From the NCBI GenBank assembly GCA_001599595.1, contig BCHH01000009.1, forward strand, positions 1,924,503-1,988,502: a stretch of DNA of 64,000 nt, given 5' to 3'. The position numbers were made by a program, and so were the translations under genes. The notes under the pieces were generated by a model. It saw nothing but the letters and a program-made list of their open reading frames with translations, ran no database searches and was not told the DNA's origin. This document shows, piece after piece, positions 1-64,000 of the stretch. This DNA is from Beverwykella pulmonaria. Its lineage: Eukaryota > Ascomycota > Dothideomycetes > Pleosporales > Melanommataceae. The stretch's first letter is position 1. Every line of letters begins with the position of its first letter.

Positions 1-1264
1 GCAGTAATCTCCACCTCGTCACACCGTGTCATTTGAAAGCTACTATAGGACACGATTACTACAAACGGGGATCTATTAAACACTCTATAATATCTACAAG
101 ACCCAAGAATCGTTCATTCGTGGAGGGCCGATGATATAGTCAATGGCGTTCTCAATATTGGTAATTTTTGGCATATCGTATGTCCATTACGGTATTCAAC
201 TCTTCGACCCGACATTGGAGACCAATCGAAGATATCTACGCAACTGGCCCCGGCAGATATGTCAAACGCATCCTATTCTTTCTTGAGGATGGATCACGAA
301 AGAATAGGATCTGGGCCCTCCCTTATTTCCTTGCGTCAGGTTTATATTCGCCCGCACACTCTGTAATCTTGTAGTATATATGTTCATAAAAATACCCTGG
401 TTAACTTTCGCAATATCCTGGTGCACGATCAAGATATAGGATACTCGCGTTGTAGCAGGGTACAACAAGCAACACAGACACATCACCCGCAATTTCCAAG
501 CTTCCACAACTTCCCCAGCACGGATCAACTGTTCACATACTACCCATGGTATCTGGACCACGTTTTGCTCACCCTGTTGTAGATACTATTCATCAGCGAC
601 TTTGCACTCTTTCTCCTCCGCAAGCTGTCCAACTTCCTGGGCATACCCTCAATTCTGAGGAACAGTTTGTTTCTTATCAAGATTCTGGCCGTGGTGCCTG
701 CAGCGTCGTTGCTTCATTTGGGGTTCTGGTATGTGACGAGGTGGGTGGTAAATATGGTGGAGTGTGAAGCTTGGTTGAAGAGCACTTCAGATCAAGAAGA
801 TAAGGACGAAGAGGGCGGAAAAGAAATAGGGGATGGTGTTGGTAGCAGGGCTCCTTTTGTTTAACTTTTGTTAGTGTGAGTTTGGAGATTGCTGTGCCGG
901 TAGCTCTCGTCTTCACGGAGACTGATGATGAGCATCGATGAGTATTTTTTATACAGTATGACGATGTGCAGTGATGTCTCGCCCCCCTGAAATCTCAATT
1001 TACTATATTGTAACGGACAATTTGATTAGGTATGCTATCTTCCGTCCCTTTATATGTGCTGGCGCCGTATAAGGTCCTTCTTCATATATACTTACGTACA
1101 GTACACTATTCCAAGATCTGGAAGTGCGCGTCTACGGGGTTCTTTCCGTTGATCGTAAGCACATCCTAAGGTAGAGGACAAAGATTAGCGCAATTCTCAA
1201 AGGCAAGGCGACTCATGCTACACCCTCGTCTAGGGTAAGATCATGCGAAATACCACCGCCTGGG
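1..1264. other. Left edge, no confident gene
   Basis: I see no recognisable complete gene here. Short open frames overlap each other on both strands. The only one with protein-like character is the frame at 583-864, listed separately. The stretch also serves as downstream sequence of the minus-strand gene that ends at 1265. Confidence 0.5.
583..864 (+). CDS. Possible 3' exon of a membrane protein (unresolved)
   Basis: An open frame of 93 codons plus TAA begins right after a TTGTAG acceptor-like site. It starts ILFISDFALFLLRK, is rich in Leu/Ile/Phe/Val with one or two probable membrane segments, and ends in a charged, acidic tail. I could not join it to an upstream exon: the nearest donor-like GTATCT (549) would give a 34-nt intron, shorter than any other intron here. 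I do not recognise the family. It may be a real 3' exon, a gene fragment, or chance. Confidence 0.2.
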   Translation: MLFISDFALFLLRKLSNFLGIPSILRNSLFLIKILAVVPAASLLHLGFWYVTRWVVNMVECEAWLKSTSDQEDKDEEGGKEIGDGVGSRAPFV

Positions 1265-2017
1265 TTAGCAACCTAGAATGGCTTCGCGGCTGGGCATGAG
1301 CCTTGCACCCCGGATTTGACTCACTTGAGGACATGCACTCCACACCATAACCAAATCCCTCAACACCTCAAACACAACATAATCCCCGGGTTTCGTAACT
1401 GGTGGTTCAAAGCTCACGCCCCGCCTCGCGCCCTCTCCCTCCTGCGTGATAGGTATGTTCATGAATAAATTAAACGGATCCGGAACTCGTCCCCCTAGTT
1501 GAGCCTGTAGTGCTTTGACACCCTCTGCAGTCTCCCCCTCCAAACCTTCCGCCAGCGCTGCCAGCGCATCCCAACAGTTATCTGTGCAGCTCTCGTGGTA
1601 CCCCGTAACGCCCAGCTCATAGTACCGCCATCGATCACAGGCGGCGATTAGAGTGTCGTGGACGCCGGGACTTGTGTCTTCCACCAACTTAATCATGGGC
1701 GCACGTTTCTGGCTGACGAGGACGTCGCCGACCGAGGGCGTGATTTTGAGGTTTGAGGCCCGGGTGTGACACATTGACATGTACTCTGGAATTGATGCGG
1801 CCGTGTTGGATACACTCGAGTACTGGGACATGGAGGTGGAGGTTGCGTTAGGGTAAAGCGGGGCAGAGACGTCGGTAATGGAGAGGGTGGAGGTGGGCAA
1901 AGCGAAGGCAAAAGTGTCGACTACTTGGTTACCGTGCGTGTTGATTATCTTGATCTTTTGGCCCTGGCGCAAGATTGTGGCGGCACCGCGCCGGGCGGGA
2001 ATGGTTTGTATCGACAT
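1265..2017 (-). CDS. DUF1989 (urea carboxylase-associated) family protein
   Basis: Single-exon gene of 250 residues, a usual length for the DUF1989 family. The sequence shows the family landmarks in order: an N-terminal segment with GQKIKIINTHGNQVVDTFAF, then CHTRASNLKI, HESCTDNCWDAL, DPFNLFMNIPI and a late SACPQ motif. Bacterial relatives sit next to urea carboxylase or urea amidolyase and are linked to urea or guanidine-type nitrogen metabolism; the fungal role is unknown and none of those partners is visible here. The start is the first ATG and aligns with where the family normally begins. It is divergent from the ArfGAP gene, sharing about 500 bp of upstream DNA. Confidence 0.85.
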   Translation of the reverse strand: MSIQTIPARRGAATILRQGQKIKIINTHGNQVVDTFAFALPTSTLSITDVSAPLYPNATSTSMSQYSSVSNTAASIPEYMSMCHTRASNLKITPSVGDVLVSQKRAPMIKLVEDTSPGVHDTLIAACDRWRYYELGVTGYHESCTDNCWDALAALAEGLEGETAEGVKALQAQLGGRVPDPFNLFMNIPITQEGEGARRGVSFEPPVTKPGDYVVFEVLRDLVMVWSACPQVSQIRGARLMPSREAILGC

Positions 2018-2514
2018 GATTGAGGTGACGTAGAAAAAGGTTGATGAGAGAGGAAGGGGGGCGTTAATGTTCGTGAGTGGGGAAGGGAGGTGTGTTAGTA
2101 GCTCGAGTATATATACCTAGACCCAGACCTATTTGTATATCTTCGTCTAGGGCGTGTGAGGGGCAGTGAGCTATGTGGAGATCTGATTGATTAGAGCTCT
2201 GATACTGGATCTATTCCTCAATTTAGGATAAGTGACAAGACCTGATTAGCAACATCCGATATCATGGTGGGCGCACTTCGCAGTCTAGGAGAAACACGCA
2301 TTGTGCATCTAATGAAAGCTCCAGTCACAGGGAGTGAGTGATGGGCCGAGGAGTCTGGGGTCGAGAACAAGCGTCTGGTCACGTGCACCTATCATAACCC
2401 TTGAAAGAGGCCAGCTGCGGACTGACGCCTCACCTAAAATATCCCCACTACAACTCCTTTCCGTTCCGCTGGCCTCTTACCACCACACACTGCTCTTCCA
2501 CACTGCCGTCCACC
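2018..2514. other. Divergent intergenic region
   Basis: This stretch of about 500 bp separates two genes transcribed away from each other and must hold both promoters. CT-rich tracts lie near 2460-2510, just before the ArfGAP start. No further gene or repeat seen. Confidence 0.5.
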
Positions 2515-4211
2515 ATGTCGCTCGCCACGAAGACGCAGTCGCAAACCATCTTCCAGAAATTGAAGATCAAGCCCGCGAACAAGGTGCGCCCGCGCGGAAA
2601 GGGAGGCGGTCAGTGGCCAAGTAGCTAACTCGCTCCATAGATATGTTTCGACTGCGGCGCAAAGAACCCGACGTGGTCGTCAGTCCCTTTCGGCATCTAT
2701 CTGTGCCTGGACTGCTCGGCGAATCATAGAAATATGGGCGTGCATATCTCGTTTGTGCGGTCTACGAATCTTGACAGTATGTACATCTCTCGACCCAGTG
2801 GTGGAGAATGGGAGTGCACTAGGATTTAAGATAATGGGGATTCTGATCCTTGTTAGTTTGGCAATGGGACCAGCTCCGAATCATGAAGGTCGGCGGCAAC
2901 GAGAGCGCAACCAAGTACTTCCAGACACATGGCGGAACCGCTGCGCTCAATAGCAAGGACCCGAAGGCGAAGTACACTAGCGGTGCTGCCACGAAATACA
3001 AGGAGGAACTGGCCCGGCGCTGTGCCGTGGATGCTAGACAGTGCGTCACACCTTCTCCCTGCCACACTGTCCGTCACCAGTTAGCATTGACGTGTTGTGA
3101 ACAGATACCCTGATGAAGTCGTAATAACGGACATCCCTGAATCCGCCAGCGACGGCACCAACACCCCTGTGGGCGAAAATGAAGACGACTTCTTCTCCTC
3201 CTGGGACAAGCCCACCATCAAGCGCCCATCCAACCCACCTTCCCGCACCGGCACACCTCGCTCCCAATCTCCCTCACCATTCCTCAATACTCCGGCCAAT
3301 GGAAACGGCACTGCGCGTCCCAAATCGCCACTTTCTGGTGCCGCACCCACAACGCCCGCCGCAATCCCCGCCGTCAAACCTGCTATCCGCAAGACAACCT
3401 CCGGCGCAGCCCCGAAGAAGAATATCTTGGGCGCCAAGAAGAAGGGTCTGGGAGCAAAGAAAGTAGTAGCAAGCGATGGCCTAGACTTTGAAGAAGCAGA
3501 GCGTAAGGCCCGGGAAGAGGCCGAGCGCATCGAGAAACTGGGCTACGACCCCGACGCCGAAGCAGCGGAAGCCGCCACTATTTCAAAGTCCAAGATGGCA
3601 GAATCCTCCACCATCGCCTCACCCACGCCCTTATCCCCGTCCCGTGGCGGCTTCGGACAGTCGGCCAAGCCCGAGAGGAGTAGCCAGGATATGGAGCGTC
3701 TGGGAATGGGCATGGGTCGTTTGGGCTTCGGACAAGTTGGTGCTGCCAGCAAAGCGGCGCCTAAGAAGATGGGCGGATTCGGCAGCGTGGGTAATAAGCC
3801 AGCACCTGTCGACGATGACTCGGAGAAGTACGCGCGAGAGAAGTTCGGCGTGCAGAAGGGTATCTCCAGTGACGAGTTCTTCGGTCGCAATGCATTTGAT
3901 CCGACCGCGAACGCGCAGGCAAAGGAGCGTTTACAAGGTACATGCACCTTATGACTCTGCCTCTTCAAGTAGTACTATACTAACTAATCCCAGGCTTCGA
4001 AGGCGCGACCGCCATCTCTAGCAACGCCTATTTCGGCCGTCCCGAGGACGAGGTCGCCGAAGACGACTACGGCGACTTGGAGTCCGTCGCCAAAGACATG
4101 GTGCGCAAGTTTGGTGTCACCGCTGGTGACGATCTAGAGAATCTAACCAATTTGCTCGGCGAGGGCGCAACGAAGTTGCAGGGTGCCATTCGAAATTATC
4201 TGAACTCGTAA
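2515..4211 (+). CDS. GLO3: ADP-ribosylation factor GTPase-activating protein, Glo3/ArfGAP2-3 type
   Basis: Five exons fit consensus splice sites and one frame: 2515-2583, 2641-2776, 2857-3040, 3105-3937, 3994-4211, giving 479 residues. Residues about 25-48 form the ArfGAP zinc finger, with the CFDC and CLDC cysteine pairs, followed by [13 protein letters not shown] that carries the catalytic arginine, then [14 protein letters not shown]. The middle is Ser/Pro-rich with a Lys-rich stretch, and the C-terminus has repeated GFG-type segments and a [15 protein letters not shown] motif typical of the Glo3 regulatory region. The protein stimulates GTP hydrolysis by Arf1 on COPI vesicles in Golgi-to-ER transport. 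The intron before exon 5 contains a TACTAAC branch-point match. It is convergent with the Hsp70 gene. Confidence 0.93.
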
Positions 4212-5237
4212 GCCTTAGTATGAAAGCGGGTTGGCGCGAGGGATCAGGAGTTAAATGATATTTTTGCTGATTCAAGTTTGCAAGCTGCAGTAGAGGTAGG
4301 CGTGTTTTGATCCGTCTGGGTTCCTTGGAGGTAGGCGAACGGTTGAATGTACGGGAAAAGCGCGGTGAATGGGGGATGATGAACGTTCGACGGCCGTGGG
4401 GGGCGGCGTGATCTAGTACATTGATAATGAGGCGTGGGTCTGGTCTAGGCATACTGCGAGGTGCTCTATTGCTTTTTCTTCCATCACTCGACACGGACAG
4501 GACGCGAATACAAATAGAAAGCTACAAATAATGGGAAGCAATTCGTTACTTTTCAACTCAGCTCAGATCAGGTCATCGGACGGCTACATTGCAAACAATG
4601 AGGTTGGGAGTGCCCATCATCAGAGTCAGAGTCCCCCGATGAATATATGACTCTTCGTCTGCCCATTCCACACTCTCTAATTATTTATAATCATAGTGAG
4701 TACAAGTGAGCGTAAAGTTTTGGTGCCCCATACGGATTGAGGCTCAATATCATTTGATAAAGTTGAACAGTCCGAGACACGGACAAATGAACTGGAAGCA
4801 CATTACATCACATCACATCATGAACAAGAACTTGTTTGTAGTTTCATAAGCAATTCGCTTTGAGAGCGGAGAAGAGTGTGACATTACCATCTCACGTCCC
4901 AACTATAGTACAATTATCTGCCCCATATTTCGCCACATTCCCACCCTCGCCTCCGCCGATTACACTGCAGCGTCTTGTTCATATTCAGTTAACGTCCTGC
5001 TTTATGCTCTCTCCTTCGGTATTTCGTCCCTGTTTCGTGATAAAGACATAACCAAAAGGGAGGATCGTAAGACGCGACCTTTTGTGAAAAAAAAGAGATG
5101 AGAAGCGAACAGGTATAGGTACACACATTTACACGTCTAAAGGACCCAAACCGAGACCGTAATACAAGACGCCTGCTTTTGTGCCCAGAAATGAATTCAG
5201 ATAAGGAACGACGAACCAGAGCCAAGAGCTGGAGCAT
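4212..5237. other. Convergent 3' intergenic region
   Basis: The 3' flanks of the ArfGAP gene and the Hsp70 gene meet here. It is moderately AT-rich, with a short ACATC repeat near 4803-4820. Open frames are short and not protein-like. No gene seen. Confidence 0.5.
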
Positions 5238-7385
5238 TTACTGCTTCTTCTCGCCCTCGCCCTCACCAGGCTGCTGCTGCTGCTGCTCGTTCTGCTGGTT
5301 GCTGGACTCTGATCGGGCCTTGTGCATCTGATCGAACAAGCTCAAGCTAGCGTTCTGGAGATCGTCGGTCTTCTCCTTGATCTCGGCAGCGGTGGCAGTG
5401 CCTTCGCCGGACTGGCTCTGGGAGATGAACTCGCGGAGGGCGGTGATTTTCTCCTTGATCTTCTCAGCCTCGGCCTTGTCGAGTCGGTCCTCGAACTCCT
5501 TCAGAGCCTTCTCGGTGTCGTTCACAACGCTGTCGGCGCGGTTGGCGGATTCAATGGCGTTCTTGCGCTCCTTGTCGGACTCTGCGTAGCGCTCAGAATC
5601 ATCAACCATGGACTGGATTTCGGCCTCAGAGAGACCAGATCCAGAGGCAATCGTGATGGACTGATCCTTGTTCGTGGACTTGTCCTTGGCGTGGACATGG
5701 ACGATTGAGTCGGCGTCGATGTCGAAAGTGACCTCAATCTGAGGCACACCTCGGTGCGCCGGGGGAATACCGACAAGCTGGAAGTTGCCAAGCAGCTTGT
5801 TGTCGCGGACTAGCTCACGCTCACCCTGGTAGACCTTGATCTCGACAGCGCTCTGGAAGTCAGCGGCGGTGGAGAAGACTTGCGACTTCTTGGTCGGGAT
5901 GGTGGTGTTCCGGTTGATTAGACGAGTGAAGACACCGCCGAGGGTTTCGATACCAAGGGAAAGGGGAGTAACATCGAGGAGGAGGAGGTCAGTGACCTCA
6001 CCGGCCAGGACCGCACCCTGGATGGCGGCACCAATGGCGACGGCCTCATCGGGGTTGACCGACTTGGCGGGGTCGCGGCCGAAGATGCTCTTGACGGACT
6101 CGGTGACCTTGGGCATACGGGTCATGCCGCCAACGAGGATGACCTCCTGGATGTCCTTCGCCTGCAGATTGGCATCCTTCAACGCCTTGCGTACGGGGTC
6201 GATGGTCTTGGAGATCAGGGGGTCGACCAACTTCTCGAGCTGAGCGCGGGTCATCTTGGTATTGATGTGCTTGGGTCCTGACGCGTCGGCAGTGATGAAG
6301 GGAAGATTGATTTCGGTCTGGAGGGAGGAAGAAAGCTCAATCTTTGCCTTCTCAGCCGCCTCACGAATGCGCTGGATGGCCATGCGGTCGCCGTTGAGAT
6401 CAATGCCGTATGTCTTCTTGAAATCCTGAACCAGGTGGCGCACGAGGATGATGTCGAAGTCCTCGCCGCCAAGATGGGTGTCACCGTTGGTGGACTTGAC
6501 CTCGAACACGCCGCTCTGGATCTCGAGGATGGAGATATCGAAGGTTCCACCTCCGAGATCGTACACGGCAATGATGTTATCTGCCGACTTGTCGAGACCA
6601 TAGGCAAGCGCGGCGGCCGTGGGCTCGTTGACGACACGGAGCACGTTGAGACCGGCGATTTGGCCGGCGTCCTTGGTGGCTTGACGCTGCGAGTCGTTGA
6701 AGTAGGCGGGGACAGTTACGACAGCATTCTGGATGTTCTTGCCCATGTAGGCCTCGGCGGTCTCCTTCATCTTTCCGAGGACGAAGCCACCAATCTGCGA
6801 GGGCGAGTACTTCTGGCCCTGGGCCTCGAGCCATGCATCGCCGTTGGTGTGCTGGACGATCTTGTATGGCACCTGCTGGATATCACGCTGAACCTCTGCA
6901 TCGGTGAACTTGCGGCCGATGAGACGCTTTGTAGCGAAGAGGGTGTTTTCCGGGTTCACAACGGCCTGCCGCTTGGCCGCGATACCGACCAGACGCTCGC
7001 CTTCCTTGGTGAAGCCGACCACGGATGGCGTTGTTCGTGTACCTGTGCATAGCATGTCAGCACGATGCGGTCAGGATTGAAAAGACGCCGGGAGGAGTCT
7101 GTACCTTCAGAGTTCTCAATGATGCGCGGCGTCTTGCCCTCCATCACCGCCACAGCAGAGTTGGTGGTACCCAAATCAATACCAATGACGGAGCCCTTGA
7201 CCTTCTCAGCCGAGTCGTCCGCATATCTGCGTACAAACGACGAAGCGAGGGGAGATTTGAAGGCGGGGGTGCGGCGGAAAGCAGAGGTGGTTGTCCGGGG
7301 CAGAAACTTATCATGCAGTCAGTGGGTGGTGAACGAGCTACCAAAGGGAAGAACTCACTGTGCGCGATAGTCTTGAGGGCAACAT
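5238..7385 (-). CDS. SSC1: Mitochondrial Hsp70 chaperone (Ssc1)
   Basis: Three exons on the minus strand (7385-7359, 7306-7105, 7042-5238) give 677 residues. The first two exons encode an Arg/Ser/Thr-rich, acid-free leader ending near [10 protein letters not shown], a classic mitochondrial targeting sequence, followed at once by [16 protein letters not shown]. Other Hsp70 signatures follow: [46 protein letters not shown], and the substrate-binding domain with [17 protein letters not shown]. The C-terminus is Gln/Glu-rich and ends EKKQ, as in Ssc1 rather than cytosolic Hsp70s (EEVD). It drives import through TIM23 and folding in the matrix. The 7307-7358 intron ends in AAG. A heat-shock element lies about 120 bp upstream. 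Confidence 0.96.
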
Positions 7386-8262
7386 GGCTGTGGTACTGGT
7401 TGGGCGGGCTGCAGCGGCAGGAAAAGGCAGGCGAGGGATGGGTGCAGTGGGAGGAATTGATGGCGATGGAGGTGTTTTCAATGATGGAAAGACGTAGACG
7501 AGCTAGAAATTTCTGGCAAGTTCCGTGCTCCGTTTTGCATTTTGCTCGAGCCGAGAGCGACCGAGCTCCCGCCGCCGCCTCCAAGGTGCCCTGTGCTCCC
7601 TCGCCATGCACGTCTGCTCTGGGAGGGTCGATGGCAAAGTCTGGCTTGGAGACAAGTTCCACAGTACTGCTTGTGGTGCCCTCTACGAACAGGGGGATAT
7701 TGCAGGGCAGGCAAGCTTCCTTTGGTAAAAGACAACCAGTTTTTTTTAACTGGTCTACATTGTCCTACTATATCTGCATCAGGACATGAGATTTACAGAC
7801 CACAGACAGTCCGGTACGATCCTGCTTGGAATCACCCTGCAGGGCTCTTCAGAGACAACAACATGCAACCTACAGAGCAGCGCCAGCAGTAGTTGGTACG
7901 GGCGTGGTGCTGGAGTGCTTCTGCTTCTTCAGACAGCATGCCGCCATCACGTGGCTCGCCAGAATGACGAAAGCTTAGGTAGATGGTGTGAGGGTGTGAG
8001 GAGCTCGAGCACAAGACACGACGACATTCACTGCGGCTCAACTCCTCGACACCCACCCACGCTCCTACATTCTCGCTCCGTCGCGTGTGCATACTCGCAG
8101 CTCTTCCATTCTTTCGCACTGTTTTCCTAGCGCTCCTTGTGCGGTTAACAGCACACCGCGTCTCAGCATTGACGCATCGCCTCGCGCTCCTCATCCCCCC
8201 CTCCATATACCTCCACCCACTTCGGGACATGCGCCGCCATCGTTAATACTCTCATCGCAAGC
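7386..8262. other. Divergent promoter region of SSC1 and the DUF2415 gene
   Basis: This stretch of 877 bp separates two divergently transcribed genes. The half near SSC1 holds a heat-shock element at 7505-7524. The half near the DUF2415 gene is pyrimidine-rich at 8105-8220, as is common before fungal start codons. Open frames crossing it are not protein-like. Confidence 0.55.
7505..7524. promoter_or_regulatory. Heat-shock element (HSF binding site)
   Basis: Four alternating 5-bp units lie in register: GAA at 7506, TTC at 7511, GCA at 7516 (one mismatch to GAA) and TTC at 7521. Three perfect inverted units out of four fit the known nGAAnnTTCn array bound by heat-shock factor. The site is about 120 bp upstream of the SSC1 start codon, a sensible place for heat induction of a chaperone gene. 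Function is inferred. Confidence 0.6.
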
Positions 8263-10525
8263 ATGGCTGTCGATGCGTTCTTGTCAGCCCCCCGTCCCGA
8301 GCCCTGTGCCGACAGCAAACTGACTGGCCCAGGAGTCGAGACACGGAAGGCTTTGTGCTACCCTCCAAGTCCTACTACCCGCTCAAGATACCTATTGCGT
8401 GAGTCTCCGCGCCAGGCGAGCAAGCCAACCAACCCAAGAAGCTAACCGTCCCAGACACTACCAGCTGCGGCACTTCATCAGCTCGCCCGAGCAGGACCTC
8501 CTCTACTACGCCAGCGGCTCCGAAGTCTACTGCCTCAACTCGGCCACGAGAACGCAAGCCCATGTGACTACCCTTCCGTGGGAGGCGCGCTGCACTGCCG
8601 CAGGACACGGCTATGTAGCCGTCGGCGGTGCGGAAGAAGGGAACTTCGCCGCCATCAAGGTCGAAGGCTTTCCCCCAGGCGACCCCGCCGATGTCGACGC
8701 GCTGCTGCCGCTGCAGCTCGCGAGCCGCTCGACTATACCACGCACCCCACTGTTAGGTGCAGCCCACCACATCCGGCTCGAGAAGATTGGAGAAGACATT
8801 GTCAATTCGATATCCATCCACAAGTTCCCGGCCGAGGGAGATGGGGAAGATGAAGTGGTAGCCGTCCTCACAAACAACGACAAGACTGTGCGCGTCTACT
8901 CTCTGACACAGAATCTAGAGGTTGCCGTTCTGGACCTGCCCTTCCCCATGAACCATGCGACCATATCTCCCGACGGCCAATTGTTGGTGGCTGTGGGTGA
9001 CCAACGCATCTGCTTCTTCTTTGAGCGCGTCCGAACGTCTAAGCCTAGCACCATGAAGACCCCCGAGGGGCGCGCTCAATCGCTTCCCCTGGAATGGGCT
9101 CTGTATGAAGAGGTATGCCTCTATGTTCCTCCTGGTTCGGGTATTGAAGGCTACTTCACGACAGCTTGGTCGCCATCGGGACGCTTGTGTGCAGTCGGAT
9201 CCGAATGCGGCTTCATCACCGTATTTGACGTGGAGCTTCTCAAAAGATACCAGTACGGAGAGGACGCTATTGTGGAAGTCATCAGCTCCAGCAGACCCGA
9301 CAGTACTATTGGTCCGGGTGCAGTCAGGACGATGCAGTTCTCGCCTGCGCCATGGGACTTCCTCATCTGGAGTGAAGATCAAGCAAGAGTCTGCATAGCC
9401 GATCTCCGGTCTGGATTGAAAGTGAAGCAAGTCCTCACCTTGGATCCCAAGGAGAAAGACCTGGAAAAGGTCGCCATAGCCGACTTTGACTTGACACTCA
9501 GCCCTGAAATGCAGGACTTGAGACGGGAGGCAGACTTCATCCGGAGATATCGCCGTGCGCTGGATTCCGAAGGCACGGCCGCTGCTGTCAATTTCGCAAC
9601 AGATTACATCGAAGCGTCGACCGAGCGGCGGAGGCTCCATCGACAACATGGAATAGTCGAGTCAGATAATGACCCGCACGGCCTAACAGCACATGAACGG
9701 CAAGTTTTAGAAGCCCTCCGTACCACAAGGCAGCGAGAGGAAGTGCGTGAGCAGAGTACCACGCCACGGAGTATCAACTACAGGGCTACTGACACACCGC
9801 TGGCAAGACGGTACGGTGTTTCCTCTGCAGACTCGTTGCCAGGCGTGCGTAGTGACGGTAGACACAGAGAAAGAGAGGCTGCAGCACGACGAGACATGAC
9901 CGATACTCTGACCGAGTTCGTGGCGAATCACAGGCCGCAGGTAGCCACGATGGAACCAATCCAAGGGCGCGCCACGGCTCGCCGCCGTGCCTCTATAGTT
10001 CTTTCCACCGAGGGAAGCAGCAGCGCCCCAACCAGTGGCAATATCACAGACGCGGCCACGACAAGATCGCCGAACCCGATACCCGCTCACGCTCGACGAG
10101 TAGATCCTCAGATTGTGGCCGCAACGGATGATGCATGGCGCACCATTGAAGAAGCTCTCGCTCGCAATGCCAGGGCAGCAGACGATGTCCGCAGCTCTTC
10201 TACTTCTAATGCAGCCGAACTGCAGACAGAGCTCCGTCGTATCACACAGCTAACCCAAATGCAAACCCGTCTTCGCAATGCACGCGAGGCCCAGTCCCTG
10301 GGTACTTTCGATGCTCCTCTCGTGACGAGCAGTGGAGCGGGATTCTTCCGACGCGCAAGTCATACGCACACGCACCACCATGACCCTTCATACGGTGTCC
10401 GTACAGCAGGCCTCGCAATGAGCCCCGATGGTCGTATGCTCTATTGCGGAACAGAGGAGGGCATCTTTGAGTTCCGCATCAATTTGCATGGGCGAAAGGG
10501 GTTCCCCGCCATCACGCCTCGCTGA
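8263..10525 (+). CDS. DUF2415 WD40/beta-propeller protein (Ylr149c/Gid11-like), frame break near N-terminus
   Basis: The main exon (8455-10525) is open to TGA and encodes a beta-propeller-like protein: HYQLRHFISSPEQDLLYYAS, a TIRTMQFSPAPWDFLIW-type block with EDQARVCIADLRS (the DUF2415 segment), a long low-complexity insert, then a last blade with GLAMSPDGRMLYCGTEEGIFEF. Exon 1 begins MAVDAFLSAPRPEP and ends at 8398 before GTGAGT. From the ATG the frame is off by one, yet the last third of exon 1 reads EGFVLPSKSYYPLKIPIA in the frame that splices correctly. Adding one base near 8341-8350 gives 735 residues. The yeast relative Ylr149c (Gid11) is a substrate receptor of the GID ubiquitin ligase; equivalence is inferred. 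Upstream DNA is shared with SSC1. Confidence 0.8.
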
Positions 10526-11300
10526 TGTAAGTTTCTTCGGATGTACCGCGTTGTGTAGGTTTTTTTGGTTTTTGATTTGGCGTTGTGTATCGTCTGCGCA
10601 TAGTCACGGGTTTCTGGGAGTGTAATCTACGGATGGCTGGGTTTGACTCGGCAGTTGGAGTTAGGTTGGCATTTATGAATCATTGCTAGCATCGGCGCAA
10701 CGGACGGATATGGGACCAGCAACAAGGGATAGGTGATAATTCAGCGATTGATTTTGGGGAGAGGGGGGAAACCAGTACACAGTATGAATACCCTCCTTTC
10801 GTGAGCTAGGTAGCTAAAAGTACCGCGACTGCGCAATTCGATTCTACTATAGCATTACGCCTAGCGCAGGTTTTCTGGTTGCTGTGGAGCCTGCAATTGC
10901 ATAGCGTAAACCTCTCCAGCATTGCTCGGCCCCGAGGTATGCGGCTCCTGGCGTGGTGCTTTGACGTGGATATATCTGGGGTATTGGTGGTGACGTGCGG
11001 AGCGAATCGGAGACATGCCCTGCCGAGTTTGGAATTTTCAGCACCAGTCAGAGCGATCGCCGTCGATGGCGCCATCGACCCCACGTCCTCCACCACGTAC
11101 CTTGCAGCGTCCAGATGTTCTCTCGTGAACACCGCCTTTTTTTTCCTCCCTCTCCTATATATCCCTCATCTCCTCCCCGTAGCCGCCTTCCTTCCTTCTT
11201 TCCTCCACTTTCAACAAAGAATTGGATTTGCCTCAACGTGCAAGTTCGCGAACATCATCCCACCTCAGCTCCAAGGATACAGGAGATTCGACGAGCAAAC
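10526..11300. other. Intergenic, 5' region of cystathionine beta-lyase
   Basis: Downstream sequence of the DUF2415 gene is followed by the promoter and leader of the next gene. A strongly pyrimidine-rich stretch at 11130-11215 fits a fungal transcription-start region. No additional gene seen. Confidence 0.5.
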
Positions 11301-12819
11301 ATGTCTGACTCACCGCTCCCGGGCAGCTCCAAGGGCAAGCTCAACGGCGCGGGAAAGGCGCTCACAACCCAAGACCTCGATGGCCACGATCTCCCGCCTT
11401 CGCCGGCGCCGAGCACACCTCGCAATGGCAGGAAGTATGCCCTCATGACGGAGCTGGTGTACACGGAGAGCAACGACCAGTTCAATGCCAGCTCTGTGCC
11501 CATCTACCAGGTATACACCACGTCCTTGCTACATGGCCCCGTTTATTTTCACCCTACGAGAGAGACACGGAAGCTGACCCCACACAGTCCGCCACTTTCA
11601 AGCAGAACTCGGCCACGGGCGGCGACCAGGAGTATGACTACACGCGCTCCGGCAACCCCACGCGCACACACCTCGAACGACATCTTGCCAAGATTATGAA
11701 CGCGAACCGCGCGCTCGTCGTGTCCTCCGGCATGGGCGCTCTTGACGTCATCACCCGACTCCTTCGACCCGGCGACGAAGTAGTAACAGGAGATGATCTG
11801 TACGGAGGAACCAACAGACTGCTGAAGTACCTCTCTACACATGGCGGCATTGTCGTCCACCACATCGACACCACACACCCGGAGACGGTGCGAGGGGTCG
11901 TCAACAGCAAGACAGCCCTGGTGCTGCTCGAAACGCCCACAAACCCGCTGATCAAGATCTGCGATATCCCCGCCATTGCCACCATCGTGCACAATGTGAA
12001 CCCCACCGCTATTGTTGCCGTCGACAATACAATGCTCTCGCCGCTGCTCCAGAACCCGCTCGACCTCGGTGCTGACATCGTGTACGAGTCCGGAACGAAA
12101 TACCTCTCTGGACACCACGATTTGATGGCAGGCGTAATCGCCGTCAACGACAATGCTATCGGTGAGAGGCTGTTCTTCACCATCAACGCGTCTGGATGTG
12201 GTCTCTCCCCCTTCGACTCGTGGCTTCTCCTCAGGGGCGTAAAAACACTCGGCGTGCGCATGGAGAAGCAGCAAGCCAATGCCCAGCGCATCGCCGAATA
12301 CCTCGAATCTCACGGCTTCAAAGTCCGCTACCCAGGGCTGAAGTCGCATCCCCAGTACGACCTGCACTGGAGCATGGCCCGCGGCGCTGGCGCCGTGCTC
12401 TCGTTCGAGACTGGCGATGTACATGTATCAGAGCGCATTGTCGAATCCGCGAGGCTGTGGGCCATCTCCGTCAGCTTTGGATGTGTGAACTCGCTGATCA
12501 GCATGCCTTGCCGTATGAGCCATGCTAGCATCGACGAAAAGACGAGGCGGGAGAGGAATATGCCAGAGGATATCATCAGGCTGTGTGTCGGCATTGAAGA
12601 TCCTGAGGATTTGATCGATGATTTGAGTCGAGCTGTAAGTCACTTTGCAAACTCGAGATCCAGACCCTCGAAACTCCTATACTGACTTCACCTCAGCTCG
12701 TCCAAGCCGGCGCCGTGAATATCACTCCCGACGGCTTCCGCGCTCTAGACGCCAGCCAAACCCTGAGCGACGAGTCGTCCGATGAGAACACAAAGGCTAT
12801 TCCCACGCCCTCGGAGTAG
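11301..12819 (+). CDS. metG: Cystathionine beta-lyase, PLP-dependent
   Basis: Three exons (11301-11510, 11588-12634, 12697-12819), all joined in phase 0, give 459 residues. This is a fold-type I PLP enzyme of the Cys/Met-metabolism family: YDYTRSGNPTRTHLE near the start, ALVVSSGMGALDVITRLL, ETPTNPLIKICDI, AVDNTMLSPLLQNPL, and the cofactor lysine K241 in SGTKYLSGHHDLMAG. The C-terminal SFGCVNSLISMPCRMSHASI loop and IRLCVGIEDPEDLIDDL close the fold. It should cleave cystathionine to homocysteine, pyruvate and ammonia in methionine synthesis. The family also holds cystathionine gamma-lyases and gamma-synthases; overall similarity to fungal MetG/Str3 makes beta-lyase the best call. The N-terminus (about 45 residues) is a low-complexity extension. 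Confidence 0.9.
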
Positions 12820-14461
12820 ACCTTTCTACCAAAACCCAGTCACCTCTGCCATGCCAAGTCACAGGCATGATAACGTGATATATTTCCTCCTTCTCGTGCG
12901 CTAGGGATAGAACCTTCGCTTCGTACACTTTCTCTGACCCAGTCACCTCTGTCACTCCTGTCTATTTCTGTGTAGAAGGGGTGTTAACGTGATAACTTTA
13001 TTTGTTGTGCTTGGTGTAGTCGAGGCCGGAGCAGGAGTTGGGCACGGGCACTGTTATAGTCAGTCTTTGCGTTGGTGCTGGTGCAAAAATGTGCCTTGTA
13101 GGGGCTACGATCTCTTTGATAGTTGAGCAAGTAGACACTACAGTGAAACCTCGATATGGATTATTGCCTAGATTCTTGGGTCATGTGCTGCGCTTTCTGT
13201 ACACTCCTTTCTGCACCCCATCCACCAAACAGTGATGAAAATGTTGTCGGTACGCTACGAAGTACCCCACCTCCTTCCCATTAATCTCTCCAATGTTGAA
13301 GGGAGAGGTCTTTCTGAGATCTATATTCGAAAGAGCTGTGCAGGGTGCAACTGATCAGACCTGTTTTTGCTCTTCGCTTGAGATCGCTTGGAAGTACTGT
13401 TTGCTGTACACGCTCGCTGGAAGATGGACAAGAACCTGTGCCATTATCACTGAGCACATAATTCAACGCCGCAGTTCTCTGAGCATCTTTCAGGGATATA
13501 ACTCTTCCCGCTGTTTACGGCAGAGTCCAGTAGAGCTGAGTTGATCTTTGTACCCTAGCTCCGAGCTGGCATTGCTCGAGGGGGCGGCTGCTTTCAGCTT
13601 AGGAACGCACATACGCCAGTAGTAAAGTGAAGCACATATGAAGAGCGCTGAGGACAAAATTTACCAGCCAGCCACCTGGGGGACACGAACCGACACTATC
13701 CTCCCTTCGGAGCAAGATGAAGGGCGACAACTACAGCTCTTCCGAGTTATGACCGTAGATTGCCCGCTTCGTGAAGAGTAAACTGCGGTTCAGCACTTCG
13801 CTATTGTCTTGTGCAATAGCTCTTTGGAGCCAATACTAGAGCCATTCGGAGCTCCCAAGTCCCGACGTTGGATACATATCTGTTGGCGAAGTCTGCTTAT
13901 TGTACGGTACCAGGCGCTGCCCCTCCCATATAACTGCTCCTTGGCATTTCTTGTCGAGAAACTCGCATGAGCAACCAGTCCACGATCCATGGGTGCGACG
14001 AGACGTAGTGTCGAGGGAGAGTTTGGTACAGTACATGTCGGTTGTAAATCGGGGTTTCGGCACTGTGATGCTGCCCGTGACAACGCGCCAAGCGAGTCAT
14101 GCTAGGGAGCAGAGATGTGCGCTTCGAATAATACATAAGTGAGGGACTTCCCAAACATCAAGCGAATATCTACATTGCCAGCGATTCCAACATCGAACTT
14201 CGGGATTGAGGAACCTGCGGTGAACGACGAGTGGGGCGCTCAATCCCCGGAGCCCGAGTCAATTGTCAGACGAAACCCACCTCATATGCATCTGCGGCTC
14301 TGAAACTCAGACGCACGAATGCACATTGCGACGACTGCGGCCGGCTCGTACATGCTATCCCGGACGACACCTGTCAACCTTCTGTCTACTTGCGGATATC
14401 TATAACGCCGCCGCCTCTTTAGCCGCTCAAACGCTCAGCCCTGCGCAAATCAACCACCGCC
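12820..14461. other. Intergenic region, no gene seen
   Basis: About 1.6 kb between two plus-strand genes. Short overlapping frames occur on both strands around 13800-14150, but none shows protein-like composition or a recognisable motif. The sequence GGACACGAACC at 13682 resembles a tRNA T-arm on the minus strand but fails on inspection. No clear repeat. Confidence 0.5.
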
Positions 14462-15403
14462 ATGGCGCAATTCTTTGATCTGCCACGCGAGCTACGGGAC
14501 ATGATTTACCAAGAGATGATCACGGCGGAGCGTCCGGTGCCGACTCTGGCGGGCGCGCAGTGGCTGTTTCGGTTCAGGAGGGTGTTTGAACCGCAGAGCA
14601 GCCTCCGAGGCGAGTATGGCTGCGCGTACTCTCTTGAAAGACCGCCGAGCACGTGTGCGAACCTCCTCTCATGCAACCGCCAGATCTTCAACGAGATGAG
14701 CGAGACGATCTGGCGTGCGAGGAGAAAGGGTCTGGTCAAGGTCAAGCTCGACTGCATCGCCGAGGATGAAAGCTTCCACTACTTCACGTGGCTGGCCATA
14801 CCGCTTGTGAAGACCAGCACCAACCCGCCAGCGGAGAAGTCGAGCATCATGCCAGCTTGGGCCAATGGCATGCTGAGGAGATACAGCGGCTGTCTCCAAC
14901 GCTCGACGACGCTCATCAGCCAACTGTGGATCGACGTCCGGCTTGTGGGTGATCGGTCAGGGAAGTTCTTCCGCAACAGCAGCCCACCAGACCGCACATC
15001 GTGGGCCATCTGCGCGGCCCTTAAGCGCATCTTCGAGAAGGGGCCAGACTTCGCCAGCCTCAAAGATGCGGGGGACGAGACAACCATCGACGAGCTGGTC
15101 CTCAACGTGGTCTCGCCGCCCAATGTCCCAAAGGAGAAGTATCTGGCCGAGGATTATGCCACCGATGGGCTAATGGGCGGGCTAGTGCATCCGCGGACGG
15201 TTGCGCGAGAATTGGTGAATGTGTGGCAAAAGATATGGTCAGGCGAGGACTTCAAGGGCATCTTCTATCACATCCTGCTGGAACGGATCAAAAGAGTGCG
15301 CATATGCGTCGATGGCGAGACGTGGAGCACCCGGGAATTACGGCTGGAACTGGAAAGAGGGCAGGCGGAGCGGCAGAGAATAGCTGCTCGTGTGGGCTGG
15401 TGA
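14462..15403 (+). CDS. F-box-like hypothetical protein
   Basis: Single exon of 313 residues. It opens with FFDLPRELRDMIYQEMI, the F-box-like N-terminal helix that starts a large expanded group of fungal proteins, followed by an ANLLSCNRQIFNEMSETIWR segment, which is the usual second conserved element ('hxxxCRQIxxExxxxxW'). The rest is mixed alpha/beta in character with no catalytic motif, and it ends in an Arg/Glu-rich helix. Members are presumed adaptors for SCF ubiquitin ligases, but for most this is untested. The ATG at 14462 sits in a good context (CCGCCATGG). The neighbours give no functional clue. Confidence 0.7.
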   Translation: MAQFFDLPRELRDMIYQEMITAERPVPTLAGAQWLFRFRRVFEPQSSLRGEYGCAYSLERPPSTCANLLSCNRQIFNEMSETIWRARRKGLVKVKLDCIAEDESFHYFTWLAIPLVKTSTNPPAEKSSIMPAWANGMLRRYSGCLQRSTTLISQLWIDVRLVGDRSGKFFRNSSPPDRTSWAICAALKRIFEKGPDFASLKDAGDETTIDELVLNVVSPPNVPKEKYLAEDYATDGLMGGLVHPRTVARELVNVWQKIWSGEDFKGIFYHILLERIKRVRICVDGETWSTRELRLELERGQAERQRIAARVGW

Positions 15404-16327
15404 ATATGCATGCATGCATGCCAACTACAAGTCCGATGTTCACCGGTTGCGTACTCGGCTCTCGTGAGATCCTAGAATTCGATATCCCCCGAGTGCTAAA
15501 CTCGAGGCGTTGTTGTCGAGCGTTGTCCCCGAAGTAGATGCCGCGCGCCGCTCATTTGCTGCACTCGGCAGGGGCGCTCGGCGCCGGCTCGCTACGCACG
15601 AGGCTTCGCCGTTACTAATTCGTGCACCCTTGTTCTCTCCACCACTGGGAGCACCATCGCTCATTCTTCCACTGCACCCTTCATGCACCCTTCTACAGCG
15701 CCCTGCTGATGAGACGTACGGATGAGATAAGGTGCGCAGGATAGGCGTCAAAAGCTACTGCAGTCCTAAGTGAATACAGCTAATGGGCACAGCTGGGGGC
15801 TAAAAATGTACTTTTCCCGCCCCCATGCCGCTGTCACGCTTACTGGCCAGCATCGCTCTTATTTCCATCCCCTACAGGGCGGGCTTGGCAGGCGCTGTTG
15901 TTTGATGAAACATGTCTCCGCGTCAAGCCCTTGCTGCTTCACGACCCGTCAATTCGTCGCCTGTGGAGCCCTGCTCGCCGCAATTGGCCTCTTCTGACGC
16001 CTCCTTCAGGGGCCGCTGAACGCAGGGGCCGTATGGGTGCACCGTTGGATTCTTCACGCGAGCACGTCTGACAGCCTACAACACGGGGCCCGCGTTGGGG
16101 CCTGCATTATGAAAATCTTTCCAATTGCTATATGTACGCTGTGCCCGTTCCCTTCTCTTGTCTCATATCCTCTCAGTCGCTTTTGTGCTGTGTCTCTCCT
16201 TTTTGCTTTTCATCTCTCTCTCAGAACTCCAACTTCAGTCTCAATTCCGGTTCCTCGAACCACCTTCGCGCTTCACACACACACACACTGCTGGGCAGTT
16301 TGCTTATTCTAATCTGAGCCGGCCACC
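15404..16327. other. Intergenic, 5' region of the bestrophin gene
   Basis: Contains an (ATGC)n microsatellite directly after the upstream stop (15407-15421) and a (CA)8 run at 16274-16289 in the probable leader of the next gene. A pyrimidine-rich tract covers 16140-16260. No gene seen. Confidence 0.5.
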
Positions 16328-17868
16328 ATGGCGTCCGTGTCTTCCACTAACAAAACTCTCCGGCCTCAAGAGATTGAGGTCCCTTCGAAAGCAGATAACC
16401 AGCGAATTGATCCAAGTCTCCTGTCGCCTGTATCATGGCGCGGAGCCGGTCCTCGTCCTACTGCTTCCCGGCACAATACCACGGGGAGCGTCGACATGGA
16501 GGACTACTTTGTTGGGCCGCGAGACATGAACAAGCACTCCAAATGGCCCTTCTTCATGCGAATGCACGGTTCCGTGCTCCCCAAGATGGTGCTGCCATTG
16601 GTGGTGGTAGCATTGTGGTCCACTCTCATCACCTGTCTCTCTGTATACGTGTACGAGCTCAAGATCAGCAATCTGCTTCTCACAGTTCTCGGTTTTGTCG
16701 TCGGTCTCGCCATTTCCTTCCGGACATCCACTGCATATGAACGCTACGCTGAGGGACGTAAGTACTGGTCTCAAATGCTTCTCGTAGGCCAGAATCTAGC
16801 CCGCACAATCTGGATCCATGCCGCTGAACGCGAGGGCGAGGTTGGCAAGCAGGATCTGCTCGCTAAGCTGTAAGCTCATTTTCCGCTTCCAGTGCTCTTT
16901 ATAAAGTCTAACACAAGAATAGCTCTGCCATGAATCTGATCGTAGCCTATGCCTGTGCCGTAAAGCACAAGCTCCGCTTCGAGCCCGGAATCGAGTATGA
17001 AAACCTCAAGGAGCGAATCGAGTACCTTGATACCTTTGCCAAAGCTGCTGATGCCGAAATTCCCGAACGGAAGAAATACGGAAAGATGAAGGCCATGGGA
17101 GAATACTTGGGCGTCACCTTTGCAGAGTCCAACCCTCGCAAGAGGATCAAGCGTTCCAAGAAGCCACTCGGCAACTTGCCTCTGGAGATCCTGAACCACC
17201 TTTCTTCCTATGTCGACAGCATCATCACCAACGAGACGTTGAAGGTCGGTCTCTACCAAAATCAAGCCAGTAAGTTTCACTTCAACCACTATATTCTGTG
17301 CTACAATCGCTAACGTTCTCTAGTCACCATGGTAGTCCAACTCAACGAAGTTCTCATCGGCACCGAGCGCGTCCTCCAAACCCCTCTGCCTGTCGCCTAC
17401 TCCATCGCCATCTCGCAAATCACCTGGGTCTATGTCATGATGTTGCCATTTCAACTCTGGGAGAACCTCCGCTGGGTCACCATCCCCGGCTGCATCTTCG
17501 CCGCCTACATCATTTTGGGCATCGCCGCCATCGGCCGCGAAATTGAAAACCCCTTCGGCATGGACGTCAACGACCTGCCCCTCGAAGCTTATTGTGAAGA
17601 ACTCGAAATGGACATCGACACGATTACTTCGAACCCCGCCCCCAAGCCGGCCGAGTTCATGCTCAATCTGCAGAACATGCCGCTTTGGCCCCTTAGCAAC
17701 AAGAGCTTTGAGAGCTGGCAGAGGAGGAGCAAGCAGGACATTCGCGATGCGTTGATGACGAAGACGAAGGCCGATATGGTCGTCAGGAGGAGCTTCAATC
17801 CGCAGAGAGCCAATGATGATGATGAGAAACATCATGCGGCTGTTACGCAGCAGCAGCAGGAACCTTAG
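16328..17868 (+). CDS. Bestrophin/UPF0187-type anion channel
   Basis: Three exons (16328-16869, 16923-17269, 17324-17868) give 477 residues. After a hydrophilic N-terminus of about 95 residues come membrane segments at LPLVVVALWSTLITCLSVYV and LLLTVLGFVVGLAISFR, then STAYERYAEGRKYW, a hallmark of the bestrophin, RFP-TM family. A charged cytosolic stretch follows, then MVVQLNEVLIGTERVLQTPLP and two more membrane segments, ending in REIENPFGMDVNDLPL, another family signature. The C-terminus is hydrophilic with a Gln run. Bestrophins form pentameric chloride channels; fungal members are largely uncharacterised and may be plasma-membrane or vacuolar. All splice sites fit consensus. Confidence 0.88.
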
Positions 17869-18617
17869 ATGTTGCTTGTTATTTGCTCTCGTGTCTGGAG
17901 ACTTGAGTTAAATTGATCGATTACCCTTGGATGGGACGGCACGGCATAGCATAGCGCGGTTTTTCTTAGGGTGTACAGTACACAGCGTGTTTCGGCTTCT
18001 GGAGTCGTAGCAAGAAATTTTTGTTATACCACGGTTTGGTTCTTGTAATATGGACTGCCACCAACTAGACTTAAAAAGTTCAATGGGATTTTCTTCATAC
18101 ATTTCACCCTCATTTCATGTTCTGCCAGTCTTTTTTTAATTTGAAGTCTGTGTGCAAGGGGACAGCATAGCTTGTGTTGCGCAATTTGTAATGGATTTTA
18201 GACCATAGACGAGAGCTCGGAAGCATAGGTCGTCAGTCCAATTTTGAATCGAGGATAAGGAGAGTCTGCTACCATAATGGCTTAGGCTTGGGCATTCGGT
18301 TGCTTCACAGGCCAATGACTTTGTTGGGCATTTTTCAGTATCCATGTTAGCGGAATATGTCGTTTCCTTAGGAGCAGAAGTTGTGTTTGCTTTCAGATAT
18401 AAGGGCGCTAGCATCCCCGTGCAGCCTGTGCACGCCTGTGTTGTGGGAATCGCCCGATTAGGAAATCCTCGTGATTCTCAGACTACTCGGGCGCTTGAGT
18501 AGGAGCGACGCTGAGGCTCGTAGCGAGGCGACTGCTTGCGCTGTTCTGAGTCAACCACCAAAACACTTACCATTTTAATTGCGAGAACTTTTGCAACAGC
18601 CACCGCGCAACCCCGCC
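17869..18617. other. Intergenic region
   Basis: This AT-richer stretch follows the bestrophin gene. Frames on the minus strand (18136-18414) are not protein-like. No repeat or RNA gene seen. Confidence 0.45.
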
Positions 18618-19446
18618 ATGTCTCCAGACAAGAAGCAGTTCGTGCAAGTCCATCAAGTTATCGCTCTCTTCAAAGAGATCCAGGCCGGAAGGCATATCGA
18701 CCGACACCCGTGGACAGAGTTTCAGCTTGCAGAAGGAGATTATGACGAGCTAGAGCGTGAGCTTAAGCGAGACGAAGTGCTCTTAGGATACGTCGACGAT
18801 AAGATACGGTGCGTTGTAGAAAAATGGTACAGGTACTAACTATAGAGATGTGGTAGGTACGATTATAGCAGAAGAAGTGATCGTCTTGTCGTTCGCATGC
18901 CTTCATCTGTACACGATATTGAATACGGCATAAAAGGGACACGCAATGCGACGTTGTCAACGTGGCGAACAAAGCTATTCCATACTCCTAATGGAGACGA
19001 ACTACACGTTGTTCATGAAGCTGCAGATGAGGTATGCTATTTTATTGAACTTTGTTGCTTTACGACATCTAACAGTGCTATTAGATATTCCGTGATGATG
19101 AAGGAAACCCTACGGATTATCCAGGTTTGCAGCTGCCTGTGAGGTAATAGTACAGAAAGAGATTGGAAACGAGGGTCAAGAATTGGTAATATCCACTCAA
19201 CAGCTTTGCGAATTTCTTACTGCAGCGGAGGCCATGGTACGCAAGGAATCGCTTATCAAGAATCCAGTCCGTCCTGGACTCGTGAAAAGGCGGCTACCAG
19301 AGACACCTCCAGAAGAGATTGTGTCTGATGATGAAGCGAGATACGCCGAGCAAGATGAAAGAGTGGAGAACCGTATGTCGGATAATGACCGTACATATGC
19401 GAAACTTGCTGATGAGATTGTACTCGATGGCAGCGGCTTACCTTGA
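18618..19446 (+). pseudogene. Truncated and frameshifted gene of an expanded fungal family
   Basis: Exons 18618-18808, 18857-19031 and one from 19086 read MSPDKKQFVQVHQVIALFKE, then a long Asp/Glu-rich helix, DDKIRYDY, RLVVRMPSSVHD, and then directly IEYGIKGTRNATLSTWRT, HTPNGDELHVVHEAADE, IFRDDEGNPTDYPGLQLP. As I recall this multicopy fungal family, 100 or more residues, including a PD-(D/E)XK-like core, normally separate the RMPSxVH motif from the xIxYxxKxxxATLSxWR motif; here the two abut, as if the core had been deleted in frame. After PGLQLP the frame ends at TAA (19144), but the next frame continues at once with CEVIVQKEIGNEGQE and TQQLCEFLTAAEAM up to 19446, so a one-base frameshift near 19135 is likely. 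Family assignment is from memory. Confidence 0.5.
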
Positions 19447-22400
19447 ACACAGGGATTGAGCCTTCGTCGACTAGGGACGCGGAATATGCGTGTATGAGCT
19501 TAGCGTCTGCGTCCGAGCCTTATCGTCTAGAGCCGACAGATCAGAAACCTGAAGTTGAAGAAGTACCTATGACGAAGCATCGGACATTTTCCGGATGACT
19601 CACTAGGACTCCATTCAACCCCTCTAAATTTCGTCACAGGATTAACATAGACCAGCAAGACGAGCATCATACTCAAGGCTCTGGGCCAAAAGGGAAGACG
19701 GGAAACTATATGGCGCGCTTTTTGGATGGCTTGTCGAGATAGGACCTAGATTCATTCTCTGCACTCTCTGGAAATTGGGCTCACGCTCACATAAACTTGG
19801 GTTTCCTTTCAAACTTGCATCAGCAAAGGGATATATCGGAGTTCTGCGCTGAAACGTCTGAGCAAGCCCACTCATGCTATGTCCACTGGTCTGAAAACCT
19901 ACTTTAGCAGCACGAAGAATGGGATTGGAATTATAGTTATACTATTCAAATGTGCTAATGATTTCTTGAAACCGAAGTCAAACTTCCAACATTAAAGAGC
20001 ATGCTGTGTTCGCCGGATTCAGAATATATTTACACTTTAGCGAAAACTGTACAGATGTTGGATCTACAATCTTTATTCTCCACACACCCTCACAGGCAGG
20101 TGTGACATGAGCTGTTGTCTCTCTCATATTTCACAACCGCAACATTCACGTTTCGGAGCTTTTGACTCAAATCATAGCTAAGATAGGTTTATAGCATGTT
20201 TGGCGGAGCAAAAATCTTCCCAAAAAGAAAGTGTGGAATTTGGTATTGCTCTACAAAAAATCACTTACAGGTCATCGTATGTGTCAGCTTGACTATAGAT
20301 ATACCACCCACGGTGTCCGATAGCAGTGAAAATGAAAAAACCAATTGAGTTAACTCATAAAACCATACATTATATCAGAATCAGAAGCATCTAGGCTTAT
20401 GCTGTTTCTCTCCCTCCACTTTCTCGGGAAATTTGTACCTGAAAAGAGAGCTTCAGAAACTATATGGTTTGGGTGCAATCGGCGTCGCCAACAGAATTGA
20501 TTCGAGAAATAGTGCATAAAGCATAAATGACGCTATGCAATGGATTTGGAGACTTACAGGTCTTCGCTTACTAGTCTAAGAAGCTCTAGGATAGATTGTA
20601 AGTGCACCCTGCCTGTCTCATCCTTGCATTAGAAATAAGAAGGCGGCCCTGTGAGTAGAAAACCAAGATTCTGATAATATGGAACTTCCGCTCGTGTATG
20701 TGTATAATTACCATCAGAATATCGGATTAAAATGGACAGAGCTGAACTAGATGCTGCGTTGAGCACTTCCCCAAAAACGGAGGTATAAAATCTCCCACCC
20801 TCTCCTCTCCATTCCTCCATCATACGCTTCACGAGTACTCCAGGAGTTGCAACTAAATTTTACTGAATGTGTACTTGATGGTATTTGCCACCAAAATTTA
20901 TTTCATGCATGCCTTTATGGCAAAACGCAGAAGGTGAGTGAACTCGAAGTCCGAGAGCCGAACAATTTATGGGAACAGAAGGCTCATAGGGCTACAAATG
21001 TGCAGATTTCTTATTCAATTGATTAAAGGCTAAAAAAAGGGTTGAACGTTTCGGTTATGGAAGCTGGAGCTTTTCTTAAAAATGGGCGCAAGCAAAATTG
21101 GACCAAGACACTGAAACAATTGCACAGTTGAGCCGTAGTGTGGTTTCCCTCTGCCTACAAGCACTACAGAACAACCATGAGAGGCTGCAGAGGGTTTCAA
21201 ACTACAGAAGTGGCGACCGGAACACCAAAACAACCCCTTCCAATGTGTATGTCTAGCCGCAAAGTTAAGAGGGACCCAAGTCATGAGAACTTGCAAAAAT
21301 AGAGAGAAGAAAAATGACCATATTAAAACCCCGGATTCTATTCTCATACTCGGGGTAATCGTCCGCGATACGCTTCTCTGCTCGCTTCTTATTCATCTGT
21401 TTCATGATCCGGGGTGCAAAAGCGCGAGCCCTACGGTGGACAACAGATGATGGCAGCCTCGGAGCCCCTAATCCCAGAAACACACCTGTTCCTCTCCCTG
21501 CATGGGCCATCTTCACCCCATAGAACAGTCAGACAGTAGTGCGAAGTGCCGTGATTGACTTGCGGGGAATAGTGCTCTGCCAAGTGGAAAGCAGTGCTCA
21601 TCCGCATACGTGAAAGTGATCCCGCTTGCCCACGTCAAACGAGGAAGGCATATAGGAAGACAGTGAGTTCGGATAGGCAACATATGCATGAACGGAGCAC
21701 GACGACAACAACAAGCATATCACCCATAAAGGCCAACATATGAGCAGAGCAGGTTCTTGTCATTACACGTCAACTATCTTCAATCCTCCAATCCTCCACA
21801 GCCCATTCATATATCTACATGCCACCTCACATCCTCGAACCCCGACCGAGTCACCGTACTTCACATCGCCAGCAGCTAGGACTGGGTTTCTGATTAAGGC
21901 ACAAGGCCACAGCGGCGGCTCCCCGTTGGTTCTCTCCGTTCCCGGCTCCTAGCTGCAGCCCTATTGCAGGTCACTACGCTCGCGGAATGCCACCCAGGTG
22001 TCCCCCCAGACCTCTGAATCGCCGGTCAAGCCGGGTTCCCAGTTAAGGCACAAGGCCACAGGGTGAAAGGATCTGAGCGGCAGGCGAGGGGACGGCGATG
22101 GCGGCAGCTAGGTTAAGGTGGAACTTCGGCTAAAAAGGCAAGATATATGTATGGGCAAGGGGGGACAAGAACCTGATCTGGAGCGGTTTAGTGGCGATGG
22201 CAAAGAGGAGAGGCAGAGGACTTACGCTTGAGTCCTCCTAGCAGGCGTTACCGATGTGCTTGATTGGCGTGTCGGCAATGCGTAGCGTGAGTGTATTGAA
22301 TGGATGTGGTGTGTTGGATGTCGCCGAAAAGTGCTGTTCATGTGCTGTGAAGAAGTTCAAGACGTATTGACTCGACTGTTGCGATTGTGGTCGGATCGAC

Positions 22401-23767
22401 TTAGTGTATGCGTCTTTGCCCAGTCAATCAAGATCAGTGAAAATAAACGAGTGAGACTCACTTGTGAAGGCATTGCTATCCAGCCACCATGTGTGAGCTG
22501 GGTGGCGCGGCGGAGTTCAGCGAAGCAACGTCGGTGTCGACTGCGAGTGTGCGACTGACCAAAGTCAGCACAAGGGGGAGGAGCAGACTAATTGCATACT
22601 TGTTGTTCAATCTGACACAGTGCCATTATCTGAGCCGCTGGCAGTGAGAGAGACAGGCAGGCAGATGACAGGAGATGGTTGATCGTAGTCGTGACTGAGC
22701 GAGGCTATGATGCTGGTCAAGGTGGATAATGGTATATGAGATCGGTATGTGGTATAAGAAGAAATGTGAAATTGGGATGAGCCATGAGTCTCGAAGGTGA
22801 GTGGAGTGGAGTGGAGTGGAGATGCTTGTGTCTGTCTGAGGGCGAGGGGAGGCATCCTTATATATCCCATCGGGCGCGTCCTCGCCTTCCGTTACGTTAT
22901 CACGCAAACGGCAGAAATTGACGCTAGGAGGGTCATACGACCCGCTCGTGGGGCTCAAGGACGGACCGCTTCCAGAGTTTTGGTGGGCGGTGGACAGTGC
23001 CTCATACATTGTGTTAGTGTTTGGGCCTCAAGCTTGGCAGAGGTAAGAGCCGCGGAAAGCCAATGGAGCGTTGCCGCCTGAGACTATACCGAGATAGGTG
23101 GGGAGGAGTCATACGGCCGGAGGGGTACCGTGAGGGTGAGTGAGCGAGTACGTTGGAGAGGGGAGGTACGGCCAATTGAGAAGTGAAGGTGAGGGCGAGA
23201 TGTAACACAACCACTGGAACCACCGAAAACTCAGTTGGTCATCTTACCCAAATCCTCTGGAAGGAGACTACTAAGGTTGGCCGGTGAGTCAAAGCTGTGA
23301 GCGGCCTCTTTAGATAGGTTGACGTCCCTGTCACGTCCGGCGCGGGTATGAGCAACCCATATCCTCGCTCCGTGAAGGCACAGATTGTGGGTTCCAACAG
23401 TATGTCGAAAGGATTATATTGGCTTAACGCTTCCCTGTTGCCTGCCTCAGTAAAGGCAACATGCTGCAAGATCTGTGACTTAACAGCTGTGGAAACGTGC
23501 GGTAGCCATGAGAAGCTACCTCTTTCCATTGGACAGGGTCTGCCAAATCACGAACATTACCCATTTCCTCCTTATCCCTTAGTCACTGAGGCTTTGTATT
23601 CAAACCCAATTGCCAACCACCTCCTGTACCATACCTTCACACTGCTAGTCTCACTCACGAGTCTCTCTGTCCCTCGGTTCACTACTTCCTGACCTTACGA
23701 ATTTCCCGATCAATAAACCACCCTCAACCCCTTCCCGTCACTAACCACATCGTCCAACACCTATACC
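19447..23767. other. 4.3 kb gene-poor region
   Basis: The longest stretch without a convincing gene in the left two thirds of the window. 19,600-21,050 is AT-rich with many stops in all frames. One minus-strand frame (21265-21516, 83 codons, with RAFAPRIMKQMNKKRAEKR) looks somewhat protein-like but has no partner exons I can define. A 19-bp direct repeat lies at 21894 and 22043, and a (GTGGA)4 run at 22801-22820. It could be a decayed region or hold a non-coding transcript or long promoter; I cannot tell which. Confidence 0.4.
21894..22061 (+). repeat. Pair of 19-bp direct repeats
   Basis: TTAAGGCACAAGGCCACAG occurs exactly at 21894-21912 and again at 22043-22061. A looser match (GGGTTTCTGA versus GGGTTCCCAG) precedes both copies, so the repeated unit may be about 30 bp. 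No terminal inverted repeat or target-site duplication was found, so I do not call it a transposon. Confidence 0.6.
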
Positions 23768-25438
23768 CTACCACCACCGACCACTCCAACCCCCCTTTAA
23801 TGCAATCTTCACTCCCCACCTACCCCAGGCACTCGCCAACACCCTCCCCGTCCAAGCCACCCCAGCCCAAATACAACCACCCAAGATCTTCATCCCCCGA
23901 AACGGCGCCCCGAACGCATGAACCGCCTCCCGAATAGCATCCAACACAAAGTAGAGACCCACCAACGCATACACAACCAAACAAACCTTCACGATCAACG
24001 TAGTAAGACTCGTAACCTGTGCAAACCCACTCTCAAACTTCCCCTTCGGTGTAGCCTCGGCTCGAACAGGAGGAGGGCGCAGAGGAGTTAACTTTTTGGG
24101 TGATGAAGGACGGGAGGCGGTGCGTGTATTGGAGTTTGTAGGCATGGGCGTCACGTGCTGAACAAAGGGGTCTACATACACCGACGCTGTGGCTTTCGCT
24201 GTCATACCTGTAGAAACCGTCGTGGGTTTTGCGACTCGCGGGCCAGAGGGCTGGAGCCATGCCCACCGGCTTGTTAGCGACCGCTTCAGTATCCCCTTTG
24301 GTGCGATTCTGTCCTTCTCTTTCTCCATAGCTTTTGGTGTGGCCAGAGTGCCTGAAATATTGTTGCTTTCGTGCCCGAAGACATGTGTCGGGACAGTCGT
24401 GTACTTGAGGTTTAGCTTTGTCAGGCTTGGAGATCTTGAGCCATCTGTCGAGGACTGGGGAGAGCGGTTGTATAGTCCCCACCAAGACTCCTTCTGTGGG
24501 CTGTCATGTCTTCTCTTCACTGGGGGCTTGAGCTGAATCTTCATTTTGTCAGGGGATGGAGTGGGAGAGGAAGGGACGTGAGCAGCGCCTGAGGAAGAGT
24601 CACCCTGATGGTACACGCGTCGATCGTTTGAGCGCATGTTGCCCGGCTCGACGGGCTTGCGTGCAATGTTGATATGGGAAGAGTCGCTTGTGGAGCAGGG
24701 TCCTTGGACATGCTGATTCGTATGTGCCTGTCCCAATCTAGACCATGGGATCGGTGGACTTGCCGGAAATGCACCAGCAGCCTCAAACCTAGACGGGCTG
24801 TTTGGCGCACTAACGTCCAGTTCCAGCGGTTGAGCATACCCCCCTTTCGCACTATACCCATAGTCATATGACACAGCCTTCGACGGTACATGCACCCTAT
24901 CTTTATGACTCGTCTCCCGCACTTGAATAGCCTTTGCCTTGTATGTCTGGTACGCATCGACTTGAGCTTTGGATGGGGAGGGAAGCTTTGCACGAAATAC
25001 GGGCAGATCGAGGACTGGCTCACGAGTCGTAGGCATCTGGATTGCGAAGCGGTCGCTTTCGAATATAGGCTGGGTCTCTGTGGCGTCGGTTATGATAGTC
25101 GCGTAGTCGGTTCTTCGGCTCTGGGGTTTGTGTTTTGGCGTGGGACTTTTGCGGATCTCCATCCACCGGTCCGAGGACTGCGAGCACTGAAGGGGGTGCC
25201 GGGACTGTGAGCCATTCTTGGAATGGTGTGCAGGTGTAAGAGGGGCGGCGGAGGAGAGAGAGAGTGCTTCGTCGATGGTTTCGGGAGTGTGGTAGGTAGA
25301 GATTGAAACATTGCTTGGAGGGGGGTGGCCGACTTTGGGATCAGGAAACCAGGTCGTGGTAAGCTTTTTTGTGGGAGGCTGATGGCGGAAATGCATTGCG
25401 TGCCTCTTATTTGAAGGAAATACAGGGATTGGCTCCAT
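23768..25438 (-). CDS. Ser/Pro-rich hypothetical protein with C-terminal membrane segments
   Basis: The frame is open from 25642 down to the stop at 23768 (624 codons). I place the start at the ATG at 25438 (MEPIPVFPSNKRHAMHFRHQ), because residues before it are low-complexity and look like leader sequence; the longer start at 25642 is possible. The protein is about 556 residues, mostly disordered and rich in Ser, Pro, Thr and Lys, with short conserved-looking patches such as TTTWFPDPKVGHPPPSN and WWGLYNRSPQ. Near the C-terminus are a hydrophobic segment (LIVKVCLVVYALVGLYFVLD) and an amphipathic or second membrane stretch ending GWSGRWW. That suggests a tail-anchored or two-span membrane protein. 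I do not recognise the family and give no function. Confidence 0.6.
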   Translation of the reverse strand: MEPIPVFPSNKRHAMHFRHQPPTKKLTTTWFPDPKVGHPPPSNVSISTYHTPETIDEALSLSSAAPLTPAHHSKNGSQSRHPLQCSQSSDRWMEIRKSPTPKHKPQSRRTDYATIITDATETQPIFESDRFAIQMPTTREPVLDLPVFRAKLPSPSKAQVDAYQTYKAKAIQVRETSHKDRVHVPSKAVSYDYGYSAKGGYAQPLELDVSAPNSPSRFEAAGAFPASPPIPWSRLGQAHTNQHVQGPCSTSDSSHINIARKPVEPGNMRSNDRRVYHQGDSSSGAAHVPSSPTPSPDKMKIQLKPPVKRRHDSPQKESWWGLYNRSPQSSTDGSRSPSLTKLNLKYTTVPTHVFGHESNNISGTLATPKAMEKEKDRIAPKGILKRSLTSRWAWLQPSGPRVAKPTTVSTGMTAKATASVYVDPFVQHVTPMPTNSNTRTASRPSSPKKLTPLRPPPVRAEATPKGKFESGFAQVTSLTTLIVKVCLVVYALVGLYFVLDAIREAVHAFGAPFRGMKILGGCIWAGVAWTGRVLASAWGRWGVKIALKGGWSGRWW

Positions 25439-25968
25439 GAAGGAAGTTGGGGGCTCTGGTGACGGCGATGGAGGTCGTCTCGGAGCCAGGCAAGCGTCAG
25501 TATATGACAGATAATGGATGCTTGTAGATGGAAGAAAACTATAGAAAGACAACAATGGCATAATTTGGAATGCTGTGTGGCTGGCAGAGGGATGACTGAG
25601 GAATGAGGATTTCGAGGGCACACGTGGATGATGCTGTAGCACAAAATTGGAAAGAGCCCCAACATCAAACTCAGCCTACATGTTTCGGCATCTGTACGCT
25701 GTTAGCGAGACGTTTAAACGAATACGCACACGCGAAGAGACATCCACCCAGTGTCTCCTAATTCGTCAATATGCTCTTTGAGCGAGCGACTGCATGCCAA
25801 TGTTACCGTGTCGAGGTATGCTCGGAGGGTATCTGAAATGCAAAGTGATTTCGACGCCAGGTGGAAACCCGAGTGCCACCGTCAACCCAACTCCAACCAA
25901 AGAGATCCGCCAGTACTGGAACTATCCAGAACGCCCATCCATGATATGTCTCCATAAAGCGCGCACAT
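25439..25968. other. Intergenic / upstream of the Ser-Pro-rich gene
   Basis: This lies between the minus-strand hypothetical gene and the 3' end of SEH1. It includes the open N-terminal extension up to 25642 discussed under the previous gene, and a short spacer with no independent gene. Confidence 0.45.
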
Positions 25969-27664
25969 TTACTGATCACGCGCCGTTTCGATCTCGGAAT
26001 ATTCGGCCCAATGCCCATTGACAGCCTTCTTCCAGGTCCGGATTGATCCATCGTCTCCGGTAGAGACTAGAAGATCGCCTGGCCGTGTTAGTGCTTGTGA
26101 GTTGCAATGGAAAGGAATGAACTTACCCATCTGCGAAAAGGCAACTCGCCAGACCGCACCATGATGGTTAGTGAGCTCGTCCACTAACTTCGCGACTTGC
26201 CTAATACGGCCAGGATGCTGCTCGTTGTTGTGAGAAAAGTCGATCCTCGGGGTAGCGCCAGCCAGTCCAGCACCGATGCCCGATGGAGCGGTCCTCCGCG
26301 GCCTGCCTGCCGGTGGGGAGGAAACCGAGTCGGTGACTGTCGATGTTGAAGATGTTCCCGTAGTCGAAGACTTCTCCGAACGCGGAGTGGACAGCTCATA
26401 GATGCGAATGGCGCCGTCTTTGCTTGCCGTGGCGAGGACATCATAACCTCTCATGGCGCCATTTGCCCAGGCCAAATCGCGGATGATCTGCCGCGCGCCT
26501 TTTAGCCTTGCTACAGGGTAGAACACCTTGGCCTTGTCGGTGCGGTATATAATGATATCTTGCATCGCAGCTACAGCCAGGGCGAGCGACTTGCGATCCA
26601 ACCCCGCCATGATAGCCGTGTAGCATGGCAGCTTCTCTTTGTGAAAGACGACCTTGAACCCGACCTCCTCTTGGCGCTCTGGCGGGTTGTCATGGCAGAC
26701 CCAATGCTCCGCCAGAGAGGTCCATTCGTTGAGGCTACTCTGGTCTGATGGCTCGTAGATGGCTAAGTGACCGTCTCGCGTGATCAGAGCGAGCCAGGTT
26801 TCTTGCATGATGTTCTTGAAGTCTAGAGACATGAACGGCGCGTTTGTCTGCGATGCAAGATTGGTGATTAGCTTGAACCGGCTGCTCGACATTGGCACCT
26901 CTGTCACATCCTCTTGCCAGAGTTTGCAGCGGCCGTCCTCGCCAATGCTGCCAATGACTTCGCCCATAAACGGGCCATTCCATTTGACCTGGCATATATT
27001 AGAGTCGCTATACAAGGAAGGAGAGTGTGGGAAGCGGAGGATGCACAGACAAGGGTCGGGGATTAGATAACAGCGCGGTGATACTCACATCGACAATCTC
27101 TGCATCGTGGGCCTTCCAGCTCTCCACCAGGGTCCACGAATCGTCTTTCTTGTCCCAAACCTTGAGACGGTGGTCGGAACTTGCTGTGACCATGCGCGTG
27201 CCGAAATAATTGAAATCAACAGCAAGAACCAGGTCCTGATGGCCGTGCGAAAAAGTCTGAAAGTTGCGCTCCGAACTCATTTTTGCGAAGGCGTGGTGGG
27301 CTCCAACAAAGTGCGATTCGAGATGCTCCACAACGCGCTGGTCCACGCTCTGGGGTTCGCCGTCGGCACACGGCTCCGTTAGCAGCGGAGAGACGAGGTC
27401 TACCTGGTCGGGGACATCGTCGAAGGACACAGCGAGGTTGAGATGGGAATGGTGATGGTGCGAGTCCCGTGCTTCAAAGGAGAGTGGGGCCTCGATACCC
27501 GGCGACAGCGACGAGTCGGATGCGGCCTGCGAGGGAAGGCGAGAGGGCGTGAGGTTCTGCAGAAACCCAGGGCGAACAAGACGGCGCGTAACGGCGTCGA
27601 GGCTCAGCTGGATCGGGTCCTGGGGATGCGATCTGTCCCTCTCGTGCTGCGTGTTGAGGTCCAT
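25969..27664 (-). CDS. SEH1: Nucleoporin Seh1 (WD40), with long N-terminal extension
   Basis: Three exons (27664-27089, 26988-26127, 26078-25969) give 515 residues. From M129 the protein is a typical Seh1 propeller: SSERNFQTFSHGHQDLVLAV, GTRMVTASSDHRLKVWDK, HDAEIVDVKWNGPF, GSIGEDGRCKLWQED, and later LVSTGDDGSIRTWKK. Seh1 acts in the Nup84 Y-complex of the nuclear pore and in the SEA/GATOR2 complex on the vacuole. Residues 1-128 precede the usual start without any stop and contain a HHHHSH run; either the real start is M129 or this lineage has an extension. The last intron (48 nt) is a multiple of three with no stop, so its retention would add 16 residues. It is divergent from ALG7 across only 163 bp. 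Confidence 0.9.
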
Positions 27665-27827
27665 CTTGCTGCCAATGCTCCACGTCGTTTCCGGTTAGAG
27701 GAGGTTGCTGGCCACTGGACGCTTACGAACACCTTGCCTCACCAAGCTGCGGCCAGGCAGAACCACAAACAAACACGCAAACGCTCGCTCCTTCAGTCAA
27801 TAGTTTTCTTTTTGTTCCTTCTCCAGT
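27665..27827. promoter_or_regulatory. Compact bidirectional promoter of SEH1 and ALG7
   Basis: Only 163 bp separate the two divergent start codons (fewer than 600 bp even if SEH1 starts at M129). Both promoters must overlap here, or one must reach into the other's leader. No specific factor site was recognised. Confidence 0.5.
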
Positions 27828-29358
27828 ATGTCGACCACGCTGGGTCAGACGGAGGTTTATTCCCTTCTCTCGCTGTCGCTGGCGTGTTTTGGGATTTTGG
27901 TCAACACCTTCCGCGGCGACGGCGAGCCACTGATCGCCTCGATTGCGTTTAGCGGCCTCGCGTTTTCCTTCTGCTATGCTCTGGTGCGATGGCTTGGAAA
28001 TGCCTTCATGCAGCGTGGGTTCAAGGGCAGGGACATGTGCAAGCTGAAGAGGACAGAAATGTATGCCAAAGTCAGAGCAGCTCCCCCACATCGTTCACTT
28101 GTTGCTCACATGACACAGCCCCGAGACTATGGGCGCCATTGCTGCGCTTGTCTATCTCTTCATTATCGTCATATTTATTCCGTGGCCATTCTACAAAGAC
28201 ATCGTTGCTGCGACGTCGGGCGGCGGCAATCGAGATGTTATGAAAGAGCTGGAGGAGGTGGAGACAGGCAGGCTCCTGCACAGATTTCCTCACAACAAGG
28301 TGGGTCCACCCCTTGCTGGCATATGCTTCCGCTAACAGACTGTAGCTTGCTTCGTACCTGTCTGCCATCCTCTCACTCCAGTCTATCGTGTTGCTAGGCA
28401 TAGGTGATGACATGTTCGACATCCGTTGGCGGCACAAGGTGCTCATCCCGGCCATCGCTGCCATCCCCATGCTCATTGTCTACTTTGTGGACTTTGGTGT
28501 GACCCAGATGGTCGTTCCCACGCCTCTCAGGCCCTACCTTGGGGAGTTGTTTGATCTCGGTACGCGCCGAGTCTTGTTGCCCCGTGAGACAATGCTAATG
28601 AGCGTCAAGGCTGGTTGTACTACGTCTACATGGCACTGCTGTCCATCTTCTCCTCAAACAGCATCAACATCCTTGCGGGCATCAACGGAATCGAGGTCGC
28701 CCAATCGCTGGTGATTGCAGTGCTGATTGTCCTCAACGACGCCCTATACCTCTCCCCATTAACGCCCTTTCCGCATCCAGCAACCGACTCGCATCTGTTT
28801 TCCTTGTATCTCTTGCTACCCTTCATTGGCGTGTCACTCGCCCTTTTAATGCACAACTGGTACCCGGCTAAAGTGTTTGTGGGCGACACGTACTGCTACT
28901 TTGCCGGCATGGTGTTTGCGGTTGACGGCATCCTCGGACACTTCAGCAAGACGCTAATCCTGCTCCTCCTGCCACAGGGGTTCAACTTTGTATACTCGGC
29001 GCCGCAGCTATTCCATCTCGTGCCCTGCCCCCGACATCGGCTCCCGCATTTCAATGCACGGACGGGCTTACTCGAGTGCTCGCGCGTCGAGTTCAAGAAA
29101 CCGCTGGCAAGCCCGATAGCGGCGAGTCTGAAGCTACTGCACCGGCTTCGGCTGCTCGACGTTGAGACAGATGAGAATGGGCAGGTGGTATCGTCTTCGA
29201 ACTTTACTATTCTTAACCTGTGGTTGGTCTGGTTTGGGCCGATGCGCGAGGACCGGCTGGCATTGGGGTTGCTAGCGTTTCAAATGGCTGTGGGACTGAT
29301 GGGGCTTTTTGTTCGACATCGCATGGCGTTACTGGTCTTCACGGCGGACAATTGGTAG
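27828..29358 (+). CDS. ALG7: UDP-GlcNAc:dolichyl-phosphate GlcNAc-1-phosphotransferase
   Basis: Four exons (27828-28060, 28119-28299, 28346-28559, 28610-29358) give 458 residues. It is polytopic, with about ten hydrophobic segments. Active-site landmarks of the family are present: KLKRTEIPETMGAI (formed across the first intron), GIGDDMFDIRWRHK with the catalytic Asp pair, NGIEVAQSLV, and HNWYPAKVFVGDTYCYFAGM that binds the nucleotide-sugar and Mg. Alg7 catalyses the first step of the lipid-linked oligosaccharide pathway for N-glycosylation at the cytosolic face of the ER and is the target of tunicamycin. It is normally essential. The length matches fungal Alg7. Confidence 0.95.
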
Positions 29359-30139
29359 GTTTCGAATAGAGATTAGAAGCGATGTTGTAAGATGTTGGAG
29401 ATGTACGATAGAGTCACGGGATCGGCCGGCAGAGCTATATAAGTGCCGATATTGCGTGTTCGAGCACGCGGCGAATCGGAGGATTGATGATACGGTGCTG
29501 ACTACTGAGCTTCGTGAGCTTCCCTACAGGCCGATTAGCTGGAGTACTCGGGTGCGTTTCCTGAAAGGCGCCGGGGCTTGTGCCGCTTACAAGAGGATAG
29601 AGAGGGGTAGAAGCAATCTACCTGACCTCTTACCGGAACCTACTCTACGGGAAGGGGGCTACCAGAGCTGAACATGTCGTGCGCCGGACGCGGGGCAGTA
29701 ACGCGGGGCAAGCTGCCAGACGGGAAATGCGATGAGAACGTCATCCAAGACACAGCGAATTACTTTTCTCCTCCAGCAACGGATCATGCGGCATCGCACC
29801 TCGAATACCCGCAGCCCTGCACGATAAAGCACACGATACCACACCAAGCATGTCGCCACAGCTTCCTCATAGCTTGCCTTGTGCGCCGTTAGCCGAGGCG
29901 ACGCAAGTCATCAGGCGCAGCTTGATTCGCAGTGACAGAAGCCCACGCCTCCGAAGTCGGCACTGAGCATTTGTTCATTCTCGCCCTCAGCCAGCTATTT
30001 GAGTTCCACCGGCTCCTCCTTTAAACCTTCATTCTCGCTCTCCTGGTCCTCCTTCCTGCCTACATCTGCACATTTTCAATCTGTTCTTACAATTTTCCTC
30101 AATTGGCCCCTCGTGCTACTGCAACCCCCGAGCGACGCC
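29359..30139. other. Intergenic, 5' region of LEU1
   Basis: Between ALG7 and LEU1. The last 130 bp is pyrimidine-rich (CTCGCTCTCCTGG type), fitting a leader and transcription start. Open frames in the first half are short. I looked for CCGGnnnnCCGG (Leu3 site) and saw none. Confidence 0.45.
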
Positions 30140-32627
30140 ATGCCGTCTGTTGTGAAACCGCCGCAGACCCTGTATGACAAGGTCTTCCAGGACCACATTG
30201 TCGAGGAGAAGGAAGATGGCACGGTCCTGCTGTATATTGGTGCGTTTAGCTTACTGCTGTATCTCCTTCCTTTTCTTTCTTTGTTGACCGCCGCACAGAC
30301 CGACATCTTGTCCACGAAGTGACATCACCGGTAAGCGGCCGTCGCATCCAGCACCATTTTCCCCAGCCGCTTATACAAGACACAGCAAGCTTTTGAGGGA
30401 CTCCGGAATGCATCGCGCAGGGTCCGGAGGCCCGACTGCACCCTGGCGACGGTCGATCACGTACGTCCCTGAGATTAGATCTCTGTCGGCTATCTTACTG
30501 ATACGCGAGCAGAACATTCCCACGACGTCACGGAAAAACCTCACCACAACCGACAAGTTCATCGAGGAGGCTGACTCGCGGATACAATGTGTGACGCTCG
30601 AGGACAACGTCAAGGCCTTTGACCTCACATACTTTGGCCTCGACGACAAGCGACAGGGCATCGTGCACATCATCGGCCCCGAGCAGGGCTTCACGCTTCC
30701 GGGCACAACAGTCGTCTGCGGCGACAGCCACACTTCCACACATGGCGCCTTCGGTGCTCTGGCATTCGGCATCGGCACGAGCGAGGTCGAGCACGTCCTC
30801 GCGACCCAGACCATCATCACCCGCCGCAGCAAGAACATGAAGGTGCAGGTCGACGGAGAGCTGTTGCCCGGAGTGAGCAGCAAGGACATCATCCTCCACG
30901 TCATCGGTGTCATCGGAACAGCTGGAGGTACCGGCGCGGTCATCGAGTTCTGTGGTTCCGCTATCCGGGGCCTGAGCATGGAGGCCCGCATGTCCATCTG
31001 CAACATGGCTATCGAGGGTGGCGCAAGAGCGGGCATGGTTGCACCAGACCAGACCACCATTGACTATCTAAAGGGACGGCCGCTCGCACCCAAGGCCGAT
31101 AGCACAGAATGGAAGAGGGCAGTCAGCTACTGGCTGGGCTTGAAGTCCGACGAGGACGCCAAATGGGACATTGAAGTGTTCGTCAACAGCAAGGATATCG
31201 CGCCTACTGTGTCATGGGGTACTTCACCCCAAGATGTCGTACCTATCACCGGCGTTGTCCCCGGACCCGATGACTTCCAGGATGAGACGAAGAAGGACGC
31301 CTGCAGACGTGCACTCAAGTATATGGGTCTCACTGCCGGAACACCAATGCAAGAAATTCCTCTGGACAAGGTCTTCATTGGATCATGCACAAACGCTCGC
31401 ATAGAGGATCTCCGAGCCGCCGCTCGCGTCGTCAACGGCAAGAAGGTCGCCTCAAACATCAAGCGCGCCATGATCGTGCCTGGATCTGGACTCGTGAAGC
31501 GGCAAGCCGAGGCAGAAGGCCTCGACAAGATCTTCGAAGACGCAGGTTTTGAGTGGAGAGAAGCTGGTTGCTCCATGTGTCTCGGGATGAACCCCGATAT
31601 CCTCTCTCCTGGCGAGCGTTGTGCAAGCACATCAAACCGCAACTTCGAAGGCAGACAAGGCGCTGGCGGCCGAACACACCTCATGTCCCCGGTCATGGCC
31701 GCTGCGGCGGCTATCGTTGGAAACCTCGCCGATGTCCGCAAGCTTGCTCCCCAAACCGCGATTGCCACTAAGGGATCACCAAAGATCGAGCTGGACGCCC
31801 ACGTAGAAGACATTAGCAGTGACGAGGATCTCGAACGTATCGCCGATGCCCCGGTTGACCCAGTCTCACACCCCACTGGCACGATCCCCCCCGTGGCTGC
31901 TGCCGCCATGCCCAAATTCGAGACTCTCCGCGGAATCGCAGCGCCCATGGACATTGCCAATATTGACACGGATGCTATTATCCCCAAGCAGTTCTTAAAA
32001 ACTATTAAGCGCTCCGGTCTCGGCTCCGCCCTGTTCCACGCCTGGCGTTTCGAAGCCGGCAGCGACAAAGAAACGCCTGATTTCGTCCTCAACCAGGAAC
32101 CCTACCGTTCTTCTAAAATCCTTGTCTGCACTGGCCCCAACTTCGGCTGCGGCTCAAGTCGCGAGCACGCGCCGTGGGCTCTCCTTGATTTTGGCATAAA
32201 ATGTATCATCGCGCCCTCTTATGGTGACATCTTCTTCAACAACACGTTTAAGAACGGCATGCTGCCCATCCAGATCCCGTCCGGGCCCGTGTTGGATAAG
32301 ATTGCCGCCGAAGCGCGTGCAGGCAAGGAGATTGAAGTCGACCTCGTCAATCAAGTGATTCGCAACGCGGACGGCGAGGAGCTTGCGAAATTCGAGGTCG
32401 AAGAGTTCAGGAAACATTGTCTAGTTAATGGGCTGGATGATATCGGGTTGACGATGGGCAGTGTGGATAAGATTGAGAAGCATGAGGCGAGACGGACTAG
32501 GGAGTGGCCGTGGCTAGATGGGAGTGGGTATCTTGCGAGACATGGGAAGGGCCCCGTGAAGGTAGAGGCTAAGCCCGTGCCGAAGACGAATAGGGGTGAG
32601 GTGTTGAAGGAGCCGCTCGACTGGTAG
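30140..32627 (+). CDS. LEU1: 3-isopropylmalate dehydratase (LeuC-LeuD fusion)
   Basis: Four exons (30140-30239, 30299-30330, 30386-30460, 30513-32627) give 773 residues; the second exon is only 32 nt. The N-terminal part is the aconitase-type large domain: [47 protein letters not shown], and the [4Fe-4S] ligands C361 (FIGSCTN), C422 and C425 ([10 protein letters not shown]). A linker leads to the swivel domain with [16 protein letters not shown] and [17 protein letters not shown]. The enzyme converts 2-isopropylmalate to 3-isopropylmalate in leucine synthesis. In fungi the bacterial LeuC and LeuD subunits are one polypeptide, as here. It is convergent with CDC73. Confidence 0.96.
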
Positions 32628-33039
32628 TGGTGGGCAGATGGACCGGGATGGAAAAGTTGTTCTTCTTCATGATCGAGTGGGCTTGCTATCTTTGGCTATG
32701 GCTTTCTGGCTGATCTCTTTTTTCTTCTTCTTTTTTTTTTTTGTTGTATTGGAATATCTGGCGGGTCTGCCATGCATAGGGTGACGATGCTACGAATACA
32801 ATGACGGGGGCATGCTTCTTTTCGAGGCTGTAGCAATCATACAAACTATTGTTTAGTTTATCATCTTAATGATTAGTATCTCCTACTTTGACTCTGTGTC
32901 TAGTATTTTGAACGCCCAAATTTTGCATCTGATCAGGAACGGTAAACCTGCGTTACCTATGCAAGCTTAAAGCAATCTCCCAGCCTGTAGAACAGAAGAA
33001 CGCCAGACTCCTTTCCTAGTCATTGCTCTCCTCTCATGT
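32628..33039. other. Convergent 3' intergenic region
   Basis: Shared 3' flank of LEU1 and CDC73. It includes a long T-run at about 32727-32741. No gene seen. Confidence 0.5.
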
Positions 33040-34343
33040 CTACCGTCCCGGCTGATTTGCCATCCCTGGCCCATCTCTCCCCCAGCCGCCCCTCCGCATC
33101 CCCTCCTCAATCGTCGCCCAAATCGTCTCGACAACCTCCCTATCCCTCCACCTTCCCTTCTCACTCCCCGTCCACTTATCTACCTTCACACTCAACACCC
33201 CTCTCCCCAACGCGAGGACCTGTTCGGGCGGCTCCTCGCCCTGCCACCCGACATAAATCCCCGGATAATGGCTGAACAACTCGGCTGGATTCGGGTACTT
33301 GTATGATTTAAACTGCCAGGTTTGCCCCGTCGTGAAGATGGCGACGACGCGCGCCCAGTAGGGGGGCTTGAAGTTTGCGGTCGAGTCCACGAGGATGAAG
33401 CGCAGGTCCGAGGAGGAGATGGAGGGGATGCGCCGGTTGAGATGCAGGAGGTTCGAGGACGTGGTGTCGGCGGTGTTGGGCGGGATGAAGACCCCAGTGT
33501 CTAGGAAGGATTTTATGTTTGACATGCGGAGGAGGGAGGATGCGCTGGGGGAGAGGAGGATGATGGGTTCGAGGCGGCGGGTAGGTTTCTTTTGGAGGTT
33601 CGAGACGAGGGGGGAGGGGTGTGCGGCTGGGGCGGAGGGGATAGGGCGCGAGCGCAGGAATGTGGAGGCTATTTTGCGGTAGGCTGAGAAGTCCTAGACA
33701 CATGTTAGCGTTGACTTCAATATGGAGTCGGATCCGGGCAGGGCTGTACCGTCGGCTTTGTCCCCCTCAACACACTATTGCAATCCCCCATCTTCCTCTC
33801 CCCGTCATAAATTTGAAGCAACCTCTCATCCAATCCCCCTTTCTCCTTCACCACGGGTACGCCCCCGGTCCCCCTCGCAACCTTTGCACTTTGCTCCGCC
33901 GCTGCGCTCGCCGTCGCCCCCTCCAACACGACTATACTCTCACTACTCTCCGTTTCGCCATTCAGCCACGCTATCAACTCAATCCTCAGCGCAAACGACA
34001 AGTTTTGAACGGATCCTCCAGCCCCCGAGGGTAGTTCTTCATTGAGGGCTTGCACCGCCGCGATGTAGTCCGTGTGCGAGGCATCTTTATTCTGCCATGC
34101 GAAGTAGATGCTGCGCAGGGAGACGGGACTGTTGTCGGGCGCGAAGCGAGTGGGCGCTGTGAGGGGGAAGACAGAGCGGTGTGAGTCAATGTTGAAGGAT
34201 ATGTGGGTTGCAACGGCGAGGTCGGTCACGGTGTCTGCGGCGCTTGTGGGGTTGTCGGAGGTCGCGAGGATAGGTGGGTGGGAGGTGGTAATTGCGAGGC
34301 GCAGGTTGTAGAGCGGGTCGTCGAGCTCGGCTTGGGAGGCCAT
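33040..34343 (-). CDS. CDC73: Paf1-complex subunit Cdc73 (RNA polymerase II accessory factor)
   Basis: Two exons (34343-33750 and 33693-33040), joined in phase 0, give 415 residues. The N-terminal half is less conserved but has SIYFAWQNKDASHTDYIAAV, typical of Cdc73. The C-terminal Ras-like domain is clear: RRIPSISSSDLRFILVDST, YWARVVAIFTTGQTWQFKSY, FSHYPGIYVGWQGEEPPEQV, and RDREVVETIWATIEEGMRR. Cdc73 is part of the Paf1 complex, which travels with RNA polymerase II and is needed for H2B ubiquitination and H3K4/K36 methylation. The yeast protein is about 390 residues, so the length is normal. It ends in a Gly-rich tail. Confidence 0.93.
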
Positions 34344-36153
34344 GTTGGATTGGCGCGTGTGTGGAGGACGTTTGGTGTTGAGGGGAGGTTGATTGATGGT
34401 GAGGTTGAAGGTTGAAGTTGTAGCTTGATGAATGGAGTTAGCTTCGAATGTTTTTTGGTCCTGAAGCTGGTCGCGCCAAGACGCATCGTCCGTGCAGTAC
34501 CGGTACCTTGTCTTTGTCGCACTTTGTTCTCACACACTCGCACATCAACTGCTTTTGCATCCATCATCCTCACCCGTACTACAAGAGGTTCGTTTCAATC
34601 TCATATGCCTTTGATTCCGGGGCCTATCTATATCTTCGAAGGTTCTTCGTGTCACTTCGTTACATCTCCACGTGAGAAATGCCAGCAATACGGCTCTTTG
34701 AGGCACCACAGCTTTTTCGTGTTCAATGTCTTGAATCCATGCTAGACATAACTGGAAGAAGGGAGGTATGGATCAAAGGTTGCCTATTGAATTGAGCACC
34801 AGATCTCAGGCACTAACCTTCGGAGTTCTCCCATGACAGGATTTAACCTCCTAGGTTTAAACCTTACCTAGAGCAGAAATTCGGCATTACAGGAATCACT
34901 TCGTACAAACAAGATCAGTGACATTATTCTATCTTGACCCGCTTCTATTTTCGTTCGTTGCGATCTAATTTCCTGTCCATGCTCCTCGTTCACGGCCTTC
35001 ATCATTTCCTTAGTGTTCAGCGTTTTCTAAAGCTTGTCACGTTTTCCGTGATGCGTAGGGAGGCCAAGTAAGCATGGCGGATATCTTCCCCGACCTGCAT
35101 GGAAAAGCCTTGTACTGCATCACCGGCTTCACGCTGCCTGGACTGTGGGGCTGCTGCGGCTGAGTGTCACCAACGTCCACATTCCACTGAGACATAATAG
35201 CAACTCGTCTAAGTCCCATTCCCAGGTATGGGCCATTTTCACTCGCGAGGTAGGCGAATAATTTCATAAGCTATTCACGATGTTTATTGAAAAAATGATC
35301 TCGTCGCTGCTAGCGTGAGAAATAGCTTTGGTGGAGAATAAGCTTGTCTATTGCTCCTCAGCCACACGTTACCCTTACGGTGGAAACTTAGCCAGATGTC
35401 AAAAGGATTGTTATATTCTATATTCATGCATTGTCCTACTGTATCTGCCAGAACGGGTTATACCTGAAGAGAGTATGACTCGGGAAAGACAATCAATTAC
35501 AGTACCTAGATACAGGTAAGTACAAGAATAGAGCTACACGAAGCTTAATTTCCCCTCAATTCGTCAATTCTCCGATTTCCAACCAGTCATATGGAAGTTA
35601 TCGGGACTTAAGATCTCCCTTTCGTATATGGCTGCAGACAGTAGGGCTGAGCCACAGCTGAAAATATTGCAAAAAACACCAGCACAAAAACAACCAAGTA
35701 CCGTATCCGATCCAGGTTGACCGACTTCCGCGCTCGCTAACTCTAAACAGTGGCTGAACCACTTCCCCTGCCAAGCAGGTACCGTGGAGAGACATACGAG
35801 ACTGTTCCACGAACCACGACCTCCAGCCGACCAGGTTTGTCGGGCATCATAGTGCCAAATCGCATGCAGCTTGCGGCCATGTGCAGTCGGTATGCGGGCA
35901 TCTGCCTACGCCAATTTCCACTGTCATCATGTCTACGATACGGCCATTGTCACGGTGGCTGTGCATGTATCTGTACGGCTTCAGTACATCAGTGCTGTAG
36001 GACTTTCATATATATAGCCCGTTGAATGTCCATCGTCTTCCCTTTTCATCACGCAACTACACTCGTTCACACGTTGGCATCTGCCTAGTCGCTCTTTTGC
36101 TTTGTCTTTAGAAATAATTTCGTTAGTCTAATACCCACTGCACCACTGTCAAC
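34344..36153. other. Intergenic region of 1.8 kb
   Basis: Between divergent genes (CDC73 minus, GPI-protein plus). Open frames are short and show no domain. A probable TATA-type sequence (TATATATAG) at 36009-36017 lies about 140 bp before the next start. No transposon ends noticed. Confidence 0.45.
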
Positions 36154-37921
36154 ATGAAGTTTTCCACCATTCCTCTCATAGCCAGCCTCACCGCCTCGGT
36201 CGTAGCTCAGGATCTTCTCTTCCTGGAAGGCTTCCAGTACAAAGAATACGACGAAGCCGTAGCACTGGGCATATCTACCAAGACCGTCACTGAGGCCGAA
36301 TGGGCCGCCATGAAGACTGCGGACTTCGCCAAGTTCAAGGCTCTGGTCATTCCGGATCCGGATTGCGGAACCGTTTCCAGTATCAAGTTTTTGGAAAACT
36401 CCAAGAATGAGTGGTCCCCTGCTATCACGGGAAACATCATTTTGATTGGTATGCTTGTCGGCTTTCTTGAATGTTGGGGACATGAACTGACTATATTAGG
36501 CACTGACCCGTCCTTACACTTCGGCGAGGGCGGGGCCAAGACGCTCATCGACAACTCGATCAAGTTCGCCGCTTCTGGCACAACTCCTGCAGGCGTACCA
36601 CAGACTGGGCTCTACTACGCCTTGTCCTGCTACTACCAGAGCGATGACAGTATGAAGGTGGAAGAGGTAAATATTCCACTCGCTCAAGGCGCAGGCGTTC
36701 AATGCTAACACCCCTAAGCTCTCCTGGTTCGGTGACTTTACCGTTCGCGGAAACTTGGACTGCTACAACAAAGCCCATCTTGTAGCCGAGTCGTCTGCCA
36801 TGGACACCCTCGACGACGCATCCCTATCCAATTGGGATTGCAGTGTCCACGAAGCCTTCGCGTCCTACCCTTCAGTCGGTGCAAACGGATTCCAGGCCCT
36901 CGCAATCGCTCAAGACATCATGGGAATAGGCTCTCAGGTCTTCGGGGACGGAACTCGAGGCCTGCCATATATTATCGCCCGCGGTGCCACACCCGCCAAA
37001 TGCGGCGACGGAGTCTGGGATGAGAAGTTTGGCGAAGAGTGTGATGACGGCAACCACGTCAACGGCGACGGTTGCTCCCTCTCCTGCAAATGCGAGAGCG
37101 GTCTGCCTAAGGGCGATGGTACTTGCTACCCCAGCAACACCACAATCCCCGTAGGTCCCAGCGGCACCGGCTATAGCAATCCTCCCACCTCCTACCCCTC
37201 CGCCACCGGCGGTTACAGTTACCTTGCTCCTTATGGTAACTCCAGCGCGACGCCCACGTACTCCTACCCGGGCAGCTACCCGTCGTACACCCCACCCCCC
37301 TACGTAACCCCCGCGTGCCCGACAGGTCCCAAGATCATCGGTGTAGAAATCATCGTCGAGGTAACATACTCCGCCTCTTCCTACGTCCCGTGCGCTACAA
37401 AGGAACGCCCGATCTACGATGTCAAGACGTCCGCTCTTCCCTGCTACGTCTGCGCTATGACGTCCGACCACGTCACATACACCTCGACCGACTTTCTGAC
37501 AGTGACAACGACGACATGCGTGGATACTGCAATGCCTACCTCGACGTACTTCGCTCCTGTCGTCTACCCGTGTAAGACGTGCGAAGCGCATACGTTCACT
37601 GAGAAGGAGTGCATCACTTCGTACGTTGATACCTATACGGAGTACCCGGCTATTCCATATGTGACGCCGGAGCCGCATGTTCATATTTCAGAGGTGGCGT
37701 ATCCTACGGAGAGTGCTTACCCAGTCTATTCGAAGAGTGAGGGCTACTCCGTGTATACAGTTCCATCATGGACGAAGACGAAGAGCGAGGGACCGACAAG
37801 CACGGGGGCTTATTATACCACGGCTAATGTGGCAGAGTACACGGGGGCGGCGGTGAAGATGGAAGGTAAGGTTGCGGGCATTGTGGGAGGGGTGGCGGTT
37901 GCTGTTGCGGCATTTTTGTAG
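36154..37921 (+). CDS. Secreted GPI-anchored protein with cysteine-rich DUF4215-type repeat
   Basis: Three exons (36154-36448, 36500-36666, 36719-37921) give 554 residues. It starts with a signal peptide (MKFSTIPLIASLTASVVAQ) and ends with a GPI signal: a small-residue site, KMEGK, then VAGIVGGVAVAVAAFL. The first half contains motifs such as LVIPDPDCGTVSSIKFLENS and GDFTVRGNLDCYNKAHLVAE. In the middle is one Myxococcus-type cysteine-rich repeat (CGDGVWDEKFGEECDDGN, then GDGCSLSCKCE). The second half is Pro/Ser/Thr/Tyr-rich, likely O-glycosylated, with scattered Cys pairs, as in fungal cell-wall proteins. A cell-surface location is well supported; a molecular function is not known to me. Confidence 0.85.
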
Positions 37922-38545
37922 GTGGGAGAGCTAGTAGGAGAACAGAGGGTTGAAGAATTACGAGAGTTGGGTGTGCTGGAGTTTGCCGGTGTGTAGGTTG
38001 GTGTTAGGAGGTTAGGTGTAGGGTCTGAAATGGGGAATGGTAGATAAACGGATTGTGTTTTTGACTTCTCTAATCTGCATTAATACATTACACCCTTTTT
38101 TCGTCAATGCTGTTTTACATTACCACTCGGCACCAAAACTTTGGACAAGGTGTGTACAAGCCCTTTTAGCGGATGCGATAGGGCATAATAAGACTAAGCT
38201 GATCCTTTTACCTTTTCACTAAAACATGCGAAGCGTGCAGAGTGCAATATTCTGACAAAAAGTGTTCCCAATGCTCACCGATGAAGTGTTAACGCAGATG
38301 ACGACTTTGACTCGTTTTACTGACCATCTAGAAAGTTCTGCTTCCAAAATTGTCAAGTTGAGTGCAATGTGGTTTTTGCGATCAGCGCTTACGTCTAGAT
38401 CGTGTTGACGCTTCCCTTCTTTACATACACTGTGGAATACTCTTTTGTTGACATTCTGGATAGCTCATGTATAGGATCATGGATTTTATAGCAACTTCGC
38501 TTGGCATGATCCACTCAGTACCCAGGTGAGTCTCTACTCATGGTC
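37922..38545. other. Intergenic region
   Basis: AT-rich spacer between convergent genes, with stops in all frames. It holds no recognisable feature. Confidence 0.45.
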
Positions 38546-39657
38546 TCATGCCAAAATCTTCAATTGGTTGCAGCAGCTGCCACAATAGTGCAACGAAGGG
38601 GGTCTTTCAAGAGCACATATCCGTTCAAAAACAGTTTGTGCAGGCGGACGAGACTTCCGATTACGTTGTAGCATATCTCCCACCAAATCTCGTAAAGCCC
38701 TCGAATCTCCCCAAATAAGAAAAAAAAGTGGGTTGAGCCACTCCATGGCCATTTCAAGATTTGCTTGATATGAGCGATCTCGATTCTGCCGCAGATCTAG
38801 AAGAAATTTTAGAGGACATGACCGGTAAACGTACAACATTTCCAAGAAAATACACCCAAGAGAGAATACATCGGCGGAACGACCGCTGGGTTGATACTCG
38901 GCGACTTCTGGAGCAAAGTAACGTGGTGAGCCTCGAATTCCAGTTTCTGTCACGCTTCCTGTGTGCTCTGCAAAATCTGTCGAGGTACCAAAGTCGGTGA
39001 TGTAGATGTTATCGATGGTGAGGAGTATATTGGAGGTTTCAGGTCTTTGTGCTTGATTTTTTGACCATGCATATATGCCAATGCCCCTGAGAGGCATCCA
39101 AAGGCATGGCCGATTCGATTGCGGTTTGTAAATGGCGTGTATTTATCGTCTGCGATTCTCCCGATCGCCCCCAGGCTATGGAGCCGTCGAAAGGCATCAT
39201 CACCAAGCCGTTCAACTATCTCACTTTGGAGCCAATAATCGGCCCCTAACCAGTGTCTGGCCGCTATTTGCTTAGAGAGAAGAAGTTCAAAATCGTCCAT
39301 GAAATTCCCTAAGTCGCATATTGCAACAGGCCATAGCAGGATTCCGATAACCCGATTGTGAACAAACGATCCGACAATCTTCACAATATGATCATGCCCA
39401 GAGAGTCGTTCCAAGTTGCTCATTTCCTTCTTGAATGGAGCGGAATCGGAGATCGTGCGAGCTAAATATCTTTGTTTGACCGCAACAGCGAGGCCTCGGC
39501 AAGTGGTCTCGTGCACGTCGCTTGTGGAGCCACGCCCAAGCCGTCGTCCAATCTCTAGAGGAAGTTGTTCATCACAGCCGAATTCGACATGTTTCCCTCT
39601 TCCGGTATTAGACCAGTCGAAGGAGTCTGGGACTAAAATTCGTGAGGCTGAAGACAT
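38546..39657 (-). pseudogene. Protein kinase gene with a frameshift in the catalytic loop
   Basis: From the ATG at 39657 the frame reads MSSASRILVPDSFDWSNTGR, GRRLGRGSTSDVHE (Gly-rich loop), LAVAVKQRY (ATP lysine), HDHIVKIVGSF, and CLSGALAYMHGQKIKHKDLKP, the catalytic loop. It then slips: the next conserved piece (SNILLTIDNIYITDFGTS) is in the -1 frame, followed by GIRGSPRYFAPEVAEY and SADVFSLGCIFLEMLY to the stop at 38546. The total is 1112 nt, one short of a multiple of three. One extra base near 39031-39037 would restore KPSNILL, the normal continuation. All other kinase motifs are intact, so the break is recent or an assembly error. A relative lies at 49937-51739. Confidence 0.75.
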
Positions 39658-40404
39658 CTGTTGACTTTGTCAGTCTTCGGCGCTGGAACGTGCCGTGGCA
39701 AAACTCTTACGTGTGTGAATTGATTAGTGAAGAACGAATGGGATACTAGTGTTTCTGTATCGTAGACTCTCGCATTGTTGAGATTGAGGCGGCAAGCGCA
39801 TCGTGAAGAGAGTATGATTTTGATGGCTACGAGGCGCAGCGGGGGACGGCTGAATTATGCCTGGTCGAGCTCAGCCTTGTGTAGCAGAAGTCGCAGTCTT
39901 CATGGACATGAATTGATTTGTTGGCGATTTCGCTTCGCATCAACGACAAATATTGACATTGGGAACGACAGCCTCGTAAGCGGTTGTGTGTAGTGATAGA
40001 TAAAGAAGAAAAACCTTGAGGCCAGGATTGATGAAAGTCGGAAGAGGAAAGATAGGGGTGGCAGAGACCGAGCGTGCCTGCAATTGTCTTTCATTTGGGC
40101 GGGCGAGAGCTGGTACCCAAGATCACCCACAGCTCGAACTTGACACCCTATTTCTATATGTACGTTGAGTTAGTGATTAATTAGACAGAATTACGTACGT
40201 GAATGTAGATGTTTCATTGGCAGGGTCTTCCAATCAAATTCTGGCCCTCCTTGTCCATACATATCCCCTGCAAGCAATTGCAGATGGTGGATCAGTTAGC
40301 CAGGAATTTTTCCGTGCCGAGGTGATGCATATAATTATTTCTCTACGAGGTTATGTATGTGTTTGGTTATTCATTCACATGTACACTATGTTTGCTGCAA
40401 ATAT
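39658..40404. other. Intergenic region
   Basis: Upstream of the kinase gene and downstream of the minus-strand F-box gene. Short frames only; no repeat or RNA gene recognised. Confidence 0.45.
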
Positions 40405-41499
40405 TTACCTAGTGTTGAATGAACCAAAGACAATCGCTTTGCCAGAGTCGTTGTTCTCCTGCACAAGCGACTTCTCAAGCATGAGCAAGAGATGCGAAGT
40501 CCGAATAAGCAGCTCTTCAAAAATAAGTTAGCACGACACGCATACATGCGGGATTGAGGCTGCATACCGTCGTACTCTATTTCATAACTAACAGGCATGT
40601 CTTCTTCATCGGCTCGTATCAAAATTGGAGCATCTCTCCTTAGCTTTCTCTCCTTTATGTTGAATCTCAAACCTGTGTTCTTCGCCTGGCTAACCCAGAG
40701 GATACTTTCATCATCGATACTTCTCTTCCCTTCCACGATCTCTCTCACGCTTTCCTTCCCTTTGCCGACAACTTCCTCCATCTTGGGTTCCGTATTTGAA
40801 ACCATACTTTGACCTTTGGTAGCCATATCCTTCAGCCATTCCCTCCAAACTCTCACCACCCCCTCCTCCACCCCGACGAAACACGCAAAGAGCCCACGTC
40901 GTGGCCCAACCTTCACTAGGTTCGTCTGCGCAACCAGCTGCGTGAACAGCTCGTGTCCATCCAAATTCAGTATTTGCTTCACGGTCTCTCCCTCAAACTT
41001 ATCAGCCGGCGAGCCAGGATACGTTCGGCTCCCGGGTACATCTCCAGGCGGTCTTCGCACTCGCCTGCCCCCACTTTCGAGCTCGCGACGATGCGGTCGG
41101 AAGCGCGAGTACATCTCCCGCATCTCGCCCAATCGAGCAGCAACATTGGCATTATCTCTAGATAGGGGGTCGTAATGGGTAAGGCCATCGGTGCCATGGT
41201 AGGTGCAGAAGTAGGGCGGCTCAGTGAGCTTTGCGGAGGGGTGGTAGCATTCTAAGAGGAGAGTGTGCGAGCTTAGTTCAGAGGCTGCAACGAGGCGCAT
41301 TTTTAGGATGCGGAGAATGAGTGCGTATATCCGGTGCGAGAGGACTGCCAGATGGAGAAGTTCGGGCGTGGGGAGAGGCATGAGGAGGTGGAGAAGGAGC
41401 TGTGAGTAGGTTAGCGGGAATGAGAGAAGGGCATGTGTGGTGGAATACCTCATTGGGGAGCTTGTAGAAATGGCATTCCGCCATTGAGTCCGGAGCCAT
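40405..41499 (-). CDS. F-box-like hypothetical protein
   Basis: Three exons (41499-41449, 41399-40568, 40514-40405) give 330 residues. The first 17 codons end KLPNE and splice to LLLHLLMPLPTPELLHLAVL, making a normal F-box helix start (LPNELLLHLL). The middle has an Arg-rich patch (HRRELESGGRRVRRPPG) and the segment LVAQTNLVKVGPRRGLFACFVGVEEG. The last part includes ESILWVSQAKNTGLRFNIKE and ends GKAIVFGSFNTR. It is probably an SCF adaptor, but the target is unknown. The start at 41499 is chosen as the first in-frame ATG with an F-box downstream; M at 41484 is an alternative. It is divergent from ECM11 across 277 bp. Confidence 0.7.
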
Positions 41500-41776
41500 C
41501 GACAATGAGTAGAGTGAAGATTGGTAGCAGCCGTGAATGCGCTCGAAACAGCGATGATGGACATAAAGCAGTGAATGGAGATAAGAGACGATATCGTCAT
41601 GAGGCAGGGCTAAGCCCAACTTGGACGACCACGCTAGGCTGTAGCGGGCTACGCTCAAATGTCAACGTGTGCCCGTTTTGATATGGCATCTTCACAACTT
41701 TTCTCCTCCACTTTCTCACCTCTGAGCCTACAGAGGCGCCGGCAGGTGCGCTCAAGTTCCGTAAGCCGTCTCGAAT

Positions 41777-43513
41777 ATGCAGAGCTACGCGAAACGCACC
41801 AAATCTGGTGACGCTCAGAATGGCCCGCCCAGTAACTCGAGTCGCGTAGCCGTCGCCGCCAACGCGAAGATGCCAGTGAAGAAAACAATTCTGAATCACC
41901 AGAATCATGTGCAGCAGCATCTTCCGGCACGGCGACAGGGTGGAAGCCGAAGTAACACCCCGGCTCCGCAGCAGCAGCCACAGCAGCCTCACCCCCAGCG
42001 CCAAGGTCAACTCTGGCAGAAAGGCAATGCGTACGACACCGATGCTGAGAGTCTCGATACGACGGTTCATCAGTCATCTGTGTTCCAGGTCGAAGATAGC
42101 CAAAAGACCAATCAGCAGTTTGCCCAAGAGCTTGGTGGTAATGATGATCTGTACGACGAAGACGGGGGTGACAACGAAAATGATGAGGAAGGCGAAGTTG
42201 TCAACAAGGGTGATGAAGAGCTGGAAGGCTCTGAGAACCAGGAGCAACACTACGATCAAGATGAAAACGAGCAGCACCTTCTCGAGCAGTTCAACCTTTT
42301 GCAGGAGCCCCCCAAGGTGCAACAGAAATTCCTAGCAACCTTCAGGCCGCAAAGGAATATGTTCGACGGCGGCGAGTCATACCCATCAACTACATCTGGA
42401 CCCCCGAGCAACTTTCCGCAGGACCCTAATCCAGATCAAGAACTCTCCTCAGACGATGTGGATCAACACAGCGTTGCTCCGTCTCTGCAACGCCTCGCAG
42501 TAAAAGGCCAGTCGCATCGCAAAAGTGTCGAACAGCCGTTTCAACATTCGCTAGAGAACCGCGACACAGGGTCTAACCAAAGTCAAATCTACAAACAAGC
42601 GGCTACCCTGCGTGGAAACCAGCACACCGATACCAAGGTCCCAACGCATGGAGTTGCATTCCACCAGTCCTATCCCGCTTCTATTGGGAGCAGTCAACTT
42701 CCCCCTTCCAGCCAGTCCACAGCCCCGATTGTTCCTCCTGTTCCAGTTCCCGTCAAAGGAAATGCACGCCACAACACTCATACGTACGTTGACCAAGCTC
42801 CTCCAAGCGATTCGCGGCAACTTTCCAGTGCTATGCAACCTCCACCGACAAAACTGGCCCAGCAACCTGCGCCTGCTAAACGTGCTATTCCAATCCAACC
42901 TGTGGAAGAATCTTTCGCTCATTTTCAATCTGTACAGAACGGCCAATTTTATCGACGACCGATGGAAGAAGCCCGCACCCAACGTCAATTTGTAGACGAG
43001 CCTTCCGTCCGTCAGCACTCTACCGGGGAGATTTATGCTCACCATCAAGAGCCAATTGAAGACTATGACAAGCCCGCTCTCTTCGAGATGGAGTACAGCC
43101 AGTTGAAGACTGAGAGCTTCGACACTGTTCCCCGTGGTGGTACTCAAGTTCTCTCCGCTGATATGCTCCAGAAGCCGCTTGATGAGCGCCTGGAGCATGT
43201 CAAAAAGAGTCTTGGTATAGAGGATCAAGCTAAATTCTTCAGCTCCCTGCTGACCACCGAGTGGGAAGAGGCTGGCGATTGGTTCCTCGGAAAGTTCAGC
43301 GACATCATCAACCGTACGAAAGAGGCAAGGCAGACCAAGCGCAAACTGGCCGTTGCATTCGAGAATGAGATTGAGCAGCGTCATGAGAGCGTCGCGAAGA
43401 AACAGCACCTAGTGGAGGATGCTATGAAAAAGATGAAGGCACAGGGTCAGGATCTCATGCCCAAGAATCCAATGGCAGTACGAGGCTCGAAGAGTCCATT
43501 GAGGGAGAAGTGA
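41777..43513 (+). CDS. ECM11: Ecm11-domain protein
   Basis: Single exon of 578 residues. The first 430 are disordered, Gln/Pro/Asn-rich, with an acidic stretch around residues 125-170 (YDEDGGDNENDEEGEVVN). The C-terminal 110 residues form the conserved fungal Ecm11 domain: MEYSQLKTESFDTVPRGG, LDERLEHVKKSLGIEDQAKF, TTEWEEAGDWFLGKFSDIIN, then a long basic helix with AFENEIEQRHESVAKKQ. In yeast, Ecm11 with Gmc2 forms the central element of the synaptonemal complex and is SUMOylated in meiosis. In filamentous fungi the role is inferred. The low-complexity N-terminus is usual for the family. Confidence 0.75.
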   Translation: MQSYAKRTKSGDAQNGPPSNSSRVAVAANAKMPVKKTILNHQNHVQQHLPARRQGGSRSNTPAPQQQPQQPHPQRQGQLWQKGNAYDTDAESLDTTVHQSSVFQVEDSQKTNQQFAQELGGNDDLYDEDGGDNENDEEGEVVNKGDEELEGSENQEQHYDQDENEQHLLEQFNLLQEPPKVQQKFLATFRPQRNMFDGGESYPSTTSGPPSNFPQDPNPDQELSSDDVDQHSVAPSLQRLAVKGQSHRKSVEQPFQHSLENRDTGSNQSQIYKQAATLRGNQHTDTKVPTHGVAFHQSYPASIGSSQLPPSSQSTAPIVPPVPVPVKGNARHNTHTYVDQAPPSDSRQLSSAMQPPPTKLAQQPAPAKRAIPIQPVEESFAHFQSVQNGQFYRRPMEEARTQRQFVDEPSVRQHSTGEIYAHHQEPIEDYDKPALFEMEYSQLKTESFDTVPRGGTQVLSADMLQKPLDERLEHVKKSLGIEDQAKFFSSLLTTEWEEAGDWFLGKFSDIINRTKEARQTKRKLAVAFENEIEQRHESVAKKQHLVEDAMKKMKAQGQDLMPKNPMAVRGSKSPLREK

Positions 43514-44605
43514 GCGAGGCTATGGATGTGTCGGTGAAGATTTCCTTTTTGATCCTTGCGATTTAATGCTGTTATATCTCACGTACGAGCTACGACTAGT
43601 GCTTAACAATTGATGGACATAGGCTTGGGTTGGGCATAGGTACGAGTGTTGCATTTGGAGTTACGACGGTTGTCTTGCATTCCATATACCCATATTCGCG
43701 CGCATGTGCTATAGATAAGTTGGCGCAAAAAAAGATATTGCAATTCTCTCTCGTCTTCCCTTATTAGTTTCATTGTGTCTCCAAGCTAGTCTCGAGGTAC
43801 CACCACCAGCATGCTGTACGGAACGGTACCCTATCTTCACTTTCCAACTTTTGCCTCTCGGCACTGACTCTTAGGGTCATTTTCACTCTAGCTTTCCCTT
43901 CCTATTCTCTTTCAGATGCACCCAGACATACACAAAAGGGTATACAGTCTCCAGAACCATAATCACTAGAATGACCACAATACTCCCCCACAACCCCACG
44001 ACCCCACAGACGCCCAGTTATGAGGTGCATTCAAACACCGCCACAAGAACACGTCGTATACCGTTACACATTCCAAATATCTCGTAATCCTATGACTTCC
44101 GTCGGCCACCCCTTTTCCGAATCACACCTTACGATCACCACTCCGCCAACTTGACAAACCTCAAGAGATCGCCTCCTTGCATCACCCCTTCTCAGTAATA
44201 GAAACAGCTATTTCCATCCAATAGTTAACTGTAACAGCAGCCCCATTCAGGACACCGTCAACTGCTCGCGCTCATCTGGGAAACACCGGCACAGCGCATG
44301 CAGAAGTGCAATTGCTACTAACACGCCTATGCAGAGCTGTTTCACAAGCAGGGGTGAGCGAGTAGTAGATCTCGTAGGCCAATGTGCTGGGCCTATCCTC
44401 CATTAACATCAATATCAACCTCCACAAAAATCCTCCCCGCCCCGCTACGCAACTCTCGGAGATCGAGTAATTGGAGTAGAGAAGACGTACAGATATTGCA
44501 ATCCTCAAGATTAGACCAGCAGAACCTCTTGTGTCGGAGCTTTGACGAATCGTCAGTTTCTATAATAGGTGCCTCTCCTAAACCTCTTTCCATCATGTAT
44601 CCTAT
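43514..44605. other. Intergenic region after ECM11
   Basis: No complete gene. On the minus strand at 44393-44596 a 67-codon frame (with HKRFCWSNLEDCNICTSS) follows the HET remnant listed next and may be part of the same decayed gene. Otherwise nothing was seen. Confidence 0.4.
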
Positions 44606-45106
44606 TCAACGATAGCAGTTGACACTGCCTATCACTGGTTCAATAGCCAAGGCACCCCACCCATCACTAAAGGCGTCGATGGCAATGAAGAAGGTTTCCT
44701 CACTGACGTTTGGCTGAGATGGATGAGCCCAATGGCTATATAGGTACTGCTTCTCCTCAAATCCCCACGACTCACTATCATCTGAGTAGAACCGAGACCA
44801 CCTATGAAATATATGGTCCTTCTTTAAGACCGCCCCTTTAAGCCTGAGTGACCGGGGGCGAACTTGCCCAAACGGATCCTCACCCTAAACACCGGTCCGA
44901 GCTTCCAGAACAGCCAACTTAATGGCCTGGGAAAGTTGTTTCTCTTCTGCGCGCAGAGCATACTCATGAAGATCGATAGCTCTCAACCGTAGATTTGAGC
45001 AGTGGAAATGGAACTTGGTGGGGTCGTCAGACGATGCCCACGACCAAGAAGGGGCGCAATAATGAAAGAGTACTGTGCAGGTGAATTTTCGGTAATCCAG
45101 CCCCAC
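44606..45106 (-). pseudogene. C-terminal remnant of a HET-domain gene
   Basis: The minus-strand frame reads VGLDYRKFTCTVLFHYCAPS directly followed by WSWASSDDPTKFHFHC, the APSWSWAS block found downstream of the HET domain in many fungal proteins. It goes on with LRAEEKQLSQAIKLAVLEAR, an in-frame TAG at 44885-44887, then GEDPFGQVRPRSLRLKGAVL, a DSESWGF segment and a stop at 44606. The material after the stop continues the usual HET tail ('D.FG.V..G.L.L.G'), so the TAG is a disabling change inside a former gene. No HET core lies upstream; the amine-oxidase-like gene starts there instead. It is therefore a 3' fragment. Confidence 0.65.
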
Positions 45107-45236
45107 TTTCCTCGTCTATCTATTTCCTCACGAGCTATTGTAGATACAAGCGAAATTGAGACTGAAACATATGGTCGTATTTCTATGGTTTCCAACAATT
45201 TCCTTCTTAGCTCGCAACCGTTCATTAGACCTCTTT

Positions 45237-46913
45237 TCACCATCGAAGAGGCCTTATCTCTGGGCCAACAATATGACTCCCCCCTTCATCATGGTTCTGA
45301 TCGTGCTTGAAATGTGCGGCATACCAGACAACCACATCCTGATCTGTAACGGACTCTCCATTCATGAATTTGTCAATATGCGCCTTTGTCTGGTCAGCCG
45401 TCCCGCCAACGGCCGTAACCCCATCATCCAGTTCGTTTGGATGATAACGCAATACCCACAGGTCGCCGACGCCAAAAGCATCAGCAGTTCCATCATTGCT
45501 ACCCGGGAAGAGCCCATAGGAGTCTCCAGTTCGTAGATTCGATATCTCCCAGTGGCGCGAGTGTGAAGCGTCCTTGGGACGTTGTATCTCGTACACCTTG
45601 TCATGGTAGTTCGACGTACCAATGATCGGTGGTTTGTTAAACTCCCGAACGATGTTGTTGCCTGGGGTTTCAATGTCAAAATCCAAGCGCCAATAAGCAT
45701 GATGATGATGCACCTGACATACACAAGCCGCGCCCTCAAGGACGGCACCGAATCCAAATCGTGGACGTAAAGTACCGTCAACATGGAAGCGCCACTCAGT
45801 TATGTATCGGTACCATCCTGCCTCCAATTGCGAGACTAGCACCACCTCCGACCCCTGAACATAGATGCCAACGCCACGGTAGTTTCCCCCATCCAAGTGA
45901 GAATCAAGAATCGTCTTCGCCGGCGAGCTGCATAGTCTGAATCCATCGGCAAAATCACTACCGGAACACTGGAATGGCAGTTCTGCGTACTGCCAGTCGC
46001 GGTAATGTGGCCCACACCCAGTAGCTTGTGCCTCATATTCAACGTTTAGGATTGGTACGTGTGCTTGAAATAAAACCGTTTTTCCTTTGTACTTTACGTT
46101 TTTCAACTCGATGCCCGAACCTTTCGTTCCCGATGAGCCCGAGGGACGTATTGCTTGGAATGTCCAGAGCACTTTTCCACTTTGGGATATTTGTAAGTTC
46201 ATGGTTCCTGGCTTGCGGTCTCCACTAGATGAGGCTGCGCGCCGTGGGGCACTGCATGCTAGCATGTTAGTATCTACAGTTGTCTGGTTGAGGAATGTGC
46301 CATTATTCATGTTGACAAAAGCGATCCGGCTCGTATCATTAGATGTCAGTGCGAGCTTTAAGATACGATGCGAAGTCCCATCCGCGAAGTCTTCAGAAGA
46401 AACTGGCGGCATCGACAGACCGACGACCTCGTTGGAGTGCCGCTTAGCGATCTGAGCAGCTTCATCAACTTCTCCTTCATTTGGAATGGGCTGAATATTG
46501 GCGTCGGATACGGTGATTGAAGATAGATCGAAAAGCCCGCCGTCGACGAAAACTGATCGGCCATGGACGTAATCGTAGATCGTTGATCGGAACCTCTCTT
46601 CAGCGGATTTGGTGTCAATTGCTGAGGCAAGTAACTCGGATGATACTACTCGGTATCTCGTGCTGTTAAGAAAACGACGAATTCCACACTGTTGCAATGC
46701 CTCTAGGACGGTGTTATTCAATTCCTGATGGGTGGCACCAAAAGGCTCAAGAGTAACAAGTGGGGTGCCATTATCTTGTAAGAAGATTTGATGAACATCG
46801 TTGCTTACGGCAATCGCTGGATATATAGAGCTCAATAAGAGAATATGATAAAGTTGTAGGAATGACATTGTTGTTGATAAGAGAAGAAGCAGCAAGCAGC
46901 TGGAATTCGCCAA
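45237..46913 (-). CDS. Secreted copper amine oxidase-like protein
   Basis: Single exon of 558 residues, beginning with a hydrophobic signal sequence; a second ATG 16 codons in (MSFLQLYHILLLSS) could be the true start. The C-terminal half resembles the catalytic beta-sandwich of copper amine oxidases: an HHHH run at 402-405 followed by AYWRLDFDIETPGNN (like the NHQHxFxxRxD copper-ligand strand), a NYHDKVYEIQ strand, GDLWVLRYHPNELDDG, and DVVVWYAAHFKHDQNHDEGG in place of the third-His region. The position expected for the TPQ tyrosine reads W367-Y368-R369, not Asn-Tyr-Asp/Glu. Four to six Asn-X-Ser/Thr sites fit secretion. It may lack amine oxidase activity. Enzymatic function is unproven. Confidence 0.65.
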   Translation of the reverse strand: MANSSCLLLLLLSTTMSFLQLYHILLLSSIYPAIAVSNDVHQIFLQDNGTPLVTLEPFGATHQELNNTVLEALQQCGIRRFLNSTRYRVVSSELLASAIDTKSAEERFRSTIYDYVHGRSVFVDGGLFDLSSITVSDANIQPIPNEGEVDEAAQIAKRHSNEVVGLSMPPVSSEDFADGTSHRILKLALTSNDTSRIAFVNMNNGTFLNQTTVDTNMLACSAPRRAASSSGDRKPGTMNLQISQSGKVLWTFQAIRPSGSSGTKGSGIELKNVKYKGKTVLFQAHVPILNVEYEAQATGCGPHYRDWQYAELPFQCSGSDFADGFRLCSSPAKTILDSHLDGGNYRGVGIYVQGSEVVLVSQLEAGWYRYITEWRFHVDGTLRPRFGFGAVLEGAACVCQVHHHHAYWRLDFDIETPGNNIVREFNKPPIIGTSNYHDKVYEIQRPKDASHSRHWEISNLRTGDSYGLFPGSNDGTADAFGVGDLWVLRYHPNELDDGVTAVGGTADQTKAHIDKFMNGESVTDQDVVVWYAAHFKHDQNHDEGGSHIVGPEIRPLRW

Positions 46914-47597
46914 AGGAAGGGCGATGTGCTATTTTAATTGAAAGAGTGACGAGCCGGATGTCTCCACAGGCTGCGAAGGAGGGAGCCAAAACAGGAATTA
47001 CCATTCAGCTAGCCGGCGGCTTGAACCACCATCAGGGCGAATAATTGTTTGTTCGTATGTCTAAAGACTAAATGGTGAAGCTCGGCGCTCCAATGCCATT
47101 GTTAGTGACAAAGGGGCGTTGTCAGCTGGACTTCCCAACCAATTGCTTGTTCGGTAAACCGGTCTACGTTTGAGGAACTGGCCTATCATTTAAGGAGAGC
47201 AAAAGCGGGGAAAAATTCGATGTCACAAAAGACCTCTCGGTCATGAATGATTGACCCGTTGTGAATACAGCTGACTTTTCGCCAAGCAAAGCTGAGTTCA
47301 GCTGAAGCAACCAGTCTTACATCCTTAAAGAGTCTTGTGTTTTCTTTCCAAGCTTTGCTACTCAGGGCAAGTCTCGCTTGCTTGCGGCTGTTCCAGCGGC
47401 CTCATAAGTCAAATATTGAGCTATACGTCAAACTTGTTTTCTACACACTGTAGCGGCAGTGGTATAAATTTGCATAAGGAAGATTCTACTGCCGACACCT
47501 ATAGCTCTCCATATATTACTCATGGACTAATTGTGGTACTATCCTTTCCATTTAAGTTTATGGAACATACCCATTACAAAAAAAAGGAAGTTAAGAG
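46914..47597. other. Intergenic region
   Basis: AT-rich spacer upstream of the amine-oxidase-like gene and downstream of the HET/zinc-knuckle gene. A plus-strand frame of 125 codons at 47335-47712 runs antisense into the HET tail exons and is not protein-like. Confidence 0.5.
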
Positions 47598-48856
47598 TCA
47601 CTCATCTCGTAGAGGGCAATCCCTTACGAAGTGGCCTTCTCCATTGCCTGGTCGTTCAATTATCGTCAACAGATATCAATTCAATGTAAGCCAGGACCAA
47701 TTACATCTATAACAATGAGGATCATCGGCGTAATGACCAAATTCATCACCTGAATCTGTCAGTAAGAATGAATGGTATGAACACTTCTGGAAATTCACAT
47801 TTGTAGCAATGGAGATCATTAGCAAAATGCCCATGTTCGTCACCTGCGGCCTTTAGCAAGGGTTGAATACACCAAATCCTCTATAAACTTACATTTATAA
47901 TAGTGGGGGTCACTGGCATAGTGGCCAGGTTCATCACCTAGTATTGACAGTCAGCTCGAGTCTCGCCGTCCTTCCTTAGATACTGGAAGTGCATACACTT
48001 AAAGCAGACCACAGTATGTTGGCCTCTCTGTATTTCTCTGTTATTGTCACGTCTTCGCTTTGGTTGCGGCGTGGAAAGCGCTAGTGGTAGAGTATATGAT
48101 TCATCATTTAGAGACATCTCGATTTCTCTTCCCAGCCGATTGAATGCGCTTTTTTGTCCCTCTCCGTAGATAAGCGGCATATGGACATCGAAAATGCCTA
48201 GTAGCGAGTACGTCTTATCTTCTTCGAGTTTAGTTTGGCGGTGTTCTATCCACGACAACCGCTCATCGACGCTGAACTGAGATAACGAGGTTCATTGAAA
48301 GGCGGAATCAGCAATACTTGCTATCCCTTGAATTTTTCGGTTTAGAGACTTTTTTTCACCAAGCCTCTTGCCTTTTTTGGTGAAGAATTCAACCGAACTC
48401 GGTGCAAGAAGCTCCTGAAGCGTCCGATCCCGCTTGAACCATCGGCTATTTCGAAATTGAAGATTCTCATCGCGGTCGATTAACGTCGTCGTTGCTGTTG
48501 ATGGCCAAACTAGAAACACCCGACGAGTATACATAGCAACGAGCCGCATTTTGGTACCAACGAAACATGGATTTGATCGCCTGCGAAAGTTTGGTGTTAT
48601 TTGGCTTGTTGATGCAACAAGTGTCAACCCAAAAGTAGTGTAAACCGTCTTTTTTGGCTTGTTCTCCACAGAACAAAATCTTCGCATAGCCAGCCTTATC
48701 CTTGCCAGTGCCATTTGTTAGGTCTTCGAAGGTGACCTCCTCGGCGTCCGCTCCCCATGTGCGTGAAAGGATTGCATAGGTTGGGATTGGATCGTCGCCA
48801 ACTAAATCCTTAGTGAGACTAAGCGTGCTATTATTGCTGCATAGCAAAAGGCGCAT
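47598..48856 (-). pseudogene. HET-domain gene with C-terminal zinc-knuckle repeat exons; two lesions
   Basis: From the ATG at 48856 the frame reads MRLLLCSNNSTLSL, IPTYAILSRTWGADAEEVTF, YFWVDTCCINKPNNTKLSQA and YQNAARCYVYSSGVSS: a clear heterokaryon-incompatibility (HET) domain. Near 48480-48490 it must shift by one base to continue with FRNSRWFKRDRTLQELLAPS and KSLNRKIQGIASIADSAFQ, where an in-frame TGA (48292-48294) interrupts just before TSLSQFSVDERLSWIEHRQT. LEEDKTYSLLGIFDVHMPLI and IYGEGQKSAFNRL follow. The exon ends at 47997 in VVCFK plus the first base of a Cys codon. Three 45-nt exons (47937-47893, 47843-47799, 47749-47705) and a final exon (47647-47598) follow, all spliced in phase 1. 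HET proteins trigger cell death on non-self fusion. Lesions could be real or assembly errors. Confidence 0.75.
47705..47937 (-). repeat. Tandem 94-bp exon-intron units encoding zinc-knuckle-like repeats
   Basis: Three 45-bp exons start exactly 94 bp apart (47705, 47799, 47893), with 49-bp introns between them. In coding order they translate, with the shared split Cys codon, as CDEPGHYASDPHYYK, CDEHGHFANDLHCYK and CDEFGHYADDPHCYR. Each exon is preceded by CAG or TAG and followed by GTAAGT, GTGAAT or GTAATT. The final exon gives CNGEGHFVRDCPLRDE and a stop, a canonical C-x2-C-x4-H-x4-C knuckle together with the preceding CYR. In the three repeats the fourth ligand position reads Asp-(Pro/Leu)-His-(Cys/Tyr), so they are variants of the knuckle. 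Confidence 0.85.
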
Positions 48857-49936
48857 TGCTTCGCGCACTGACTGACGGTTAAGGGAGCAGGCGATGGGAA
48901 TTGGTTTGGCCTGCAAACGCGTAGAGAGAGAAGCACAGTCACCAGCTCGTCAGTTCAGACTATCATACACTGCTATTGGAATTAATGAGTATGCAGACAA
49001 ATGAAGATCACTAGACTATACCAAAGATTTGTGCTCAAAGCAAGATAGTTCAAGGGAATGGAGGTGGAAGCGATATGTAAAAGCAATTGGCAGTGCCAAG
49101 CTGGTGGTTGATGGATCTAATACTTTTATTTTACGTTTTTAACTTGTTACCAGCCAACTCTACATGCAGGAGGAATTTTGCGGCACATGTTGCTTTCTTT
49201 TTGTAGTTGTAAATATCTAGTAAGTACAAACTGCTGTATCTTTACAACCATAGTCATAGTCAAGGCTTTTTAGCAGTCAGCAAGCTGCATGATGCCGTTT
49301 TGTCTCACCGGAAGACTCGATAACCACATCAGCGACGTATACATAGGCAGCAGCTCAAGGAGCCAGAAAATTTAAGTGCTTCATACTCTAAAAGAAGACA
49401 TCGTATTCTTCTGTCCACAATCCGCATTGCTAAAAGGAGGTATAACTCGACTTACCGGCTAGTGCCTACTACTTCTTGCTGCTGTTTCTTTTTCGGCCCG
49501 CTTCTAGGGCCTATTGCAACTACGCTAGTCTGCCTCTTTGGTCCTATTAAGTCTGTGTCATCAGTCTGCACTGTTTTCGCATGTAGCCGAGGTTTACCAT
49601 CTTCGTGGTAGTGCGTAGGGCCATCGGAGTTTGAAGACGGAACATTATTGGAGCTTGGAGCTTGGGGCTGATCATGATTGGTTTAGCGTCCGAGATTTTG
49701 CTTGGCTTGTTTAGCCTCTTACATATACCCCTGTCCTCTTACTTAAAAAAGTTATATCATTTCATCTCACCACACGAAAGAAGATGGTTCCTTTTTCGTG
49801 CTGCATATTCTCTGAGCGCAGGTGGGCGATGCACGGGCCATCGTGTCATACCACCGCTCAGCCGCACATCAAACCTTCGACCTGATCCGTGATCCAGGTT
49901 CATTCACCTCATTCCATATCCGAGAAACAATCTACC
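48857..49936. other. Divergent intergenic region between HET and kinase genes
   Basis: About 1.1 kb between divergent genes. It is AT-rich on the HET side, with no gene seen. An in-frame ATG at 48916 would lengthen the HET product by 20 residues, but the start at 48856 fits better to usual HET N-termini. Confidence 0.45.
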
Positions 49937-51739
49937 ATGGCTAGTAGTTCGGTCTCTCATGAGATCGAGATATTTCCCCGGAAGGACAAACGGTTTGCTT
50001 TGCCGACTAATCTCGAGCTAGGAACGACGAACAAAGGGGACGAGCTGGATGACGAAACGAAGGATCTAGAAGATGATGACCACGAACTTAGTGACTCGTT
50101 TGATTCCAGTACAGAGTCAACCATCATTGATTCCCAACTGTCGATGAGTGTTCCAAAGGGTGGGTTTTTCTTCAATGACAATTATCAAAGTAGCACCGAG
50201 GCTTGTCGCAACTCACTGGGCAACGACGTCCGTCTCTTTGATACTCCTAGAAGTTATAAAACAGCATACTCGAGCCTTGAAAGCTACAAAACCGCCCCGC
50301 GCTCATACCCAATTCGAGAAAACCCGCAAACCGCACCCATCGAGTCACATCATACCGGTAACTCGAAGGATAGTGCACCCATAAAACAAATCGCTGCTGA
50401 TCAACGCAAAAATATTCCACCAACCAAGGCAGTTATCACGGGAGTGTCCAAAGGCGAAATTTCAGCGAAAACGCACCAACTGTTCTCTGCTACGGACAGT
50501 GGCAGTGCCCAGGTCTTCACTAGTGAATGGATTGATCATCTACAGTCTAGAGGCATACTTCTGGATCCATCCGAAGAACTTGATTGGTCTGGACGTGGCC
50601 AGCATGTTGAATATGAACCCAGCGATGAGGGCCAGATACCACTGACCGTGGAACAAGTTCTGGGTCATAGTGGAACCGCACTCGTAGAAAGCGTAATGTG
50701 CCGACGAATTCGCTTGGCACGTAAATTGATTAGATGCACCCGGAGAATGACCCAGAAGGACGCCATTACCGAGGTCGAACATTTGCAACGACTTCTGCAT
50801 TCACACATTGTCCGCGTTGTTGGAACCTATACTTTGAGGAAGAACCTAGCTATCTTATTGTATCCAGCCGCCAACTGGAACCTTGAAGAATTCATGGACG
50901 ACACATTAAATGACATGAATCGGGGAAGCGCACTCTCCCAGTATTCAAAAATTTGTGCATTGGCAAGTTTTTTCGGATGCCTCTCAAATGCCATTCACTT
51001 TATACACGAGCGCAACGTGAAACACATGGACATCAAGCCAAAAAATTTGCTGATTCGCTGGCTTGGGGGCCCATCGCAAGGATGTTTGGACCTTTATAAA
51101 ATATACGTTGCCGATTTTGGTATAGCTAGATCATATAAATCGGCTGCGGATTCCGAGACAGATTCTCCGACCTCTTTCACTCGAGCGTACGCAGCACCAG
51201 AGGTCGTCCTTCAGGACAAACGAGGTTTCAAAGCCGACATCTTCTCCCTGGGCTGCGTTTTCATGGAAATACTAGCTACTCTCGTTTCCACTCGTCTCAG
51301 TAATGAAAGAGTGAAGTTACAAAACGCTCGCTGCGACGCCACAGGCGACACCTCGTACCATGCCAATATCGATGCTGTTCTGGGATGGTTTGAAAGGTTA
51401 GAGGTGGAAGGCCTCCTCGACGATCACAGCTATTTGTCTGAAGGAGAGCCTCCCTACAACTCGTTTCGCACTATGCTCCTTAAGATTGGGCGCCTACAGC
51501 CATTACGCCAGCGTCCTAGCGGATGCGCGGATCTCCGTTTAAGCTGTTTACATTCCGTAAACGATTCTGATACCAGCGGTGTAACCTTACTTTCCAGTCT
51601 ACTTCCTCGGATGATTTGGAACTGTCCTGATGACAGACCTGGAGCCAGGCAGTTGATGGAATGCACAGCATCACTTCAGTGTCCCAAGTGTAACAATGGC
51701 CCTGAGGCTTTTGAGGCTGCCAAACTAGGTTCAAGCTAA
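49937..51739 (+). CDS. Protein kinase-fold protein with long N-terminal region
   Basis: Single exon of 600 residues. Residues 1-200 are disordered and acidic. LDWSGRGQHVEYEP introduces the kinase domain from about residue 215. K263 (RLARKLIRC) is the probable ATP lysine; H363-M364-D365 in VKHMDIKPKNLLI replaces HRD but keeps the catalytic Asp; D393-F394-G395 is DFG, followed by RAYAAPEVVLQ and ADIFSLGCVFMEIL. The glycine-rich loop is degenerate (VLGHSGTALVES). It is related to the kinase at 38546-39657, sharing DWSxxGRGxHVE, an ILLxP-xxxxLxxFMDD segment and the long insert before the catalytic loop. I start at 49937 (CTACCATGG). Substrate and pathway are unknown; activity may be weak. Confidence 0.8.
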   Translation: MASSSVSHEIEIFPRKDKRFALPTNLELGTTNKGDELDDETKDLEDDDHELSDSFDSSTESTIIDSQLSMSVPKGGFFFNDNYQSSTEACRNSLGNDVRLFDTPRSYKTAYSSLESYKTAPRSYPIRENPQTAPIESHHTGNSKDSAPIKQIAADQRKNIPPTKAVITGVSKGEISAKTHQLFSATDSGSAQVFTSEWIDHLQSRGILLDPSEELDWSGRGQHVEYEPSDEGQIPLTVEQVLGHSGTALVESVMCRRIRLARKLIRCTRRMTQKDAITEVEHLQRLLHSHIVRVVGTYTLRKNLAILLYPAANWNLEEFMDDTLNDMNRGSALSQYSKICALASFFGCLSNAIHFIHERNVKHMDIKPKNLLIRWLGGPSQGCLDLYKIYVADFGIARSYKSAADSETDSPTSFTRAYAAPEVVLQDKRGFKADIFSLGCVFMEILATLVSTRLSNERVKLQNARCDATGDTSYHANIDAVLGWFERLEVEGLLDDHSYLSEGEPPYNSFRTMLLKIGRLQPLRQRPSGCADLRLSCLHSVNDSDTSGVTLLSSLLPRMIWNCPDDRPGARQLMECTASLQCPKCNNGPEAFEAAKLGSS

Positions 51740-54700
51740 GTACACTAGGGAGATATTATATAGTGGGGAATGTCCCAGCAATCTATGCTACTACAGCGAA
51801 AATACCTCTAGCAGATATAGTATGGAGATGTAAGGTTGCATTATTCCTTTTGACTCTCTGCTAGATTTTTTTGCAGTTTCCCTTATGAGGTACAAGCTCC
51901 TTCGTACGAAATAGTACGGTCACAGCCTTAGCAACTGAAGTACAACGTAGGCTACAATGAACACAGTGCTGGTGGATGTTGGACTACCTACACTCAACTC
52001 TCGCCTGACATCTCTGCTTCACATTCGTCTGTTCATTTCGTATCATCAAAATGAACATTGAAAGTCTCAGCAGCGAAGATGATCTTGGAATCACACCAGA
52101 CGTCCTATCGGTCATATGAGAAAGTGGCCAAATAGAATTTCAACCTTCGTCATTGGTACGTCTAATTTCTATTCCGAGTACTGCGTATTCCCATGTCTAA
52201 GGAGAGTAACACAGATGGTAAGAAGATTTAAGCAAAGGGAAACCTGATGGACTTTGCACTACTAAATCCCACGGTATCTTCCAGCATATCCGTTAAATTC
52301 TCCCAAAGGGGTACCAACTTATAGAATGTCAACCATTACTAAAAGCATCACCGAGACTGTTTCATCTGATGAAATCTCCAATATGGTCTAGAAACATAAC
52401 CATCTTGAGGACTTAACCTTAGGCCGCGCCAAGACAATAAATTGAACGCACTTCCTACCCATAAGTTCCACGTCACTGAAAATGCATCTCCATATCTTCA
52501 AACGCAACTCGAGCCTGGCATTATGCAAATACGCTACCTCAATCTTCTTCCCAGAGAAGAACATTGGCCATTCTAATAGACTATCAGGATCGCTAATTCA
52601 GTTGCCGAATTGTACTATGAGGCCTTTTCCAATGTATGGAATTCCGCCGAAGACACTGCTCCGTAGTGAAGAGCTACTTTGCTTAAATCCACCTCAGCCA
52701 CGGGTTGAAGACTTGGGTGCATGGTGCAGGGAACGGGTCTTGGTTTCTCTGTCAGCTTCTTGCTGCGTCATCAATCAACGCAGCATATATATGGGCATCC
52801 GAACACCATGCCCATTCATAAGACGAACCATCATCACCGGGGAATCACCAGAGAATGAATCGAATGCACCGGTAACCCCAACGAGATCACGAATATTTCT
52901 TCTGTCTTTCATTACATCACTTTCATTCATTTGGTAGCTAGATGCAATGAAATTGCAATAGTCTACTGCCAAACCTCACTTTGATTCTCCCCCTCCCTCA
53001 GTGCATTGCTGTTTCGGACATCGCATGGCTGCGAGTCGCCTTCCACCCTTGTGATTTTTCTATATCACACCCTTTCCTCTACCGCAACACCTATCTCGTC
53101 GAAATTAATGGGGTGGAGATATCTACTTCCAGAAACTTACTGAATGCACTGCACAGCATCAGAGATCCTCAAATATGCAGAACACTCTAGGCTCATACTA
53201 TCTATATCGATTAACCAAACATGCCGGAAGAGAATTTCTGGGTCATAGTGATGGGAGATATCTATCGGTGTAAGCCCAGGATACCATACCGTCACGTGGA
53301 TATGCCACTGACTGATCAGTCCGTCATATATATATCAGCTGTACATACTTCACACCGAATACACATATTGATACTCTTTCCTCGACACTCCTTACAATCG
53401 GTGCACTATGTTGATGATTGTATTTCTCGGAGACCGAGTTTTGAATTCTGGCATCCTGCTCAACTTTAAGAGAACAAACATATTCAAACACCCCATCTTC
53501 CATATATAATCACACAATGAGGATCCATAGACCTAAACCTGGAAATAATTTGTCAGGGATGGATCTGGGCTGATTGAGGCACTTGCCAAAACCATATCCC
53601 GTCCCTGGTTTAGTCTAACATGAGTTGCTCAAGAGGACTCACTTTCGCTCTCATAGCCTCAATTTTACCTTGGAAGAAGACACGTGCCTATGTCAATCTC
53701 CTTGTGCCCACTTTAGACTCGCTAGCACAAGCCATGGTAAGTACTCTCCCGCTCATTCCTGGCTCTACCTCGTCAACCCATGTCACTCATTCAAACTCCT
53801 ATAACATCTGGAGGCAACTCATGGCGACGCACACCCGATTATGCTGTGAGATAATCACCGTACTACAGTATCCTAGAGTAGGGTTGTTGAGCCCCGGTAT
53901 ATGTGCAGGACAGTGCACGATGTCTGTGACAAAATATATGTTCTCTTGGCTCTCTCGATCCTGTTGTTCAGGGAGTATTGGAGGCAAATCACCATCGTCC
54001 TGTTCAAGAAATATTACTTCTTGCTATGACATGGGTTTTAGTGTTGGACCAGGTGTATCTTAGGACTTTCTCGCGATTCTACCTCTTGCAGATCCAAACT
54101 ACCCTTCTTGAGTTTTAGATTTAAAAGAAGCCATTCCCATCGATTGCACAGAGTGGACCATTCCCTATGAGAATAGAACGTTGCACACCTGTGATTTTGC
54201 TTCAGGCCTATGTTCAATACATGGGCGAGCTTTGCATATCCAAAGTCTTGAATTGACATAATCGAAGAGATTTTAGAATTTCATGAGGCGGAAGAATTCG
54301 CTAGTCTCCCGGTTTTGTAGAAGCTGGAGAACTGCTTTCGAAGGTTCTCTGGATTTCGAATCACATTGCGGTCCAGTAGTCGCCAAATCTCTCGAGACGT
54401 GGTCGCACATCTAAAATGGGGATTCGGTGTTCCGTTTGAAATGGTGGTTTCTTTAGTACCGAATTATTCTTCCTATATGATGGAACTCTCCGACCGGCTG
54501 TCAAATTTTTCCATCTTTACATTGTCTTCTTCTCTTCATCAAGCACAAGGTCTTCTCAGTGGTCTTATATTTTATTCCGACTCGCTCATGGAATACTTAG
54601 CTGTATCGAATGGCAACAATCGTCCCGACATTACGGTTAACTGCGACGGTCACTCTTCAACGAGCACACGGGCATCAATACGAACATTCTGAACAATTTC

Positions 54701-55736
54701 AAGCGATTTCTCGTGGACGAGATCCTGACAGTCTTCGAATCAGGTGCTTCGACATAGCGTGTGCCGAAGTGGGAGCTAAAAGAAATCTGACAAACTAAAC
54801 AGACGCTCACTTTTACTAAGAACACGGGGTTGATGCTTATTCCCACTCAGCTCAATTGCATGCATGAGTTCTATCAAGAAAGCTTCTCCCATAAAATATG
54901 AAACGATTGCTTCTTCCGCACAAAGCATAGTATTCCAGACATCAGGGCTGCTCAGATACGGGAGTCCAAAAAGGTAGCAAGACTATTTTCTTCCGGAATA
55001 TGTCTGCTCTGATGGCAATCAGAATGTGTAAGGATGACCCAGATACTTATCGGGTTGTTAGAAGCGTGGTTATGAGAGGTTTTATGGATGGAGAGCTTAA
55101 TGTATTGCTGAAGAATCGAGAGATAGTAACCGAAGGCTTTCAGAATAAGGAAACTAACAAGATTCGAGGCTTGAATATAGTGGATGTGGTCACGTTAGCG
55201 GGGGAAAACAGGGCTGTCTCCAGACAAATCTCTAGGAATCTATTAAAGTCCTGCTGGCAGATACAGCAGGGCAAGGCTAGCCCTCTTGCCTGTTGCCTGT
55301 TGCCTGTTGCCTAAATTTGCTTCGGCGTGAGTTTGTTGTAACATGCAGTACTATGAATTCTGCCGTAGTACAAATTCACCTTCTCTGACGCATAATGTTT
55401 AATTAAGGCCCACACTAAAAAAGAGACTTGGACTGTGCCACAGACAATTTGCGATAGCAGGCACTAGCGCCAAGGCGAGCCTCACTTTTCTCATGTGAAA
55501 GGACCAACAATACAAATACCAAGTCAAAGACCAAACAACCACAAATTGCGAAGCTACCACGAATTAACAATGAACGAACAGACAGTCCAGCGAGGTATTC
55601 AGCCTACCAATTACTTTCGTTTTATGGACCTGTACGTACAACCTGACTTCGGGCGAGGCTGAAGCATCTATTTACTTCACTTGCAAGAACTGTACTGATC
55701 AATATCTTTACTTTCAGACCCACGGATATCAGGCTT
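51740..55736. other. Decayed 4 kb region without intact genes
   Basis: No frame gives a convincing gene. Protein-like pieces occur on the minus strand: 52775-52972 (with NESDVMKDRRNIRDLVGVTG and PVMMVRLMNGHGVRM), 54038-54259 (FGYAKLAHVLNIGLKQNHR, HREWSTLCNRWEWLL), and weaker matches between 54300 and 55000, all broken by stops and frame changes. They may belong to one degraded gene reading right to left, but I do not recognise it. A plus-strand scrap at 52051 (MNIESLSSEDDLGITPDVLS) stops after 22 codons. A 7-bp tandem repeat lies at 55286. Confidence 0.4.
55286..55312 (+). repeat. Short tandem repeat (TTGCCTG)n
   Basis: The 7-bp unit TTGCCTG is repeated almost four times without mismatch. 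Nothing in the flanks links it to a gene. Confidence 0.9.
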
Positions 55737-56405
55737 ATGGCAAGCTCCCTCCTCTGCTTTTCCGAATTTCACTTAATTCTAACACGGATTAAGATTTATG
55801 AGCGCCTCCCTCGCGAAATCACACATTGGCAGCTTCCAATCAAGTTCGACATTGTTTCCAACACCTTCGAAAACATAACATTTGTCCTGCGCAGCACCAA
55901 CACTTCTATCCTCTGCGTTTGCAAGACTATCTACAAAGAGGCTGAAGCTAGCATACGACGAACAGTGCAAAATTTCATCTTGAGCAAACCACCGCAGCTC
56001 TCCAGCAGTGTTAGATTCTTGCGAAATGAAGGAGGCGCACTTATGACTATCGTGCACATAATCACCGGTAGATTTCATTCCTACAAGAAGTTCTTCGAGT
56101 CCGAGTATATGTGGTCGGGTGAAGATGAGAGGTACACGGGGATGATGCTCACAAGTATGGAAATGGACCTAGGCCTGGGCGAGTCCCTTGCAGTGATCAA
56201 TATATGCACTGAATCTGCGCGGATGGCGTGGCCAGGTTTAGGAATGAACTCAAAGTCTATCAAGGCTTTCATTTTCAAGGCGGTCCGTCAGCTCCTCTAC
56301 CATGATTTTTGCTCCCAGAATGATCCAGGCCTTGGTCTTCCGATTATCGAATATGTGCATTATCTTCCCTGGGAAAGTACGGTGGGTGGTTCTCCTCGCT
56401 CATGA
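55737..56405 (+). CDS. Hypothetical protein, possibly a broken F-box-like gene
   Basis: An open frame of 222 codons. From about residue 18 it looks real: IKIYERLPREITHWQLPIKF, TSILCVCKTIYKEAEASIRR (the second conserved element of F-box-like fungal proteins), a Met/Gly-rich middle, and PIIEYVHYLPWEST. The first 17 codons do not resemble the usual 'LPxELRxKIYE' start; the neighbouring frame (PPLLFRISLNS) fits better, hinting at a one-base break near 55785. An upstream ATG at 55570 followed by a GTATTC donor and a TTTCAG acceptor at 55716-55721 could be a first exon, but phases do not agree. Downstream, 56431-56787 is open and may be a further exon. Gene model unresolved. Confidence 0.4.
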   Translation: MASSLLCFSEFHLILTRIKIYERLPREITHWQLPIKFDIVSNTFENITFVLRSTNTSILCVCKTIYKEAEASIRRTVQNFILSKPPQLSSSVRFLRNEGGALMTIVHIITGRFHSYKKFFESEYMWSGEDERYTGMMLTSMEMDLGLGESLAVINICTESARMAWPGLGMNSKSIKAFIFKAVRQLLYHDFCSQNDPGLGLPIIEYVHYLPWESTVGGSPRS

Positions 56406-56926
56406 ATACATTTGGCTAATATAGTTATAGATGAGACATGGTAATGGAGGAGTCAATCCTTTTCAACCGCTCTATCCGGTCCACTCACTCCATACATTCA
56501 ATCCACCGAATGTCATCGACCGAAACCAAGAAAAATGTTCCAGGTTCCTTGCTCATGCCACAGAAGATGCGATCCGATGCTTATACCGAATTGAACTTGG
56601 GCTTCGACCCCCGGGGGTTGGCATACGACTCAAAGGTTGCGCTCCGAAGGGACAGTGCAAGGACATGAGCAGGGAAATGGTACCGTGCCAAGCGCCGATT
56701 AAGACGCAGGTGGAAGAGCGGCTTTTTGTTCAGCCTGCTTTGACGGAGAAAGTCTGGGTAGAGGAGTGGGTGGAGAGCGAGGCCTGATTTAGCAATAGGG
56801 CGATTTACACTTCAAGGGGTAGGGCACAGGTTGAACGATTAAAGGACTGGGCTCCAATATAGACTAAGATTGCATGTTCCATGGAATACTAATAGAAATC
56901 CAGTTCGCTTCTCTATCAAACCTAAC
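56406..56926 (+). other. Possible 3' exon region of the preceding gene
   Basis: After a TTATAG acceptor-like site at 56425-56430 an open frame runs to TGA at 56785-56787 (118 codons, with RFLAHATEDAIRCLYRIELG and VEERLFVQPALTEKVWVEEW). A second overlapping frame (56438-56668) is also open, so I cannot say which, if either, is coding. The remaining 140 bp is the 3' flank of the NACHT-ankyrin gene. Confidence 0.3.
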
Positions 56927-59900
56927 TTACTCGTTCAGTGTTCGAAGATATTCTTTACAAACCGACAATGTTGAAGCTGTGGCCAGCTCCTTAAGGATGC
57001 ATTGAGAAGTCTCTACGTTCTCCAAGCTATCCTTCAGCATCAAACAGCCTGATGATGTATCGACTTTGATAGCATCATCAACATGCGCACCACATGATGC
57101 GAGTAGTCGACACATTCCAACACTCTTAGCGCGTATGGCAGTGCGCAAGGGCGAATAAAATTCGCCACCGGGAGAGATATTTACATCTGCCTTTCCATTT
57201 TCAACCAAAACTCTTGCCGCTTCAACATTCGTGGGATGTGTGAAGATCAGTAGGTGCAATGGTGTGTCTCCGCTCTTTGTCTGTTCATGAACGCCGCTAG
57301 GAAACTTCTCGACAAGGACACGAAATATGTCCGGATGCCCAGACATGACAGCACAATGAAAAACGTTCCAGCCTGAAGGCTCGGGAGTTCTGTCGCTGGA
57401 GGCTGTACGATGACGTAGATGGGAGCTGATTTCGACATGGTTTTGTGTGAGCAGATATTGAACGACATCCGCGTGACCCCAAAACGCTGCCTCACCAACA
57501 GATTGATATACACTACCGTTTGGGGTTTCGGCCAGGAGAGCCTTCGCCAGTTCGGAATCCCCGCTAGCTTTCTCGAACAATGTTTTGATCACAAACAAAC
57601 ATCCGTTCCGGGCCGCGGAGCATAGTATCGTGTTGGTCCAATCATGAATCTCTCGGAAGGAGGCGTCGTCATTGAAAAAGCCGCAAATGAGAATCTCGAA
57701 AAGCTCTTTCCATTTGGGATCCATATCTTTATTCGTAGACTTGGTATCCTTCCAGATACTCATGATTTCGCAAATCAACAAGCCGTTCCGAAGTCTCTTT
57801 CCAAGGTATTCGTTCTGAAGCATGATTTTAACTGCTGTGAGATCTCCATACAGCATAGCCCATTTCACGGCTGTCAAGACCGATTTATCACGAATATAGG
57901 TTTCCTCAATTCCGGCTTCTAAGAACTTGGCTAGAAAAGCGTGAGAGCCGAAGTGTGCCGCTACAAGAAGCGCATCAAACTCTCCCACATTCAGATTACG
58001 CTGCGGAGACGAGGTCAAGTTTGGCCGCTTATAGGTCTCCATCCAGTTTCGGAGTGTCAAAGAACCATGGCGGGCCAGCTTGGATATATCTTCTACGGTA
58101 GGAAGAGCGTAAGGAGAACATTGTTTGAAATGCTCCGTCCAATAACATGCGGCATAGGTGAAGAATTTGCCGAATCCAGCCCCTTCGGGATCGAAGTCCC
58201 GAGTTTGCGAATTCTCAGAAGTGGATATGCCTCCACATCTTAGTTCATTCACTTGATTGTCGTCGAAACATATGTTATAGTGGCCGAGAAAGTCTAAATC
58301 TTTGGAAGCTGTCAGTTGCGACTGTAACTTTGAACATGCGATCATATCTCACCATGTGCTTGCTGCTCCATTGCTTCCAATCTATCCTGTGGGAATAGAT
58401 CTTTCTCTGCAAGATCGCTGAAAAGCAGGTATTCGATGCAGCAGTCTAGAAAACTGCTATGAAGTCTCGATTGTCGTTGTTCCATAGTCTCCGGCGTGAC
58501 ACTACCGGGTGATCCCCAATCTGCCGGGGCTTGTCTCATAATGAGATCTTTTAGCGATTGATGAACGACGCGTACGATTTCATTGCCAGCATTACTTGCG
58601 ATACTGACGAAAGGATTGATGAGTTCCAGAAGCCCTGCAGAGCCAACCAAATTCTCTTCCAAACTGGAGAGATTCGAAACGTTCTTTCCCTCCAGCCGAA
58701 GTGTTACTGCGTACGCGAGCTCATCCAGAGTGAGTAGGCGTCTAGATATAGCTAAGATTTCAAGCGCGCATTCGATTTTGACCTCACACTCAACATCCCC
58801 GCAAGATGCAGTTTCGAACAACTTGCGGTACAATTTCGCGAGGTTTCTCGGGGATGGCAAGTGTTGAAGGTCTCGCTTCATCTCATCTTCGCTTCGAGAA
58901 GGATGCTGAAGGTACTCCAGTACTAGCTTAAGCCATATTGCTGATCCTGCTGCCTTTTCCGATAGCTTATTGATGATGAGTTTTTTAATATATTCTGGTT
59001 GCTGACTGAGGAGGTGGTTTACATGAAACGCAGTAATTATATGATCTCGATCCAGTGAAGTTTTCATTCGAAGAATCCTCCTTCCAGGCGGTAGTCTCGC
59101 TTTGATAGACTCATAATAACGACACGAAAGGAAAACATTGACTGGAGCGCCATGTTCAGAGAATTTCACAAAGAAATCGAGAATGTGGGCGCGATTTTCG
59201 TAGTCGCATTCGTCAATCCCATCCAGAACTAGATAGAGTCGTCGAGTGAACTTTTGAAGCACTTCCACTAAGAAATCGCGCAGCGCGTTGTTGTCCAGCG
59301 TAGGGTCTATCAAACTGCTTTTAGTTTGCGCTTCTTTGTACCATTTCATGAAAATGGTTTTCAGTTGCCTCATACGCACTAGTATCTGCGACAGAATGCT
59401 ACGGTATATGTTCCTTGCTTTGTTGGTCTCGTTGTCATTTTTGCAGTAGTAGACGCAGACAAATGGCCTCAAAGAACCAGAGACGGCTGGGTTAGAGATG
59501 AGGAAGTCCGCAACAAAGCCAGTTGTTACGGATTTACCAGATCCCATATCTCCAAACAAGATGCAGAATTTTGTAGAATTTGCATGCTCATTATTGGAAT
59601 CTCGGAGCCATTCACGGAAATCGGTTGTCGATGTGATCCACATGCAAGCCTCGTCGGCTCGTTGTTTGAAGGAGTTATAGTATTCTATCTCCTTGCTTTG
59701 GCTACCACTATCCAGAAGCATCCGAACTATATATTTTGGATCAGCTTCGATCTTTCTATTGGAATATAGTACTTGCCTTTGGTGCTACACTGATCTTCAT
59801 CAATTTTCTGAACAAGAGCAAATGTTTCTATCTCGATAAGCTTGTGGAGCTGCTCGGTATTGTCTGTGAACGATCCCACAATTTCCGGTAGCTTCTCTCT

Positions 59901-60650
59901 CAATCGGCTCTTTTGCAAGCCAATGAAGAAACTGCCATTGTTCAGAACATCCATGGCTTCAAAGTAGAATTCAAGCAGACTTTTATAAATGCGCACGAGG
60001 ATCTGCAGCTTCTTATCAGTCTTGCTCCTTGTATACACTCATTGGAGTTTTCTATAGATGGATCATAAAGAATATCAAACCTGAAATATGCGTGGGTCCG
60101 GGCATCTGCTTGAATTCCAAATATCGTCGCATCTTTCGATTATAGGTATCCCCTTGAGCATTGCTTCGATATTTTGCTGAAACCTATCTTCTGCACCACA
60201 AACTCCTATAGCAATCTAAAAACATTAGTGTCAGTGATGGTGTAAATGAGGTACTCAAATTAAACATACTACCATGACGGACTGAATTATGCCGAAGGCA
60301 TTGTTGGCAATCGGATCCAATCCAGCTAGTGGGCTTGCGAGACTTATACTGCCCCCTAGAACTTCCAAAGCAGGACGAAGTCGTTGAGCACCTCGACGGA
60401 ACAGGGACTCCTCCCTACTTTTCTCGTTCGTCCTGTGAAGTTGCTCAAGCAGATTTTGAAGCCCATGGGTTTTGTCCAATGCTTTTTTTTGCTCCTCATC
60501 GAGATCTAAGCATGCCTGAGAAAATGCAGCGCTTAGCGAGTTAGTTTCGCTCAGCCTAACGAGCGATGAGTGAGATGCTATGCTTCTACTTGGGGGCAGG
60601 GCCTCTGCGGCGTCTGGAGTGTGTACACGCGCCTCATGTTTTCTTTGCAA
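56927..60650 (-). CDS. NACHT-ankyrin STAND protein (fungal NLR-like)
   Basis: Five exons (60650-60270, 60215-60081, 60020-59777, 59726-58353, 58299-56927) give 1168 residues. Residues 1-250 are helical (SETNSLSAAFSQACLDLDEE, YKSLLEFYFEAMDVLNNGS), like the N-terminal regions fused to NACHT in fungal STAND proteins. The NACHT domain has Walker A with K318 (ILFGDMGSGKSV), Walker B (RLYLVLDGIDECD), VFLSCRYYESIKARLP, and a winged-helix part (LAISRRLLTLDELAYAVTLR) ending VRVVHQSLKDLI. The C-terminal third holds degenerate ankyrin repeats (AAFWGHADVVQYLLTQ, VFHCAVMSGHPDIFRVLVEK, GDTPLHLLIF). Such proteins are thought to oligomerise on ligand binding in allorecognition or defence. Intron 59727-59776 has a GC donor. 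The frame is intact throughout. Confidence 0.85.
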
Positions 60651-61199
60651 AATAAGCCTTGATCTAAATTATTCTGATTCATAGAACGTACAAGTCTGAG
60701 ATTTTCGTTGCTTTTTGCTTATCATCATTCTTTAATGGTGTCTTTGGTGCGCGGAATCGTTTACTGATACATCCACATAGAAATCGAGTCCTCTGGGCTT
60801 GCATTCTGGCTTGTATTGTCAGCTTCTCATCCTAAGCAAAGATGAAGACGAACCGAAAAGACTTATATGAGAATTCCAATTCCCCGTCCATCTTTTGACC
60901 TCACGCCTCTCCCGCTGCTGCAGGCGCTTAGATTTGGCGGGAGGCTAGGTCATTGGGTGGTGAGATGGACGATGCAGGGGCGCGGCACGAGCTCGGTGGG
61001 CGGTGAGATGGACGATGTAGGGGCGCGGCACGAGCTCGGTAAACGCTGCCCTTGTTTAGATGGGCTTGGAGTTCGGTGTTCTGGTTGGATGTGTTGCCTG
61101 ATGTTTGCTGTGCCACAATAATGTCGAGAGTTGTTGCCGATTCTATTAATTCTATTTAGGGACCTAAAACACAACAGCTTGAAACAGCGTTAATACGAC
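60651..61199. other. Intergenic, upstream of the NACHT-ankyrin gene
   Basis: Contains the presumed promoter of the NACHT-ankyrin gene and, further out, a GC-rich 43-bp tandem duplication (60955-61040). The GC-rich block contrasts with its AT-rich flanks. No gene seen. Confidence 0.5.
60955..61040 (+). repeat. 43-bp tandem duplication
   Basis: Two adjacent copies (60955-60997 and 60998-61040) differ at two positions, both C/T. Each contains GAGATGGACGATG and GGGGCGCGGCACGAGCTCGG. The high identity implies a fairly recent duplication. Confidence 0.85.
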
Positions 61200-63130
61200 C
61201 CAAATCGATCTAATAATATATCAAAGAGCGGCTGGAAGCTGCACAAGGCAGTACAGACACCGGACCGAAGCTGCAGCAAAGGGAGCAAGAGGGTTCGGGT
61301 GCTAACGTGCTAGGCGACAAAGGTCGCGAAGAAGATAGGAGACCAACTCTGCAAGAAGAAGCTAGAGAAGTTCCAACAAACATGCCACGCTATTCTCCGG
61401 CACACACTGGAGGCAAAAAAACACTCCAAATACTTACCGGCGTCGCCGCGCAGGCTACCTAGGACCTGCTCCCCGACCGACTATACAAGCATGAATCGAC
61501 CACGCGTCAGACAAGACACCAAGCGAAATCCTCGAAATCATCCGTCCCTCTATCCTACAAGCCGTAACCATCTACAAGCTGAGGAGCAGGGACATTGACA
61601 TCAGGCTTACGACACAAGAACAGCGAGACGCCGTCGCAGCGGCGTCAGACCAGCAGGGCATCCGGCTCCTAAGGAAAGCTTGCCTCATTGATGTCCCAGG
61701 AGTGCCATACACGTTCCCAGTTAACAAGCACAATGAAGCCTCTAACAAAGGTCAAACGAAGTGCCTACGAAGGATTACAGGAGTACAAAAGGACACCGCA
61801 AGCAGCTCTTAACCGCGAATCAGGGGTCCCGCCGCCTACCCTATGGGCAGAAACGCAAGTTTGCAAAGTGTAGAAAAATGCAGAAACACCAGTACAGCGT
61901 GTAATAGAGTAGACTGTAGAGGAAGTATATGAATTTCTGGACCTAGAAACGCTCAACTGCGCCAACGCCCACCAACCTAGAGCGAGACCACTAGAGCGAC
62001 AGCCATTGCGCGGATAGCTGAGATGTGGGAGTGGCACGGATACCTGGCAGAGCGACGGCGAGCTAAAGCAGCAACAAGGCCCGGGAGGAGACACTGTAGG
62101 TAGCCCCCTTGAACCTAGCAACCTTAAAGACAGAAAACGCTGCTCTAGGAGTGGCAGAAGCTTAAGTAGGAAAAGAGATAGCGCTAGTACGGAGCAAACT
62201 GTAGAGACTACGTGGAACGAGGCATAGGCAAAGCAACTATGACAGCTGCTTAAAAGCTTAACAAAGTGTAAAAGGTTTGTGTCGCACTAATAGAGTTGAG
62301 AGTAGGTTTTGGGGTAGATAGGAATCGCTGCCAAGCCATGTTGGTAGGGCAACACTACAGTAGACTCTCGTTATAACGATGTGCGTTTTAGCGATATTCG
62401 CGATAGAGCGATATTTTTTTCCGTACGGATTCAAAATCCATATAAAACACCCCTGTATTCGATATTCAATATCTGATAGCTGTAGAACCAAAATATCGTT
62501 ATATCGAGTCGAAATTAAGCCGTAAAAGGCGAATCTAACCCAGAGGAATGGCTGAAGGCTTGCTTAATCAGCAATTATCCGTTCAAAACTGGTCCATAAG
62601 TCACCGTACCTTTCCTAATTAGATAGCCTACGACAGCCAAGAACTGATTTGTAATATTCGGTTGAGCGATATTTCGATATAACGATACAATATTGCCTGC
62701 ACGGATTAATCGTTATAACGAGAGCCTACTGTAATAGGCTAAATCACATGACACCTAAGCCATATTGCCTCCGTATAGGCCAAAACCGGCCTTACACAAA
62801 GGCACAATCCACAGCACTCTTCCTCCTGCGCACAGAAGTTATTAGGATAAACTAATAGCTTGTAAAGCGCCAGGTACCAGGTGTGGAGCAGGCGTGGCAT
62901 GAGCTGAAGGTGGAACATGCAGTCCTCCACTGCTCAAGGCACCGCCGCGAAACGCTGCTGCCACAACTAGAAACCAAGCGCATACAGGAGGTGGTAAGAG
63001 ACCCAGCCTAAGCAGGCGCTGTGGCGAAATAGCTCATACAGCAAGGAACCTAAGGGAATGTGCAGCTGCAAGATATATAGTAGACGAGAATCTTAAGGAG
63101 TTTCAATCGGCCTAGAGTCTAACAAGGTGG
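61200..63130 (+). mobile_element. Degenerate LINE (non-LTR retrotransposon) remnant
   Basis: Two separate LINE-like pieces lie on the plus strand. At about 61530-61760 a frame reads EILEIIRPSILQAVTIYKLR, then SRDIDIRLTTQEQRDAVAAA, GIRLLRKACLIDVPGVPYTF, typical of ORF1 of Tad/I-clade fungal LINEs. At about 62800-63090 the frame reads KAQSTALFLLRTEVIRIN, stops, LVKRQVPGVEQAWHELKVEH, AVLHCSRHRRETLLPQLETK, the cysteine/histidine-containing end of ORF2, with several TAA/TAG codons. The reverse transcriptase between them is missing. A MITE sits inside. It is inactive. Boundaries are approximate; I saw no poly-A tail or target duplication. Confidence 0.65.
62358..62731. mobile_element. Pogo/Fot-like MITE with TIRs and TA target duplication
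   Basis: A 374-bp element bounded by terminal inverted repeats. The left end reads CAGTAGACTCTCGTTATAAC; the right end, read inward on the minus strand, is CAGTAGGCTCTCGTTATAAC. Both continue GAT, then diverge (one mismatch in 23). TA dinucleotides flank both ends (62356-62357, 62732-62733), as in Tc1/mariner insertions. Subterminal GCGATAT motifs are repeated on both sides. The interior has no transposase and is AT-rich, so it is non-autonomous. It interrupts the LINE remnant, so it inserted after the LINE. Confidence 0.85.
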
Positions 63131-63650
63131 AACTAGCAGCGAGCCGAGCTCGCGGTTACAGATAGGCTCGCCGACATAGGTCGTTCGTAGAGGGTTGCAC
63201 GCACCACTTGTTTAAGACCCTCCTCTTGGTCACCTTCCCAGATAATATCCCTTGCTGCACTATCCATCTATCACGCCTACCCACAAACATGGCCTTAACG
63301 AATTTCTTCCAGAGGGTAACCTAGAATTCAGGATTCTCCCTGCCCTCATTGCAACACCCGCAGCGTGCACTCTCAGAGTGGCACAAGCATAGAGGTGACC
63401 TACCCCCTACTAAACCGGGAATGCTATGTGAGGCTATTCCCTTAGGTAGAGAGAGTGTCGGGTGGTTATTACCTTGTTCCTCTGTTCTTTTCGTTGCACC
63501 AGAAGAGAACGTAATTCTCATATTCAGTTCGTTCCAAGGACAAGATGATATGGGATGAGGGCCCCATAGGGCAGTATGGGTCGGATCACGATTTTGGTGT
63601 TCCTCAGTTTAAGATTAGACTTTGTATAGATGGACAATATTTGTTCGTAA
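63131..63650. other. Intergenic region
   Basis: Spacer between the LINE remnant and the methyltransferase gene. Open frames on both strands near 63320-63560 overlap one another and show no domain. Confidence 0.45.
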
Positions 63651-64000
63651 TTATTGTCTAGTGGTGTCCCCGGTCGCAGCTGGGGTGTGCTTTGTGAGAA
63701 CGAACCCAAAATACTGGAAGCTATCACCGCCACCCATGATCTCCATTTCCACATTCCATTCATTATTCCTATTCAGAATCGGCTTGATGAAATGCGGCTG
63801 CCGGTACGTGACGTAGAGAAAAACGCCATCGTCTTTCAATACCCTCAGAACCTGGTCGTAATCAGGTTTAGTTCATCAGCTATGAATGCTTTACTCTAAC
63901 TCACTTCATTAATATATTTCCCAGTATTCTCCATGACGTCTTCAGGCGGGCTCCAAGGACTCCCATAGATCATAGCATCGAGCGTCCCCTTATCAAAAGC
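63651..64000 (-). CDS. SAM-dependent methyltransferase, EEF1AKMT4/METTL13-like (3' part; cut by window end)
   Basis: Only the C-terminal part is inside the window. Exon pieces 64000-63905 and 63851-63651 are joined over a GTGAGT...CCAG intron. The product reads AFDKGTLDAMIYGSPWSPPE, then MENTGKYINE and VLRVLKDDGVFLYVTYRQPH, FIKPILNRNNEWNVEMEIMG, FQYFGFVLTKHTP and stop. DKGTLDAM followed by SPW and later TYRQPHFIKP is characteristic of class I methyltransferases in the EEF1AKMT4/METTL13 group, some of which methylate lysines of elongation factor 1A. The SAM-binding N-terminal motifs would lie beyond 64000. The substrate in this fungus is unknown. Confidence 0.8.

Follow-up and report, generated by a model that had tools for sequence, protein, structure and literature searches.

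A probable HET pseudogene with a four-unit zinc-knuckle tail laid out in one-unit 45-nt exons in Beverwykella pulmonaria

The HET domain defines a large fungal family of death effectors. Passages of PMC10890737 and PMC12881547 relate HET to TIR and report that it induces cell death. In the BH protein of Podospora anserina (het-B), as described in part of PMC10890737, specificity is set by a lectin fold that is attached to HET at the C-terminus. The gene described here resembles BH in its plan, HET with a C-terminal binding domain and neither NACHT nor NB-ARC, but zinc knuckles stand in place of the lectin fold; BH moreover has an additional HET-associated domain between the two parts, and the same passages describe no one-unit exons. 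The HNWD proteins of Podospora (HET-NACHT-WD40; parts of PMC4986451 and PMC12881547) are NLRs of the same HET family. Fungal NLR repeats combine, in the part of PMC4986451 that deals with them, high internal identity and polymorphism in number; by contrast, our gene displays no NACHT, no highly alike repeats and, in the tails seen, a constant number of units.

A passage of PMC5658179 mentions, as a personal observation, an NLR of P. anserina whose C-terminal domain is a DNA-binding zinc finger. In the open-licence PMC literature we met no paper in which HET or PNP_UDP is joined to zinc knuckles: the passages available from PMC9815663, PMC4986451, PMC10890737, PMC10197012 and PMC12881547 do not bring zinc together with HET or PNP_UDP, nor CCHC in the case of the first four. 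HET and CCHC or knuckle genes are mentioned apart in passages of PMC13412767, PMC11051394 and PMC6652019 as well as in the CCHC passage of PMC10684091, and are listed separately in the relevant part of PMC10993733. UniRef already names the Xylaria protein presented below CCHC-type, so that the HET-knuckle combination has been annotated by machine.

The window, i.e. the whole stretch of 64,000 nucleotides analysed (C9:1924503-1988502), belongs to a genome searched as 45.6 Mb in 31 contigs. On its minus strand the end frame of a HET domain leads into a basic linker, then into a tail of three 45-nt exons and a CCHC last exon (Table 1). An earlier note on this DNA had described the three exons with a period of 94 nt, workable splice sites and phase 1 breaks inside Cys codons, and the coordinates confirm it: the start-to-start spacing of 94 nt is 45 + 49 and occurs twice, the outer introns differing (59 and 57 nt). 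The four introns have GT..AG borders, and each breaks the second Cys of a CxxC in phase 1, as T|GT three times and as T|GC at the last exon; the exon upstream of the tail ends at 47997 in the matching phase. The CxxC that precedes unit 2 has Tyr in place of its first Cys. The layout is read directly on the DNA, while the splicing of these exons we infer from spliced homologues.

Table 1. Predicted features of the HET-knuckle gene in the window (positions are those of the window).
Feature	Positions	Strand	Evidence or remark
HET domain, N-terminal part, 115 residues from first Met	48512..48856	-	PF06985 E 2.9e-9, residues 27-112
HET frame change, 16 nt between aligned frames	48463..48478	-	tblastn with own-genome paralogues; L004 has 5 residues there
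Remaining HET domain, second frame	48118..48462	-	paralogue alignment, open frames
In-frame TGA; Gly in displayed paralogues L003, L004, L006 (3/3)	48292..48294	-	tblastn
Basic linker leading into the first CxxC (..PKRRRDNNREIQRGQHTVVCFK, then base 1 of the second Cys codon)	47997..48117	-	
Intron 1, 59 nt, phase 1	47938..47996	-	
One-unit exon 1, 45 nt, codes DEPGHYASDPHYYK	47893..47937	-	Tyr against Cys in 4/4 relatives
Intron 2, 49 nt, phase 1	47844..47892	-	
One-unit exon 2, 45 nt, codes DEHGHFANDLHCYK	47799..47843	-	
Intron 3, 49 nt, phase 1	47750..47798	-	
One-unit exon 3, 45 nt, codes DEFGHYADDPHCYR	47705..47749	-	
Intron 4, 57 nt, phase 1	47648..47704	-	
Last exon, canonical CCHC ending (GEGHFVRDCPLRDE), stop TGA	47598..47647	-	

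Scoring proteins on the tail together with the final stretch of HET gave 198 matches at E <= 1e-5 among 332 candidates, 120 of them listed; scoring on the tail alone found nothing (1 candidate). HET and zf-CCHC come together in P0122 of the leotiomycete Scytalidium lignicola (53% identity over 97%; four zf-CCHC stretches by Pfam scan) and in P0125 of the sordariomycete Xylaria flabelliformis (45% over 99%; one stretch). P0121 (source code lgn, 192 residues, 59% over 97%) displays zf-CCHC (two stretches) and, by alignment, the HET end, and is a short frame from a 1202-base contig that may be cut. HET with the same four-unit tail is thus present in Scytalidium and Xylaria, and the tail with the HET end in P0121. 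P0123, P0124 and P0127 possess HET and the same linker, then stop a few codons past the first CxxC, as would, judging from the translations alone, unspliced frames running into the first intron; the endings C-M-C-F of P0123 and C-M-H-I of P0124 agree with a donor reading GTATG, like the one in the window. P0126 appears, by our count on its translation, to read across a 60-nt in-frame intron into the unit GHYASDPHCYKC and onward. The four run-through frames all fit introns at the Cys codon used in the window.

The spliced tail of the window matches zf-CCHC (PF00098) in four stretches (E 2.9e-21, 75 bits for a cut-off of 20.8). The three 45-nt exons share 32-33 of their 45 nt pairwise and the units 10-11 of 15 residues, with pS of 0.63, 0.82 and 0.90 against pN of 0.14-0.17 (Nei-Gojobori, 15 codons); the change between units is mostly synonymous and synonymous sites are near saturation. 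In the control frame +1, pS is below pN for two of the three pairs; the control frame +2 is partly similar to the true frame (pS 0.44-0.82, pN 0.15-0.27), and because of this resemblance the test is supportive of coding, not sharp. The two 49-nt introns are identical at 25 of 49 positions, and at 18 of 37 in their inner part, where shuffling gives a mean of 9.8 (SD 2.6). Altogether the zf-CCHC match, the synonymous bias and the spliced homologues go beyond chance and indicate that the tail is, or was, coding.

The canonical CCHC ending read in the last exon by the earlier note is borne out: the final unit fits CX2CX4HX4C in the window as in P0122 and P0125, the last unit of P0121 being without the His. 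Units 1-3 are built differently, the fourth Cys being found in none of 11 units from the four proteins and a His one place later in all 11. This linker-less pattern, C-x2-C-x4-H-x5-H, suggests a CCHH-like zinc site. Structure models lend no support to folded knuckles in units 1-3: for P0122 the HET domain is well modelled and these units have a pLDDT < 50 (few sequences cover the tail), and the model of P0121 is poor. No match at E <= 0.001 came out of a PDB fold search, in which a plant TIR chain stood at rank 42 with a meaningless E of 0.82. The nearest solved structures by sequence are weak matches (18 rows, E 0.0017-0.099), mostly retroviral nucleocapsid proteins and also Lin28.

The HET tree was built from 82 of 127 eligible rows with the tail columns removed, P0121 (short), rows of less than 200 residues and own-genome paralogues being excluded. 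The window copy forms a clade with P0123, P0124 and P0127 (100/97), which adjoins listed rows including the HET-NACHT proteins P0134, P0136 and P0143, a point in common with HNWD. P0122, P0126 and P0125 are placed elsewhere, and the well-supported branches force at least three changes. For P0123, P0124 and P0127, being scored as tailed means no more than possession of the linker and the first CxxC. A single clade of the seven tailed HET rows is rejected (AU p 1.9e-7), and leaving out P0125 with its long branch gives the same outcome (p 1.3e-117, a value that signifies rejection and nothing further). Linker and tail are alike across these clades, which leaves as readings an exchange of the tail or of the HET part, or repeated loss; as tail-less rows of the tree may be unspliced frames whose tail is unread, the tailed HETs, which do not form one clade, would reflect such an exchange or tails that were lost or simply unread.

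The description of a HET gene with a micro-exon tail stands as far as the one-unit phase 1-1 exons are concerned; the earlier note had missed that the HET part upstream is broken. The N-terminal piece passes PF06985 (37.9 bits for a cut-off of 22.5), and the reading frame is then not intact through the domain, because of the frame break and the in-frame TGA. An intron was considered at both places and rejected: the gap of 16 nt is too short for one, and the displayed paralogues align across the TGA with no gap. No NACHT or NB-ARC was found between HET and tail in a Pfam scan of the pieces, and a linker of about 40 residues connects HET directly to the tail. Conservation was assessed on the 91 HET columns that reach 93% or more in an alignment of 139 rows, 126 rows having enough columns. 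The window copy departs at 10 of 90 columns (rank 2 of 126, for a median of 1), and in the RGWTLQELLAP block its GW is among the residues changed; P0122, P0123, P0124, P0126 and P0127 are changed at none of the 91, P0125 at 8 (rank 3) and P0225 at 33. As P0125 also bears knuckles, such a departure alone is no proof of decay. The Cys after unit 1, Tyr in the window, is conserved in the four relatives showing the position (P0121, P0122, P0125 and P0126, the latter provided that its unit corresponds to unit 1). With the frame break, the TGA, the changed HET columns and the lost knuckle Cys, the window copy is probably a pseudogene; the HET-knuckle family is not a relic, since intact relatives exist.

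This genome contains 108 HET matches at E <= 0.001, some of which are fragments of a single gene. Searches of it for a further copy of the tail were negative. Of the seven matches to the tail protein at E <= 10, four fall on the locus and the others on L035, L037 and L038; the linker gave itself and nine weak matches (E 3.7e-4 to 0.82), those at C12:523891 and C2:908124 having no knuckle-like exons by motif; the tail DNA returned only itself, and the tail of P0121 three matches at the locus and L035. Among 59 knuckle matches (E <= 10), only that of the window lies less than 5 kb from a HET match, distances being taken by start coordinate and the next closest pairs lying at 7.7, 9.1 and 15.2 kb. 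A split tail elsewhere could be missed by these searches, since exons of 45 nt are hard to detect in six-frame searches and, for most HET matches, the flank downstream fell outside them.

Two PNP_UDP genes of this genome carry knuckle-like tails. L035 (C9:1329433-1329585) combines PNP_UDP_1, DUF3597 and three zf-CCHC, with all knuckles in one exon; its fourth unit is without one Cys and two of its units are identical. For a recent change of repeats L035 is a better candidate than the window tail. L072 (C2:3198318-3198574 with its flanks) is open over 438 residues when spliced, with a match to PNP_UDP_1 (E 2e-11) and, by eye, three CX2CX4HX4C motifs; Pfam finds no zf-CCHC in the spliced protein at E <= 0.01, which speaks against naming its end a knuckle tail. 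Its introns (53 and 55 nt) interrupt in phase 1 the second Cys codon of a CxxC, with a 57-nt phase 1-1 exon between them, and its last exon starts T|GC like that of the window. Related PNP_UDP proteins are P0005 of Mytilinidion resinicola (zf-CCHC listed) and P0010 of a Phaeosphaeriaceae (tail by eye), and P0012 and P0033 seem, in our reading, to be frames that run on into an intron at this Cys codon. In P0005, repeats of the kind ITEEVVKAAAGN continue past PNP_UDP and the knuckles. L035, L072, P0005 and P0010 thus resemble the HET-knuckle plan by an NLR-type effector domain with C-terminal knuckles or knuckle-like motifs, L072 also by intron codon and phase and by its phase 1-1 exon; they differ by PNP_UDP instead of HET and by the canonical spacing with linkers, and L035 by its single knuckle exon.

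The same intron site also occurs outside effector genes. On C5, a knuckle gene that we take by its look to be CNBP/Gis2-like has two phase 1 introns in the second Cys codon of a CxxC, as the window has, but it differs by several knuckles per exon, by linkers and by the absence of any effector domain seen; in another C5 gene, presumably SF1-like by its look, an intron acceptor lies at the same codon and phase. In the knuckle gene at C9:407 kb the break falls in the Gly codon that precedes the His, and a C15 knuckle gene is split differently. The site is thus not special to HET, since a PNP_UDP gene and two ordinary knuckle genes of this genome have it too; it would be explained equally if ordinary knuckle exons had been captured or if introns had been gained at T|GT more than once.

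We consider it probable, though far from assured, that the window holds the decayed copy of a gene made of HET, a basic linker and a four-unit zinc-knuckle tail in one-unit 45-nt phase 1-1 exons, this judgement covering also the working proposal that follows. For the intact relatives we propose that HET acts as the cell-death effector and the tail as its sensor or tether, as the lectin fold of BH suggests by analogy. Binding of a ligand by the tail, either single-stranded RNA or a protein partner, might gather the HET domains and switch them on, without, as in BH, any NACHT or NB-ARC switch in between. The equal phase on both sides could allow the tail to be joined to other effector genes with the frame unbroken, in keeping with the fact that HET domains from several clades are followed by it. 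The window copy itself probably no longer works.

This reading has to be weighed against others, two of which concern the state of the window copy. The tail might still be a gene by itself, giving from a start after the TGA a short protein with the HET end, the linker and the knuckles: the spliced frame is indeed open from behind the TGA to the last stop (159 residues), but the lost tail Cys, kept wherever relatives show it, and the absence of the short form from all six intact relatives examined (P0122, P0123, P0124, P0125, P0126 and P0127) render this rather improbable; P0121 would be such a short frame, yet its contig may be cut. The two lesions might also be errors of sequencing or assembly in an intact gene. 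The tail exons and splice sites are intact and the assembly method is unstated; on the other hand the changed HET columns with the GW of the RGWTLQELLAP block and the missing Cys do not fit an intact gene, and one of the lesions is a stop codon and not an indel, so that we hold errors to be an improbable cause.

Two further alternatives to a decayed HET-knuckle gene with a conserved tail concern the exons. The earlier note saw in them an expandable recognition array, whose units would come and go through unequal crossing over, or be left out by alternative splicing, like the WD40, ANK or TPR repeats of fungal NLRs. Its arithmetic holds, as equal length and equal phase would make any gain, loss or skipping frame-neutral; the faint likeness of the 49-nt introns fits an ancient tandem duplication of exon plus intron. 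However, the number of CxxC units is four in each complete tail, namely that of the window, where the pair with Tyr is included, and, among the matches listed, those of P0121, P0122 and P0125, the last of which is longer in its third unit. Units also match by position across proteins: in a test on 11 units scored with BLOSUM62, which sets aside every last unit as well as unit 3 of P0125, 6 of 432 relabellings reach the observed mean, some of them trivial swaps, even if the gap in plain identity is small (9.9 of 15 at equal position, 9.5 within a protein, 9.1 otherwise). The likeness of the window units lies below the 85% used for expandable repeats in the part of PMC4986451 concerned and indicates no homogenisation. 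The units thus appear old and constant in number, the proposed variation by crossing over or splicing is not supported, there is no sign of an expanding array or of fast repeat-number change in the window copy, and we regard such an array as very improbable. The layout might otherwise be accidental, introns being often gained at T|GT in the second Cys of a CxxC with no special link to HET or to exon exchange. The CNBP/Gis2-like introns and the SF1-like acceptor agree with this; the knuckle genes of C9 and C15, split elsewhere, and the likeness of linker and tail across HET clades, which points to one tail passed on, argue against it, and we find an accident conceivable but unlikely.

Going beyond the decayed HET-knuckle gene, one may imagine a portable sensor module, with one knuckle per phase 1-1 exon, traded among death effectors (HET of several clades, PNP_UDP) and making non-NLR receptors for a nucleic acid or a knuckle-binding protein, for example of a mycovirus or retroelement, units 1-3 being linker-less CCHH-like sites; as a whole this is a tentative idea that we would not expect to hold. 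HET or PNP_UDP linked directly to a conserved knuckle tail is a concrete candidate, open to testing, for a protein that senses directly and needs no NLR switch; the equal-phase exons suggest a route for passing the tail between effectors. The window copy itself is of little weight here, since it looks degenerate.

Other frames of this genome drew our attention. L048 (C10:1631663-1631902) is a frame of 340 residues with three zf-CCHC behind an N-terminal part that Pfam does not recognise. L045, L053, L054, L059 and L064-L066 are short, near-alike one-knuckle frames (CYNCSKLGHF..NNCP), by their look remnants of retroelement Gag. In the window, upstream of the HET gene and on the opposite strand, positions 49886-51739 (+) hold an open frame of 617 residues, by its look a protein kinase.
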